A stretch of DNA of 64,000 nucleotides from Atrina japonica. Its lineage: Eukaryota; Mollusca; Bivalvia; Pterioida; Pinnidae. Below, in pieces: positions 1 to 64,000 of this stretch. The notes under the pieces were generated by a model. That model was not told the origin of the DNA and searched no databases. It was given only the letters and a program-made list of their open reading frames with translations. The stretch is taken from the NCBI GenBank assembly GCA_030159075.1, contig BROG01000350.1, positions 434,001-498,000 on the forward strand. Reading direction: 5' to 3'. The first letter of the stretch is position 1. Every line of letters starts with the position of its first letter. The position numbers were made by a program, and so were the translations under genes.

Positions 1-1350
1 TTTGATTTTTTTATTGAAAACAATGTTTTTGTTTTTTTAAAATAAAAATGAAAGAGTACATGTAAATGATTTTTACTTGGAAATTAAAATGAGAAAAGAT
101 AAAGAATAAGAAATATTCAAGAATTAAAATAATTTTTAAAATAAATAATATTATGTACAAATACTTGTAGATCTAATTCACCCATTATTGGTAAAAATCA
201 CTTCAAATTATAAAAAAAAACATGTAAAAGAATTGAAAAAATTTAAACTATCTAAACTTAGACAGTGGGTAGTAACTATTAAAGCAACATGCAATGAACA
301 AATATGTAAACTGCTACATCTTCAAATGAGAAAAAATAGCAGACATTATGCTGTAAAATCTGTACCGTACAATATGAAATTATTCACACAAATATGTGGA
401 CATTATCATATACCTGGACTAAACCAGGTAGACCAAACATTTCAATACACAAAGATTTGTTAAAATTTCTGTAATTCACAACTTTCGACTCTAAATACAC
501 CAAAGAATTCAAGATGCCCATACATGTAGATCATTCTTGTAATTATTTGCCATTGACTTTGTACTTTCAATACAGATAAAAACCCTTAAAATTATAAAGC
601 TACTTCCTAGCCTGGTACCCTGGGGTGCTTGCACATCAAAAGGCCTAGGGTGCCAGGCTAAGTTACTTCCTTCTTGATACACATGAAAATGTTAAAGCTA
701 GAGGGTTTTAGCAGGGTGCATTGCCCTGCCCCAACTTGTTCCTTATAACAAGCTTGTCATCATGGTTATCAAGTAGAAAATCATAGCAAATTTTTACCTA
801 TTGATTCAATGCATTAGAGTGGTGCTAAAGGCAGAACTGTAGAATATATTTATAAAATTTCAGTGACATGGAAAGTTCTGAATCATGTTAGGTATATGTC
901 TTTGCCCTTTTGTTGACAGATGCTATGTAAGTAACCTTTTTGATGGACACGAGAAAAGTGCAATTTTGTCTCGGAGAAACCTGCCCCTCTAAACATCTTG
1001 ATCAAACACTGCATGATGTCAACATGTAAACTCAAAGAAAAGTCTATTGATGGTCATATGTTGATAAAATATGCATAAAACGTAGTTAAAATTCAAATTT
1101 TGTAAACAAAACAGAAACGATTCTCTTTGCTTTGCAACAATAAAGATTACCATAGACACTTATCATACAATAAATTTTTATGTCATCAACATACGACAAT
1201 GATGCCAGGGTTGTATGGCATTAGCTCTCCAGATTTTTGTCTCAGCGAGTTAGAAATCACAAGTACCATTACTTAAAAAATCACCATGATATTGATAATG
1301 TGATCCTTGAATACATGAGCCATATTGTTGCTGACAACATTAAACGTCAT
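1..1350. other. Intergenic AT-rich DNA, no gene seen
   Basis: No ORF here shows protein-like composition or splice-bounded structure. The 91-codon frame at 188-463 is low complexity and has no supporting signal. A short inverted pair lies around 608-660 (cctagcctggtaccc and a later gggtgccaggcta), so this part could be a small decayed foldback element. Confidence 0.5.
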
Positions 1351-1354
1351 GTCT

Positions 1355-1865
1355 GAGGATCTATACACCAAGACTTGTAGTGTAAATTCTACAGAGGATC
1401 TATACACCAAGACTTGTAGTGTAAATTATACAGAGGATCTATACACCAAGACTTGTAGTGTAAATTATACAGAGGATCTATACACCAAGACTTGTAGTGT
1501 AAATTCTACAGAGGATCTATACACCAAGGTTTGTAGTGTAAATTATACAGAGGATCTATACACCAAGACTTGTATTATACAGAGGATCTATACAAGACTT
1601 GTAGTGTAAATTATACAGATCTATACACCAAGACTTGTAGTGTAAATTATACAGATAGAGGAGTCAATTCTAGACCACCAAGACTTGTAGTGTAAACAGA
1701 GGATCTATACACCATCTATTCTATAGAGGATCACCCAAGACTTGTAGTGTACAATCTATACAGTAGGATAAATTATACAGAGGATCTATACACCATAACT
1801 TAAAGAGTAAATTATACACCAAGACTTGTAGTGTAAATTATACAGAGGATCTATACACCACATAT
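1355..1865. repeat. Minisatellite, ~39-bp unit
   Basis: About 13 copies of a unit beginning gaggatctatacaccaaga and continuing with cttgtagtgtaaattataca. The first five or six copies are nearly identical and the later ones are shortened or rearranged. The open frame through the array is only a translation of the repeat. Confidence 0.9.
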
Positions 1866-2102
1866 ATCTAAACCTCATCTGGAAGTGTACAATGTGGATA
1901 CACCAAAGTTTAACATAGTGTAGAATCAAGATCAGTTCTTGCTTTCATGGAATTGCAGAATTTTTTCAGTGCAATTCCACTTGACTTGGTATAGTTTTAA
2001 TCCATGCATATCCACTAGAATAGTCCACTAAACCAACCAGAAATTGTTTGTGTAAACTCACCAGGATCTCTCACCATTATGCTTTAAATTCAATATGATT
2101 TG

Positions 2103-2313
2103 TCATGGTGTAAATCCACCTGGACTTGTCACAAAACTAGATGGACTGTTGTCATCAGTCGTTGGACTTGGTGACCGGACATTACGGAATTTCTCATGCA
2201 TACTTCTCACCAAGGCCTTGTATAGTGGTTCTCCGGGGGAAGCACCGGAAGTTAAATTTGAGGGACTACCGGCTTCTGTCTGTCTTTTCTTGACTGGAGT
2301 TCCACCAGGTGAT
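2103..2313 (-). CDS. PRR11-like last exon, Ser/Pro-rich tail
   Basis: Acceptor taaatttcag. Residues 265-334 and TGA. Contains GSPGGTPVKKRQ, then PLYKALVRSMHEKFRNVRSP and a Ser/Thr/Pro-rich end. The order SPGGTP, amphipathic helix, RSPSP matches the tail layout of vertebrate PRR11 and is the main ground for the name. Confidence 0.7.
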
Positions 2314-5300
2314 CTGAAATTTAATCACATTTCATTGGGTAAATCTGTATAAATCAGTAATGATATCACAGGTAACCACAAGATAAAAATCATGGGTAGT
2401 GGAGAGGTTTTGTGCAAAAACACCATATAGTAGTTGTGCATGCATAGAGCAATATGGATATAGCAGATAAATATGCTGAAACCAATATGGATATTTGATG
2501 TATAGGCACCAAACAATATTGATAGTAGATGAAATGTTCACACATTCACATTTGGAAAATCTTTTTAAAAATTTGGCAAACGAAATTCTCTTTTGGCGAA
2601 AATAAATTTGGAGCTGAAATGTTCTGTATAATTATTGAAATTGATAATTCCCTGCAAATATGCATTTCTGATCTGCATGCGTGCAATTAATCCTCAAGTT
2701 GATTTCACACCTGTTTTAAATGTATGCAGTCTAGGACCCTGGTGCTGATGTGTATACAATAGGTAAACTGCTACTTGTCACACCTATTTAAACATACCTG
2801 CAAGTCATCCTGTCTTTTATGATACCCTAATCAACATCCATGATGATAAGTAATTCCTGATAATCTTTTAATTGGATTTAAAACTCAGAAAACTTTACCA
2901 CTTGTTGATATGACAGATAAAGAACCAATGATATTAGGCCGCTTGTGTTGAAATCAATTACTTGTCTCTTTATCAGAAAATAATGTTAACCACCCTAATT
3001 ACATTTACAAAATAAATAATAAAAATGATAAATTGTAACATAACCCATAAAGAAAGTGATAATGAGTATGACATTGTTTGACATGTACATGCAACTCACA
3101 ACCACTGATTGCTGCTGATATCACAGATAAACAAAAAAATTATCAACAAAATACATGTATTGGTTTTGAAAATATATAATGCAACAAGCAAAAAGAAAGA
3201 AAGAAAAAAAATAATATAAATTTCAATGCAATTAACATTTGATAGAATTTTGTGAACATTGTAGGCCAGGAAATGGGATTGGCAAGTTACTAACTCGAAG
3301 GTGTCTATGTATTTACGAGCCGACTTGGCTCAGTCGGTCGCATGCTCGACTCTTGATCATGAGGTTGTGAGTTCGAGCCAAGCCGGTGGCAGGTTGGTTT
3401 CCTGTCTTTCGGATCGAGACATTAAAAACCGAGGTCCTGTGTCACAGTAGGTGTCGGCACGTTAAAGAACCCTCACTGCTCAATGGCCATAAGTGCCGAG
3501 CATAGGCCAAATTTGAAGCCCTTCACCGGCATTTGGTGATGTCTCCATATGAGTGAAAGATTCTTGAGTGGGACGTTAAACAAGAATAAAACAAACAAAC
3601 AAACAAACTAGGTACTTACAGACTACAGTTACAGTAATTTCTATTCAAACTAGCACTTTACCTTTTTTATAAGAATTGAATAATTAGAATAATGAAAACC
3701 ATGACAAATTAAGTAATATGTATGCTTAGAGCAATATATGGATATAAAAGATGTGTATGCTTACAGCAATATGGATATAGAATATATTCATGCTAAGAGC
3801 AATATGGATATAGTAGATTGGAAACCGTATCATTTTGAGGTCCAAGTCACAGTTTCAAAAAGGTCCTCTTAAAAATTACATGAGAGATTGCTTCTTTTAC
3901 CTTGAATAAGCTTTCAGCTTTTACTTGTGTGTGATGTATGATTTGTATTTATGAAACTTTAAATATTTTACCTGAGATTGCTGGTTGATTTTAAACGTTT
4001 CATTGGATTGTTGACAGCCAATAATTCCAAGTGTAAGCTTCTCAATGAACCAATCGGTGACAAGGAGGCAAAGGATGACAATGAACTGTAAACACAAGGT
4101 CAAAATTCAATAAAAGATGCAAAAATGAGAAAATAATCCAAAAGACTGATTCTACAGTGGACCACTTTATTATCAACAATATGAACATATTTGTTCCTGG
4201 GTGAGTTTGGTGTTGTATATAGAAGATATTTGCCACAAAATTTGAAAAGTTTTCTGATTGGCAGAGTGAAAATGACACATTTTACATTGAATTTGCATGA
4301 AGTGTTATTTTTCACACTGTGAAAAATAACATTTAAAACAACAAATTTATCTATACAGTAATTGATAAATCCTTACGTTTCACTGTACTTGCAATAAAGA
4401 ATTTTCTCTTACAAATGCCACATCAACTGAGTGCAGCTAAAAATTAAGACGCATATAACATGGCAGCTGACAGATAGAATAAAGGGTACTGTAAACGTCA
4501 AAATTATTTCCTTGTTGGAGGTAATTTATGCTAAATACGGGATGAAGAGTTTTTCATGTAGTACCAACAATTACTATCTCACAGTAGTGCTAACATTTAC
4601 TATCTCACAGTAGTGCTAACAATTACTATCTCACAGTAGTTCTAACAATTACTATCTCACAGTAGTGCTAACAATTACTATCTCACAGTTGCTAACAATT
4701 ACTATCTCATAGTGCTAACAATTACTATCTCACAGTAGTGGTAACAATTACTATCTCACAGTAGTTCTAACAATTACTATCTCACAGCTAACAATTACTA
4801 AGTAGTGCTAACAATTACTATCTCACAGTAGTGCTACAATTACTATCTCACAGTAGTGCTAACAATTACTATCTCACAGTAGTGCTAAAATTACTATCTC
4901 ACAGTAGTGCTAACAATTACTATCTCACAGTAGTGCTAACAATTACTATCTCACAGTATTGCTAATATAATCTCACAGTAGTGCTAACAATTACTATCTC
5001 ACAGTAGTTCTAACAATTACTATCTCACAGTAGTGGTAACAATTACTATCTCACAGTAGTGGTAACAATTACTATCTCACAGTAATACTAACAATTACTA
5101 TCTCACAGTAGTGCTAACATTTACTATCTCACAGTAGTGCTAACAATTACTATCTCACAGTAGTGCTAACAATTACTATCTCACAGAAGTGGTAACAATT
5201 ACTATCTCACAGTAGTACTAACAATTACTATCTCACAGAAGTGGTAACAATTACTATCTCACAGAAGTGGTAACAATTACTATCTCACAGTAGTGCTAAC

Positions 5301-8300
5301 AATTACTATCTCACAGTAGTGCTAACAATTACTATCTCACAGTAGTGCTAACAATTACTATCTCACAGTAGTGCTAACAATTACTATCTCACAGTAGTGC
5401 TAACAATTACTATCTCACAGTAGTGCTAACAATTACTATCTCACAGTAGTGCTAACAATTACTATCTCACAGTAGTGCTAACAATTACTATCTCACAGTA
5501 GTGCTAACAATTACTATCTCACAGTAGTGCTAACAATTACTATCTCACAGTAGTGCTAACAATTACTATCTCACGGTAGTTCTAACAATTACTATCTCAC
5601 AGTAGTACTAACAATTACTATCTCACAGTAATACTAACAATTACTATCTCACAGTAGTACTAACAATTACTATCTCACAGTAGTGCTAACATTTACTATC
5701 TCACAGTAGTGCTAACAATTACTATCTCACAGTAGTGCTAACAATTACTATCTCACAGTAGTGCTAACAATTACTATCTCACAGTAGTTCTAACAATTAC
5801 TATCTCACAGTAGTGGTAGTCCTACAATTACTATCTCACAGTAGTGCTAACAATTACTATCTCACAGTAGTGCTAACAATTACTATCTCACAGTAGTGGT
5901 AACAATTACTATCTCACAGTAGTGGTAACAATTACTATCTCACAGTAGTGGTAACAATTACTATCTCACAGTAGTTCTAACAATTACTATCTCACTGTAG
6001 TGGTAACAATTACTATCTCACAGTAGTGCTAACAATTACTATCTCACAGTAGTGCTAACAATTACTATCTCACAGTAGTGGTAACAATTACTATCTCACA
6101 GTAGTGCTAACAATTACTATCTCACAGTAGTGGTAACAATTACTATCTCACAGTAGTGCTAACTACTATCTCACAGTAGTGGTAACAATTACTATCTCAC
6201 AGTAGTGCTAACAATTACTATCTCACAGTAGTGGTAACAATTACTATCTCACAGTAGTGCTAACAATTACTATCTCACAGTAGTTCTAACAATTACTATC
6301 TCACAGTAGTGCTAACAATTACTATCTCACAGTAGTTCTAACAATTACTATGTCACAGTAATACTAACAATTGTAGTGCTAACAACTATCTCACAGTAAA
6401 CAATTACTATCTCACAGAAGTGGTAACAATTACTATCTCACAGTAGTACTAACAATTACTATCTCACAGAAGCGGTAACAATTACTATCTCACAGAAGTG
6501 GTAACAATTACTATCTCACAGTAGTGCTAACAATTACTGTTTAATACAGGACTGTGCACAGTAATTTGTTGACACTACGTAAAAAAAAACCTTACGCATA
6601 TGGTTTGCATATGGATATTGTGTACTTAACAACACGTGGAAATATTCACGTTTATAGTATTTGAATTCTGCAATAAACATATAGTGATGGTAAAATTGAT
6701 CAATTCCATTAAAAGCACACATTCTTTGAAATAATATCCTCCATGGGATATGTTTGTCATTGTAGCCTGGGATTTTTAAACTAAAAATGCATGTTTATTT
6801 CTAATTTTTACTGCAAATAGTACATGTCATTATATTGACAGTAATATTACAATAGGTCAGGTGTCAGGAAATAAAATCAGGTGTCAGGTAGTAATATCAG
6901 GTGTCAGGAAATAAAATCAGGTGTCAGGTAGTAAGATCAGGTGTCAGGTAATAAGATCAGGTGTCGGGTAGTAAAATCTGGTGTCAGGTATAAGATCAGT
7001 TGTCAGGTTGTAAATCAGCTGTCACATATTAAGATCAGGTGTCAGGTAGTAAAATCAGATGTTAGGTAGTAAGATCAGGTGTCAGGTAGTAAAATCAGAT
7101 GTCAGGTAGTAAAATCAGATGTCAGGTAGTAAGATCAGGTGTCAGGTAGTAAAATCAGATGTCAGGTAGTAAGATCAGGTGTCAGGTAGTAAAATCAGGT
7201 GTCAGGTAGTAAGATCAGGTGTCAGGTAGTAAAATCAGGTGTCAGGTAGTAAGATCAGGTGTCAGGTAGTAAAATCAGATGTCAGGTAGTAAGATAAGGT
7301 GTCAGGTAGTAAAATCAGATGTCAGGTAGTAAGATCAGGTGTCAGGTAGTAAAATCAGGTGTCAGGTAGTAAAATCAGGTGTCAGGTAGTAAGATCAGGT
7401 GTCAGGTAGTAAAATCAGGTATCAGGTAGTAAAATCAGATGTCAGGTAGTAAGATCAGGTGTCAAGTAGTAAAATCAGGTATCAGGTAGTAAGATCAGGT
7501 GTCAAGTAGTAAAATCAGGTATCAGGTAGTAAGATCAGTTGTCAGGTAGTAAAATCAGGTATCAGGTAGTAAGATCAGGTGTCAAGTAGTAAAATCAGGT
7601 GTCAGGTAGTAAAATCAGGTGTCAGGTAGTAAGATCAGGTGTCAGGTAGTAAGATCAGGTATCAGGTAGTAAGATCAGGTGTCAGGTAGTAGAATCAGAT
7701 GTCAGGTAGTAAAATCAGATGTCAGGTAGTAAGATCAGGTGTCAGGTAATAAAATCAGGTATCAGGTAGTAAGATCAGATGTCAGGTAATAAAATCAGGT
7801 ATCAGGAAGTAAGATCAGGTGTCAAGTAGTAAAATCAGGTATCAGGTAGTAAGATCAGGTGTCAGGTAGTAAAATCAGATGTCAGGTAGTAAGATCAGGT
7901 GTCAGGTAGTAAAATCAGGTATCAGGTAGTAAGATCAGGTGTCAAGTAGTAAAATCAGGTATCAGGTAGTAAGATCAGGTGTCAGGTAGTAAAATCAGAT
8001 GTCAGGTAGTAAAATCAGATGTCAGGTAGTAAGATCAGGTGTCAGGTAGTAAAATCAGGTGTCAGGCAGTATAATCAGATGTCAGACAGTAAGATCAGGT
8101 GTCAAGTAATTAAATCAGATGTCAGACGTTAAGAGGTAGTAAAGTCAGGTGTCAAGTAATAAGATCAGGTTTCAGGTAGTAAATTCTGGTGTCAGGTAAT
8201 AAGATCAGTTGTCAGTTTGTAAAATCAGCTGTCACATATTAAGATCAGGTGTCAGGTAAAAAAATCAGGTGTCAAGCAGTAAATCAGGTGTCAGGTAGTA

Positions 8301-11300
8301 CAATCAGGTGTCAAGTAATAAGATCAGTTGTCAGGTAGTAAACGCAGGTGTCAGTATTAAGACCAGTTGTCAGGTAGTAAGATCAGGTGTCAGATAGTAA
8401 AATCAGGTGCCAGGTAGTAAAATCAGGTGTCAGGTAGTAAGATCAGGTATCAAGTAGTAAGATCAGGTGTCAGGTAGTAAAATCAGGTATCAGGTAGTAA
8501 GATCAGGTGTCAAGTAGTAAAATCAGGTATCAGGTAGTAAGATCAGGTGTCAAGTAGTAAAATCAGGTATCAGGTAGTAAGATCAGGTGTCAGGTAGTAA
8601 AATCAGATGTCAGGTAGTAAGATCAGGTGTCAGGTAGTAAAATCAGGTATCAGGTAGTAATATCAGGTGACAAGTAGTAAAATCAGGTATCAGGTAGTAA
8701 GATCAGGTGTCAGGTAGTAAAATCAGGTGTCAGTATAATCAGATGTCAGACAGTAAGATCAGGTGTCAAGTAATTAAATCAGATGTCAGACGTTAAGATC
8801 AGGTGTCAGGTAGTAAAGTCAGGTGTCAAGTAATAAGATCAGGTTTCAGGTAGTAAATTCTGGTGTCAGGTAATAAGATCAGTTGTCAGTTTGTAAAAAT
8901 CAGCTGTCACATATGAAGATCAGTGTCATAAAAAAATCAGGTGTCAAGCAGTAAATCAGGTGTCAGGTAGTACAATCAGGTGTCAAGTAATAAGATCAGT
9001 TGTCAGGTAGTAAACGCAGGTGTCATATATTAAGACCAGTTGTCAGGTAGTAAGATCAGGTGTCAGATAGTAAAATCAGGTGCCAGGTAGTAAAATCAGG
9101 TGTCAGGTAGTAAGATCAGGTGTCAGGTAATAAGATCAGGTATCAAGTAGTAAGATCAGGTGTCAGGTAGTAAAATCAGGTATCAGGTAGTAAGATCAGG
9201 TATAGTAAATCAATCAGGTAGTAAGATCACAGGTGTCAAGTAGTAAAATAGGTATCAGGTAGTAAGATCAGGTGTCAGGTAGTTAAAATAATGTCAGGTA
9301 GTAAGATCAGGTGTCAGGTAGTAAAATCAGGTATCAGGTAGTAATATCAGGTGACAAGTAGTAAAATCAGGTATCAGGTAGTAAGATCAGGTGTCAGGTA
9401 GTAAAATCAGGTGTCAGGCAATATAATCAGATGTCAGACAGTAAGATCAGGTGTCAAGTAATTAAATCAGATGTCAGACGTTAAGATCAGGTGTCAGGTA
9501 GTAAAGTCAGGTGTCAAGTAATAAGATCAGGTTTTAGGTAGTAAATTCTGGTGTCAGGTAATAAGATTAGTTGTCAGTTTGTAAAATCAGCTGTCACATA
9601 TTAAGATCAGGTGTCAGGTAAAAAAATCAGGTGTCAAGTAGTAAAATCAGGTATCAGGTAGTAAGATCAGGTGTCAGGTAGTAAAATCAGGTATCAGGTA
9701 GTAAGATCAGGTGTCAAGTAGTAAAATCAGGTATCAGGTAGTAAGATCAGGTGTCAGGTAGTAAAATCAGGTATCAGGTAGTAAGATCAGGTGTCAGGTA
9801 GTAAAATCAGGTGTCAGGTAGTAAAATCAGGTATCAGGTAGTAAAATCAGGTGTCAGGTAGTAAAATCAGGTGTCAGGTAGTAAAATCAGGTGTCAGGTA
9901 GTAAGATCAGGTGTAAGGTAGTAAATCAGGTGTCAGGTAGTAAGATCAGGTGTCAGGTAGTAAGATCAGGTGTCAGGTAGTAAAATCAGGTGTCAGGTAG
10001 TAAGATCAGGTGTAAGGTAGTAAATCAGGTATCAGGTAGTAAGATCAGGTGTCAGGTAGTAAAATCAGGTGTCAGGCAGTATAATCAGATGTCAGGTAGT
10101 AAAATCAGATGTCAGACAGTAAGATCAGGTGTCAAGTAATTAAATCAGATGTCAGACGTTAAGATCAGGTGTCAGGTAGTAAAGTCAGGTGTCAAGTAAT
10201 AAGATCAGGTTTCAGGTAGTAAATTCTGGTGTCAGGTAATAAGATCAGTTGTCAGTTTGTAAAATCAGCTGTCACATATTAAGATCAGGTGTCAGGTAAA
10301 AAAATCAGGTGTCAAGCAGTAAATCAGGTGTCAGGTAGTACAATCAGGTGTCAAGTAATAAGATCAGTTGTCAGGCAGTAAACGCAGGTGTCATATATTA
10401 AGACCAGTTGTCAGGTAGTAAATCAGGTGTCAGGTAGTAAAATCAGGTGTCAGGTAGTAAAATGATGTGTTAGGAAGTAAAATTAGGTGTCAGGTAGTGA
10501 AATCAGATGTCAGGTAGTAAGATCAGGTGTCAGATTGTAAAATCAAGTGTCAGGTAATAAAATTAGTTGTCAGGTAATAAAAACAGGTGTCATATATTAA
10601 GATCAGGTGTCAAGTAGTAAATTCTGGCATCAGATAGTAAGACCAGGTGTCAAGTAGTTAAATCAGGTGTCATATATTAAGATCTGGTGTCAAGTAGTAA
10701 GATCAGTTGTCAGATAGTAAAATCAGATGTCAGGTAGTAAAATCAGGTGTTAGGAAGTAAAATCAAGTGTCAGGTAATAAAATTAGTTGTCAGGTAATAA
10801 AAACAGGTGTCATATATTAAGATCAGGTGTCAAGTAGTAAATTCTGGCATCAGATAGTAAGACCAGGTGTCAGGTAGTAAAATCAGGTGTCATATATTAA
10901 GATCTGGTGTCAAGTAGTAAGATCAGTTGTCAGATAGTAAAATCAGGTGTCAGGTAGTAAAATCAGGTGTCAGGTTGTAAGATAAGGTGTCAGGCATTTA
11001 AATCAGGTGTCAGATATTCAGATCAGGTGTCAGGTAGCAAGATTAAGTGTTAGGTTGTAAGATAAGGTGTGAGGCAGTTAAATCAGGTGCCAGGTAGTAA
11101 AATCAGGTATGAGGTGGTAAGATTAGATTATGTTATGATAGATTACAAATACTAAATAGAGTCTTGAAATTCTTTGAATTAGTATCTCTAAAGTACTGTC
11201 TTATACTCACCCTGTCCTTGCATGCTTTCTCGGTACAATTAGACTTTGAGGAGTATCCATCTATAAAATCAAATATCCAATAATATATTAGATTACAGTT

Positions 11301-14300
11301 TATAATATATGTACTGTATTGATACCAAAGTTCCTATGTATACAGCATTTTAGTGTATGTACTTAAATAATCATATTCCTTTACTTTGCTTACAGACAGA
11401 TTTCAATAAAATTAGCACATATTCCCCCAAAGATAATCAAAGAACTTGTACATGAGCATTCTTGAACTTATACAAATGAGTCTTGCTGTAGAGGTGCTCC
11501 TCATTATCAGTGTTTAAGACATGTTCCAACTGAAATGGAAGATAATAGCAAGATAATACAAATTCCCAGAGAAATGATGAATCAACACATGTCCCATTTC
11601 TAAATAAATTGTGAGCAATGACAAAACTTTAACCTTTGTTTCTTTGTTTGATGCCTAACAAGTACAGTGGAACCTCACCTAAAGACCACCTTTAGGAGAC
11701 CACATCGCATTTCAAACCACAAGTTTTCAGTCTATTGATAGATATTTAATAAATACAGAACCTCACTTATATGACCACTTTGAGTCAGTCGGTTAGGTGG
11801 TCTTAATAACGTGGTTCCACTGTAATACAAATAACAGCAGCAGTAACATAAACAACTTATTAAGATTCAAAAGTTCACAATACTTCTTATAACCTGGAAA
11901 TTAACATCCTTTAAGGGTGTCCCTCTCATAGGTGTGGTTGGTGTATTACACATGGTTTTTGATTTCTGCATTTGGGATTTTCCTGATTTAGCTGAGGCAA
12001 CATTTGAAGTTATTAGAGGAGGAGGGGGAGGTGGTGGTGGCAGTGGTGCTGACGGAACCATGGGTAGTGGCGGCAGAGGTGCAGATGGCACTATTGGTGA
12101 TCGGGCATCTACTGTAGGTACATTCTCTTTGTTCACTTGACATCTGGAGATCTGTCTCTTTTCTGCGAGACGTTTGGAGGTCCGTCTACCTCTGGTTTCT
12201 GTAAGATGAAATTACAAAATGTGTGTGTATATATATATATCATATATGTTACCATTCAACATGTTTAAAAACAGCAAAAATCCAGAGACAAGGTGGAATG
12301 CCATGTTAAAAATTTTTCAATGTATATTGGCAGCCATTTTTTATGGTAGAGAGTAAACCTGCTTAAAATGTACACAAGAGAAAACCATCTGCCTTCAGTG
12401 ATACTGTCACGCCCTCATGCATTAATTATCTTCGTAATGCACCCCCATGCATTAAATATTCTCGTAATGCACCCCCTGTTTGGAATTCCTCTATCTATAT
12501 TGTGATCAATGAAAAGAAAAAGGAGTTCTGAGTACCATCCTTTTCCGGTACATTTCATCGTCTGCTCATTCAGTGTCATCCAAAATCATAAACTGAACAC
12601 AGAGAAAGGATTCTTAATACTTTCTCGACAACAATTTTGGAATTCAAAAGTATGTTGCTATTGTTGTATCTTATCTATTTTAATTTGTAATTTAGACATA
12701 CTATGATCAGAAGTTTATAACATGACAATTTTGAAATCATACTTTTCTCCGTCCTTGATCCTGATATCAGCTCTCGGCCCTTAGGCTGAGAAGAAGTATG
12801 ATATCAAAATGGTCAAATAATAATCTCTATGTATGACATCATTAAAACAAAGCTTTCCCGTTTAAGTCAATTAACACTACACACCATATCAGTCTGGTCT
12901 AATACAATAAAAAATGACATTCCATTGCGATTCTTTGGGGTGAAAGGGTCAAACAATGGCCATCTACAAGTCATTTGTACCCTCAATGTGCCCCTCAATT
13001 TACAAATATTGAAAGTATATTTTTCAGAATTACCATTGGTATAATGAAATGCTCGAGCCATGCCATTTGTCAAGTCATTGAGTTTTTCTTGGCACTCTTG
13101 GTCTGTGACTTTACAACAGCTATCTTCACCATGAATCAGCCCCATCATCTTCACCTGTAGATGTTTATTTCTTTGTGAGTGATAATATTTTACTTCATAA
13201 AACAGCTAATTGATATTATACTGATTAATTTCACTATTTACACAAACTTTACATTTCATTAATGTACATTTCATAAAAATTGTCCACCAATTAGATATAT
13301 TGCAGTCTAGCTATTTCTAGAGTTTTACTATATAATCTTTATCTTATAGAGTATGACAACATTTCAGACCCTCACTGTGGCCTGATATCATCCCAGCACA
13401 CTCCTTGATAATCTTAATCTTATAGAGTATGACAACATTTCAGACTCTCACAGGGAGTCACTGTGGCCTGATGTCATCCCAGGAAACTACTAAATAATCT
13501 TTATCTTATAGAGTATGACAACATTTCAGACCCTCACTGCGGCTTGATGTCATCCTAGCACACTCCTTGATAATCTTTATCTTACTGAGTATGACAACAT
13601 TTCAGACTCTCGCCCTCATGTTATCCCAGCAAACTTCTATAAAATTTTTATCTTATAAAGTATGACAACATTTCAGACTCTCACAGGGAGTCACTGTGGC
13701 CTGATGTCATCCCAGCAAACTTCTATATAGTCTATATCTTACAGAGTATGACAACATTTCAGACCCTCACAGTGAGTCACTGTGGCCTGATGTCATCCCA
13801 GCAAACTTCTATATAATCATCAATCTTTATCTTATAGAGAATGACATTATTTCAGACCCTCAGTGGCCTGATGACATCCCAGGAAACTTGGTTTAAACAA
13901 ATTTGTATTTAAAGGTGCTCTATCAACAGTTTTATAAAATTCTATTCATATTTTTTTCAATCATGAAATATTTATACTCATTGAAAATGAAACTCATTGC
14001 CTTTTCATGAAATTGCATCTCCAGTTAATATGTACATGTACTGATTAAAAAAGCACTCCGCAGCATACAAGAAGCATTTTAAGTTCCTTATACAAGTTAT
14101 ATAAACAATTTTAGCATCCAAGGAGCATTTGTTTTTATAATTATATTTATAAAACCAATGCAGAAAGGTTTTGTCACCATCATGTTTCCTCATGTGACAT
14201 TAGCATTTCCATTCCTTTACCTTCAAGTAGGACATCATCCCCTGGTCTTCAAGGTCTTGTTTCTTCTTTTTACTTAATACTTTCTTGTAGACATGTGGAT

Positions 14301-14349
14301 TTTCATCCAGGTAGTTCATTAGCGCCTGCAGTATAAGAGATAAAGAATG

Positions 14350-14407
<58 letters not shown>

Positions 14408-17400
14408 CCAAGGTTTAAGATCCAGGTTTATTGTCTTAGTCAAGATTGCAGATTCAGCTTTATTGTCTTAGTCAAGATTGAAGATCCAGGTTTATTATTT
14501 TAAGTCAAGATTGAAGATCCAGGTTTATTGTTTTAGTCAAGATTGAAGATCCAGGTTTATTATTTTAAGTCAAGATTGATAATTCAGGTTTTTTTTTAGT
14601 CAAGATTGAAGATCCAGGTTTATTGTTTTAGTCAAGATTGAAGATCCAGGTTTATTGTTTTAGTCAAGATTGAAGATCCAGGTTTACTATTTAAAGTCAA
14701 GATTGATGATCCAAGTTTATTGTTTTAGTCAAGATTGAAGATCCAGGTTTATTGTTTTAGTCAAGATTGAAGATCCAGGTTTATTATTTTAAGTCAAGAT
14801 TGATGATTCAAGTTTATTGTTTTAGTCAAGATTGAAGATCCAGGTTTATTGTTTTAGTCAAGATTGAAGATCCAGGTGTATTGTTTTAGTCAAGATTGAA
14901 GATCCAGGTTTATTGTTTTAGTAAAGATTGATGATTCAGATTTATTGCTTCATTTAAGATAGATGATTCAGGTTCATTGTTTTAGTTAAGATAGATGATT
15001 CAGGTTTATTGTTTTAGTCAAGATCCTGTTGTTAGATGGATTTGTCAGAATAACGACAGTCATTATAAAGCAGGCTGACTGTACAAGGAATCATACCCAG
15101 GAACTTCCATTTGGGAATTAAATGTTCTATCACTAAGCAGTCTGTAAACTGATATTACATTAATATTGATATGCTAACTTCTAATAACAAGATGTGTTTG
15201 TTAAACACAAATGCCCCTGGTCCCAACAAATTTCTATGCTGGCAAATAATATGTATACTTTAAGTATTGCAATATTCTACATTTTGACCCCACTCCACCC
15301 CAGGGGCATGTGATGTCAGTGAAGTGTGAGCAACCCTTAGATGAACTTACAGTCTAAGTCTGGTTACTATATCACAATCCAAACTTGAAATACTGCACTC
15401 TATACATGTATGTAAGCAGGACAGAATTATGGACAGACAGACAAACAGACAGACGGATGGTCCAAACACTAGATCAGGGCTCTCAGTAGAGCAAAATTTT
15501 GGAGAGTCCCTGCGACCCCAAGGTCAAAATCTGGGGAGTCCCATCCAGAAAATGAAGAGTCCACTTATTCAAAGTCATCGCCAAAATCTATTTTTATGGT
15601 TGTCCCTTCATTTATTTATTTGTTCATATCTATTAGATCTAGATTCTATATTTCTATGTGTAGATATGGTTTTTTTTTAATTATCAGTAATTGTATTTTT
15701 ATAATTAATTTTGTAGTGCAGGGTCGTAATGAGTCATATTTTCCATGACTTAATGTGTGCTATGTATTATAGGGCCAGTGATTTTCCGTTTCAGATTTGC
15801 TTCAATTCTGTTTTCAGTTTTGGTAAATTCCGTTTTTTTCTATTTTCATAACAAAAAGGACTAAAAACATACTTCAGATGAAAAATATTTAACAATATAG
15901 ACTCATAATCATATTTTCAATATTCTGCCACACCAATTTAATGATAGATTTAAATAGGGAATTAAATAAAACATATACATGTATATGTAACACTGTATGT
16001 TTTTATGATTTTAAAATATTTGATAAATAATTTGTAAGTGTGTAGTCCTATACTCATATACGTAACAAGTTTTGTTGGAAATTGTACAGGTAATTTCTAA
16101 TTACATGTACTTATTTTTGCTTGAATTTATCACCTAACTTCGAACATGTCTGTGATGTTTTATTTGGTGTTTTTACTTTAAATAAACTTATAAAGTAGAT
16201 CTACATGTACATGTATTTAATTTTCAGTCTTTTAATTTATTGTATCAACACTAGCGTAGTCTATACTATGCTGACAGACTTTGCAAAACTAAACGTCACC
16301 ATCCTCATAAAGATTCCATGGAAAATATCAACCCGTGCTGATGTATTTATTTTTTAAATGGGAAGAAGTCTCCTCTTTTTACATACATGTGTCTTCAGCC
16401 ACTGTAGCTCGCTGTCAAAAACGTCAAGGTGCGAACACATGTTTGTGTTGGTAACAAAAAATGGCTGTCAATCGAGCGGTATGTCATAAAAAGTTAGGAT
16501 GGATTGTACATTGTGAAATTTTACTATAAATTATAAAAATTGGAATATATATTCAGAAACTGAAATAAACATTATGAAAACCTAATTCAAGATATCAAAT
16601 TAAAGCTATTTTTGTTTTAGAAGACACCAGATCGGCAGATGTCAGTCAGTACTGATGTTACGACAATGGAAATGATTGCCCTTATGTTTCGATGTGTACT
16701 GTAAATGTAGGCTAATAGATCTACGGGATAAAATAGTAATTGATGTAAAATTATTGATGAAATATTTTGAAAAACGCAGAATTGAAGTTTATTACACACG
16801 GAAATAGCACACTACTAATCTCATGTTGGAATTTTTAAAGATTTTTCAAAAACGCAAATTCCATTTCAGATTGCCGGTTCCGCTATTCTGTCCGCGATCG
16901 CAGAAAATCACTGGCACTAGTATTATTAAATTAGAAGTTCTATTCCATGATAATTTTTTTAAAGGGATAGAGAAGTGCAAAAAATTACAAATCATAATCA
17001 AGTTAATAACTTGCAAATCCTATTTTCCAATTCTAAAATAATCAAATGTTGCATTAAAATTCATGAACAATTTTTTTTTTATCTATAACATCAAAATATT
17101 TTCAAGAGACAAGACTGTTGCTGATAAACTTGTTTTCTTCGTCGATATAAGCACCAAACATTCATTGTGATTTACTTTATCTATGTATGTGGTAAATAAT
17201 ATCAAACCCACATTATCTTTCTTTATATTTTATTTATAAGACATTGACATTTTTATTTTGTATCTCATTAATACAATTTTTGTTTTAAATATTACTTTTG
17301 ATAACCGTAAAATGAGCTGTACGTTGTAATTGAATGATGTATGCGGCCCGATGTTCATCAGCTCTTCATTTGACATGTCGGCGCGTTGATAGACTTTCGG

Positions 17401-18276
17401 GGTTTCAAATCTAATAAAAGGATTATCAGCAATGATTCACTGTCCATGGATGTTGATTGAGGATAAAAAGTATCTGCAGGTATGCTTAATTTGGAATATT
17501 TCTTCACCGCGAAGCTCAACAAACAATATCATAAAACAGATAAACTACATGTAGCAGCCTACACATGTTTTCATAAGCGGTGGCACAGGTAACTACATGT
17601 ACCTGGGTGTTGTTTTATGACCAGTGATTACGAGGACGCGCAGGTACTAGGACGGGTCAATTAAGCAATCAACAAGCAATTATGGGATTGATTAAACAGT
17701 GTAAACGTCCAAGTCAAAATCTTGACTTGGCGTTGAAACTTTGACGCGTTCCAGAGAAATCTCAAGTGTCAAATATGTGTACCACCGGGTCCCTGAGAGC
17801 CCTGTAGATGTCCCTGGTGGACCTTTCAGACTGGGGGCATAAAAATTGACGTCTCTAATTTTAGTACATTTTGTAGCCTAAACAATTTTCAGATCTAGAA
17901 TACATTGTAAGTACAGAATAAAACCATTAATGTTTGATTTTTAAAGACTGAAAAAGAAAACAAGCATCAAGCATGTCAAGGACCAATAATAAACTAAAAA
18001 ATAACAATCTGAGAATATGAGTATTATGACTCATCTTCTGATAATCCTGATATATGCTTACTGCAGGTTAGAATCCTCTCTAACAAGTTTTGTGACCAGA
18101 TCTGATCCTTAGGAATCAAGGAATGACACAAACCAATTTACCTGCAATGCTTTCTCAGTCTCTGTCATAGTTTGTTTCTCATATTCCTCTGTACTAATCT
18201 GTTTACAATATGCCAATTTCATAGCACACGGATCATCAAATTCATCCATGGTCTCTACAGTGTTCTGTTTTGGCAT
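2103..18276 (-). CDS. PRR11-like proline-rich protein, seven coding exons
   Basis: Coding exons on the minus strand: 18276-18142, 14325-14221, 13154-13034, 12198-11894, 11529-11452, 11260-11211, 2313-2103. They total 1005 nt, giving 334 residues plus TGA with every phase consistent. Residues 1-120 are charged and helical. A basic stretch (about 123-139) precedes a KEN motif (144-146), the SAPLPPLP-type repeats (159-172), an eight-proline run (174-181), Thr/Pro motifs near 210-216, and a Ser/Pro tail with SPGGTP near 266-271. Vertebrate PRR11, a cell-cycle-regulated proline-rich protein of similar length (about 360 residues), has a comparable poly-proline centre, an NKEN motif and an SPGGTP-containing tail. 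The N-terminal part is not recognisably PRR11, so the call rests on the centre and tail. Coding starts right at a splice acceptor, so a non-coding 5' exon probably lies upstream. A variant poly(A) signal (ATTAAA on the minus strand) is at 2001-1996. Confidence 0.6.
3317..3605 (+). mobile_element. tRNA-derived SINE (family 1), full length
   Basis: The head gagccgacttggctcagtcg matches a tRNA A box and is followed about 40 bp later by a B-box-like gttcgagcc. The body continues with gtgtcacagtaggtgtcggc and cctcactgctcaatggcc, and the tail is gggacgttaaacaagaataa plus an aaac repeat. Other copies in the window are at 18448-18662 (5'-truncated), 46340-46622 (minus) and 50629-50890. Confidence 0.85.
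4562..6537. repeat. Minisatellite, 26-bp unit, ~75 copies
   Basis: Unit starts tagtgctaacaattactatc and ends tcacag. Variants differ mainly at the tagtgct position (gtggt, gttct, gtact, atact). The central block 5280-5570 is almost homogeneous; the flanks are more varied and contain truncated units. Confidence 0.95.
6857..11122. repeat. Minisatellite, 20-bp unit, ~210 copies, with higher-order structure
   Basis: Unit gatcaggtgtcaggtagtaa. Many stretches alternate aagatcag and aaaatcag units, making a 40-bp dimer. A divergent block with the variants cagtataatcagatgtcaga and gacgttaag recurs near 8065, 8733, 9418 and 10076, giving a superunit of about 670 bp. Confidence 0.95.
11211..11260 (-). 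CDS. PRR11-like exon 6
   Basis: Acceptor gattttatag, donor ACAGG/gtgagtat. Residues 249-264 plus two bases (MDTPQSLIVPRKHARTG). Leaves phase 2, which joins the distal last exon correctly across an 8.9-kb intron. Confidence 0.7.
11452..11529 (-). CDS. PRR11-like exon 5
   Basis: Acceptor ccatttcag, donor CAT/gtacaagtt, residues 223-248. A second potential donor at 11473 (CATTT/gtataag) would lead to a stop seven codons into the next exon. The 11451 donor keeps the frame and is preferred. Confidence 0.6.
11665..11822. mobile_element. Small TIR element (MITE), TA target duplication
   Basis: Left end cagtggaacctcacctaaag and right end ending ggtggtcttaataacgtggttccactg form terminal inverted repeats, flanked by TA on both sides (11663-11664, 11823-11824). 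About 158 bp, no coding capacity. TA duplication suggests mobilisation by a Tc1/mariner-type transposase. It sits in the intron between exons 4 and 5 of the PRR11-like gene. Confidence 0.7.
11894..12198 (-). CDS. PRR11-like exon 4 (KEN motif and poly-proline)
   Basis: Acceptor atcttacag, donor TTCCAG/gttataag. Residues 121-222: basic RGRRTSKRLAEKRQ, then NKEN, proline-rich repeats with an eight-proline run, and the TPTTPMRGTPLKD segment. The plus-strand frame of the same bases is a glycine-rich shadow. Confidence 0.8.
12199..13033 (-). other. Intron of the PRR11-like gene
   Basis: AT-rich. Contains a short TA run (12226-12246) and a two-copy direct repeat around 12408-12474 with the shared words catgcatta and cgtaatgcacccc. 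Nothing else recognised. Confidence 0.4.
13034..13154 (-). CDS. PRR11-like exon 3
   Basis: Acceptor catctacag, donor AATG/gtaattctg. Residues 81-120 plus one base, including a Cys pair (EDSCCKVTDQECQ). Leaves phase 1, matching the next exon. Confidence 0.75.
13318..13886. repeat. Tandem repeat, ~70-100-bp unit, about 7 degenerate copies
   Basis: Each unit carries atctttatcttatagagtat, then gacaacatttcagaccctca, then gcctgatgtcatcccag. Spacing varies because some copies lack the cagggagtcactgtgg segment. It lies in the intron between exons 2 and 3 of the PRR11-like gene. Confidence 0.85.
14221..14325 (-). CDS. PRR11-like exon 2
   Basis: Acceptor atactgcag, donor AAG/gtaaagg. Residues 46-80, with a lysine-rich segment (KKVLSKKKKQDLEDQ). 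Phase 0 at both ends. A TG/TA microsatellite and a 32-bp minisatellite begin about 20 bp upstream of this acceptor. Confidence 0.75.
14346..14406. repeat. (TA)n(TG)n microsatellite
   Basis: A TA run followed directly by an uninterrupted TG run, about 60 bp, just upstream of PRR11-like exon 2 in gene orientation. Confidence 0.95.
14407..15026. repeat. Minisatellite, 32-bp unit, ~19 copies
   Basis: Unit begins ttttagtcaagattgaagat and continues ccaggtttattg. Variants gatgattcag and atttaaag occur in several copies. Directly adjoins the TA/TG microsatellite. Confidence 0.92.
15180..15470. repeat. Dispersed non-coding repeat ending in gacagacagac
   Basis: Starts with aacaagatgtgtttgttaaa followed by cacaaatgcccctgg and ends in a gaca-rich tail (15432-15460). 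The structure resembles short interspersed elements common in bivalve introns. No coding sequence. Class not assigned. Confidence 0.4.
15475..17804. mobile_element. Candidate non-autonomous TIR transposon, ~2.3 kb
   Basis: Exact 12-bp inverted termini: cagggctctcag at 15475-15486 and ctgagagccctg at 17793-17804. TAGAT is present directly outside both ends (15470-15474 and 17805-17809), consistent with a 5-bp target duplication. No transposase frame is visible. A second, inner inverted pair, gccagtgattttc (15774-15786) and gaaaatcactggc (16903-16915), suggests a nested element. The termini look hAT-like, but hAT usually makes 8-bp duplications. Confidence 0.45.
18142..18276 (-). CDS. PRR11-like exon 1 (start codon)
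   Basis: Starts with ATG immediately after an acceptor (ttatattgtag) and ends GCATTGCAG before gtaaattgg. It encodes residues 1-45, beginning MPKQNTVETMDEFDD, an acidic, helix-prone stretch. End phase 0. The ATG is chosen because it begins the open frame at the splice acceptor. Confidence 0.7.
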
Positions 18277-18434
18277 CTACAATATAAAATTAAGAATATA
18301 AGTAAACCGATTTTATTGGCAATACAAAACTGACTTAACTCCAGGCACGAGCAATCTTAGATGTCAAAATTTAAATTCTGTTTTAAGACTTCATGTGTGT
18401 CATTTACCTCAGTATTAGACATTACAAATGTGTA

Positions 18435-18740
18435 CAGTGGGAACCTCCGCCGGCAGCAGGTTGGTTTCCTGTCTTTGGGATGAGACAGTAAAAACTGGAG
18501 GTCCAGTGTCACAGTAGGTGTCGGCACATTAAAGAACCCTCACTGCTCAATGCCCGTAAGTGCCGAGCATAGGCCAAAATTTGTAGCCCTTCATCGTCAT
18601 TTGGTGATGTCTCCATATGAGTGAAGTATTCCTGAGTGGGATGTTAAACAACAATAAACAAACAGTGGGAACCTCACTATTAAGACAACCTTACTGACAG
18701 TGCTCTGATTACTGGGGTGGTATCTTAAGTGAGGTTCTTT
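18435..18740. mobile_element. MITE interrupted by a SINE
   Basis: Same family as 11665-11822. The end cagtgggaacctc appears at 18435-18447 and again at 18663-18675, followed by actattaagac. The inverse end is ggtatcttaagtgaggttc near 18719-18737. The duplicated 13 bp is the target duplication of the SINE inserted inside the MITE terminus. Confidence 0.65.
18448..18662 (+). mobile_element. SINE (family 1), 5'-truncated, with 13-bp target duplication
   Basis: Body and tail match the copy at 3317-3605 from about the gccggcagcaggttggtttc segment to ggatgttaaacaacaataaa, but the tRNA head is missing. Flanked by a perfect 13-bp direct repeat (cagtgggaacctc). Confidence 0.85.
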
Positions 18741-21387
18741 ATTTACTAGGCCGAATTTCTGCCCCGATTTCTTGGTTACTTTTTCGGCCTAAGTATTTAC
18801 ATATATTAGATGGTAGATATTTCGGCCTTAATTACGCTATAAGACAGACCCTAGCGAATTCAGCCTTAGATTAGTCGTTTCGTGACATCAAAGTTTCCGT
18901 AATTAAGAAATTAATCGAAGTGGTACAAATTTAATGATGAGATTATTAAGGCAAATCAGAGTCAACATAGAAAATGAAGAGGGATGAGACTAATGGGTGT
19001 CACCTCTTTCCCAAATATATTTCCTGATAAGTCATCCGATGTCAGGTAATTTTTATAAGTTGCATGTCACCTTTTATAGTTAATATGTTTTTAATTTTGG
19101 TTTTTCTAATTTTATCGCTTTTTTATCGTATGTATTTAAACCTTATAAAAAAGTAATGAACACGAAGTCACAAATTAAACTCAGGCCGAAACGACTCAAA
19201 CTACTTGCCGAACCTACTTTCTCGGACCGAGAGGGAAAGGCATAGAAATCTGAATAGACAGCGAAACTTGTGTTGTGGTAAAATGCGAAGTGGTCTTAGT
19301 ACGCATCCTTAGTCCTATAATATAAGCCTTCGTTGGTTCAATTTTATTTTGACATCGTCGGATAATGCTGACAGAGGGCCATTTTCTCGGAGAATGAAAG
19401 ACAGTTGTACGCAAACACTTGACTGTTTCAAAATAGGATATAACTCTACCATATGATTCTGTAAACAATATTTGAGATGTTTATCTAAAAAGTATAATAA
19501 CGACCCGTATAATAATAATGACAAAAATAAACTCAAGTCTGTTGAAAACATTCAAAGTTTCCACAAAAATTCGTTGGGAAATTACTACGAGAAAATGACA
19601 ACTTTCGGTAAGACTTCGTGCTTCAGCATTAATAGTAAAAATAAATATCCGATAAAAAGTGTTGAAAGCAAACGATTTGAACCGGCTTATCTTTTAGTTT
19701 TAGGACTACCTATATCCTAATTTTTCTTATGCCCGTACATTGTATGTTTGGCGTAGGTTGTCACACACTGTCAATGGCGGAATTTACTTCTTCAATGACT
19801 CAACTATAGATATAAATGAACTAGATATATTCTTCAATGATTCCTCTCTCTTTCTGTCAATGATCAATGTAAATCAAGTTTGAAATATCCGCTTCTGATC
19901 ACGTGTCATTTGGTGAAACTATAATCGCCAGCTCGAACTCGATCATCTCAAGTGTTAAAGTGCCGTAATCCACAGCGATTATCATCAATTGGCGGATCTA
20001 GCGGGATTACGGGATGCATTTCACCATGATTATTTCTTTAATTATCATTATGGTAATTAAATTACGGATCATAGTAAAAGAAGAACCATATACGTTTGAG
20101 GCTTAGTGGGTGTTATCTTTATTCTTGTTCTTCTCAGTTATGTTGATAATATCTATTAGCTTTTACTTCTTAAAGTTAAATTATCTCAGAATCAAAGTAT
20201 TCAGTACAAGTGACCCAAACATATGTACTGTTATTGAAAAAATTAATTTTATAGATTAAACATAGAAATAATATAAGTTTATACGCTGGCTAGAGGCATC
20301 AATTTCCCATTGCGTTTTCTTTGCTTTGGTCGGCAAACTCTGGTTCCGAATATTATCAATCTTAATCTATTTATTTTTATTTGTCGGTCAAAGTTTTATT
20401 TACGACTTAATTAATGCTTCTGGACATAATATGATTGGTCGGATATAATTTAACTCGAAACGATATAAGTTTATGACCTTTTTAAAACGTCAAAGTGTCG
20501 AAGTCGATCTAGCCTTTTCACTCGGGTCGTGCGTCTTCATTTAGTATAGAACTTTAGAAGTTGGACGAGTAGAAGTCCAGAATATCGATTATCTTCGCCG
20601 AGTGCAGCGAGGTGCGAAAATTTTAGGTTTGTTATAAAAATTCCAACTTTTTACAGAACATTAAAGGCTTAATATGTACACCTATTTTGCCAACTTTAGG
20701 GGGCACTCTCGTTGTGCTCCCGCACGAATCCCTCTATGGTCACTTCACACAATACGAAGTCCTGGACTAATTGCGAGGCAATATTTCACCAGGGGATCGT
20801 TTCTTGAAATTTGGAAACCCTGTATGCGCGTTATTCTGCTTCCAGACGTGAAAAACCGCCTGTCAATCCACTAATGAATCACATTGATTATCCTTCTAAA
20901 ATGGGGGTTGATTCAGCAAGCACAATCCATAATGATAAGAGATAAATGCTATGGGTTTGGAATATGCTCTCTGTGATATATTTATTTTTACAAATTCTGT
21001 CCGATTTTAAGTTACTTTTGGGGGGTAACAGTCGAACTTGTCTATAAAGGCCACTCAATGGAACAGGCAAAATAATAATACGTGTAGTCTTTATAAAGAG
21101 GTTTATTTATTGTTAAAAAAGTTAACAAATGTTGTTTGAATGACCTTTATAAGCAGGTGCCTTTTATACAGAGGTGGCATTTAATCCAAGTTTGTCTGTA
21201 ACTTTAAATCGGGATATAATTTGGGCATCTAGACCATGATCGTGAATCCTGACCTTTTTTTATTCTTAAAAAAAAATACTTCGTTGATAAATTAATTTAA
21301 CATGACATCGAAGCGGAATTCAGCGACGGCTAGAGGTTTCGGGAGTATACTCCTTTGGAATTACTGATCCAGCTCGAAAGCTTGAAG

Positions 21388-21764
21388 ATACGAAAGCCAA
21401 TTGAGCTCATTTGGTAGATGATAAAAAAATTTAATGGCGTAATAACGCGAAACTAGCGCGTTATAACGCGAGACTAACGCGTTATAACGTGAAACTAGCA
21501 CGTTATAACGCGTTCTGTTTCGCGTTCTGTTTCGCGTTATAACGCGCTAGTTTCGCGTTATAACGCGTTCTGTTTCGTGTTATTACATGCTTGTTTTGCG
21601 TTATAACGTGTTCTGTTTCGCAATGTAACGCGCTAGTTTCGCGTTATAACGCGTAAGTCTTGTGTTATAATGCGCTAGTTTAGCGTTATTATGCGCTAGT
21701 TACGTGTTATTACGCAATTATTTTTTTTATCATCTATCAGATTAAGCTCAATCGGTTTTCGTAT
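21388..21764. mobile_element. Foldback element with tandem cgcgttataacgcg palindromes
   Basis: Imperfect ~45-bp inverted termini: atacgaaagccaattgagct at the left, and the reverse complement of agctcaatcggttttcgtat with a shared atagatgataaaaaaa block at the right. They enclose about 270 bp built from aacgcgaaactagcgcgtta-type units in both orientations. CpG-rich in an AT-rich background. No coding capacity. Confidence 0.75.
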
Positions 21765-22120
21765 GATGAGGTATTCCCTAGCTTCCAGACGCAGAATTAC
21801 TTTTTTCCTAGGTCTACATGCTTCCCAGAAATCGATTCAAGTTCAAAAGACCTGAGAGTTAATCATCATATTGCGACTCTCAATATCCCAAATGTTTCAT
21901 TAAATTGGCAGACTATTTATTTACTCCAATTAATTGAGTTTCAGAAACCAAAATCTTGCACGTGCAATGCATGAGGGGTCCAGAAAAGTTTTAATTTTTA
22001 ACAGCTCTGAGAAGCCTTTTTTCTGGATTCCAGAGAACAAAACAATCCAATGTAAAGCACATCACCGATTTAATTCCATGTTAGAAACTTTAACAGTGCC
22101 TAATTTTCACTTTTTATTAA

Positions 22121-22344
22121 AAACAAAACAAAACAAAACAAAACAAACCAAAAATAATTAAAAAAAAGAACACAAAAAAACAAAACAAAAAAAAACCCAA
22201 CAACAAAAACAAAGCCACCCCCCAAATAAAATAAAATAAAATAAACCAAAACAAACAAACAAAAAATAATAAAAACAACAAACAAATATAAAAAAACAAA
22301 CAATCAAAAAGAAAAAAAACCAAATAATCGAAAGAAATAAAAAA
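22121..22344. repeat. A/C-only low-complexity tract
   Basis: About 220 bp of aaac/aaaac/aaat variants on the plus strand, T/G-only on the other. The overlapping minus-strand Phe/Leu-rich frames are artefacts of this composition. Confidence 0.9.
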
Positions 22345-22443
22345 ACAAAATGACAATTCAAAGAGGGGTTGTAATCTCCATAACCCCCTCTAGATCCGTC
22401 AATGTAGATAGATCTCTAGATAACCCACTCTTGATCTGTTAAG

Positions 22444-22490
22444 ATAGATAGATAGATGGGTGTGTCGATAGATAGATAGATAGATAGATA
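22444..22490. repeat. (GATA)n microsatellite
   Basis: Two short gata runs (agatagatagatag and gatagatagatagatagata), about 80 bp upstream of the POLDIP2 start codon. Confidence 0.85.
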
Positions 22491-22568
22491 AATTCAAAGC
22501 TCGGGTTCGAGAAACAACATTGATCAAAACGAAAGAGGTGCCAACAAGGGAGATAATTTTCGATAAAA

Positions 22569-22678
22569 ATGGCAAAGGTTCCACTTATATACTTCGGTTT
22601 CCGTAGAATATGCCATCAGATTGCTTCTCCGTGTAAAAATGGACACGTATGTAAAAGACACCTATCAGCATCAACAAG
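22569..22678 (+). CDS. POLDIP2: POLDIP2 exon 1 (start, presequence)
   Basis: ATG at 22569 begins MAKVPLIYFGFRRICHQIAS, rich in Arg, Lys and His with no acid, a typical matrix-targeting presequence. Donor ACAAG/gtttgg, leaving phase 2. The upstream motif aacaagggagataatttt looks like a bivalve 5' leader. Confidence 0.85.
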
Positions 22679-25600
22679 GTTTGGTTATTTTTTTTATCTC
22701 TATAAATCAATAGATAGAAAGAATCGAACGCATAACTTTGTAAATATGCTGCAAAAATCGGGTCTACAGACAATGTCATTCACAATCACATTTGCCATGG
22801 CTAGCTTGGGCATGGTTTGATAGCTTGCCATAAGTCTATACATTATAAATGGAATGTCATAATAAATGTATTGTAATATGAGATACAAAGTACATAAGGA
22901 GAATAATAACTGGTAAGTTGCATGAATTCACAGGGACTGAACATTTTCTATCAGCTTTTTTGGTCCAGGACTTTTTCCCAAAATTTTGCCTGGGTACAGT
23001 CCCCCAACATCTGGTGCAATTACAATCTATAATTTAATTGAGATTTATAATATAAATGATTAAAACATTAATCAATTAAACTTCTTATTCAAGGTAGGAT
23101 TACAACTTTAAACCTAAAACTGCAAGAAAATCATAATACAATGTAAGCAATGCCTTGAAATGGTCTTGAAGTTGAAATTGAATGAAGCTTCTTTATTTAC
23201 TGATGTGGCAAAAGCATTCTCTGAGAATCTGTCTGATCTCACAAAGGTAACATCTTACCTTTACAATGACATCACAGTAATGAGTTTAATAATATATATC
23301 GTATAAGTACCCAAACTGGCCAGTTTTTAAAGGTTTTTCGTTTGCTGTAAATTATTTGGTGTTTGTGATGTCTGAGCTTTTCTTAACTTCTGATAGTGGA
23401 ATTCTTCTTTAAATTGCTGGTACACAATATATCGAGAATTGCAAGATAGAAAATAAAATGCTGCAAAGATCACAATGAAAATATGGCTGTGATTCACACA
23501 TTGCCAGTACCCAAATTGACATGTACATAGGAAAGACTAGTGTATACATAAATCAAATGTGATTTTTCAGATGCATTTGTCACAATGGTGGTTTGAATGT
23601 AGATACATGTATTATGAAAGTATGTAACTAATTATACAACATACATGATTGATTTTCTAGGAAATTTCTTGATATAAATTTTCCCTTTTCTTGATTACAT
23701 GTATATTGCACGTAGCTGAAATTCAAATTGGCCCACAATAGATGCCTATTGGTATATTTGGGAAAAAAGACAGGAAAAGTTCAATATTTTATTTGAAAGT
23801 ACTCTTACACAGAGAAATATTACTGTTAATGACATCAACAAAATAATATTACAGTTCCCGAAGTATTTAACAGAAATATCTTGACCATAAACGAGACTGG
23901 TCGATTTGGGTACTGTGCCAATTTGGGTACTGTTACGATATATGACGTAAAAAATTTGGCCCATCAGCAATATCAGGTCCGACAAAATTGACCAGGAAAA
24001 ATGCAGATTTATTATCACTATCAGATTTATTTACATCTAAAAGTAAACAAATCCTTGTTTGACAGTACGCTGAGAGAATTATTATAGTTATTTTGACATA
24101 CCTGGTACCTACATATACACTGCAGGGATTAATATCATCAACGTGCAGGTACGGAAAAAGGACCCATTCTCAATGCAAAATCTGCTATTTTTTCCCAATT
24201 CTGAGCAAAACTTTACCAGTTATGTTCACTTTGTCATTCACATTCAGTATAAAAGTATCAGTCTTCAGATGAAAACCATGTTGTCAGTTTTAAATTAAAA
24301 TATGAAAAGCTAAATGAATCACAACTTTTGTGTCTTTATTCTTATGACTTAAATGACCATAGTTACTTTTTTCCCAATTTGTCCCATTGCGATGTAAAAT
24401 TCCCAATTGGAAGGGTACAGAACCCTGTCCCCAAAAGGGTCTATTAACCCCTGACACTGCCACTAAGTTTGATCTGCACATCCACTGTATTTTTTTTCAG
24501 GAATGTACATTTATACTTGTCTGATCATCATTTCAATTGCTAAATATTGAATAAGGAAATATATACCATTATATATACTGGTACTTACAGGTATTTTTCT
24601 GCCAAATTTGGGGAAATGCCATTGATGACACAACTTAGAAGTTTAATATTAAAGTGTCAAGTTGAGAAATTTAGTTATGGCACATGTAAATACACATGTA
24701 ATCATGGTAATTAAATACACATGTAATCGTGGTAATTAAACCTCTTTATTAAATGCATTTCCCTAGCATTAACTTATTTTTCCATTGTGAATTTTATCAT
24801 CAAATGGGAAAAAAACAAATGTATTTTGCATTTGGAATGGGGCTTTATATATTGGTCCTATGGAAACTATATATAAAAAGGCAAACTTATTTCGTGAAAT
24901 TTAGTGTCTGCTTGTTAAATTGAGGAAATTGGCCATGGTTTACTACCAATATCAGTATCTAGTAGCAATGCCACTGGTCAAGAAGATATTTTCAATTTCT
25001 GTAATTTATAATTTTATGCTGGACTTATACAGTTGAACGTGTTTAGATAAACAACTCTCATAATAGACCCCTTGTCTTTTAAGATCATACTGTCCGAAAA
25101 CCAACTGGTTAAATAACCCTGTGAATAAAACTTCTTTTTAGAGACCACCTGTCTTAAGAGATTACATTTCAGTGGCAGATGGGATGGTTTCTCAAGAAAA
25201 GTTCCATCATCAACTACATCTTTGTATATCACTGTTTTATTTTTCATTGTGATTAACTTGTTCACCCCAAAGACACATTTAGGCTGGTCCAAGTCATTGA
25301 TTTATAGAAGAGTCCACTGTTTTTCAAGCGTTGAACAGTTAACATTGTTTTAATGTGATACTTCTGTTCTTTCAGGTTAGAAAGTATTGGAGTTCTGTCT
25401 CAGGAGAATGAATATGATCAGGCATATGAAACTGGCCAGGTACGATTCATATCAATGGTTTTCTAAGGCATCTGTAACATAATTACATACCTGTGTATTT
25501 TTATCACTGGTTTTTAAGTTCTTAATTGAAATATCATTTATGTTAAATTCTTGAATTACTACTGTGTCAGTAATATTCAATGTGATATAGACAACCCCTT

Positions 25601-26337
25601 GGCGTTTGCATAATACACACTTCTTATTATCTCACACCTACGGTATGTCACAGCATCATTTGTTGAATTGTATGCTGTTCTGATTTCCTTGCTCTACAGG
25701 GTTGATAAAGATATATATATGTATATATACAAACAATGAAAATCACAAACAAAAAGGGAAACATATAGACAAAAACATATATACACATATTTCTAAATGT
25801 GATATGCTGATTGTTCTTCATGTATATTGTCAAAATGTCAGTAACAATAAAATCCTCTATAAATTAGCTCACACACAGATCCTTACATTGTGTATGGCTC
25901 AGGTTTGATGAAATGTATCTAGGAGAATGACATACAAAACAGTGGAACTTCTCTTGAGAGACCACTTTTGTAAATGACCACCTGTCTTGACAGACCCTAC
26001 TTGTAAATGACCACCTGTTTTCAGAGACCACTCTTGTAAATGATCACTATCTTGAGAGACCATTATTGTAAATGACCACCTGTCTTGAGAGATCCTTGTA
26101 CCGGTAAATGACCATCTGTCGTTAGAGACCACTCTTTTAAATGACCACCTGTTTTCAGAGATCACTCTTGTAAATGACCACCTGTCTTGAGAGATCATTC
26201 TTATAAATGACCACCTGTTTTCAGAGACAAATTTTGTAAAAATTAATCTGTCTTGAAAGACAACTCTTGTAAATGACCGACCACCTGTCTTGAGAGACCA
26301 GTTTTGTAAATTACCACCTGTCTTAAGAGACCATATT

Positions 26338-26376
<39 letters not shown>

Positions 26377-29300
26377 TTGCTTTTTTGAGGGGTTTCAATA
26401 TAGATCTCTTTAATTTCAGGTATTCATACACAAAGCTTTTGGATACAGAGGGGTAATTTTGTTCCCATGGTTAGCTCGAGTGTACGACCACAAAGATGCA
26501 TCTTCAGATAAATCGAGTAACATACAGAAGTATGTGTTGACATCTTATCCTAGAAATACATACTGTAGAATCAGAACATTTCGTTGTGGTTTTAATTCCA
26601 TTAATTTCATTGTTTTTATATATCAACAAAGTTTAAACAATGATGAAATATTACATAATTATAATTTATACCTAGTAATAGTAATTAGTAGTTTCCATTA
26701 CAAACAGGCTTTTTATTTATTTCAACAAAATTTAATGTCAATGAATATGTTTTATTTGTTAAACAACAAACTTTTGACCCCATTAATATAATATTTTCTT
26801 ATTGTACAGTACGTTCATTCCTTTTTTCAAATGTATACCTTGGTACATGTCATTTTGTATTGTACATACACATTTATATAAGGTGAATGTCAATAAATAT
26901 TTGAATTTGATTTTACAAGAGACTAAATTTGAAAGGTGTCTAGATCAGTAAAGTGTTTGAGAACAGGGCTCAAGGACATAACACTTTCTCATGCTAAACT
27001 CTCTACCAATCAAATACATAGCTACATTGTAGCATTCATTCTGATCATTCGAGATTGAGATTAGCTTTTAAGTTTAGTGTGTAAAAAAAATTCCTAACAT
27101 GCCATTGCCTGGCACCATAAATCTTAAGAATGGCTTAAGTCTAAAACTTTTATTAAAATCTGATAAATCCTCAAATATTCTCAGACTTAAGCAAATTCTT
27201 AAGTTCTATGGTGCTAGTCCCAGATCTTTTAGATGAGATAAAATTGCCAAGCATGATACAACCATTTTTTACAAAATATTAAAGGTATATTTTTATTTCC
27301 AGAGATAATGAAGAAAAAAAAGACAAAATAAATGTAAAACGGCGCTTATTTTATCAAGTTTTAATGGATTCCAGGGATCACAAATATGTAGAACCAGTAA
27401 GTTATCCCTGTAAAATGTATTTGTCATGTCGCCAGAGTGTTATAGTTGCAGATTCCCTTTGTATGCAGGAAATATTTATTTTCACAGACTTGTATCATTT
27501 CAGATACTGTGTATAATTGATATCTTAGAGATATCTCTCCTTATTATATATTTGACATTTTTTTTATTATTCCTTTTTCAGATTGGTTATTTTTTGTACT
27601 CTAAATATCCTAATGCATACGCTCCATGTTTTTTAATTGTTGCAACTTTATTTCAGAGAATACAGACAGATGCAGTCACATACCTGGGTAACAGCAGTAA
27701 AGATTTGACTGTTATTTCAGGTAATGCCTAGTTATTTCGTTTAATCAATTGATCATATATCTGGGTACCAGCAATAAAGATTTGACTGTTGTTACAGGTT
27801 ATATTAGTCTTATAACTGGTCCTATAATTCCCAGTTATTTTGTCGTTTAATTCATTGACCATATACCTTGGTAACAAGGGTAGAAGTTTGACTGTTATTT
27901 CTGGTAATACCCAGTTATTTTATCGTTCATGATTGCCAACATACCTTGATATAAACAACAATAGAGCTTTGATTGAGGTAATACCCAGTTATTTTTTTAA
28001 TCAATTCATTATATACCTGTTTAACAGCAGTAGAGATGTGACTGTTATTTCAGGTAAATCACAGTTATATTGTTATTAAATTAGTTGACCACATAACTGT
28101 GTAACAGCAGCAGAGGTGTGACTGTTATTTCAGCTTATTTTTATTACTCAATTGATCATATACCTGGGTAAAAGCAGTAGAGGTGTGACTGTTACGTCAG
28201 GTAAATCCCAGTTATAATGTTATTAAATTATTTTGTTTAATCAATTGATCATAAACCTGGGTGTGGATTATTATGACCTGTGCAGTAGTTAGATCTGGAG
28301 ATTATCATGACCTTTGCAGTAGTTAGATCTGGAGATTTTCAGGACCTGTGCAGTAGTTAGATCTGGAGATTATCATGACCTGTGCAGTAGTTAGATATGG
28401 AAATTATCATGACCTGTGCAGTAGTTAGATCTGGAGATTATCAGGACCTGTGCAGTAGTTAGATCTGGAGATTATCATGATCTGTGCAGTAGTTAGATAT
28501 GGAAATTATCAGGACCTGTGCAGTAGTTAGATATGGAGATTATCAGGACCTGTGTAGTAGTTAGATCTGGAGATTGTAAGGACCTGTGCAGTAGTTAGAT
28601 CTGGAGATTATCAGGACTTGTGCAGTACAAAATGTAGTTAGATTAGGAGATTATCAGGACCTGTGCAGTAGTTAGATATGGAAATTATCATGACCTGTGC
28701 AGTAGTTAGATCTGGAGATTATCAGGACCTGTGCAGTAGTTAGATCTGGAGATTATCAGGACCTGTGCAGTAGTTAGATCTGGAGATTATCAGGACCTCT
28801 GCAGTTGTTAGATCTGGAGATTATCATGACCTTTGCAGAAGTTAGATATGGAAATTATCATGACATGTGCAGTAGTTAGATCTGGAGATTATCATGACCT
28901 GTGCAGTAGTTAGATATGGAAATTATCAGGACCTGTGCAGTAGTTAGATCTGGAGATTATCAGGACCTGTGCAGTAGTTAGATCTGGAGATTATCATGAT
29001 CTGTGCAGTAGTTAGATATGGAAATTATCATGACCTGTGCAGTAGTTAGATCTGGAGATTATCAGGACCTGTGCAGTACAAAATGTAGTTAGATCAGGAG
29101 ATTATCAGGACCTCTGCAGTTGTTAGATCTGGAGATTATCATGACCTGTGCAGTAGTTAGATATGGAAATTATCATGACCTGTGCAGTAGTTAGATCTGG
29201 AGATTATCAGGACCTGTGTAGTAGTTAGATCTGGAGATTATCAGGACCTCTGCAGTTGTTAGATCTGGAGATTATCAGGACCTGTGCAGTTGTTAGATCT

Positions 29301-32300
29301 GGAGATTATCATGACCTGTGTAGTAGTTAGATCTGGAGATTATCAGGACCTGTGCAGTAGTTAGATCTGGAGATTATCAGGATCTGATATGTGCAGTTGT
29401 TAGATAGGAGATTATCATCTTTGCACTTGTTAGATTATAATTTGAAAGGTGCTTTTTAACATATTGTCCAGAAGTATGTTCAGAATCTTTTTTTTGTGTA
29501 AACTCTGTTATCATGATCTGTGCAGTAGTTAGATCTGGAGATTATCAGGACCTGTGCAGTACAAAATGTAGTTAGATCAGGAGATTATCAGGACCTCTGC
29601 AGTTGTTAGATCTGGAGATTATCATGACCTGTGCAGTAGTTAGATATGGAAATTATCATGACCTGTGCAGTAGTTAGATCTGGAGATTATCAGGACCTGT
29701 GTAGTAGTTAGATCTGGAGATTATCAGGACCTCTGCAGTTGTTAGATCTGGAGATTATCAGGACCTGTGCAGTTGTTAGATCTGGAGATTATCATGACCT
29801 GTGTAGTAGTTAGATCTGGAGATTATCAGGACCTGTGCAGTAGTTAGATCTGGAGATTATCAGGACCTGTGTAGTAGTTAGATCTGGAGATTATCAGGAC
29901 CTCTGCAGTTGTTAGATCTGGAGATTATCAGGACCTGTGCAGTTGTTAGATCTGGAGATTATCATGACCTGTGTAGTAGTTAGATCTGGAGATTATCAGG
30001 ACCTGTGCAGTAGTTTAGATCTGGAGATTATCAGGATCTGATATGTGCAGTTGTTAGATAGGAGATTATCATCTTTGCACTTGTTAGATTATAATTTGAA
30101 AGGTGCTTTTTAACATATTGTCCAGAAGTATGTTCAGAATCTTTTTTTTGTGTAAACTCTGTTATCATGATCTGTGCAGTAGTTAGATCTGGAGATTATC
30201 AGGACCTGTGCAGTACAAAATGTAGTTAGATCAGGAGATTATCAGGACCTCTGCAGTTGTTAGATCTGGAGATTATCATGACCTGTGCAGTAGTTAGATA
30301 TGGAAATTATCATGACCTGTGCAGTAGTTAGATCTGGAGATTATCAGGACCTGTGTAGTAGTTAGATCTGGAGATTATCAGGACCTCTGCAGTTGTTAGA
30401 TCTGGAGATTATCAGGACCTGTGCAGTTGTTAGATCTGGAGATTATCATGACCTGTGTAGTAGTTAGATCTGGAGATTATCAGGACCTGTGCAGTAGTTA
30501 GATCTGGAGATTATCAGGATCTGATATGTGCAGTTGTTAGATAGGAGATTATCATCTTTGCACTTGTTAGATTATAATTTGAAAGGTGCTTTTTAACATA
30601 TTGTCCAGAAGTATGTTCAGAATCTTTTTTTTGTGTAAACTTGAACTTTTGGTAATTACTTGATAATTTTTTTTTTCAACATAAATCAACTTAAAACAAT
30701 AGAAATAACTTGATATTTGTGAATAAGAGTTTTTGTTCATGGGCTTATATAGGATTGAAAAAACAAAACAAAGCATCGAAGATAGTGGTAGTTTTATTTT
30801 CACCACGTACATGCTAATTGGGGAAACATGTGTTATGATATTGTGAACCATGGTGTTTTTTTTAGCTGATATGAATTTCTTATAAAAATGATCAGTAGAA
30901 TTCTGTAACATCCTGTGATAGAGCTACAATAAATATTATTAACAATACCAAAGTGATGGTTTTACAAACGAGTCCAGAACAATTGCTCATGTTGATTGTT
31001 TCTGTCAATAAGATTTCATCAGTTGCATTCAATTAATATAGATATCGGTATATTAGATTATATGATTTCCAAAAGAAAAAGTGGTATCATGCAAGGCCAA
31101 ATTATAAATCTGAATATGTTGCCAAATCTGTCTAAGAGAATCCCACTGTAAAATTAACATCTAATTGTTGAATATTTTCACGTACAGTTTTGGTACTGTA
31201 ATATTTCATAGATAACACTATTAAGACAGCAAAGGCTTTACATGTAAATTAGATTCTTTTTTTTTATTTATGTGAGAATTCTCACAAAAGTATAATGATC
31301 TTCAAAATTGGCCGATATTTTAGTCCCAGCGAGACTCAATGGCATTTCAGATCTATAACATTATTGTACTTGTCCTCTGTTAGTGATCGAGTATATTTAT
31401 ATAGTACAGTGGAACCTGTCTTGGGAGACCACCTCATCTTCCACTGAAATGTGGTCTCTCAGAAGAGGTTTTATCTTAAGGAATTTTAAACCATGTGGTT
31501 TTCAAAATTTGGTCTCAGAGGACAGGTGCTCTTGAGAGGTTTTTCAAGACAGGATCTACTGCAGTCAATACAGACTGTGACTTATTAGTGACTTGACTTG
31601 TTTTGTAATTACTTGTATAGCATCCTGTCTGATAAGTCTCATTTCTATTTTCTATACCAGGAATGGATTATGTATCACATGAAGATGTTGTGCCTTACAC
31701 AAGTTCAGAAAAATCCCCAATCGATCATAGATTGTACGAAAAATTATTGGCAATGGATGATCCAGACAACGGTGAGATACACAGTTTATAATGCTTCTGA
31801 ACTTGTGGACATATTGGGGGCATTGTGCCTTTAGACTCCATAATGAATACCATGTTTTCTGTTCAATCTATTCAACTGTTTCTTCCTATAAATATTCACA
31901 TGATTTATTTTATTGGGGGCATTGTGCCTTTAGACTCCATAATGAATACCATGTTTTCTGTTCAATCTATTCAACTGTTTCTTCCTATAAATATTCACAT
32001 GATTTATTTTATTTGGTACAAGGATTTTACAAGAACAAACTCTTACTGCCAGGTTTAAGACATGTGACTGAATAATTGTATGGTGATTAATTTTATGTTT
32101 GAATATTTGCAGTTTACTTTTTAACCCTGAATATTCAATCAACTGTCTCAGCTTTAGTAAAGTGGGTTTTAGTCCTCTATATAAACTCATGTAGAAAAAT
32201 GGCCAGTCATAGGTTTTAATTATTTATTTTGCCTTGTGTCAGTTAAGACTCAACATTTTATCAGATATATGGTGACGGCCAGTTTTTAATTGTAGAGGAG

Positions 32301-33538
32301 AGAACCTGGTTATAGTGTACTCATGAAGAGACCTCCGGCCTTCCGAAAGTAAAATGGCAAACGTTTTCACAAAACTAGCTTAGGTTCCAGCAGGGCTTGA
32401 ACTGGTGCTGATTAGATGTGAACACCTTCTTGGTATAAAGCGTGATGCTGTAACCACTCTGTAACAAAAACATCCCTTTGTGCCAAAATAAAATCTTGCC
32501 TTTACTGCCTGTGAAATTGTGCCGGTAAAATTCCAGTACATACATGTAATCAATGTAAACTGTTGTTACAGCTTTCTTTGTCATGTTACTTTTTCCTTTT
32601 TTTTCTACCTTTCACACTCATTTTTTCAGTACCTTACTAATTGTTTACATCTTTATTGGTTTCTTACAGCAAGAGAAAAATTACGGGAGCACCCATGGAT
32701 GCGTTTGTCAGATGTCTTCATGCAAACAACTGAAAATATCAGAGTATCTGTGATACCATTTTATATTGGATGTGGAGTTAGTATAAATCTTTTAAAGTGC
32801 ACCCCAAAGGCTATATACAACTTTTCAAAAATTGTTAGTTTATGATGCAAAAATGCATTTGTTGAAAATTTGAAGTCGATCCGATGTCTCGTTCTGGAGA
32901 TATAAGTCGACAAAGTTTTTTTTTTTTTACCTGCGGGAAATCCAATCAAGAGAAAAATCTGAAAACTTCTAATGGCTGTGACGTCATCCAAGGAACACCC
33001 GGTACAATAGCCATTGGCGGGTATAGAGAAAGTGGCAAGTTTTCTAGTTCAGAATCTAGTTTTGAAGATGATTTTTATGCTCAATCCTGAAGAGACGATA
33101 AAAGGGAATTTCCTGATAATTACAAGATGTTAAGTCTTTCATTTACTATAAGTATAATTAATTCAGCGGAGAATTATGTGCTAAATATGTCTTAATAATC
33201 ACCGCTTTGTATAGAAATACTTGCGTCTGGTGTTTCCCAACTACTTGGCTGTTGTGTACAATACCCCGTAAACATAAAAATTCAGATCTTATCATTTTGG
33301 CACTTACATCTTTTAATCCCCATTGATATTGGGAAAAACTTACAGTGAGACGACGCGTGAAATAAAACGTTAGATTTAGAATAGCGGACATTTGTAAATA
33401 AACTTATTATCAGTAGGACTTCCGAACGGGCGTATGTTAAAATAGATATGTGACAATTCTTTTGCATGCATTTGACAAAGGTATCAATATTTTTACAAAA
33501 GTGTATTGAAGATTAATTCATGATATTGATAACTAAAA

Positions 33539-33580
<42 letters not shown>

Positions 33581-36500
33581 CCAAGAAAATAAGTCACCTA
33601 AAATTCAAACCATTCATTGCCATATCAATGGTCAGTCAAATCTGCAATAAATTAGTGATATGTCAAAACCTGCATTGTTATGAATCTCAGACTTACTAAC
33701 AATAACACATATATTTTTAATGTGTGGTATTTCTTAATCTTTTAATTTTTTTGAATTGTATTAAATATAATTTAAAAAATCAGGATAGAAATGTTATAGT
33801 AAACTAAATAAAATACATTTTTAACCTAAAATAAGGAAATTCAGGAAGAAAAGATACTGTTTGGTGATTTATAAATTAATCTATTAATTTATTAATTAAT
33901 TTATTTATCTATTTATTTATTTTTCTATTTATTTATTTATCTATTTAGTTATTTACTTTATTCGGTACATTTGTTTTTAAAATAATGTGTTAGGAGATGC
34001 TATAATCCACTGTTAGGTGTTTAAACATGCCAATTCATAAGCTACATCTCAAACCGGACATATTTGAAAATCAGCAGGTAATAATTTTGCGAATCTAGTC
34101 CTCATCTGTCTTTAAGTTATATTTTTATCTTTTGGAAATTTGTGAACAACGAGACCTGTGTAGATGTATTTCCGTACCTTGCTACACTGCACCTATTAAC
34201 CGACTGTTTTAAATTATGCACTGATATGTTATCTCGCTACACTCATAATATTGTAATGTAATGGCTTTCACACCCTATAGTGCCGGACCTCTTCCTTTGA
34301 TGACGTAGCAGACTTAAAGCTGTTCGCGAGAATTTTAAAGGTGTGCAAACGGGTTTCAGTTACTTTTTGCTAAATATCTCGGGAACGAGACATCGGATCT
34401 ACTTCAAATTTTCAACAAATGCATTTATGCATCATAAACAAACAATTTTTGAAAAGTTGTATATAGCATTTGGGGTGCACTCTAAAGTTAGTCACTTAGT
34501 CACAATTCATCTATATTGTTTTTTTAGTACAGTTTGAGACCAGTTTGAAATTTAAAGGAAACAATGTATAGGTAAACTTGTATATAATTCTAGCGTATCA
34601 ATAATCCGTGTACAATGTAGGCCTACTGATGATTTATGGTACAACTAACGAGATCCAACTGAATTTTTTATTTCAGCCGTCAGAACAAAGTGATTTGTAC
34701 ATGGTGAGTTAGATTTATTTTTGTATCTGAGCTTATTCATTTCTTAAGCATATAAAGGTTAGCCTACACTTGTTCAGTAATTTGAACATTCAGGTTATTT
34801 GCCATTATTGAGATCAATTTGATCTGATACTTGTTTAATTTGTGGGAAACTGACTAAAGAAATGTTGATTTAGCCATAAAACACGGATGAATCAAACACA
34901 GGGATTATCCAGGACCAGTTTTGGGTCTGGTTACAGGACTTATTCCCAGTGCAATAACAGATCTTTTATTTTCCCCAAATCTATGCAAAAATTCCTAACT
35001 TAGAATTTCAATTTAAAGAATAAAGTATTTTCAGGCAAATGTCCCAAATTAGAGAAGTCGTAGTAAAAACATTGTATATTTTCCAAATTTTTTGGACTCT
35101 GGACCCAGATTTTAGGAGGTATTAAAATCCATTAAAAACCAATTTAAATTTAACAGTAGCCTGTCCAACAAGAACAAAAAAAGTGAATTGAAAATTTCTG
35201 TTTCTAGAATTTCTGATATCTTTGAGATAATGAGATTACATTGTATTTAGTGTTCTTACAGTTGAAAAGTTTTGAAGTTGAATTCAGGGTTTGAAAATTT
35301 TGAGATAAAATGTTGAAAGTTTATTTTTCATAATTGATCAAATTAACTAAAAGGTGATTGTGTCTTCTGTAAGAATATAAAAACAAACTTGTCAACTATT
35401 TCCATGATTGAGCTTCTGTAAGTTTGACTAATTTGTTTGCAAAATTTCTTATAGTGGCGATATTGTGTTCGATTAGAAAATCTTGGTGATGAGCAGGTCC
35501 AGCTTAGAGATCGACACTGGTATATTTTTAGTCTCGGAGGAACGATAGAAGAAGTGAGGGGAAATGGTGTTGTAGGAAAAGTGAGTATCGATAATAGTCA
35601 TCTGTACATTTGGACTTTGAATATTACTGTAATATTTGTAGTTTCCTGTTTTGTTTTTAAATATTTTGGTAAACTGTTTTTAGGCTCTACAAATATATAT
35701 AATGACTATTTTATATCAATAACTTATTCACAGTTTCTTAAATTTATCAACACAGATGTATCAACACTGTGAATATAGCGACTATAAATACCGCAAGTTA
35801 TTTTCCCACTGTACAGTATGTTGAAATGTGTTAGCATCCACACATATATATATCACTGGTTCAAACATCTCTGTTTTCAAATTATTTATTTTCAGCAACC
35901 AATATTATCCAAAGATCAGAAGACATATCAGTACAGTAGCCATGTATCATTGCAAGCTCAGAGTGGTTATATGTGGTAAGTGCTAACATTTATAGTGGTT
36001 ACTTGTTTATAGTATTGTTAATTGACTAACTGTTAGTACATCAGAGTAGCTATAAGTCGTAATTCTGTATCAGAGCGGCTATATATGGTAAGTGCTACAT
36101 TTAGAGTTGTTATATGTGGTATGTGTTAACATTTATAGTGGTCACTTGTTTATGGTATTGTTAATTGACTGACTGTGAGTACATCAGAGTGGCTATAAGT
36201 TGTAATTCTGTATCAGAGCGGCTATATATGGTAAGTGCTACATTTAGAGTTGTTATATGTGGTATGTGTTAACATTTATAGTGGTCACTTGTTTATGGTA
36301 TTGTTAATTGACTAACTGTTAGTACATCAGAGTAGCTATAAGTCGTAATTCTGTATCAGAGCGGCTATATATGGTAAGTGCTACATTTAGAGTTGCTATA
36401 TGTGGTAAGTGCTACAATTAGAGTTGCTACTTGTTTATAGTATTGTTAATTGACTAACTGTTAGTACATCAGAGTAGCTATAAGTCGTAATTCTGTATCA

Positions 36501-39354
36501 GAGCGGCTATATATGGTAAGTGCTACATTTAGAGTTGTTATATGTGGTATGTGTTAACATTTATAGTGGTCACTTGTTTATGGTATTGTTAATTGACTGA
36601 CTGTGAGTACATCAGAGTGGCTATAAGTTGTAATTCTGTATCAGAGCGGCTATATATGGTAAGTGCTACATTTAGAGTTGCTATATGTGGTATGTGCTAA
36701 CATTTAGAGTGGTCACTTGTTTATGGTATTGTTAATTGACTAACTGTTAGTACATCAGAGTAGCTATAAGTCATAATTCTGTATCAGAGCGGCTATATAT
36801 GGTAAGTGCTACATTTAGAGTTGCTATATTTGGTATGTGCTAACATTTATAGTGGTTACTTGTTTATGGTATTGTTAATTGACTAACTGTTAGTACATCA
36901 GAGTAGCTATAAGTCGTAATTCTGTATCAGAGCGGCTATATATGGTAAGTGCTACATTTAGAGTTGCTATATGTGGTAAGTGCTACAATTAGAGTTGCTA
37001 CTTGTTTATAGTATTGTTAATTGACTGGCTGTGAGTACATTAGAGTGGCTATTAGTTGTAATTCTGTATCAGAGTGGCTATATGTGATTAGTACATTTAA
37101 CTGACTAAATGTGAGCTTGTCACTATGTCTATTTATGGTTAGTTCTGTATCAGTGTGGCTATTTTTGTGAGTATACCTGAGTGACTTTATGTGGTTAGAA
37201 CTACATTAACATATCAGCAATGAATCTCTTGATGGTCTCACTGATACAACATAAAGGTGGGAGGGACTTGAGGATACAACATGAGAGTATGAGGGACTCG
37301 ATACAACGTGATAGTGGGAGGGACTCAATGATACAACATGAGAGTAGGATGGACTCATTGATACCACTTGAAAGTGGGAGGGATTTAATGATACAATTTG
37401 AGGGTGGGAGGGACTCCATGATACAACATGAGAGTCCGAGGGACTCAATGAAACAATATGATAGTGGGAGGGACTAGGTGATGCAAAATGAGAGTGAGAG
37501 GGACTCAGTGATATAAATTGTGAGTGGGACTCAATGATACAGCATGAGAGTGGGAAGAGCTCAATGATACAACATAAGAGTGGGAGGTAATGAGTTAAAT
37601 GGTACACCATGAGAGTGGAAGGAACTCAATGATATAACATGAGAGTAGGATGGACTCACTGATACAAAAATGAAAGTGGGAGGGACACAGTAATACAACA
37701 TGATAGTAGAGGGACTCAATGATACAACTTGAGAGATGGATAGACTCAATGATACAACATGAGAGTGGGAAGAATTTAATGATACAACATCAGAGTGGGA
37801 GGGACTCAATGATACAACATTAGAGTTGGAAGTGTTGGACTCAATGATACAACATATGAATGGGGGACTCGATGATACAAAATGAGAGTGGGAGGGATTT
37901 AATGATACAACATCAGAGTGGGAGGGACTCAGTGATATAACATGAGAGTGGGAGGGACTCAATGACACAACATGATTGTAGGAGGGACTCAATGTTACAA
38001 CATAAGAGTGGAAGGTTACAAGTTCAATACATCAGCATGAAACCTCTTTTTGGACTCACTGGTACCTTGGAAACAGAATATTTCAGGTTTAATACAGTAT
38101 CATGGAACCTCATGTTATACTCATCTAATCAAGGTTCCACTATACATAATCAAGTTGATTATTTTTGGTGATATATATACACACGGAGTTAACTCCACTT
38201 ATAATGAAACCATATGTAACAAAATATCGGTTACAACAAGATTATATCTATTCCATTTGGATTTCTTATATTATTGTAAATAAATTGAAATAATGAAATT
38301 CAGCTATTACAAGGTTTAAATCTGTCTTCTTTCCATTTCGTTATAAGTGGAGTTGATTGGATATATTATTATATATACAGTTCACCCCCGTTATATCCCC
38401 CTCTGTTATAATGCCAAACCCGCGTAATGCCACTATTTTTTGAGGAATGGATTTCCTACCATATAATTCCCTCGTTGTAATGCCAAAACCGGCATACTGC
38501 CATCCACCGCCAATTCTCCGGTACAAATGGTCATTTTTACATGTTTAATCCCTCAAACATATCGCTAGACCAGATGAAAAAACAGGTAAAACTGTTAGCC
38601 AACGTTAGTTTGTTAACTTCATACTTTTACTGCAAGGGGAGATAACTCGAATATCGAGTGTCATAAACTGGCATCCGGATGTATGAACAAAGTGTAGAAG
38701 TCAGACGGGGACCAGCTTATGAGTGTCACAATTTTCAAATCTTGCTTTGGTGAAAGTTGAAAAAAATCAACACATCATGTGTTTACACAGCAATTATCAC
38801 ACATCAAGAACTAATTATGAGTTGATGAAATATATAAACTTAAAGCCTTTGTATTACTTGCCTTTCAAAGAGTTATTTCAAACAATGATGAAAGTTAGCA
38901 TAAGAAATAGATCTAGAGTTTCTGGTCGTCAAACATGTACTGCTACATATTTTTGACGGTTTAAGTTTTGCCATTTTAATATGGTGGCCAAATTGAACAA
39001 ACTTAAACAATAAACACATATATCCAAATTTACGATAGTGAGTTGTAAACAGGATATGATATACAACAGGGATTAAAGGCAAGTCATTATGAAAATGACC
39101 ACACCTAGAAAGTAGTAAACCTCGATATATTGCCAAACCCGTTACACTGCCAAAATTCAGTAAAACAAAAGGTGTTGGTATATATGAACTGTAAATGTTT
39201 ATATCAATTGTAAATTCTTATTCCATCTAGTATTTTTTTTTGCAGGGGCAGATTCAGAATGGAAAGGAAAAACGGGACAACATTTGATTGCAGAATTCCA
39301 CAGTTTCATTTGGAGAGTAATTTAGATTACAAGTGGTCAGAGTTAGAAAAATAA
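22569..39354 (+). CDS. POLDIP2: POLDIP2 (polymerase delta-interacting protein 2), 11 exons, complete
   Basis: Exons 22569-22678, 25376-25439, 26420-26529, 27303-27396, 27657-27720, 31661-31771, 32670-32776, 34677-34703, 35455-35580, 35896-35975, 39246-39354 total 1002 nt: 333 residues plus TAA, all splice phases consistent. Recognised by ETGQVFIHKAFGYRGVILFP (56-75), PGxDYVSHEDVVPYTS-type sequence (about 147-162), HPWMRLSDV and TTENIRVSVIPFY (about 192-216), WRYCVRLENL (230-239) and WGRFRMER (298-305). The N-terminus is basic and lacks acidic residues, fitting a mitochondrial presequence. Residues about 50-165 correspond to the YccV/HspQ-like domain and about 195-325 to the ApaG/DUF525 domain. 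In mammals the protein acts in mitochondria and nucleus, binding the p50 subunit of DNA polymerase delta, PCNA and PrimPol, and influencing the ClpXP protease. A poly(A) signal AATAAA overlaps the stop (39353-39358). The human protein is slightly longer (368). Confidence 0.95.
22679..25375 (+). other. POLDIP2 intron 1
   Basis: 2.7 kb of AT-rich DNA. Only a partial MITE-related segment at about 25020-25180 (gaccacctgtcttaagagat) is recognised. Confidence 0.5.
25376..25439 (+). CDS. POLDIP2: POLDIP2 exon 2
   Basis: Acceptor ttctttcag, donor GGCCAG/gtacga. Residues 37-58, ending YETGQ. Phase 2 in, 0 out. Start of the conserved YccV-like region. Confidence 0.92.
25941..26335. repeat. ~33-bp minisatellite, about 12 copies
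   Basis: Unit starts ccacctgtcttgagagacca and continues ctcttgtaaatga. The left edge begins cagtggaacttctcttgaga, the terminus of the MITE family seen at 11665, so the array probably grew from a MITE end. In POLDIP2 intron 2. Confidence 0.88.
26337..26378. repeat. (CT)n(AT)n microsatellite
   Basis: A CT run followed by AT, about 40 bp, immediately after the 33-bp array and 40 bp upstream of POLDIP2 exon 3. Confidence 0.93.
26420..26529 (+). CDS. POLDIP2: POLDIP2 exon 3
   Basis: Acceptor taatttcag, donor CAGAA/gtatgtg. Residues 59-94 plus two bases, with FGYRGVILFPWLARVYD, the most conserved POLDIP2 block. The open frame runs on to 26791, but that part is intron. Confidence 0.95.
27303..27396 (+). 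CDS. POLDIP2: POLDIP2 exon 4
   Basis: Acceptor tttatttccag, donor GAACCA/gtaagt. Residues 95-126: a charged Lys/Glu linker, then RRLFYQVLMDSRDHKYV. Phase 2 in, 0 out. Confidence 0.92.
27657..27720 (+). CDS. POLDIP2: POLDIP2 exon 5
   Basis: Acceptor actttatttcag, donor TTTCAG/gtaatg. Residues 127-147 plus one base (RIQTDAVTYLGNSSKDLTVI). Degraded copies of its 3' half plus donor recur in the intron that follows. Confidence 0.92.
27721..28200 (+). repeat. Tandem degraded copies of exon 5 end plus 5' splice site
   Basis: Six blocks resemble the exon segment from tacctgggtaacagcag to tgactgttatttcaggtaat: near 27755, 27862, 27938, 28010, 28090 and 28149. Several keep the cag/gtaa donor word. 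Each is followed by cccagttattttatcg- or aatcaattgatcatat-type intron sequence, so the repeat unit spans exon end, donor and proximal intron. Confidence 0.8.
28262..30560. repeat. Minisatellite, 34-bp unit, ~65 copies, with higher-order repeats
   Basis: Unit begins ttatcaggacctgtgcagta and continues gttagatctggaga. A non-satellite spacer (about 130 bp, containing tttgaaaggtgctttttaac and atattgtccagaagtatgtt) occurs at about 29385-29515, 30040-30175 and 30520-30645. Whole blocks of satellite plus spacer have therefore duplicated. Located in POLDIP2 intron 5. Confidence 0.93.
31406..31564. mobile_element. MITE-like element in POLDIP2 intron 5
   Basis: Left end cagtggaacctgtcttgg is matched by right end tcaagacaggatctactg in inverse orientation. 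Same broad family as 11665-11822 but more diverged and without a clear TA duplication at the right edge. Confidence 0.5.
31661..31771 (+). CDS. POLDIP2: POLDIP2 exon 6
   Basis: Acceptor ttctataccag, donor ACAACG/gtgaga. Residues 148-184 plus one base, with GMDYVSHEDVVPYTSSEK. Phase 1 at both ends. Confidence 0.95.
31814..32011. repeat. Perfect 99-bp tandem duplication
   Basis: Two adjacent identical copies beginning ttgggggcattgtgccttta at 31814 and 31913, about 40 bp into POLDIP2 intron 6. No mismatches seen, so it is recent. Frames across it are duplicated shadows. Confidence 0.95.
32670..32776 (+). CDS. POLDIP2: POLDIP2 exon 7
   Basis: Acceptor tttcttacag, donor TGTGGA/gttagt. Residues 185-220, with REHPWMRLSDVF and TTENIRVSVIPFYIG, the start of the ApaG-like domain. 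The donor is a non-optimal gttagt, a few bases from an inverted-repeat element. Confidence 0.93.
33543..33578. repeat. Poly(A) run
   Basis: About 36 consecutive A residues inside the inverted-repeat element of intron 7. Confidence 0.95.
33875..33965. repeat. Degenerate (ATTT)n tract
   Basis: Repeated ttatttatctattt words, about 90 bp, inside the same inverted-repeat element. Confidence 0.85.
34677..34703 (+). CDS. POLDIP2: POLDIP2 exon 8, 27-nt microexon
   Basis: Acceptor tttatttcag, donor TACATG/gtgagt. Nine codons (PSEQSDLYM), phase 0-0, between FYIGCG and WRYCVRLENL. Vertebrate POLDIP2 also has a short, variable loop at this point before the conserved WRYC. Confidence 0.8.
35455..35580 (+). 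CDS. POLDIP2: POLDIP2 exon 9
   Basis: Acceptor atttcttatag, donor GGAAAA/gtgagt. Residues 230-271, WRYCVRLENLGDEQVQLRDR followed by HWYIFSLGGTIEEVRGNGVVG, the central strands of the ApaG fold. Phase 0-0. Confidence 0.95.
35896..35975 (+). CDS. POLDIP2: POLDIP2 exon 10
   Basis: Acceptor tattttcag, donor TATATGTG/gtaagt. Residues 272-297 plus two bases (QPILSKDQKTYQYSSHVSLQ, then AQSGYM). Its last bases plus donor are the seed of the array that follows. Confidence 0.93.
35976..37080 (+). repeat. ~140-bp tandem array carrying copies of the exon 10 end and 5' splice site
   Basis: About eight units. Each contains cttgtttatggtattgttaa and a segment tatcagagcggctatatatg/gtaagtgct that closely matches the real exon 10 junction (cagagtggttatatgtg/gtaagtgct). 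At least seven such donor copies are present, roughly every 140 bp from about 36069 to 36927. Confidence 0.88.
37230..38015. repeat. Degenerate minisatellite, ~28-bp unit, ~27 copies
   Basis: Unit begins gagtgggagggactcaatga and continues tacaacat. Located in POLDIP2 intron 10. The Ser/Pro/His-rich open frames on both strands are repeat translations. Confidence 0.9.
38188..38357. repeat. Short inverted repeat in POLDIP2 intron 10
   Basis: gagttaactccacttataat (38188-38207) pairs with cgttataagtggagttgatt (38339-38358). Followed by a dispersed-type sequence with two aatgccaaacccg words (38380-38500; a related word recurs at 39131). Confidence 0.5.
39246..39354 (+). CDS. POLDIP2: POLDIP2 exon 11 (stop)
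   Basis: Acceptor tttttttgcag. Residues 298-333 and TAA at 39352-39354, encoding WGRFRMERKNGTTFDCRIPQ and a short charged tail. AATAAA overlaps the stop, so the 3' UTR may be very short. Confidence 0.95.
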
Positions 39355-39985
39355 TAAATTTTACTTAAAATTATTTTGATTTTGGTTTTATTACCTTGTG
39401 ATACTTGATACTGAATTTTGATAGCCATTGTAATGCTATGGTTGCAACTTTCCTGAACGATTTATCCCATATTTATCCCCAAAATGGTAAGTGTAATAAT
39501 GGCAAAGGCATCCCCAGAGGATAAAGTTTCTTATATTATGGTATGTTTGAATGAAGTTGAGACTTCTGTATCATAGACTGTGTGTCTGGTAAAATATGAA
39601 CAGCTAATTTCAGGTATTTAAAAACAAAAATATGACAGATTTTCTTTAAGTTTTCCTTGTATTGGACTAAACGAATTTGCTAGTCTGTTAAGTTACCATC
39701 GTACTTGTATGTAATGCCATTTTCTAGAATATTTGTTCATAGTTTCTATCTACCCTTTTGGGTAAGATATATTATTTACAAAACCGACATGTCAACAAAT
39801 TAATAATTTGCATGGTTGTATGAATGATGTATGCCTCGCATACTTTGCTATCAGTTGATTTCCTATAATTGTCAGAAATAGTATGATACAATTAAAGTTC
39901 AATTATGCCTTAGCTTTGTATTATTTGAATCTTACTTGCCCCAAGCCATTTGAGTAAGTTAGATGCCATAAAAAAAATTTCGTCA

Positions 39986-40240
39986 GGGCCTCTGGCCGAG
40001 TGGTTAGAGCCTAGTGCATTGAACCATGAAGTCTCTCACTTCTGGTCAGCAAGGGGTCAACCCCTGATGGAACCTAAGTTGTTTTTTATTTAGAAAGTTG
40101 CCAGTTTACTTGTGCAAGGCCAATGGTCTCTTCCCATGTACATAGTAACTTGGTTTCTCTACCATAAAAAACTGGCCATCACCATAGAACTGAAAAATTG
40201 TCGTTATTTGTAAAACACTATTAAAAACAAAACAAACCAA
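39986..40240 (+). mobile_element. tRNA-derived SINE (family 2)
   Basis: Head gggcctctggccgagtggtt looks like the A box of a Leu/Ser-type tRNA, with a B-box-like word ggggtcaacccc about 60 bp later. The body carries gccagtttacttgtgcaagg and a tail rich in aaaacaaaac. Related copies: 50917-51085 (headless) and 56092-56345. Confidence 0.75.
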
Positions 40241-41513
40241 ATATTGTCATGAGAAATATCCATATACAAATGGTGGTATAATGTGTGCATACCAATGGCT
40301 TACACTTACAAATAATACTTGCTTTTCATCAACGAACTTTTGTGCCCAATTATGTGTTTGTATAGATTTATATACACACATGTATATATAGTTTTTCAGT
40401 TTTGATGTTAACCTGGTTTTAATTGTTTTGTTCCAATTTAAAACATAAATTTGTATTTAAATGTTAAATGATTTTTTAAATAATGCCTTACTTGTTTGTC
40501 AAATGATACTTACATGTAAGTCAAGGCCAGTTAATAGTTTATTTATAGCTCAAGGTCATGGATTCAGTTATATGAATCACTTAGTCATATATCACGTTAC
40601 TGTAAAACAGTTGATAAAGATGTCTTCTACAAGATGTCAGCGAACCAATCATGATGTTTCTTTTTTAAGCTAAAGATACAATTCATATTCATAGATTGAC
40701 AGTCGCACCTCCATAACACCTGTTCCCACCTCTGTATTTTACAGAATCTGTTTGTTTGATTTTCATCATTTGTTTATTCGTGTTATTGTCTTTTTGGTAT
40801 ATGTAGTTTAGATATTGTTAGTTAACACATATTTATTATGCACCGTAATTCCCTGCTTATCGCCTGCAGGTTATAAGTTTTTTTTTTCAAGGAAAATTTG
40901 GTCTTGCGAGCTATTTGTTGTTGCAGGCTAACTGGATCTCCTTTTTTCTTTGTTTTAAGTTAAATACTATAAAACACAACAACATTTGACAAGAAAATAA
41001 ACAATTTATAAACATCACAATAATTATCATTTATTTGTCCAAGCCTTATTTTCCTCATAGTCGATGTGAATAAATTTTATATGGCTCTGTGTGTTACCTG
41101 CGGATAATCTAGCGATGTGGGTAATCTAGAGATGTGGGCTAGCTGACATTTTTTTTAGTAGAAGGATTTTAGGTCAATGCGGGCTATGCATGATCTGTTG
41201 CTCAAGAGTAGTCCGCCTTAAAATATACGGTAAAAAATAATTGAAAATAGGACATTGTGTAAGCAGTCCTCAATCACAGGTGATTTTGATAGGTCATTTT
41301 GTTATCCTTGAGTTGTGTTGCTAGGTGATTATGAGACATGAACAAATGTTTGAATCATGGGAGAAAAATAATCAAACGTGTGTGTGTGAGTTGTAAGGGA
41401 TCCGCTTGGTACGAATGTGAAAGTCCAATCCTCCGGAAACCTTGGATTGGATAATCATTTTCTTACCACTCAGTTAGAGGTTTCCTTATCCACTCCACAC
41501 ACCTATATATATA

Positions 41514-41668
41514 GACAAAACTACACATGTTTCTATCCGTATCATCAGACTGCACAAGATCATTGTAGCGGAAGGATTCAACGAGAGCGTACACGAGCTG
41601 AATCCATCTGCTACAACGATCAATTGCAGTCTGATGATATGGATAGAAACATTTGTGTGGTTTTGTTT
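41514..41668. mobile_element. Hairpin (foldback) element, ~60-bp arms
   Basis: The left arm catgtttctatccgtatcat continuing cagactgcacaagatcattg is mirrored by the right arm, which ends agtctgatgatatggataga then aacat. A loop of about 22 bp (caacgagagcgtacacgagctg region) separates them. Arms pair with only a few mismatches. No coding potential. Confidence 0.75.
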
Positions 41669-43411
41669 TTATTACATGCCCCGTATTTATCTATATCTAT
41701 ACACAGATTTAAAATTCATTCCACTTTAACGACGCCATCAAATATTTTGGATGACATGAATGCCATTTAGAAAAATAGCTCCGGCGAAATTTCTGTATCC
41801 AACTATGTGCAATGTGACATTGCGTATTGCAATCAGCCCTTGGTATTTATCATTTACGTCAGATCAATTTATTTCACGTCACTTGAATTACATCTATCTG
41901 TATACAGTTATAATTTTACAAAAAAAAATTACGTAAAAGATTGCTTTGTGAAATGAATTGTTTACTAAATATGAGAATCATGTTACTTGATCATGTTTGT
42001 ACTTTGAGCCTTTATGACAAGAATTACTATGTTGTATTACATCGTATCAGTACCAGTACTTTTGTGTATCAGAGCCGACACTGTATGACTATGTGTCATT
42101 ATGATATCAATTATACATTGTACGTGTCACGACTTGCCTAAGTAAGATATTACATATCATACCTTGGGTACTCATATTGTGTCGTGATGGTAAAATACAA
42201 CTTAAGTAAGGTCATAGGTCCAATATCATTGTTTCTTCTTCATTTTAACACAATTCTCTACAGTTGCCGTATTTTCGTTATGAATTGGTCGCCTGATTGT
42301 TGAACATTTCGAGTTACAGACTGTCTGTGCTGTAGGATCTATTATTATACCTACTGTTTTATCACTAAAATACAGATGAATTGAATGCCATGAAATAAAT
42401 AGGTTAATCTAATTTATAATTTGTAAGTAAAACATTAAAATATAAGATTACTTGCTCCTCAGTATTATCTTGTTTTTTATGCATTGAGATCAAAGATGTC
42501 AGATGTCACAATTCATACGTTGTGCCAAGGCATGTCGCTCTTAGGAATGATGCACTGTTTTGATCTCTTTGTTTGTGTGGTAAACTTTGTCACATGTTGG
42601 TTTCCGTCAATAACTGGAGTTTATTTTCTCAAATTTAAACCACATTTGGTAAAGCAGTTGATATCAATGCCAGTCGTGTGGGGTTTGTAATTACAAATTG
42701 TCTTCACCAATGTCTAGGCTCTCAGTATTATATTTCTCACGTGAAAAGGCTCAAGAATGACGGAACCTTCGAAAGTCCAGATAATTTATATTAAAGGTTT
42801 CTGATATGTAAACTAAAACATTCTAACAACAGAAAATGTCACAGTATATCTGTTGTTCATGTCATAAGACTATTTGTATTCCTTGTTTTTCAGTATTCAA
42901 CAATTTTAGATCAGAAATAAGATTTATTTTTTTACATCCTTAAAAAACCGTTTTCTTACTGAAATGGTATATGTAAATTCATATACCATGTCATTGGTAA
43001 TCTAAGTTAAGTAATTTGTCCAACACAACTTTGATTCTAAACCAATTGCACAGACAAGTATATTAAAGAAGATTCTTGAGGTGTTACATGTTACTATATA
43101 TGGCATAGTCCAATCGATATAACGGGGCAAAGTAACCGTTTGGTTACCATAGTAATGGCCTTATTCACTTTTCAGTTATGACAGGCCTCACAGAGAAAAA
43201 ACGTTTTAGTCCTCACTGGATACTCGTCTGATGACAAGTATAATCTTGCTGCCAGTGTTAATGTTCTGCTTTGATACCTAACTCGTCCAGGGGTTCACAA
43301 GATTCCGCCCCGGCAGTTTAAATGTATTTATGACCAAGCGGAGTATCAAATTTGCTATGTACACCAGGTTTACCTCTTTACTATGTATGTCAGTCCGGCT
43401 GCTGTTTTCTA

Positions 43412-43454
43412 TGTGGAGGAGCCTTTAAAACGTTCGAATCGGAATTGAGTTGTG
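43412..43454 (+). repeat. 43-bp direct repeat, left copy
   Basis: Begins tgtggaggagcctttaaaac and ends gaattgagttgtg. Identical to 46281-46323 over all 43 bases. Together they bracket the virus-derived genes. Confidence 0.95.
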
Positions 43455-43652
43455 AGTAGTATATGGTAGGCACTTCAGCCCACCTTTTTCCGAGAAACGA
43501 AACGTACCTAGATTTCCAGGAATTGCAGTTATATATAGCCGATGATATATATATATATAACATAGTCACGCTCCGGTGATCACCAGGTAAATGCCGTATG
43601 AGTCGTTTCAATTTGTTTCGCCTTACTGGTGCCCAACGGTATAATATAAAAA

Positions 43653-44414
43653 TTGACCAATTTTGATCAATTCGACCAAAAGAAGTTAACCCTCGAAGAA
43701 ACTAAATCAGTGTTTTATAATATATTTTATGATGGCCAGTCTCTTAGATTACTGACTCCCCTCTTAATAGCGGGGGGTAGAGGTAGTTGGTTTTATGGTG
43801 TTACGATGAGAATTATGCAAAGAAGCATGGAAAATTTGTGCAAGTTATTAAACAGATTGAAGAATTTCTTGACAATGAACATAGTAAAATCTATAGTAAG
43901 GAGGTGGAATTTGATGTGAAAAAAATTAAAATTTTACGGAGTACCATCACTAAAAATTATTATATTTTCCCCACACGTAAAGAAAAAAGATCTCTTTTTT
44001 TAAAATCATTAAAAAGTCCTGATTCGATGGGAAGGAAAAGTTGCGTTGTTGATCCATTTGATGACAACATACCGTTTTGTAATGCTTGGGGTATTTTAGC
44101 ATTCGCACCTATTTATATATTTAATAAGACGGCTGAAGAGATTGAGCTTTTTGCGGATTTTGTTTTTATTGAGGAAGAGTTTGAAGGATCTATATTATGA
44201 AGAACGTTGGGCTAAAAGTAAAGAAGAGGCGAGAGAAATTGTCAGACGGAAGTTACACAAAATGTTGGGCTACGACTACGAACTTAGTTTTGATGCTAAG
44301 GCGCATGATTAATGGGAAAATGAATATGAGATGTGGGATAATTTATATAAGTCTGGTAACTATGAAATTATATTAAAATTACTAGAAATGATATCATTAT
44401 TAGAAAAACAGTAA
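43653..44414 (+). pseudogene. Unrecognised virus-cassette gene, broken
   Basis: Coding-like sequence passes through three frames: 43653 to about 43785, then about 43787-44200, then about 44200-44414 with an in-frame TAA at 44310-44312. The first frame opens without ATG (TTG at 43653). Residue content is Lys/Glu-rich with aromatic residues (for example YYIFPTRKEKRS) and no motif I can assign. It faces the ATPase end to end, about 40 bp apart. Likely another viral structural or accessory protein, but this is inference from position only. Confidence 0.55.
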
Positions 44415-44454
44415 AAGAAACCAATGTATTAATTTATATTTACAAAAATATAAA

Positions 44455-45086
44455 TTATTGTATAAACTTGTATCCAGTAGGTTGTTCTGTTCGTAAGATT
44501 AGTTTAGAGTGTTTGCGCTGCGATAATTCATGTTTGAGATATCTTTTCTCCTCGTCTGGAACAACATCATTCTCATCTAAGCATTCATTGTAACTAAACT
44601 TGTCCTTAGTGAAGAATAGTGCAACCCATTTGATTTGTGTACGAAAATCTTTGGACGCACTACTATATATCTCTGCGTTAATATCCACACAGATTGATTG
44701 GCATGTCTTCCCGAAAATGCTAACATGGACAGAGCATCAGCTTTCTTTTTTATTTGTCTCGTAGCTGAACAGTCATCTATGATGTACAACGTAGATGTTC
44801 CTTTATATTTGTCATAAAAGAGTCTTAACAAGTCCTGCAATCTTTCTTCTCCTGTTTTTGACACTGGGTTAACGATGACAACGCGTTTGTCTTTTGGGTG
44901 TTTGACATCATCCCCAATCCATTTTCTCGATCTGTAAGCTTTGTTGAAATCGATCGAAGGACACAGGATCACAATGTGTTCGAAGAAATCTTTGTATTCG
45001 TCTTCTAATAGATCTAGAACAAACTCAGTCTTCCCGCAACCTATGGCGCCCACAATCATAGCGGAATGAGGTTGTCGAATGTACAT
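44455..45086 (-). pseudogene. A32-like packaging ATPase, frameshifted
   Basis: ATG at 45086. The first frame runs to 44577 and contains a Walker A motif (GAIGCGKTE, residues 13-21), a Walker B-type strand (TLYIIDDCSA, about 97-106) and a downstream sensor-like segment SVWILTQRY (about 132-140). The continuing C-terminal part is in another frame (about 44695-44455), so one frameshift lies near 44690-44700. The family (FtsK/HerA superfamily, poxvirus A32 relatives) pumps DNA into capsids of Polinton-type and nucleocytoplasmic large DNA viruses. Size (about 210 residues if intact) fits the short viral versions. Confidence 0.75.
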
Positions 45087-45107
45087 TTTTTATATGACTT
45101 TAATTTT

Positions 45108-46251
45108 TTAAGATATAACGCTCGCGAAACGACCGTTTGACATGTTAATCTGCCCATCTTTTACTACAAAAATGTAAACATCCAAGGGATCAGTATCAGT
45201 TTCTGGAGTTCTCTCGATTCTGACGGAAACACCTTCACTAATGTTTTGAAGCTTACGACCTGATCCGTGGAGATGATTTTCTGGTGTAGTTCGTAAATCT
45301 AACCAGAGAGCGTAATGGTTTTTGAGGTATTTTCCCTAAAGTTATTTCGCTTAACATGAGTTCTTTGGCTATTAATTCTGTAGCGTTTTTCGCGATTTAG
45401 GGAAGCTGAGAAAAACTTTTTAATTTCTTCAAATTGGTGATATGGTCTCATTCCAGCTGAGAAGAGTTGGTTTGGTTGTCCCTCGATGGTTGTTTCCACT
45501 TTGGTGATTCTAGGATTATAAAATTTTTCAGGATTGTTTTTAGAAATATCTTTGAAGAGAAACAGAATGCCTGAGAGAGATCGCGCTGGGGTGTTAATTT
45601 GATAATTGAGGATGCCATCTGATTTACTCATCGTCGTTTTGCGATATCGTAATATTTGGTTGAAGTAATAAGCGTGGTCTCCATTATATCTTTGTCTGAT
45701 GCTGCGAGCGAGAGTGGCATCAGTAATTTTTTCGAATTCCAAAGCGATGTTGGTTCGCCTTATAACTTATCGCTTTATCAGCATCACTGGGGTCTGTCGA
45801 GACGACGTGTTTGGCATCGTTTAAATGTTAGCATGTATTCCAATCTATCTTGTAATCCTGCTTGATAAAATGGTTCGCTTGTCTCCAAGATTTCGAAATC
45901 CAAGGGAATGCAAAAACGATTCCTGAACGCCGCAACAATTTCGTAGTCTTCGTTTGTGTCGAGAGGTATTTTATAGCTGGAGGGTTTTGCTCTTACCATA
46001 TTTAGATCTTTATTCTGTATTCCCTGATAGACCATATTACGTCGTTCTACTTTCCAAAGATCGTTATAGACGAAGAATTTATCAGCATCGTCGAGGGTTT
46101 GAACGGTGTGTCCTGAGAGCTTCACCTCGATTTTTTTAATGATGTTACGTCCCAGATTATTATAAACACCTATTTTAGTGAGATCACCACCTTCAACAGC
46201 GACTTCCATATCAAAGCATAAATTTTGCTCTTCTGGGAACGATGACATCAT
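45108..46251 (-). pseudogene. Probable double jelly-roll major capsid protein, two frameshifts
   Basis: Three consecutive frames read as one protein: 46251-45784 (ATG ATG start), about 45742-45299, and about 45298-45108 (stop TAA). Total length would be near 380 residues. Recognisable blocks are DLTKIGVYNNLGRNIIKKIE in the first part, KFYNPRITKVETTIEGQPNQ with FSAGMRPYHQFEEIKKFF in the second, and a Gly/Asn-rich C-terminus in the third. This resembles the capsid-type protein found beside A32-like ATPases in virus-derived loci of mollusc and cnidarian genomes. A structure-based comparison would be needed to confirm the double jelly roll. Confidence 0.6.
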
Positions 46252-46280
46252 TATCGCGTAAAATTGGGGAAAACGAACCG

Positions 46281-46323
46281 TGTGGAGGAGCCTTTAAAAC
46301 GTTCGAATCGGAATTGAGTTGTG
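46281..46323 (+). repeat. 43-bp direct repeat, right copy
   Basis: Identical to 43412-43454. It lies 30-72 bp upstream of the capsid-like start codon on the minus strand, so it may overlap a viral promoter or leader as well as marking the border. Confidence 0.95.
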
Positions 46324-46339
46324 TGTTTAATTCCATATT

Positions 46340-46622
46340 GTTTGTTTGTTTATTGTTGTATAACGTCCCACTCAAGAATCTTTGACTCATATGGAGACGT
46401 CACCAAATGCCGGAGAAGGGCTTCAAATTTTGGCCTATGCTCGGCACTTATGGTCATTGAGCTGTGAGGGTTCTTTAACGTGCCGACACATACTGTGACA
46501 CTGGACCTCGGTTTTTACTGTCTCATCCGCAGGACAGGAAACCAACCTGTCGTCGGCTGGACTCGAACTAACGACCTCACGATCAAGAGTCGAGCGCGCT
46601 ACCGACTGACCCAGGCCGGCTC
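46340..46622 (-). mobile_element. tRNA-derived SINE (family 1), full length, 11-bp target duplication
   Basis: The minus strand reads the tRNA-like head (gagccggcctgggtcagtcgg) through to the gggacgttatacaacaataa tail. Flanked by aattccatatt at 46329-46339 and 46623-46633. Inserted 6 bp outside the right viral direct repeat. Confidence 0.88.
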
Positions 46623-47139
46623 AATTCCATATTAATATATGTTGATGTTTTACAACGTACTCTAGCGTAACTAGAAAATAAAGGGGCATTAGCTGTGGGT
46701 TTTTTTCCAAAATTTTGTTTCCCCTGTTTAACTACTTAGATTGATATACAATAACAAAAAATGATACACACAGGCATAAAATTCTTCAATTCTTATACAT
46801 ATTTTGTGAAAATTGCTTCAGAAACTCGGGTTTGGCACTTCTTCACTTGCAAATTGAATAACTTACCCTTACTATTTGTATATGAATACCACACTGGGTC
46901 TGACCTTATTTTCACAAAATATATAGGAATATAAGATGCCTGTGCCTGTGTATAGCTCTTATTTTCTATTGTACATCAAGTGAAAGTAGTAAAATTAGAA
47001 AATAATCGAAATAATATTTTGGGGTAAACACAGCTAGTGGCCCTTTAAAGAACAAATTCTGCTTGCCGTGCTTTACGGGAGAGTGTTCGATTGGTTAGTA
47101 GGATGATCCAGTTTCCATTCATACCTAACACTTACAAAT

Positions 47140-47340
47140 GTTAGTGACTTTTCCTCTGCCAATGGCTTGGTATAATGGAAAGTCTGTAAAAAAAAAAAAA
47201 AAAAAAAAAATATATAAAAAAACTGCAGCATTGACACCAGCCCATAGCACAGGTCAAAATATGTGGCACTACACCTTAAGGTGTTGACATCTCCGTATAA
47301 TTGAAAAATTCTTTGCTGGGCGTAAAACAACAAAACAAAG
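47140..47340 (+). mobile_element. SINE-like element with internal poly(A)
   Basis: Contains gaaaaattctttgctgggcg and a taaaacaacaaaacaaag tail similar to other SINE ends here, and a run of 23 A at 47188-47210. A clear head is not visible. Confidence 0.4.
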
Positions 47341-47765
47341 AAATAACATTATCCACATAATTTCAGACTCGCATTCTTGATTGATATGGTCCAAGACGGA
47401 TAATTATCAAACGTACATGCACCGTTCCAATTTTCAAATACTCTTAGGCTTCATAGGTAATAATGACACCCAATGAAACACGGTAATAAATACTCCGGAG
47501 TTTTGATAAAAAATTCCCCTCGAATTTTCCGATATACGGTACACGTTTAAATGATAATTATATGTAAAGGCCATTATTCGACAAACGTCTTTCCATTATA
47601 CGAATTGTTAGTTGAAATTTAAATGTCTTAACTGGCGAAACTTGAAACTACATGCCATCATATATTTTCATTGATGTAACACAAGAATTACTTTTAATTA
47701 ATATTGATACCGGAACTTAAATGAATGTAAAAATAATTACACGAAACTTAAGGTTGGGAATTTCC

Positions 47766-47847
47766 TGCTTTATAATTCTGGAGATCAAGAGTTGGAGTTA
47801 GTTAGAAAGTGAACACTGACAAGACACATTCCAAACTGCTAAGTAAA
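47766..47847 (+). promoter_or_regulatory. Possible promoter and non-coding first exon of the Ig/EGF gene
   Basis: A TATA-like tttataat at 47770-47777 is followed about 30 bp later by gagttagttagaaagtgaac and a good donor, AAAG/gtaaatt, near 47846. Exon 2 begins at 50080 with an acceptor and 11 bases of 5' UTR, so a non-coding first exon is needed; this is a candidate only. Confidence 0.25.
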
Positions 47848-49682
47848 GGTAAATTATTCTCTATTGTCAAAATTCATTCTTCAACATTAATTTTTCTACA
47901 TGATTTATAATAGAATAGTCTTTTTTGTGATTTTAAAGACATTTCAATATTTGTTATAAAAGTGTGTCAAAGAGTGTTCATTCGCCAAATACTAGCTTTA
48001 CGGTTACCTGTGATGCAGCGTTTAAAATTTTTCATATTTAAAGTATAATGAAATAAGTACTATTGAATGTTAGAAACTACAAATCCTTTAGAATACGATA
48101 AATAAGTTATTTACATGATTTAGAGATAGTATGACATTTATCTTCGGTATCATAAGAAGTCATCAAACCATCGGGAATTTGGAATGGCAGCCTTTTTTCT
48201 TTTTACAATCTAACAACAAAATGTTATTAGGAGGCATTTGTTGGTGACACTTTACCTTTTTGTTGACCTAACAGTGACCGATTATTTCAATCACTTCTGA
48301 AATATATGTTCATTTGTAATAATACCATATTGATAAGTGACAACTTTAATATTCTCTATTGTCAAACTGTATTCTGCAACATTAATTTTGCTACATGGTG
48401 TATAATAAAAAATGGTATTGGAATTTTAAAGGCAAAGAAAACAGAAAAGGGTTGAAACCAAACATGACATGATTATTTCTTACAAGGTACCGAACAACTG
48501 GTTTAAATTTGGTACCAGTCCATCACCCAAGATGGATTCCAACAGGAACTTAAGCGTAAATGCATACATACAAAAATCTTTATCTAGAGAACCACTGAAT
48601 GGTTTGTAACCAAACATGGCAAATGTTGTTACTTTTTTGCCAATCCGTCAGCTAAGATATTGCCCAACGGGGAATGCAACTTTCATTTGTTGAAGTACTT
48701 ACTCTGAGCGAATGTGGGAAACAGATTTACTTTTCCAAACGGTTTTCTGGTTATTGTTTTTTAGATTTTCATCCATTGACCCTGTTAACCAAGTTTGCCA
48801 TCGGAGTCGATCCTAGTTTAAATTCACGAAAAACTCTTGAAGTATTTGAAACAATATTTTGTAGAGTGGCTCATATTGGGTACATCCCTGTCAGAAGATT
48901 ACATATAGACAACAGTAATTATTGATCAATTCCAGCATTTACCTGTCACCTTTAGGCCAGGTGAGCAATTACAGGATCCTGAGAGCCATTGGTTAGATAG
49001 CTGATTTAACTTAACATATATTGTATACAAAGATAGTTAACAAATGATCGATTCAATATCCTTTTGTTATTTGGAACTGCAACTGTATGTAGTACTGAAA
49101 TGTTATTCTCCTCACATTTGGATTACAACAAGCTTCATGGGACAAACGTTTCATTCCTCTCTGGATACTAGTAAATATGGCGACAAGTAGGAACGATTAC
49201 CCTGTAACTTTAGTATCCTTTAATTTTATTACCTAAAATTTAAACTCGTTTAGGTCTAGGTTAGATTTTACTGTACACGTATATATAGTTTAAATAACCA
49301 AACAAAGGAATTTGAAGTAAAGAATACTTATAAAAAAGATCCATATACTGACTAATTTTCTCAAACTTTGCTGTGCTGAATTGTAATAACAAACCCGAAG
49401 GTAGAGATTTAAATCATTTATACAACGTGCACACTTCTCATTGGGGACTATATATAATACATACTGTAAACATGATATAATCTTACAGAGTAATCAGCCA
49501 TACGTTTTACGGCCTACTTTGTTAAATGTATTATAGTCTACAGGCATTTCTAACTTGAGGAAACAAAGTTTTTCTCAATACCCTTTAAATTGTACCTTTA
49601 TAAAATTACCAAAGCATGCATAAATCTTCTTTCTACGATGTCATTACATGTTAACGATAACTCACATAATTCTCTGGGATAT

Positions 49683-49962
49683 TGTGGGGCCTCTGAGGCA
49701 GAGTGGTTAGTTTGCGATTACTCTGTTTCAGTGGGTGAAATGCTGAGTTGCCTTTGTACCAATTTTGACGAGGATTCGTTCCTCACGTATTTCATTTGGA
49801 AGTGACTGTGGACTCACAGCGGATGTGACCGGTCGACAGGAGATGCTTACTTCTCCTGCTACCACCTCTTGGTTTCCAAAGGTCCGTGTTTTTCCATTTT
49901 TGCCGGAAATGTATCTGTGTCCTGGACATCCTAACGATTTATACTTTGGTATCTGAAATGTT
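49683..49962 (+). repeat. Dispersed repeat (family C), plus copy
   Basis: Starts gggcctctgaggcagagtgg, tRNA-A-box-like, then attactctgtttcagtgggtgaaatg, gaccggtcgacaggagatgc, cacctcttggtttccaaagg and ends cctaacgatttatactttgg. Further copies: 55300-55590 (plus), 59395-59715, 60050-60210, 60590-60860, 61750-61935, 62775-62960 and 63775-63990 (minus). Probably a SINE or MITE family. Confidence 0.7.
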
Positions 49963-50079
49963 TTATATCTTTCAATAAGTGCTTTCAGAACTTTATTCTT
50001 TTATATTTTATGAAAAAACTCTATCGATAATACTAAAATGTTATTCTGGAAATTTTTTTTTACCGCAATTTCATTTCAG

Positions 50080-50145
50080 ATCGTGACGTCATGTCTTACA
50101 GCATTACATCAATGGCTACTGTCATTTTGCTGCTTCTGCCAAAAG
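50080..50145 (+). CDS. Ig/EGF gene exon with start codon and signal peptide
   Basis: Acceptor ttcatttcag, 11-nt 5' UTR (50080-50090), ATG at 50091, donor CAAAAG/gtaaaa. Encodes [18 protein letters not shown], the hydrophobic core of a signal peptide. Phase 1 out. Confidence 0.7.
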
Positions 50146-51925
50146 GTAAAAATGACTTAACATATTAAGAATTTTAAAACGAATCTGCGATGCAAAATGG
50201 ACACTTTTGTACATTTCTGATTTATAATCGTAAATAATTACGAAAGGCATTTCTCATTTTAAGAAAATGTCAGAGTTATAATGGAATAGTTTTTGTACAA
50301 ACTAAAACTATTTTAATACCATATGGGAGTTTTATTTTTTTTGGTGAAAATCATGAACTTGATCTGTTTGTTTTTTTATCTTATGTGAATAAAAAAGCTA
50401 AAAATCTGTTTCGTCGTATCCAAAGGTCTTAAAAAACGTTGCCGTCAAAACAAAATAGTACCGAGTTAATTTGGTGACACCAGACAGTGCTATAAAATTG
50501 TTTGTGTGTATCTGAACACGTAAACAGAGTAGCTTATTGCTTATCTTGTACTTCATGTACCTCTTAGTGATACGCAGTTATGATATAACCCTATAATGAC
50601 TTTATTTGCAACTACCATGTTTTCCTAAATCGGAATAGCTCAGTCGGTAGCGCGATCGACTCTTGATCGTGAGGTCCAGTCGATAGAAGGTCGGATTCCT
50701 GTCCTTGGCTGAAACAGTAAAAAACGAGTACCGTGTCACAGTAGGTGTCGGCACGTAAAAGAACCCTCACTGCTCAATGGCCGTAAGTGCCGACCATAGA
50801 CTAAACTTTGAAGCCTTTTACCGGAATTGGTGACGTTTCCATATGAGTTAAAGATTCTTGAGTTGGGTGTTAAACAACAGTACAACCAACTAACCATATT
50901 TTTCCTAACTGGAGGGTCTCTTCCTTCTGGTCAGCGAAGGTTCGAACCCCGCTGAAACCTCCGTTGATTTTTGTGATAAAGTTTGCCAGTTTACTTACCG
51001 AAGGCCGGTGGTCTTTTTCCGGGTACATTGTAACCGGGTTTTTTCCTCCACCTAATTAAAAATTGCTGAGTGTGGCGTTAAACATTATTCAAAATTCAAA
51101 AATTCGTAACTGGAAGGTTGAGTATTCAGAAGTGGTAAAATAAAGCGTATATACCGACTGTAATTATAATTCATTTTTATGTGAATTTGACTGGGAAATC
51201 ACGACGGCTTTGACTTGGGCAGCTAATGCCAACTCCTCCAGGGCACCTGGTTTAACCGCTATATTTTCCAGCGGTTTGTTTTATCCAATATTCACTATGT
51301 TGATATGTTCTTTATGGACTTCCTAATTTTCTGTTCGTTATATACTTACAAATATTCTGCACAAATTAAAATTAAGAGCCGTTTAATTTATTTTATAGGT
51401 TTACATGGTCATGCCGGGCATCATTTAGAACTATCACCCAATACCTTTTCTATCTCTAAACACAACGCATATTCGTTCCTGCGGACGAAAAGGAGTTCTC
51501 GATGTAACACAGACGAACCATATTGTGAAGCAAACAAACCTACATGTATGGTAAGATGTCAACCTAGAACAGTTAACGTGCTATTTAACAGACTGTCCTG
51601 TGTCAAGTCCAAATGTAATTTTTGCTGAACGTTTCGTTTTGATTGTTTACACAGAATCAAGCACATATGTTTCCCTTGTGGACATCGAACGTGTAGGTTT
51701 CGGCTTTCCTATCATCAGCTTTCAATAGTAATTTCCACTTTACGCCTGAATATGGTGTTTATATAGCGCAGATGATCCGATTGAGCAGGACATGTTAACA
51801 TTTCATACACAGGGGTTGTTGTTGTCACAAGGAATTGCGTTTTATGTCAACATTCGCAAATTATACGGTTGGTGTAATTACCTTGCTTGCAATTACAATA
51901 CTTTGGTATCTATGATATATCTTTA

Positions 51926-52012
<87 letters not shown>

Positions 52013-52106
52013 TGTATATACAGAACTTGGCAATTTTATCAATAAATCAAATCAATTTTTCACGTAGACATAATTTTCAGAATATATATATATATATACA
52101 TGTATA

Positions 52107-52168
<62 letters not shown>

Positions 52169-53483
52169 GTCAATAGCACCTCAGTTTGTATCTTTTTATA
52201 ATGATCGCGTTTTCTTCTTAATTATGTCAATATTAACATCTTTGTCTATGTGAAAAATAAATTTGAAATTTGAAAAAATGCCAAGTTCTGTATATGCAGA
52301 GGAGACTTTATAAGCATTCTTACATTGCACTCTCATGTACATACTCATACACATACTTGTAGGTACCAGGATATTTTAAAAGCATTCTTAAATAGTACGA
52401 TTATTTACATACTCATGCACATACTTGTGGATACAGGGAGACTTTATAAGCATTCTTACATTCCAAGATCATGTACATACTCATGAAGGCACAGGGGAGA
52501 CTTTATAAGCATGCTTATATTGCACAATGGTATTCATACTCATATATATTCTTGTAGGTACAGGGAAACCTTTATAAGTATTCTGACATTGCACGATTAT
52601 TTAAATACTCGTACACATACTTGTAGGTACAGGGAAACCTCTATAAGCATTCTTACATTGCACGATTATTTACATACTCATACTCATACTTGTAGGTATA
52701 GGGGATACTTTATAAGCATTCTTACATTGCACGATTATTTACATACTCATGCACATACTTGTTGATACAGGGATACTTTAGAAGCATTCTTATATTGCAC
52801 GATTATGTACATACTCATACACATAGCTGTAGGTACAGGGGAGACGTTATAAGCATTCTTACATTGCACGATTATGTACATACTCATACACATTTAATAA
52901 TATGTCTAACAAGATAAAGTGGAACATCCGGGTTCTGTCAAAAATCATTATCGATACAGAATATTTTCCCCAAAAGTGGTCTACAGGTAAACTTTTGAAA
53001 AATCAACACCGATACTGCCAATTTCCGCCCAAAAGGGATCTAAAGGTAAGCGTTTTGAATTATTTTGATTTCCTGAATCACAGTTTTTCTAATTCTGTGT
53101 ACCGTAAACTAACCTGTCAAATTTGATATCATTTAATTAATAAACTTTATGTTTTGTAAAAATGTGACAATTAATTTAGCATGGTACATCGATATTTATC
53201 AATGGTATAACCCAATAAGTAAATACTTATACATAACAAAGAACCTTTGACTTTAACTGTTTTATTTCCTGGAAATATCAGGTTTCCGGATCATCGTATA
53301 CAACTATTGTCAAATTTCAGGCGGATAATGAGGATAGCAGGGAGTATTATTGTTCCGCGTCAAATCCGTGTACTTCCGGTCAGACATGTTATCTTAGTAC
53401 GCCATGTCCAGCTCACTATGTTCTAGGCTGCAGTGCAGGTAAAGCATCTATATAACAATAATATTGATAATTATAATATGTAT

Positions 53484-53548
<65 letters not shown>

Positions 53549-56500
53549 CAGCAACAACAACAGCAGCAACAACTTCAACAACAATAATAACATCATCATC
53601 AACAACATCAGTAACAACAACAACAACCACAGCAACAACAACAATAATTATAATTGTTTTTTTTTTATTGAGGATAAATTGTAATCAGATAACCACATTG
53701 TTTTTCTGATATTTTCTTCTCAGTTTGTTTATTTTTTTATTGTAAATTTGTGTCAGCTGTAGACCATAAGCAGCCTAATTTTTTCTCAATTCAAATAAGA
53801 AGCACCTGGAGGCCATTTTCAAATGGGCACTAGTGGCCACCCCTTAGGTTTGACAAAGAGGATATCTATTTCTACAATAATTTGAAAAAAAATATACAAT
53901 AATGTTTATTAACATATGAAAACAATTCATCATTTCTTTTTTCATGGGGTAAATAAATTGAAATAGATAGTTTTATAGTCTTACTTATATGTAAAACAGT
54001 AACTATAAACATTTCAAGATTTGAAACAGGACAATAATGTTTTTCGTCATCTCTCATTTGAGAGGTAAAATAAATTGAAATAAATAAAGACTTTTCAAAC
54101 ACCAGTTCAAGTAACTTTTGAAAATGCTGTCCTTAACTATTAAATTTATTTAAATTTGAAGTCTTTTTAAGCCAATTGGAAACATTCGTCGATCCAAATG
54201 GGGAACTTATAAAGATATATTAGGCTTGAAGTCATGGCTCGGAGTCATCAAATTTACTTAGTTCTCAAGCTCATCTTTTTTTAAAAAATAATTCTGACTA
54301 TATTGTAAAAATCTATGTGTTCATAGATATCAAACATATTGGGCCAGAATAAAACATTTTCCCATTAAACTTGAAAATAACATTGAGCATGGTACTAAAA
54401 TTGTTAATATTCTCAAATTCTCAAACTTACTTTTTGTAAATCATCAAATGAGCAGCAATCCTCATCATTATTACACATGTATGGAATATATATACAAAAA
54501 TCTCCAGTTGCCACATAAGTTATGTGTATTCATCTTAAGGTGACAAAAAGTTGGCAGAGCTTGAGTATGGAGTAAATGTGGATACTTCAGACCAAGAACG
54601 GTTTCCATTGGTTAATAACTAGCCAAACGACGTGGGTTTGGAGAGCAATTGGTTTATGTATAAAGAACATTTTTGCTCCAAGAAAAATGTAGAATGGATA
54701 TACAATGTATTATTTTATTATATTGTTTATGATATTTGCTATAGTTAGAAAATAAATTCTAGATACTCAAGGAAATAGAATCTCAGGTGACACTTTATAA
54801 AATCTTTATTGTTCTGTTTTCCCCCCAGATGATCCATGTTTGAGCCTTCCATGCTATAACAGCGGCACGTGCAACAAGGTCAGCTCTTCTTCCTACACAT
54901 GTACCTGTCCTCCTGGATTCAGTTCAGCCAGTGATTGCCTTACAGGTAAACATCCGGGGGCCGTCCAATCTTCACCAGATTTGTTTTAGCAATCTTATTG
55001 TACGCATAAAACTACCTTAATCTTTTCAGCTCGAATCTTACACTTCTAACTATTGGTATAATACTATATGACAAACGCGATGGGCCAATCGTAAATTTTC
55101 CACATTTAAGTAGTAATTTTCCTCAATCGCCTGCATATGGTGTTTATATCTCACAAATGTTCCAATATGATAGATCATGTTCAACATATGAACATTTCAT
55201 ATAACAGAGGTACACTACTTACTGAAAGGTTTTTGACACAGGGTTATCGAATATCGCGTTTACTGTCAACGTTCCGCAAGTTTTAAGGTTGGTATCTAGT
55301 CTTGTTTGTGATTACTCTGTTTCACTAAATGAAATGTTGAGTTACATGTGTGAAAGCGGGTGTTGTGTCGTCTGTACCAATTGTGAGGAGGAGGATTTCT
55401 TCCTCATCTATTTCATTTGAATTTGACTGTGCACTCACGGTGGGTGTGACCGGTCAACAGGGGATGCTTGTTCATCCAGGGCACCTGATCCCACGTGTGC
55501 ATTTTTAAAGGTCCGGGTTTGTCCAATATCACCAAATTTGTATATGTGTGCTGGGCATCCTGCAGATTTATACTTTGGTATAATAGATTTTATATTATTT
55601 GAAATTAAAAATACCTACTGTGATGTATTTTAAATTACGGTTTCATTTTGTCTTTCTCGTATATTTTAGAAATAATGAAAAACTTATCAATAACATTTGT
55701 GTGGTTCTTAGTCAGCTCAGCTAATACTAGACTTCAATTATTTTTAAAGGAGGTAGAACACAGAACGAGCGACGTTAAATTTAACTTGAGTTTCATTTAG
55801 CCATATCTACTGTTTTTATCACATTAAACGACCTAAACGAAAAAAAAAAAAACTAAGATGAGACAAGGGGAATAGTGTACATAAAATAATTCACAAGATC
55901 TTTATAATTCAAACACAAATAAACAAAGCGAGAATTGCTTCCCAAGCAGGCCCGATAATAAATAAAAAAATAGTGATTTTGAAATGGTCAATAGTTTAAA
56001 TGAGGCCGATATGATTGATGAACCTAGAATGGGGAATACGGTAAATTTTACTGCTTTTTGTTAATTAAGATTTGACGTCTGTGAGCCGCCCTTCGTGCCC
56101 GAGTGTTAGAGCGTTACGGTCTTAACAAGGAATTATTTAACATCTGATCAACGTGGGTCCGACCCCCGATGGAGCGTGAACTAATTTTGTTGGAAATTTG
56201 TCTGTATACTTGCGGAAGGCCGGGCACATTCTAACCGAAATGTCTCCTCAGCCATTAAAACTGGTCGCCAGCAGATGACTGAAACATTTTTGAATGTGGC
56301 AAAACAAAGAAAATTTTTGAATGGGGCGTATAACACGAATAAAACAGACAAAAGTATTGACGTCTTCAGTTACATTTCTTTATTAATACTATATTTATAA
56401 ATGACACAAGGACACATCCGCATATAATGAACAGTGCAATTTTATCAACACATTATATTAACTTAAGTTAAATACATATGGATACCCTGGGTTATTTGAT

Positions 56501-56614
56501 ATTGACAAATCAAACACAAAAGTAAGTATTCCAGAATAATTCCATTAGCATTTTATTGATGTGGTTTGACATTACCTAATATTAAATAATTTTCAGTTTT
56601 CATTTTGAGAGACT

Positions 56615-56696
<82 letters not shown>

Positions 56697-59600
56697 CAAT
56701 ATTAACGTCTTACTTTCCATTTCAGAAACTGACGAATGCGCAAGTAATCCATGTCAAAATGGTGGACGATGTACTGATCATCTGAATAGCTACAGCTGTA
56801 GTTGTTTACCAGGATACACAGGCGTTAATTGTGAAACAGGTGTGAATAGATATGATACTGACTATAGTAAATATATATAATTACCATGGAAAATCGAAAC
56901 TCCAAGTCCATTTGAATAGGACAAACTGGATATTAAAAATTGTCTCAATATGAAGAGCAAAATGCGAATCCCAAACGGGAAGGAATCAGGGTCACCTGTT
57001 AGCATGTTATACCCGTCGCTAATGTTACATGGAAACCTCTCGAGTTTGGTGAAAATGTCATCAGTTAGTTTTAGATCTGACTGTGAAATGGAGTAATTGT
57101 ATATGGTCCTGCCTCAGAATGCTACCTAACATTCTTGGGAGGGGGACTCCATATTGTTTAACAAGATTCTCCTATCGCCCATAGAACTCCTTTTGTGACG
57201 ATTTTAAGCATTCAACAACATATTCCTGTGTTAGTATATGTAGTTTATTGGCGAGTCGTTTGGGTCTCAGATTAAAACATTCATATGAGGAGCATGACTT
57301 TGCATGACGTAGAAGTTGTGAAATGAAAGCACCATAGGTAGGAGTACACGGGATAAATCATAAATGCAATCAGATCATAAACGAAGCTAAATAATACAAT
57401 CTTTTGAACTGTTCGTTTCTTTCATTGGTTTTGACTGCCACAAGGAATTTCTTTTTAACTAATACGGAAATATCTCAAGTATAATAAAAAAAATACCAAT
57501 GGATATCCAAAACTCCAAATACATTACAATACGACATATAAGACATGATGTTAACATGACAATAGCAAATCCCAAAAGGGATGGACCCAAGTGTCCTGAA
57601 GGAGTCGGCGTCCCGTGTTAGCATGCTACAACCGTCACAATTGTTCCAATTGGAAACCTTTCAAGTTCGGAGAAATGGTCATGTTCGTTGAAAGCTCCAG
57701 ATCTGATTGGCGACAGGAAGTCAGTGTATATGGTCGTGCGTTAGGTGAAATAACACTTAATGTAACCCGTGCCATGGACTGTTGTCAATTTAGCTGTAAC
57801 ATGTTATACACGTGACCTTTCTTATATCGTCTTCTTCGATAACTCGGACGGTATCAAGTATTTGGATCAATGTATAGGCAATATGAATTCATAAACATGT
57901 GGATGTGATGATGTATGTTTACAGTCAGGTGGTATATTAGTATCCATCTGACATTATAAAGTGATTTCCTTACAATACATGTACTATACTGCGTGTATCA
58001 GCTTATGTAGTGAAATATGAAATACACAAGGCAAATGTAAAATTATTTCCATGTCATTTTCCATTTCAGAAATTGATGAATGCGCAAGTAATCCGTGCCA
58101 AAATGGTGGACGATGTACTGATCATTTGAATAGCTACAGCTGTAGTTGTGTACCAGGCTACACAGGTGTTAATTGTGAAACAGGTACGTCAGAGTTCTGT
58201 AGAAGATGATGCAATGTAATCAGGTAAATTAGACGTCTTTTGGTGACTGATACAAAGTGTCCAAGACAACGGATCCATCAAATAAAGTTACTAAAGATAC
58301 TAGTTATACATCATACATGCAATCTGATCTAAAGATTAGCTAAGTTAAATGAAGAAGTACCAATGGATAATCTAAACTCCAAGTTCATTACAATACGACA
58401 AATTAGATCATTAAAAATGATCTCGACATGACGAATCACAAACGGAATGGGACCAAGTGTCCGAAAGGAGTCTGCATTCCCTGTTAGCATACCACACACA
58501 TCGCAAATGTTACATGGAAATATCTCAAAAATGATACAATCATGGAAACTACTGGCTTGTTTTCTTAATTATTGTATTGCGTGCCGCCAACAATTTTGTC
58601 ACCAATATGGAGATGTCATATGCTCTTGGTGATATAGCACTAAATATAACCGTCATGACCTTGGGTTATATAGTTTTATACAATATAACGGACGTAGGGG
58701 CCGACATTCAGAATAACTGCAGTAGTGACGGCACTGGAGGTTTATGTAGATATCATCAAGTGGACGCCTTGTCTTGTGTTGTGCAGAAACGATCGTCTTT
58801 GCATTTGTTCCAACCATTTGTACAATTCTATAACTTTGGTATAATGTGAATGATATTTGCATCCACTAGGTCGTTGCCAGTGCTTATAATTCGTTCGAGT
58901 TTCCGATGACATACACAAACCAGATCTGTAGAACATTGTGTAAATTCTTAACTCATCAAATACTAAGATAGGTCACGTCTGTACAGTGGTATATTGTATA
59001 GTGGTTACTCTTAGACGGAATTGGGAATACATTTAGATTATTTTTTGCCCTATATGATACATTTTTACGTTCGGGAGTTCTTTATGTACTCTATATTCGC
59101 GCTCAGCTGAAGACAAAAACGACCATCTTGAGCAATTGTTTTGACCTTTTTTGGCAATAAAGATGTGTAAATGGTCTCAACATGAAGAACAATTGCAAAT
59201 CCCAAACGGGATAGGACCAGGTGTCCGGAAGGAGTCAGCGTCCTCTGCTGGCATACCACACACGTCACAAATGTTCCATGGAAACCTTTTTTGGTCGATG
59301 AACAGGTCAAATTCGGTGAGAAGGTGAAGTTTGGTTAAAAGGTCAAGTTCAGTAAAACGCATGATTGGCGAAAGGGAGTGTGTAACAGTTGTGTTGAATA
59401 GTAATATATAAAAATTTCAGATACCAAAGTATAAATCAATAGAATGTCCAGGACACAGATACAAATCCGGTAAAAATGGACAAACACGGACCTCTGGAAA
59501 CCAAGAGGTGGTATCAGGTGCCATGGAGGAGTAAGCATCCCCTGTCGACCGGTCACACCCGCCGTGAGTCCATAGTCAAGTCCAATGAAACACGTGAGGA

Positions 59601-61681
59601 GTGTTTCCTCGTCACATTTGGTACAGACGTCTCAACAACCGCCAACGAAAAGGCAACTAAACATTTCACTTAGTGAAACAGAGTACTCGCAAACAAGACT
59701 ATTATACCGATCGTAAAATTTGCGGAACGTTGACATTAAACGCGGTTTTCGATATCCCTGTGTCAATAATTTGTCAGTGAGTAGTTTACCTCTGTATATG
59801 AAATCTTCATATGTTGAACAATGCACAATACTTATGTGATATAATGTGACACAATATTTACGTCTTATTTTCCATTTCAGAAATTGATGAATGCACAAGT
59901 AATCCGTGTCAACATGGTGGACAATGTACTGATCATTTGAATAGATACACATGTAGTTGTTTGCCGGGCTATACAGGTGTTAACTGTGAAACAGGTACGT
60001 CAGTGTTCTACAGCAATTGATTATATATAAATGCTCAGGTCGCCCAGGATACAATATACAAATCTGGTGAAACATTGGACAAACAAGAATCTCCAGAAAT
60101 CCAGAAGTGGGATCAGATGTCATGGAGGAGGAAGCATCCCCTATCAACCAGTTAATCTTGCAGTGAGTCTACATTCAAATTCAAATGAAACAAGTGAGAA
60201 TACATAAGAATATATCCATCTTACTGATAAATTTATTTACAAGGAATGCATGCATTTTGTTGTCCTATGTATTGCAAGTATGACACGCAAAAGACAAATA
60301 ACAGATTATTTCCCTCACATTTTTCATTTCAGAAATTGATGAATGCGCAAGTAATCCATGTCAACATAGTGGACAATGTACTGATCATTTGAATAGCTAC
60401 ACATGTAGTTGTGTACCAGGCTATACAGCTGCTAGTTGTGAAACAGGTAGGGCAGTTTAATGTCGAAATTTTGTATCACAGACATTTAACGGCTTCAGAA
60501 CTGATGCAAAGTCTCCAAGACAAAGATCCTGCGAATAGATATGACATTATCTATAAATGACACTTGCAATCAGAGCATAGGGTTATCTAATATAAAAATC
60601 TCAGATACCAAAGTATAAATCTTCAGGATGTCCCGGATATATATACAAATCTGGTGACATTGGTCATGGACTTTTGGAAATCCAGAAGTGGGACCAGGTG
60701 TCATAGAAGAGTTAGCAGTCTTATTAATCGACCAAACTCGCTCTGAGTCCACAGTCAAATTCACATTAAATAAGTGAGGAACAAATCCTCGTCACAATTG
60801 GTGCAGACGGCTCAACAACCGCTATCGAAGAGGGAACTCACAATTGCATCACTATCGAACAGGTAATAATACAATGATGTGAATTGTTTGTTTGCTTCAT
60901 TGATTTTGGTTCCACACAAATTATTTTATTAACTAATATGACAATACTGCAAGCTCAAATTGAAATATCACTTATTTTGACCTGTGTCACAGGCTGACGC
61001 CGATTTAGCTTTAGCATGCGATACCTGCTGTTACACGTATCCTTAGCAATGCCGTCTTCTGTCATAACTCGGACATAAAGGCGGACGTAAAAAAATATTC
61101 CAGTAGGACCTACCTGAAGGTGTATTTAGTAATTTCCATGTGGACCCCCGGTCAGGTACAAATCATAAAAAGTCTAAGTGTGTAGAAATTCAAGTTATTG
61201 GATTCATATAATAGAAAATAGGAATTCATATATGGATACGTGATGATGAATGTTAATGGTGACGTTGATGTTGGTGAATGGTGATATAACAGTATCCATC
61301 CGCTATCATAAAATGATATCCTAATAATACATGTACTATATTGCCTTGTGTGAATCGACGTATGAAGTATAAATGTCAAATGCGTAAGGCGAATGTTAAA
61401 TTATTTCAATATCATTTTTCATTTCAGAAATTGATGAATGCGCAAGTAATCCGTGTCAAAATGGTGGACAATGTACTGATCATTTGAATAGCTACACATG
61501 TAGTTGTGTACCAGGCTATACAGCTGCTAGTTGTGAAACAGGTAGGGCAGTTTTCTGTTGAAATTTTGTATCACGGATATTACACGGCTTCAGAACTGAT
61601 GCAAAGTCTCCAAGACAAAGATCCTGCGAATAGATATGACACTATCTATAAATGACACTTGCAATCAGAGCACAGGGTTAT

Positions 61682-61752
<71 letters not shown>

Positions 61753-64000
61753 CTGGTGACATTGGTCACGGACCTTTTGAAATCCAAAGGTGGGATCAGG
61801 TGCCTTGGAGGAGTAAGCATTACCTGTTGACCGGTCACAGTCACAGTGAGGGTCAAATCTTCGTCACAATTAGTGCAGACGGCTCAACAACCGCTATCGA
61901 GCAGGTAACTCACAATTGCATCACTATCGAATAGGTAACAATACAATGATGTGAATTGTTTGCTTGTTTCATTGTTTTTGGTTCCACTCATTTTATTTAA
62001 TTTACTAATATGGCATTGCCGCAAGCTCAAAGTGAAATGCCATTTATTTTAACCTGTGTCACAGGCTGACGCCGATTTAGCTTTAGCATGCGATACCTGC
62101 TGTTACACGTATCCTTAGTAATGCCGTCTTCTGTCATAACTCGGACATAAAGGCGGACGTAAAAAAATATTCCAGTAGGACCTACCTGAAGGTGTATTTA
62201 GTAATTTCCATGTGGACCCCCGGTCAGGTACAAATCATAAAAAGTCTTAGTGTGTAGAAATTCAAGTTATTGGATTCATATAATAGAAAATAGGAATTCA
62301 TATATGGATACGTGATGATGAATGTTAATGGTGACGTTTATGTTGGTGAATGGTGACATAACAGTATCCATCCGCTATCATAAAATGATATCCTAATAAT
62401 ACATGTACTATATTGCCTTGTGTAAATCGACGTATGCAATACAAATGTCAAATGCGTAAGGCGAATGTTAAATTATTTCAATATCATTTTTCATTTCAGA
62501 AATTGATGAATGCGCAAGTAATCCGTGTCAACATGGTGGACAATGTACTGATCATTTGAATAGCTACACATGTAGTTGTGTACCAGGCTATACAGCTGCT
62601 AGTTGTGAAACAGGTAGGGCAGTTTTCTGTTGAAATTTTGTATCACGGATATTACACGGCTTCAGAACTGATGCAAAGTCTCCAAGACAAAGATCCTGCG
62701 AATAGATATGACACTATCTAGAAATGACACTTGCAATCAGAGCACAGGGTTATCTTATATATATATATATATATATAAATCTGGTGACATTGGTCACGGA
62801 CCTTTTGAAATCCAAAGGTGGGATCAGGTGCCTTGGAGGAGTAAGCATTACCTGTTGACCGGTCACAGTCACAGTGAGGGTCAAATCTTCGTCACAATTG
62901 GTGCAGACGGCTCAACAACCGCTATCGAGCAGGTAACTCACAATTGCATCACTATCGAATAGGTAACAATACAATGATGTGAATTGTTTGCTTGTTTCAT
63001 TGTTTTTGGTTCCACTCATTTTATATAATTTACTAATATGGCATTGCCGCAAGCTCAAAGTGAAATGCCATTTATTTTAACCTGTGTCACAGGCTGACGC
63101 CGATTTAGCTTTAACATGACATACCTGCTGTGACACGTGACATGAGTTATATCGTCTTCTGTCATAACTCATACATAAAGACGGAGATAGAAACTATTCC
63201 AGTATGACCTACCTGAAGGTGTATTTAGTAATTTCCATGTAGACCCCCGGTCTTGTAAGGTACAAATATTATAAAAAGTCTAAGTATGTAGAAATTCAAG
63301 TAATTGGATTCATGAATTCATATATGGATACGTGATGATGAATGTTAATGGTGACGTTGATGTTGGTGAATGGTGATATAACAGTATCCATTCGCTATCA
63401 TAAAATGATATCCTAATAATACATGTACTATATTTCCTTGTGTGAATCGACGTATGAAGTATAAATGTCAAATGCGTAAGGCGAATGTTAAATTATTTCA
63501 ATATCATTTTTCATTTCAGAAATTGATGAATGCGCAAGTAATCCATGTCAACATGGTGGACAATGTACTGATCATTTGAATAGCTACACATGTAATTGTG
63601 TACCAGGCTATACAGCTGCTAGTTGTGAAACAGGTAGGGCAGTTTTCTGTCGAAATTTTGTATCACGGACATTAAACGGCTTCAGAATTGATGCAAAGTC
63701 TCCAAGACAAAGATCCTGCGAATAGATATGACACTATCTATAAATGACACTTGCAATCAGAGCATAGGGTTATTTAATTTAAAAATCTCAGATACCAAAG
63801 TATAAATCTTCAGGATGTCCCGGATATATATACAAATCTGGTGACATTGGTAACGGATCTTTGGGAATCCAGAGGTAAGACCAGGTGCCATGGTGAAGTA
63901 AGGTTTCCTTGTTGACCGGCCACACCGCTCTGAGTCTACAGTCAAATTCAAATTAAATAAGTGAGGATCAAATCCTCATCAATAATACAATGATTGTTTT
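50080..64000 (+). CDS. Secreted Ig/EGF-repeat protein, 3' incomplete
   Basis: Coding exons 50091-50145, 51399-51550, 52914-53045, 53321-53438, 54829-54945, 56726-56839, 58070-58183, 59881-59994, 60333-60446, 61428-61541, 62500-62613, 63520-63633. Phases agree throughout (1372 nt, about 457 residues); the gene runs off the right edge. Order: signal peptide ([12 protein letters not shown] core), a short basic RTKR site, an Ig-like domain over exons 2-4 (Cys in [10 protein letters not shown], Trp in [15 protein letters not shown] as F strand), a Cys-rich linker, one EGF-like module, then seven near-identical cbEGF modules with EIDEC starts and the CxDx4YxC hydroxylation-type pattern. The EGFs resemble Notch/fibropellin modules. 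Probably extracellular matrix or secreted; orthologue not identified. Confidence 0.8.
50629..50890 (+). mobile_element. SINE (family 1), full length, in Ig/EGF intron
   Basis: Head cggaatagctcagtcggtag, body gtgtcacagtaggtgtcggc, tail ggtgttaaacaacagtacaa. Imperfect target duplication: accatgttttcctaa on the left and accatatttttcctaa on the right. Confidence 0.82.
50917..51085 (+). mobile_element. SINE (family 2), 5'-truncated
   Basis: Matches the body of 39986-40240 from cttctggtcagcgaaggttc, through gccagtttacttaccgaagg, to gtgtggcgttaaacattatt. It directly follows the family-1 SINE. Confidence 0.65.
51399..51550 (+). CDS. Ig/EGF gene exon 2, N-terminal part of Ig domain
   Basis: Acceptor ttattttatag, donor ATGTATG/gtaaga. 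Residues 19-69: His-rich start, a basic RTKRSSR stretch that could be a proprotein cleavage site, then Cys-containing [15 protein letters not shown], read as the Ig B strand. Phase 1 in, 0 out. Confidence 0.75.
51929..52165. repeat. (CT)n(AT)n and (AT)n microsatellites
   Basis: A CT run at about 51929-51977 passes into AT to 52009, and a second long AT block spans 52081-52165. Both are in the intron before Ig exon 3. Confidence 0.95.
52295..52895. repeat. ~70-bp tandem repeat, about 9 copies
   Basis: Each copy has gagactttataagcattctt, acattgcacgattatgtaca and tactcatacacatacttgta. The array ends about 18 bp before the acceptor of Ig exon 3, whose upstream sequence is its last partial copy. 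Confidence 0.9.
52914..53045 (+). CDS. Ig/EGF gene exon 3, middle of Ig domain
   Basis: Residues 70-113 with IKWNIR (C-strand Trp). The frame fits phase 0-0 between neighbours, donor CTAAAG/gtaagc. The acceptor (tctaacaag) is weak and lacks a good pyrimidine tract, so the start is less certain. The exon contains a ~60-bp internal tandem duplication (about 52936-52994 and 52997-53053), each copy ending in a donor-like word. Confidence 0.55.
53321..53438 (+). CDS. Ig/EGF gene exon 4, end of Ig domain and Cys-rich linker
   Basis: Acceptor caaatttcag, donor AGTGCAG/gtaaag. Residues 114-152: [13 protein letters not shown] is a classic Ig F strand, followed by four more Cys ([21 protein letters not shown]). 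Phase 0 in, 1 out. Confidence 0.8.
53488..53650. repeat. (AAC)n(AAT)n trinucleotide tract
   Basis: A pure AAC run, then AAT, then mixed aac/agc/atc to 53650. Poly-Asn, poly-Thr and poly-Val frames across it are artefacts. Confidence 0.95.
53660..54828 (+). other. Ig/EGF gene intron, nothing recognised
   Basis: AT-rich. A weak direct duplication of aataatgttt-containing sequence with a nearby aataaattgaaatag word occurs at about 53898-53970 and 54032-54085. No exon-like sequence. Confidence 0.4.
54829..54945 (+). CDS. Ig/EGF gene exon 5, EGF-like module
   Basis: Acceptor tttccccccag, donor CTTACAG/gtaaac. Residues 153-191, six Cys in EGF spacing ([14 protein letters not shown], then [15 protein letters not shown]). 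Lacks the DxDE calcium-binding start. Phase 1-1. Confidence 0.85.
55300..55590 (+). repeat. Dispersed repeat (family C), plus copy
   Basis: Contains gattactctgtttcactaaa, gaccggtcaacaggggatgc, cacctgatcccacgtgtgca and gcagatttatactttggtat. Similar to 49683-49962 without the head. Confidence 0.7.
56092..56345 (+). mobile_element. SINE (family 2), diverged
   Basis: Head cgtgcccgagtgttagagcg, B-box-like word gggtccgaccccc, and tail gggcgtataacacgaataaa. Older than the other copies by divergence. Confidence 0.6.
56617..56690. repeat. (GA)n microsatellite
   Basis: About 74 bp of uninterrupted ga, 36 bp upstream of an EGF exon acceptor. The Arg/Glu-rich open frame leading into the exon is not coding. 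Confidence 0.95.
56726..56839 (+). CDS. cbEGF exon 1
   Basis: Acceptor tttccatttcag, donor GAAACAG/gtgtga. 38 residues starting [16 protein letters not shown], six Cys, C-terminal GYTGVNCET. Phase 1-1, so removable without a frameshift. Confidence 0.92.
56895..57130. repeat. Dispersed repeat (family D)
   Basis: Contains gaatcccaaacgggaaggaa, then gtcacctgttagcatgttat and gttacatggaaacctctcga. Related copies at about 57500-57860, 58365-58700 and 59155-59370, so it accompanies each early cbEGF exon. It may be part of older exon-plus-intron duplications or a mobile family. Confidence 0.55.
58070..58183 (+). CDS. cbEGF exon 2
   Basis: Acceptor ttccatttcag, donor ACAG/gtacgt. [16 protein letters not shown]... 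GYTGVNCET, 38 residues, phase 1-1. Confidence 0.93.
59395..59715 (-). repeat. Dispersed repeat (family C), minus copy
   Basis: Near-complete inverse of 49683-49962: ataccaaagtataaatcaat, caaacacggacctctggaaa, gaccggtcacacccgccgtg, tgaaacagagtactcgcaaa. Confidence 0.75.
59881..59994 (+). CDS. cbEGF exon 3
   Basis: Acceptor ttccatttcag, donor ACAG/gtacgt. [16 protein letters not shown]... [18 protein letters not shown], phase 1-1. Most diverged of the seven at the Asn-Arg-Tyr position. Confidence 0.93.
60333..60446 (+). CDS. cbEGF exon 4
   Basis: Acceptor ttcatttcag, donor ACAG/gtaggg. [16 protein letters not shown]... GYTAASCET. First of four exons with the TAASCET ending, which marks the recent duplications. 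Confidence 0.93.
61428..61541 (+). CDS. cbEGF exon 5
   Basis: Acceptor ttcatttcag, donor ACAG/gtaggg. [16 protein letters not shown]... GYTAASCET, phase 1-1. Confidence 0.93.
61684..61749. repeat. (AT)n microsatellite
   Basis: About 66 bp of pure AT. The matching position in the next unit (62756-62776) has only about 20 bp. Confidence 0.95.
62500..62613 (+). CDS. cbEGF exon 6
   Basis: Acceptor ttcatttcag, donor ACAG/gtaggg. [16 protein letters not shown]... GYTAASCET, phase 1-1. Confidence 0.93.
63520..63633 (+). CDS. cbEGF exon 7
   Basis: Acceptor ttcatttcag, donor ACAG/gtaggg. [16 protein letters not shown]... [16 protein letters not shown]. Last exon in the window; leaves phase 1, so more coding exons follow. 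Confidence 0.93.

Follow-up and report, generated by a model that had tools for sequence, protein, structure and literature searches.

Two perfect 43-bp direct repeats in the bivalve Atrina japonica, within a genomic stretch of 64,000 nucleotides that we call the window, enclose a cassette of 2,826 bp (43455-46280) with three genes and nothing more. This cassette is probably the end piece of a Polinton-type element of about 15 kb, left by a one-ended integration that would have been finished by host repair. The element end at 43455 meets the host as in an ordinary integration, a joining that would have been made by integrase, and inside the capsid gene, at 46280, the element breaks off. The second end, with the polymerase and integrase genes, would never have entered this copy or would have been lost at once, and the broken end would have been attached by host repair to target DNA lying 43 bp upstream of the site of insertion. 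A stretch of 43 bp of host DNA was duplicated, compared with the usual 5-6 bp, and the repair step would account for its copying. The cassette would then be a dead by-product of a failed integration, and the 43-mer would have no attachment function. The features are collected in Table 1.

Table 1. Features of the cassette and its borders (positions within the window).
Feature	Position	Strand	Remarks
Single-copy host sequence on the left side	43330..43411		Only the window itself matches, among 42 matches listed
Host target duplication (43 bp), left copy	43412..43454		Exact repeat; two copies genome-wide
Natural element terminus, terminal inverted repeat region beginning AGTAGTATATG	43455..43660	+	Shared start at 8 further loci whose flanks are unrelated
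Broken gene of unknown function	43660..44330	+	Relatives 211-267 aa; at least 100 matches in own genome
A32-like packaging ATPase gene	44458..45086	-	Pox_A32 5.5e-9; one frame break; relatives 209 aa
Major capsid gene, without about the first 42 codons	45111..46280	-	Several frame breaks; intact relatives 430 aa
Truncation point, element-host junction	46280..46281		20/20 relatives stop here; possible one-base overlap (T)
Host target duplication (43 bp), right copy	46281..46323		Exact repeat; two copies genome-wide

Results

The repeat and the right border

The first-pass annotation had described perfect repeats around three genes with frameshifts, and this description is accurate: the copies at 43412-43454 and 46281-46323 are identical at 43/43 positions, and three reading areas lie between them. 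No match of this kind arose by chance in 100 dinucleotide shuffles. With up to three mismatches allowed, the 43-mer occurs at only two places in the 832-Mb genome of the species, both at the cassette, which excludes the possibility, set as a check in the first-pass annotation, that it is an unrelated dispersed repeat. With up to eight mismatches it was absent from every examined locus other than the window's own. Another possibility raised there, that the 43-mer is an internal part of larger relatives, did not hold either, as the larger relatives lack it.

The right border was examined with a query reaching 55 bp beyond it. In all 20 relatives examined (18 distinct copies), homology ends at 46281 (19 relatives) or 46280 (one), and the DNA of each of these relatives extends at least 979 bp past that stop. 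The border cuts the capsid gene, so that about 42 codons are missing from the start of a gene that encodes 430 aa in intact relatives, and by tblastn the capsid homology of the window begins near residue 43. The relatives read on across the start of the capsid gene, while the window switches there to the 43-mer, diverging right after the border. Since the homology of the relatives ends at the edge of the repeat and the relatives do not carry the 43-mer, these alignments indicate that the repeat is duplicated host target DNA, lying outside the element.

These results bear on three origins that had been put forward for the repeat. The idea that it is the element's attachment site, or its terminal redundancy, would explain a perfect repeat on both sides of the cassette but is very improbable: the family has 380 termini in the genome but the 43-mer occurs there only twice, it is absent from every examined locus other than the window's own, and at the right border it breaks into the capsid gene. 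We rejected both variants, the attachment-site pair and the terminal redundancy of a virus, because the 43-mer is absent from all other examined loci at up to eight mismatches and because the capsid gene continues without interruption past the position of the right border in 20 of 20 relatives. Integration by a tyrosine recombinase was likewise rejected, since a repeat common to element and targets is not what two copies genome-wide, and none at the other examined loci, amount to. The third idea, a recombination scar that removed replication genes, came closest: the end with the integrase and polymerase genes is indeed missing, but the repeat itself is duplicated host DNA.

There is next to no chance that the cassette, within these borders, forms an independent small mobile unit, a capsid-ATPase satellite. 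Such a unit would fit the presence of three genes and nothing else inside, but none of the 18 distinct relatives that extend to the right border shares it, and the start of the capsid gene is missing. This reading was rejected on the truncation of the capsid gene at the border and the lack of any relative sharing the breakpoint.

The left border and its surroundings

The start of the terminus at 43455 (AGTAGTATATG...) is matched base for base by the start at eight other loci, and the 200-bp upstream flanks of these loci and of the window showed no mutual similarity in 36 comparisons. As judged from this shared start, the left border is the natural terminus of the family. In a search with the left flank (42400-43454, 1,055 bp), the 125 bp adjoining the insertion matched only themselves among the 42 matches listed (40 of 903 candidates scored). 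Further out, the listed matches from elsewhere are confined to an old dispersed repeat at about 43105-43329, which shows about 67-86% identity to many genome copies.

On the other side, 6 bp to the right of the repeat, lies a tRNA-derived SINE-like element (46329-46633) with A- and B-box-like motifs, an AAACA-type tail on the minus strand and an 11-bp target duplication, AATTCCATATT; the window has three more copies of it, near 3317-3602, 18449-18664 and 50640-50899. Long tandem arrays with units of 26, 20 and 34 bp occupy 4558-6538, 6857-11120 and 28266-30523.

Gene content and decay

The first-pass annotation was right in assigning Polinton-type genes to the cassette: they are an A32-like ATPase gene and, adjoining it, a capsid gene of the double-jelly-roll kind. 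The ATPase piece of the window scores 36.3 bits and that of a relative 43.2 bits, against a Pox_A32 cut-off of 22.8; ATPase homologues are about 57-80% identical, and by tblastn the ATPase of the window falls in two frames. Two of the ATPase homologues, P0036 and P0040, are filed under assemblies of bacterial symbionts (Candidatus Thiodiazotropha) and are probably clam host DNA inside them. Named homologues come from the bivalves Mytilus coruscus and Mactra antiquata.

A query from the middle of the capsid gene detected relatives in the same genome (150 scored of 1,199 candidates), many of which keep a frame of about 430-440 aa open. A Pfam Capsid_N match remained below the cut-off. The structural model of a capsid homologue, P0122, which is of modest confidence (mean pLDDT 60.8, pTM 0.66), matches the corresponding proteins of iridovirus, PBCV-1 and mavirus (TM about 0.5, E about 1e-13 to 1e-12), and by this predicted fold the capsid protein of the family is a double-jelly-roll major capsid protein. 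A search of solved structures by sequence gave no convincing relative, and in a collection of viral contigs neither the ATPase piece nor the capsid piece had a relative, nor did a relative's intact capsid or an alignment of 39 capsid rows. Candidate structural open reading frames adjoining the capsid gene had no Pfam match.

The plus-strand gene is weakly similar (BLASTP 3e-05) to a DUF2738-type protein encoded next to its counterpart in one relative, L033. Some relatives carry this extra gene outward of the gene of the window type (L033:1095-1760; DUF2738 match 5.7e-8), and the similarity would perhaps reflect an old duplication.

Compared with 12 relatives, the window has ten private frame-changing indels (three in the plus-strand gene, one in the ATPase gene and six in the capsid gene), of which eight are insertions and two deletions. 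All seven of those in the ATPase and capsid genes are insertions, and 11 relatives have 0-3 private indels each. Private substitutions number 6 at 1,295 unanimous sites in the ATPase and capsid genes and 13 at 395 in the plus-strand gene. Because private substitutions are so few, the copy looks young in these alignments, and assembly error, the simplest idea, may underlie some of the frame breaks and is a possible explanation of the private insertions. The gene decay reported at first calls for two corrections: besides its frameshifts, the capsid gene is cut by the right border, and the decay has the odd property that the private frame-changing indels of the ATPase and capsid genes are all insertions. 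A 43-mer would stay intact with a probability of 42% at 2% divergence between copies and of 11% at 5%. With about 0.5% private substitutions in the ATPase and capsid genes, the perfect repeat beside decayed genes, which had been considered odd, needs no special explanation.

The parent family

The terminus pattern occurs at 380 places in the genome, compared with none for a reversed control pattern. Pairing was analyzed for 100 of these 380 termini, all with zero mismatches, and 78 of the 100 form 39 inverted pairs, 8,422-19,773 bp apart (median 14,944 bp). Termini of the family are also found in inverted pairs on the same contigs, one pair being on the window's own contig and outside the window (C350:390474-404091, 13.6 kb apart); the window copy keeps one end only. 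Seven of the nine pairs whose flanks were read have target duplications of 5-6 bp, with 6 bp at C382, C318 and C227 and 5 bp at C125, C431, C31 and C123; the other two are uninterpretable in this respect, as the C14 pair lies in a GA repeat and the left place of C1054 is non-terminal. The normal signature of the family is therefore the one that the first-pass annotation had expected, terminal inverted repeats with a short target duplication.

The first-pass annotation had advised a search for longer relatives with integrase and polymerase, and beyond the part present in the window, relatives do have a type B DNA polymerase and an integrase-like protein. Relative L069 has DNA_pol_B_2 matches in three frames (4.4e-21, 1.2e-17 and 1.4e-07), and the window copy has none. 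An rve match in relative L071 (3.5e-6) scored 27.7 bits, below the curated cut-off of 32.6, and two broken integrase-like pieces of L069 had no Pfam match. Because polymerase B, an integrase-like protein and a capsid protein go together with inverted terminal repeats and 5-6-bp duplications, we assign the family, from its genes and ends, to the Polinton/Maverick type, with a length of about 15 kb. In the ATPase/capsid region of another relative, an exact 300-bp direct repeat was noted, with its copies 576 bp apart (L035:3109-3984).

Other one-ended copies

Among the 100 termini analyzed for pairing, 22 were unpaired, the window included, and three of these (C14:226401, C125 and C227) do have a partner end. 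We read 13 of the remaining 18 over 5.8-6.8 kb inward, and C11 and C150 further. Three of the 13 repeat the arrangement of the window. At C3, about 510 bp of element lead into a 57-bp host duplication, 98% identical, with about three overlapping bases at the junction; the duplicated stretch occurs at two places genome-wide. At C11, element homology extends for about 5.8 kb and ends at the first base of a host duplicate of about 811 bp (about 97%), and the flank sits within a dispersed repeat. At C150, about 446 bp of host flank are repeated in three pieces (93-100%) that end exactly at the insertion point, and 192 bp between element and duplicate are unassigned. At the other ten termini no long duplication was present over the length read, and one of them, C77, has a flank that is single-copy genome-wide; the pattern is therefore not general. 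Since C3, C11 and C150 were picked for having a terminus, the natural terminus is independent evidence in the window only.

Discussion

The structure is real and well bounded, and its origin lies in a known kind of element; what is unusual is the recurrence of a long host duplication at one-ended copies. As a family, these elements resemble Polintons/Mavericks in their terminal inverted repeats starting from 5'-AG, their 5-6-bp duplications and their length of about 15 kb, as well as in their gene set of polymerase B, a candidate rve-like integrase, A32-like ATPase and double-jelly-roll capsid protein. The account of target duplications in PMC8547959 gives 5-6 bp both for mavirus and for Maverick/Polinton elements. 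The window copy differs from this type in having a single terminus, no integrase/polymerase half, no capsid start and a host duplication of 43 bp. There is also a likeness to adintoviruses, described in the part of PMC11071296 that defines them as integrating, adenovirus-like relatives of Polintons, recognized partly by an N-terminal OTU-like domain on PolB, a C-terminal chromodomain on the integrase and a hexon that BLASTP can recognize. Under that definition the features in common are the association with animals, PolB, a candidate retrovirus-like integrase and a putative hexon-type capsid protein; in the one PolB piece of L069 that was searched, Pfam gave no match to an OTU-like domain at E values up to 10.

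A close parallel to the arrangement in the window comes from the integration of HIV-1 when its integrase is impaired. In the aberrant proviruses described in PMC5041404, integrase inserted only one end, which is normal; truncation of the aberrant end is frequent, and the duplicated host stretch usually far exceeds 5 bp. The same three features, a normal end, a truncated other end and an enlarged host duplication, are seen in the window and at C3, C11 and C150, and from this match we infer that the same mechanism probably operated here. The setting differs: the HIV-1 work of PMC5041404 concerns cultured cells in which a drug or a mutation of integrase is to blame, whereas the window has a natural germline copy of a DNA element and the cause can only be deduced. 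Among the papers listed in a literature search, none reports one-ended integration of a Polinton in its title or abstract, and we make no claim that the phenomenon is unreported.

Two other histories would produce the same structure. A full-length Polinton could have inserted normally and later suffered a break in the capsid gene, the broken end then being joined to an empty homologue or sister 43 bp upstream. Such a later break is just as good an explanation of one normal and one truncated end with a perfect host duplication, and the overlapping bases at the breakpoints (one in the window, about three at C3) fit end joining. We nevertheless consider it unlikely, as it requires two events and, for every copy concerned, an empty homologue joined no further than 43-811 bp from the insertion point, and no intermediate has been seen. 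Alternatively, a broken extrachromosomal viral genome with one natural end could have been taken up by end joining where the host DNA had a staggered break, with overhangs of 43 nt filled in and no part played by integrase. The sizes of the duplications (43, 57, about 446 and about 811 bp) vary as the filling in of ragged breaks would have them vary, but overhangs reaching hundreds of bases are difficult to account for, and the left join coincides exactly with the terminus's first base. Loss of end bases is common in end joining. Capture of this kind is, in our estimate, decidedly unlikely.

One-ended integration in the window, our preferred reading, may be an instance of something wider, and we put this forward tentatively, as a generalization that could well prove wrong. 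Polinton-type elements in this genome would repeatedly finish one end of their integration and leave the other to be completed by host repair, so that truncated virus genes come to lie between target duplications of 40-800 bp. These scars would constitute a record of failed integration in the germ line, and the process would be a major route to isolated capsid/ATPase fragments.

An isolated capsid-ATPase cassette between direct repeats need not, then, be a mobile unit. What had appeared to be a puzzling attachment site gives way to a signature that can be tested: an exact element end, a broken inner end and a long host duplication. If it were confirmed over the 380 termini and in other species, this signature would provide a count of failed Polinton integrations, and it would show a mode of failure shared between an impaired HIV integrase and DNA elements whose integrases are retrovirus-like.
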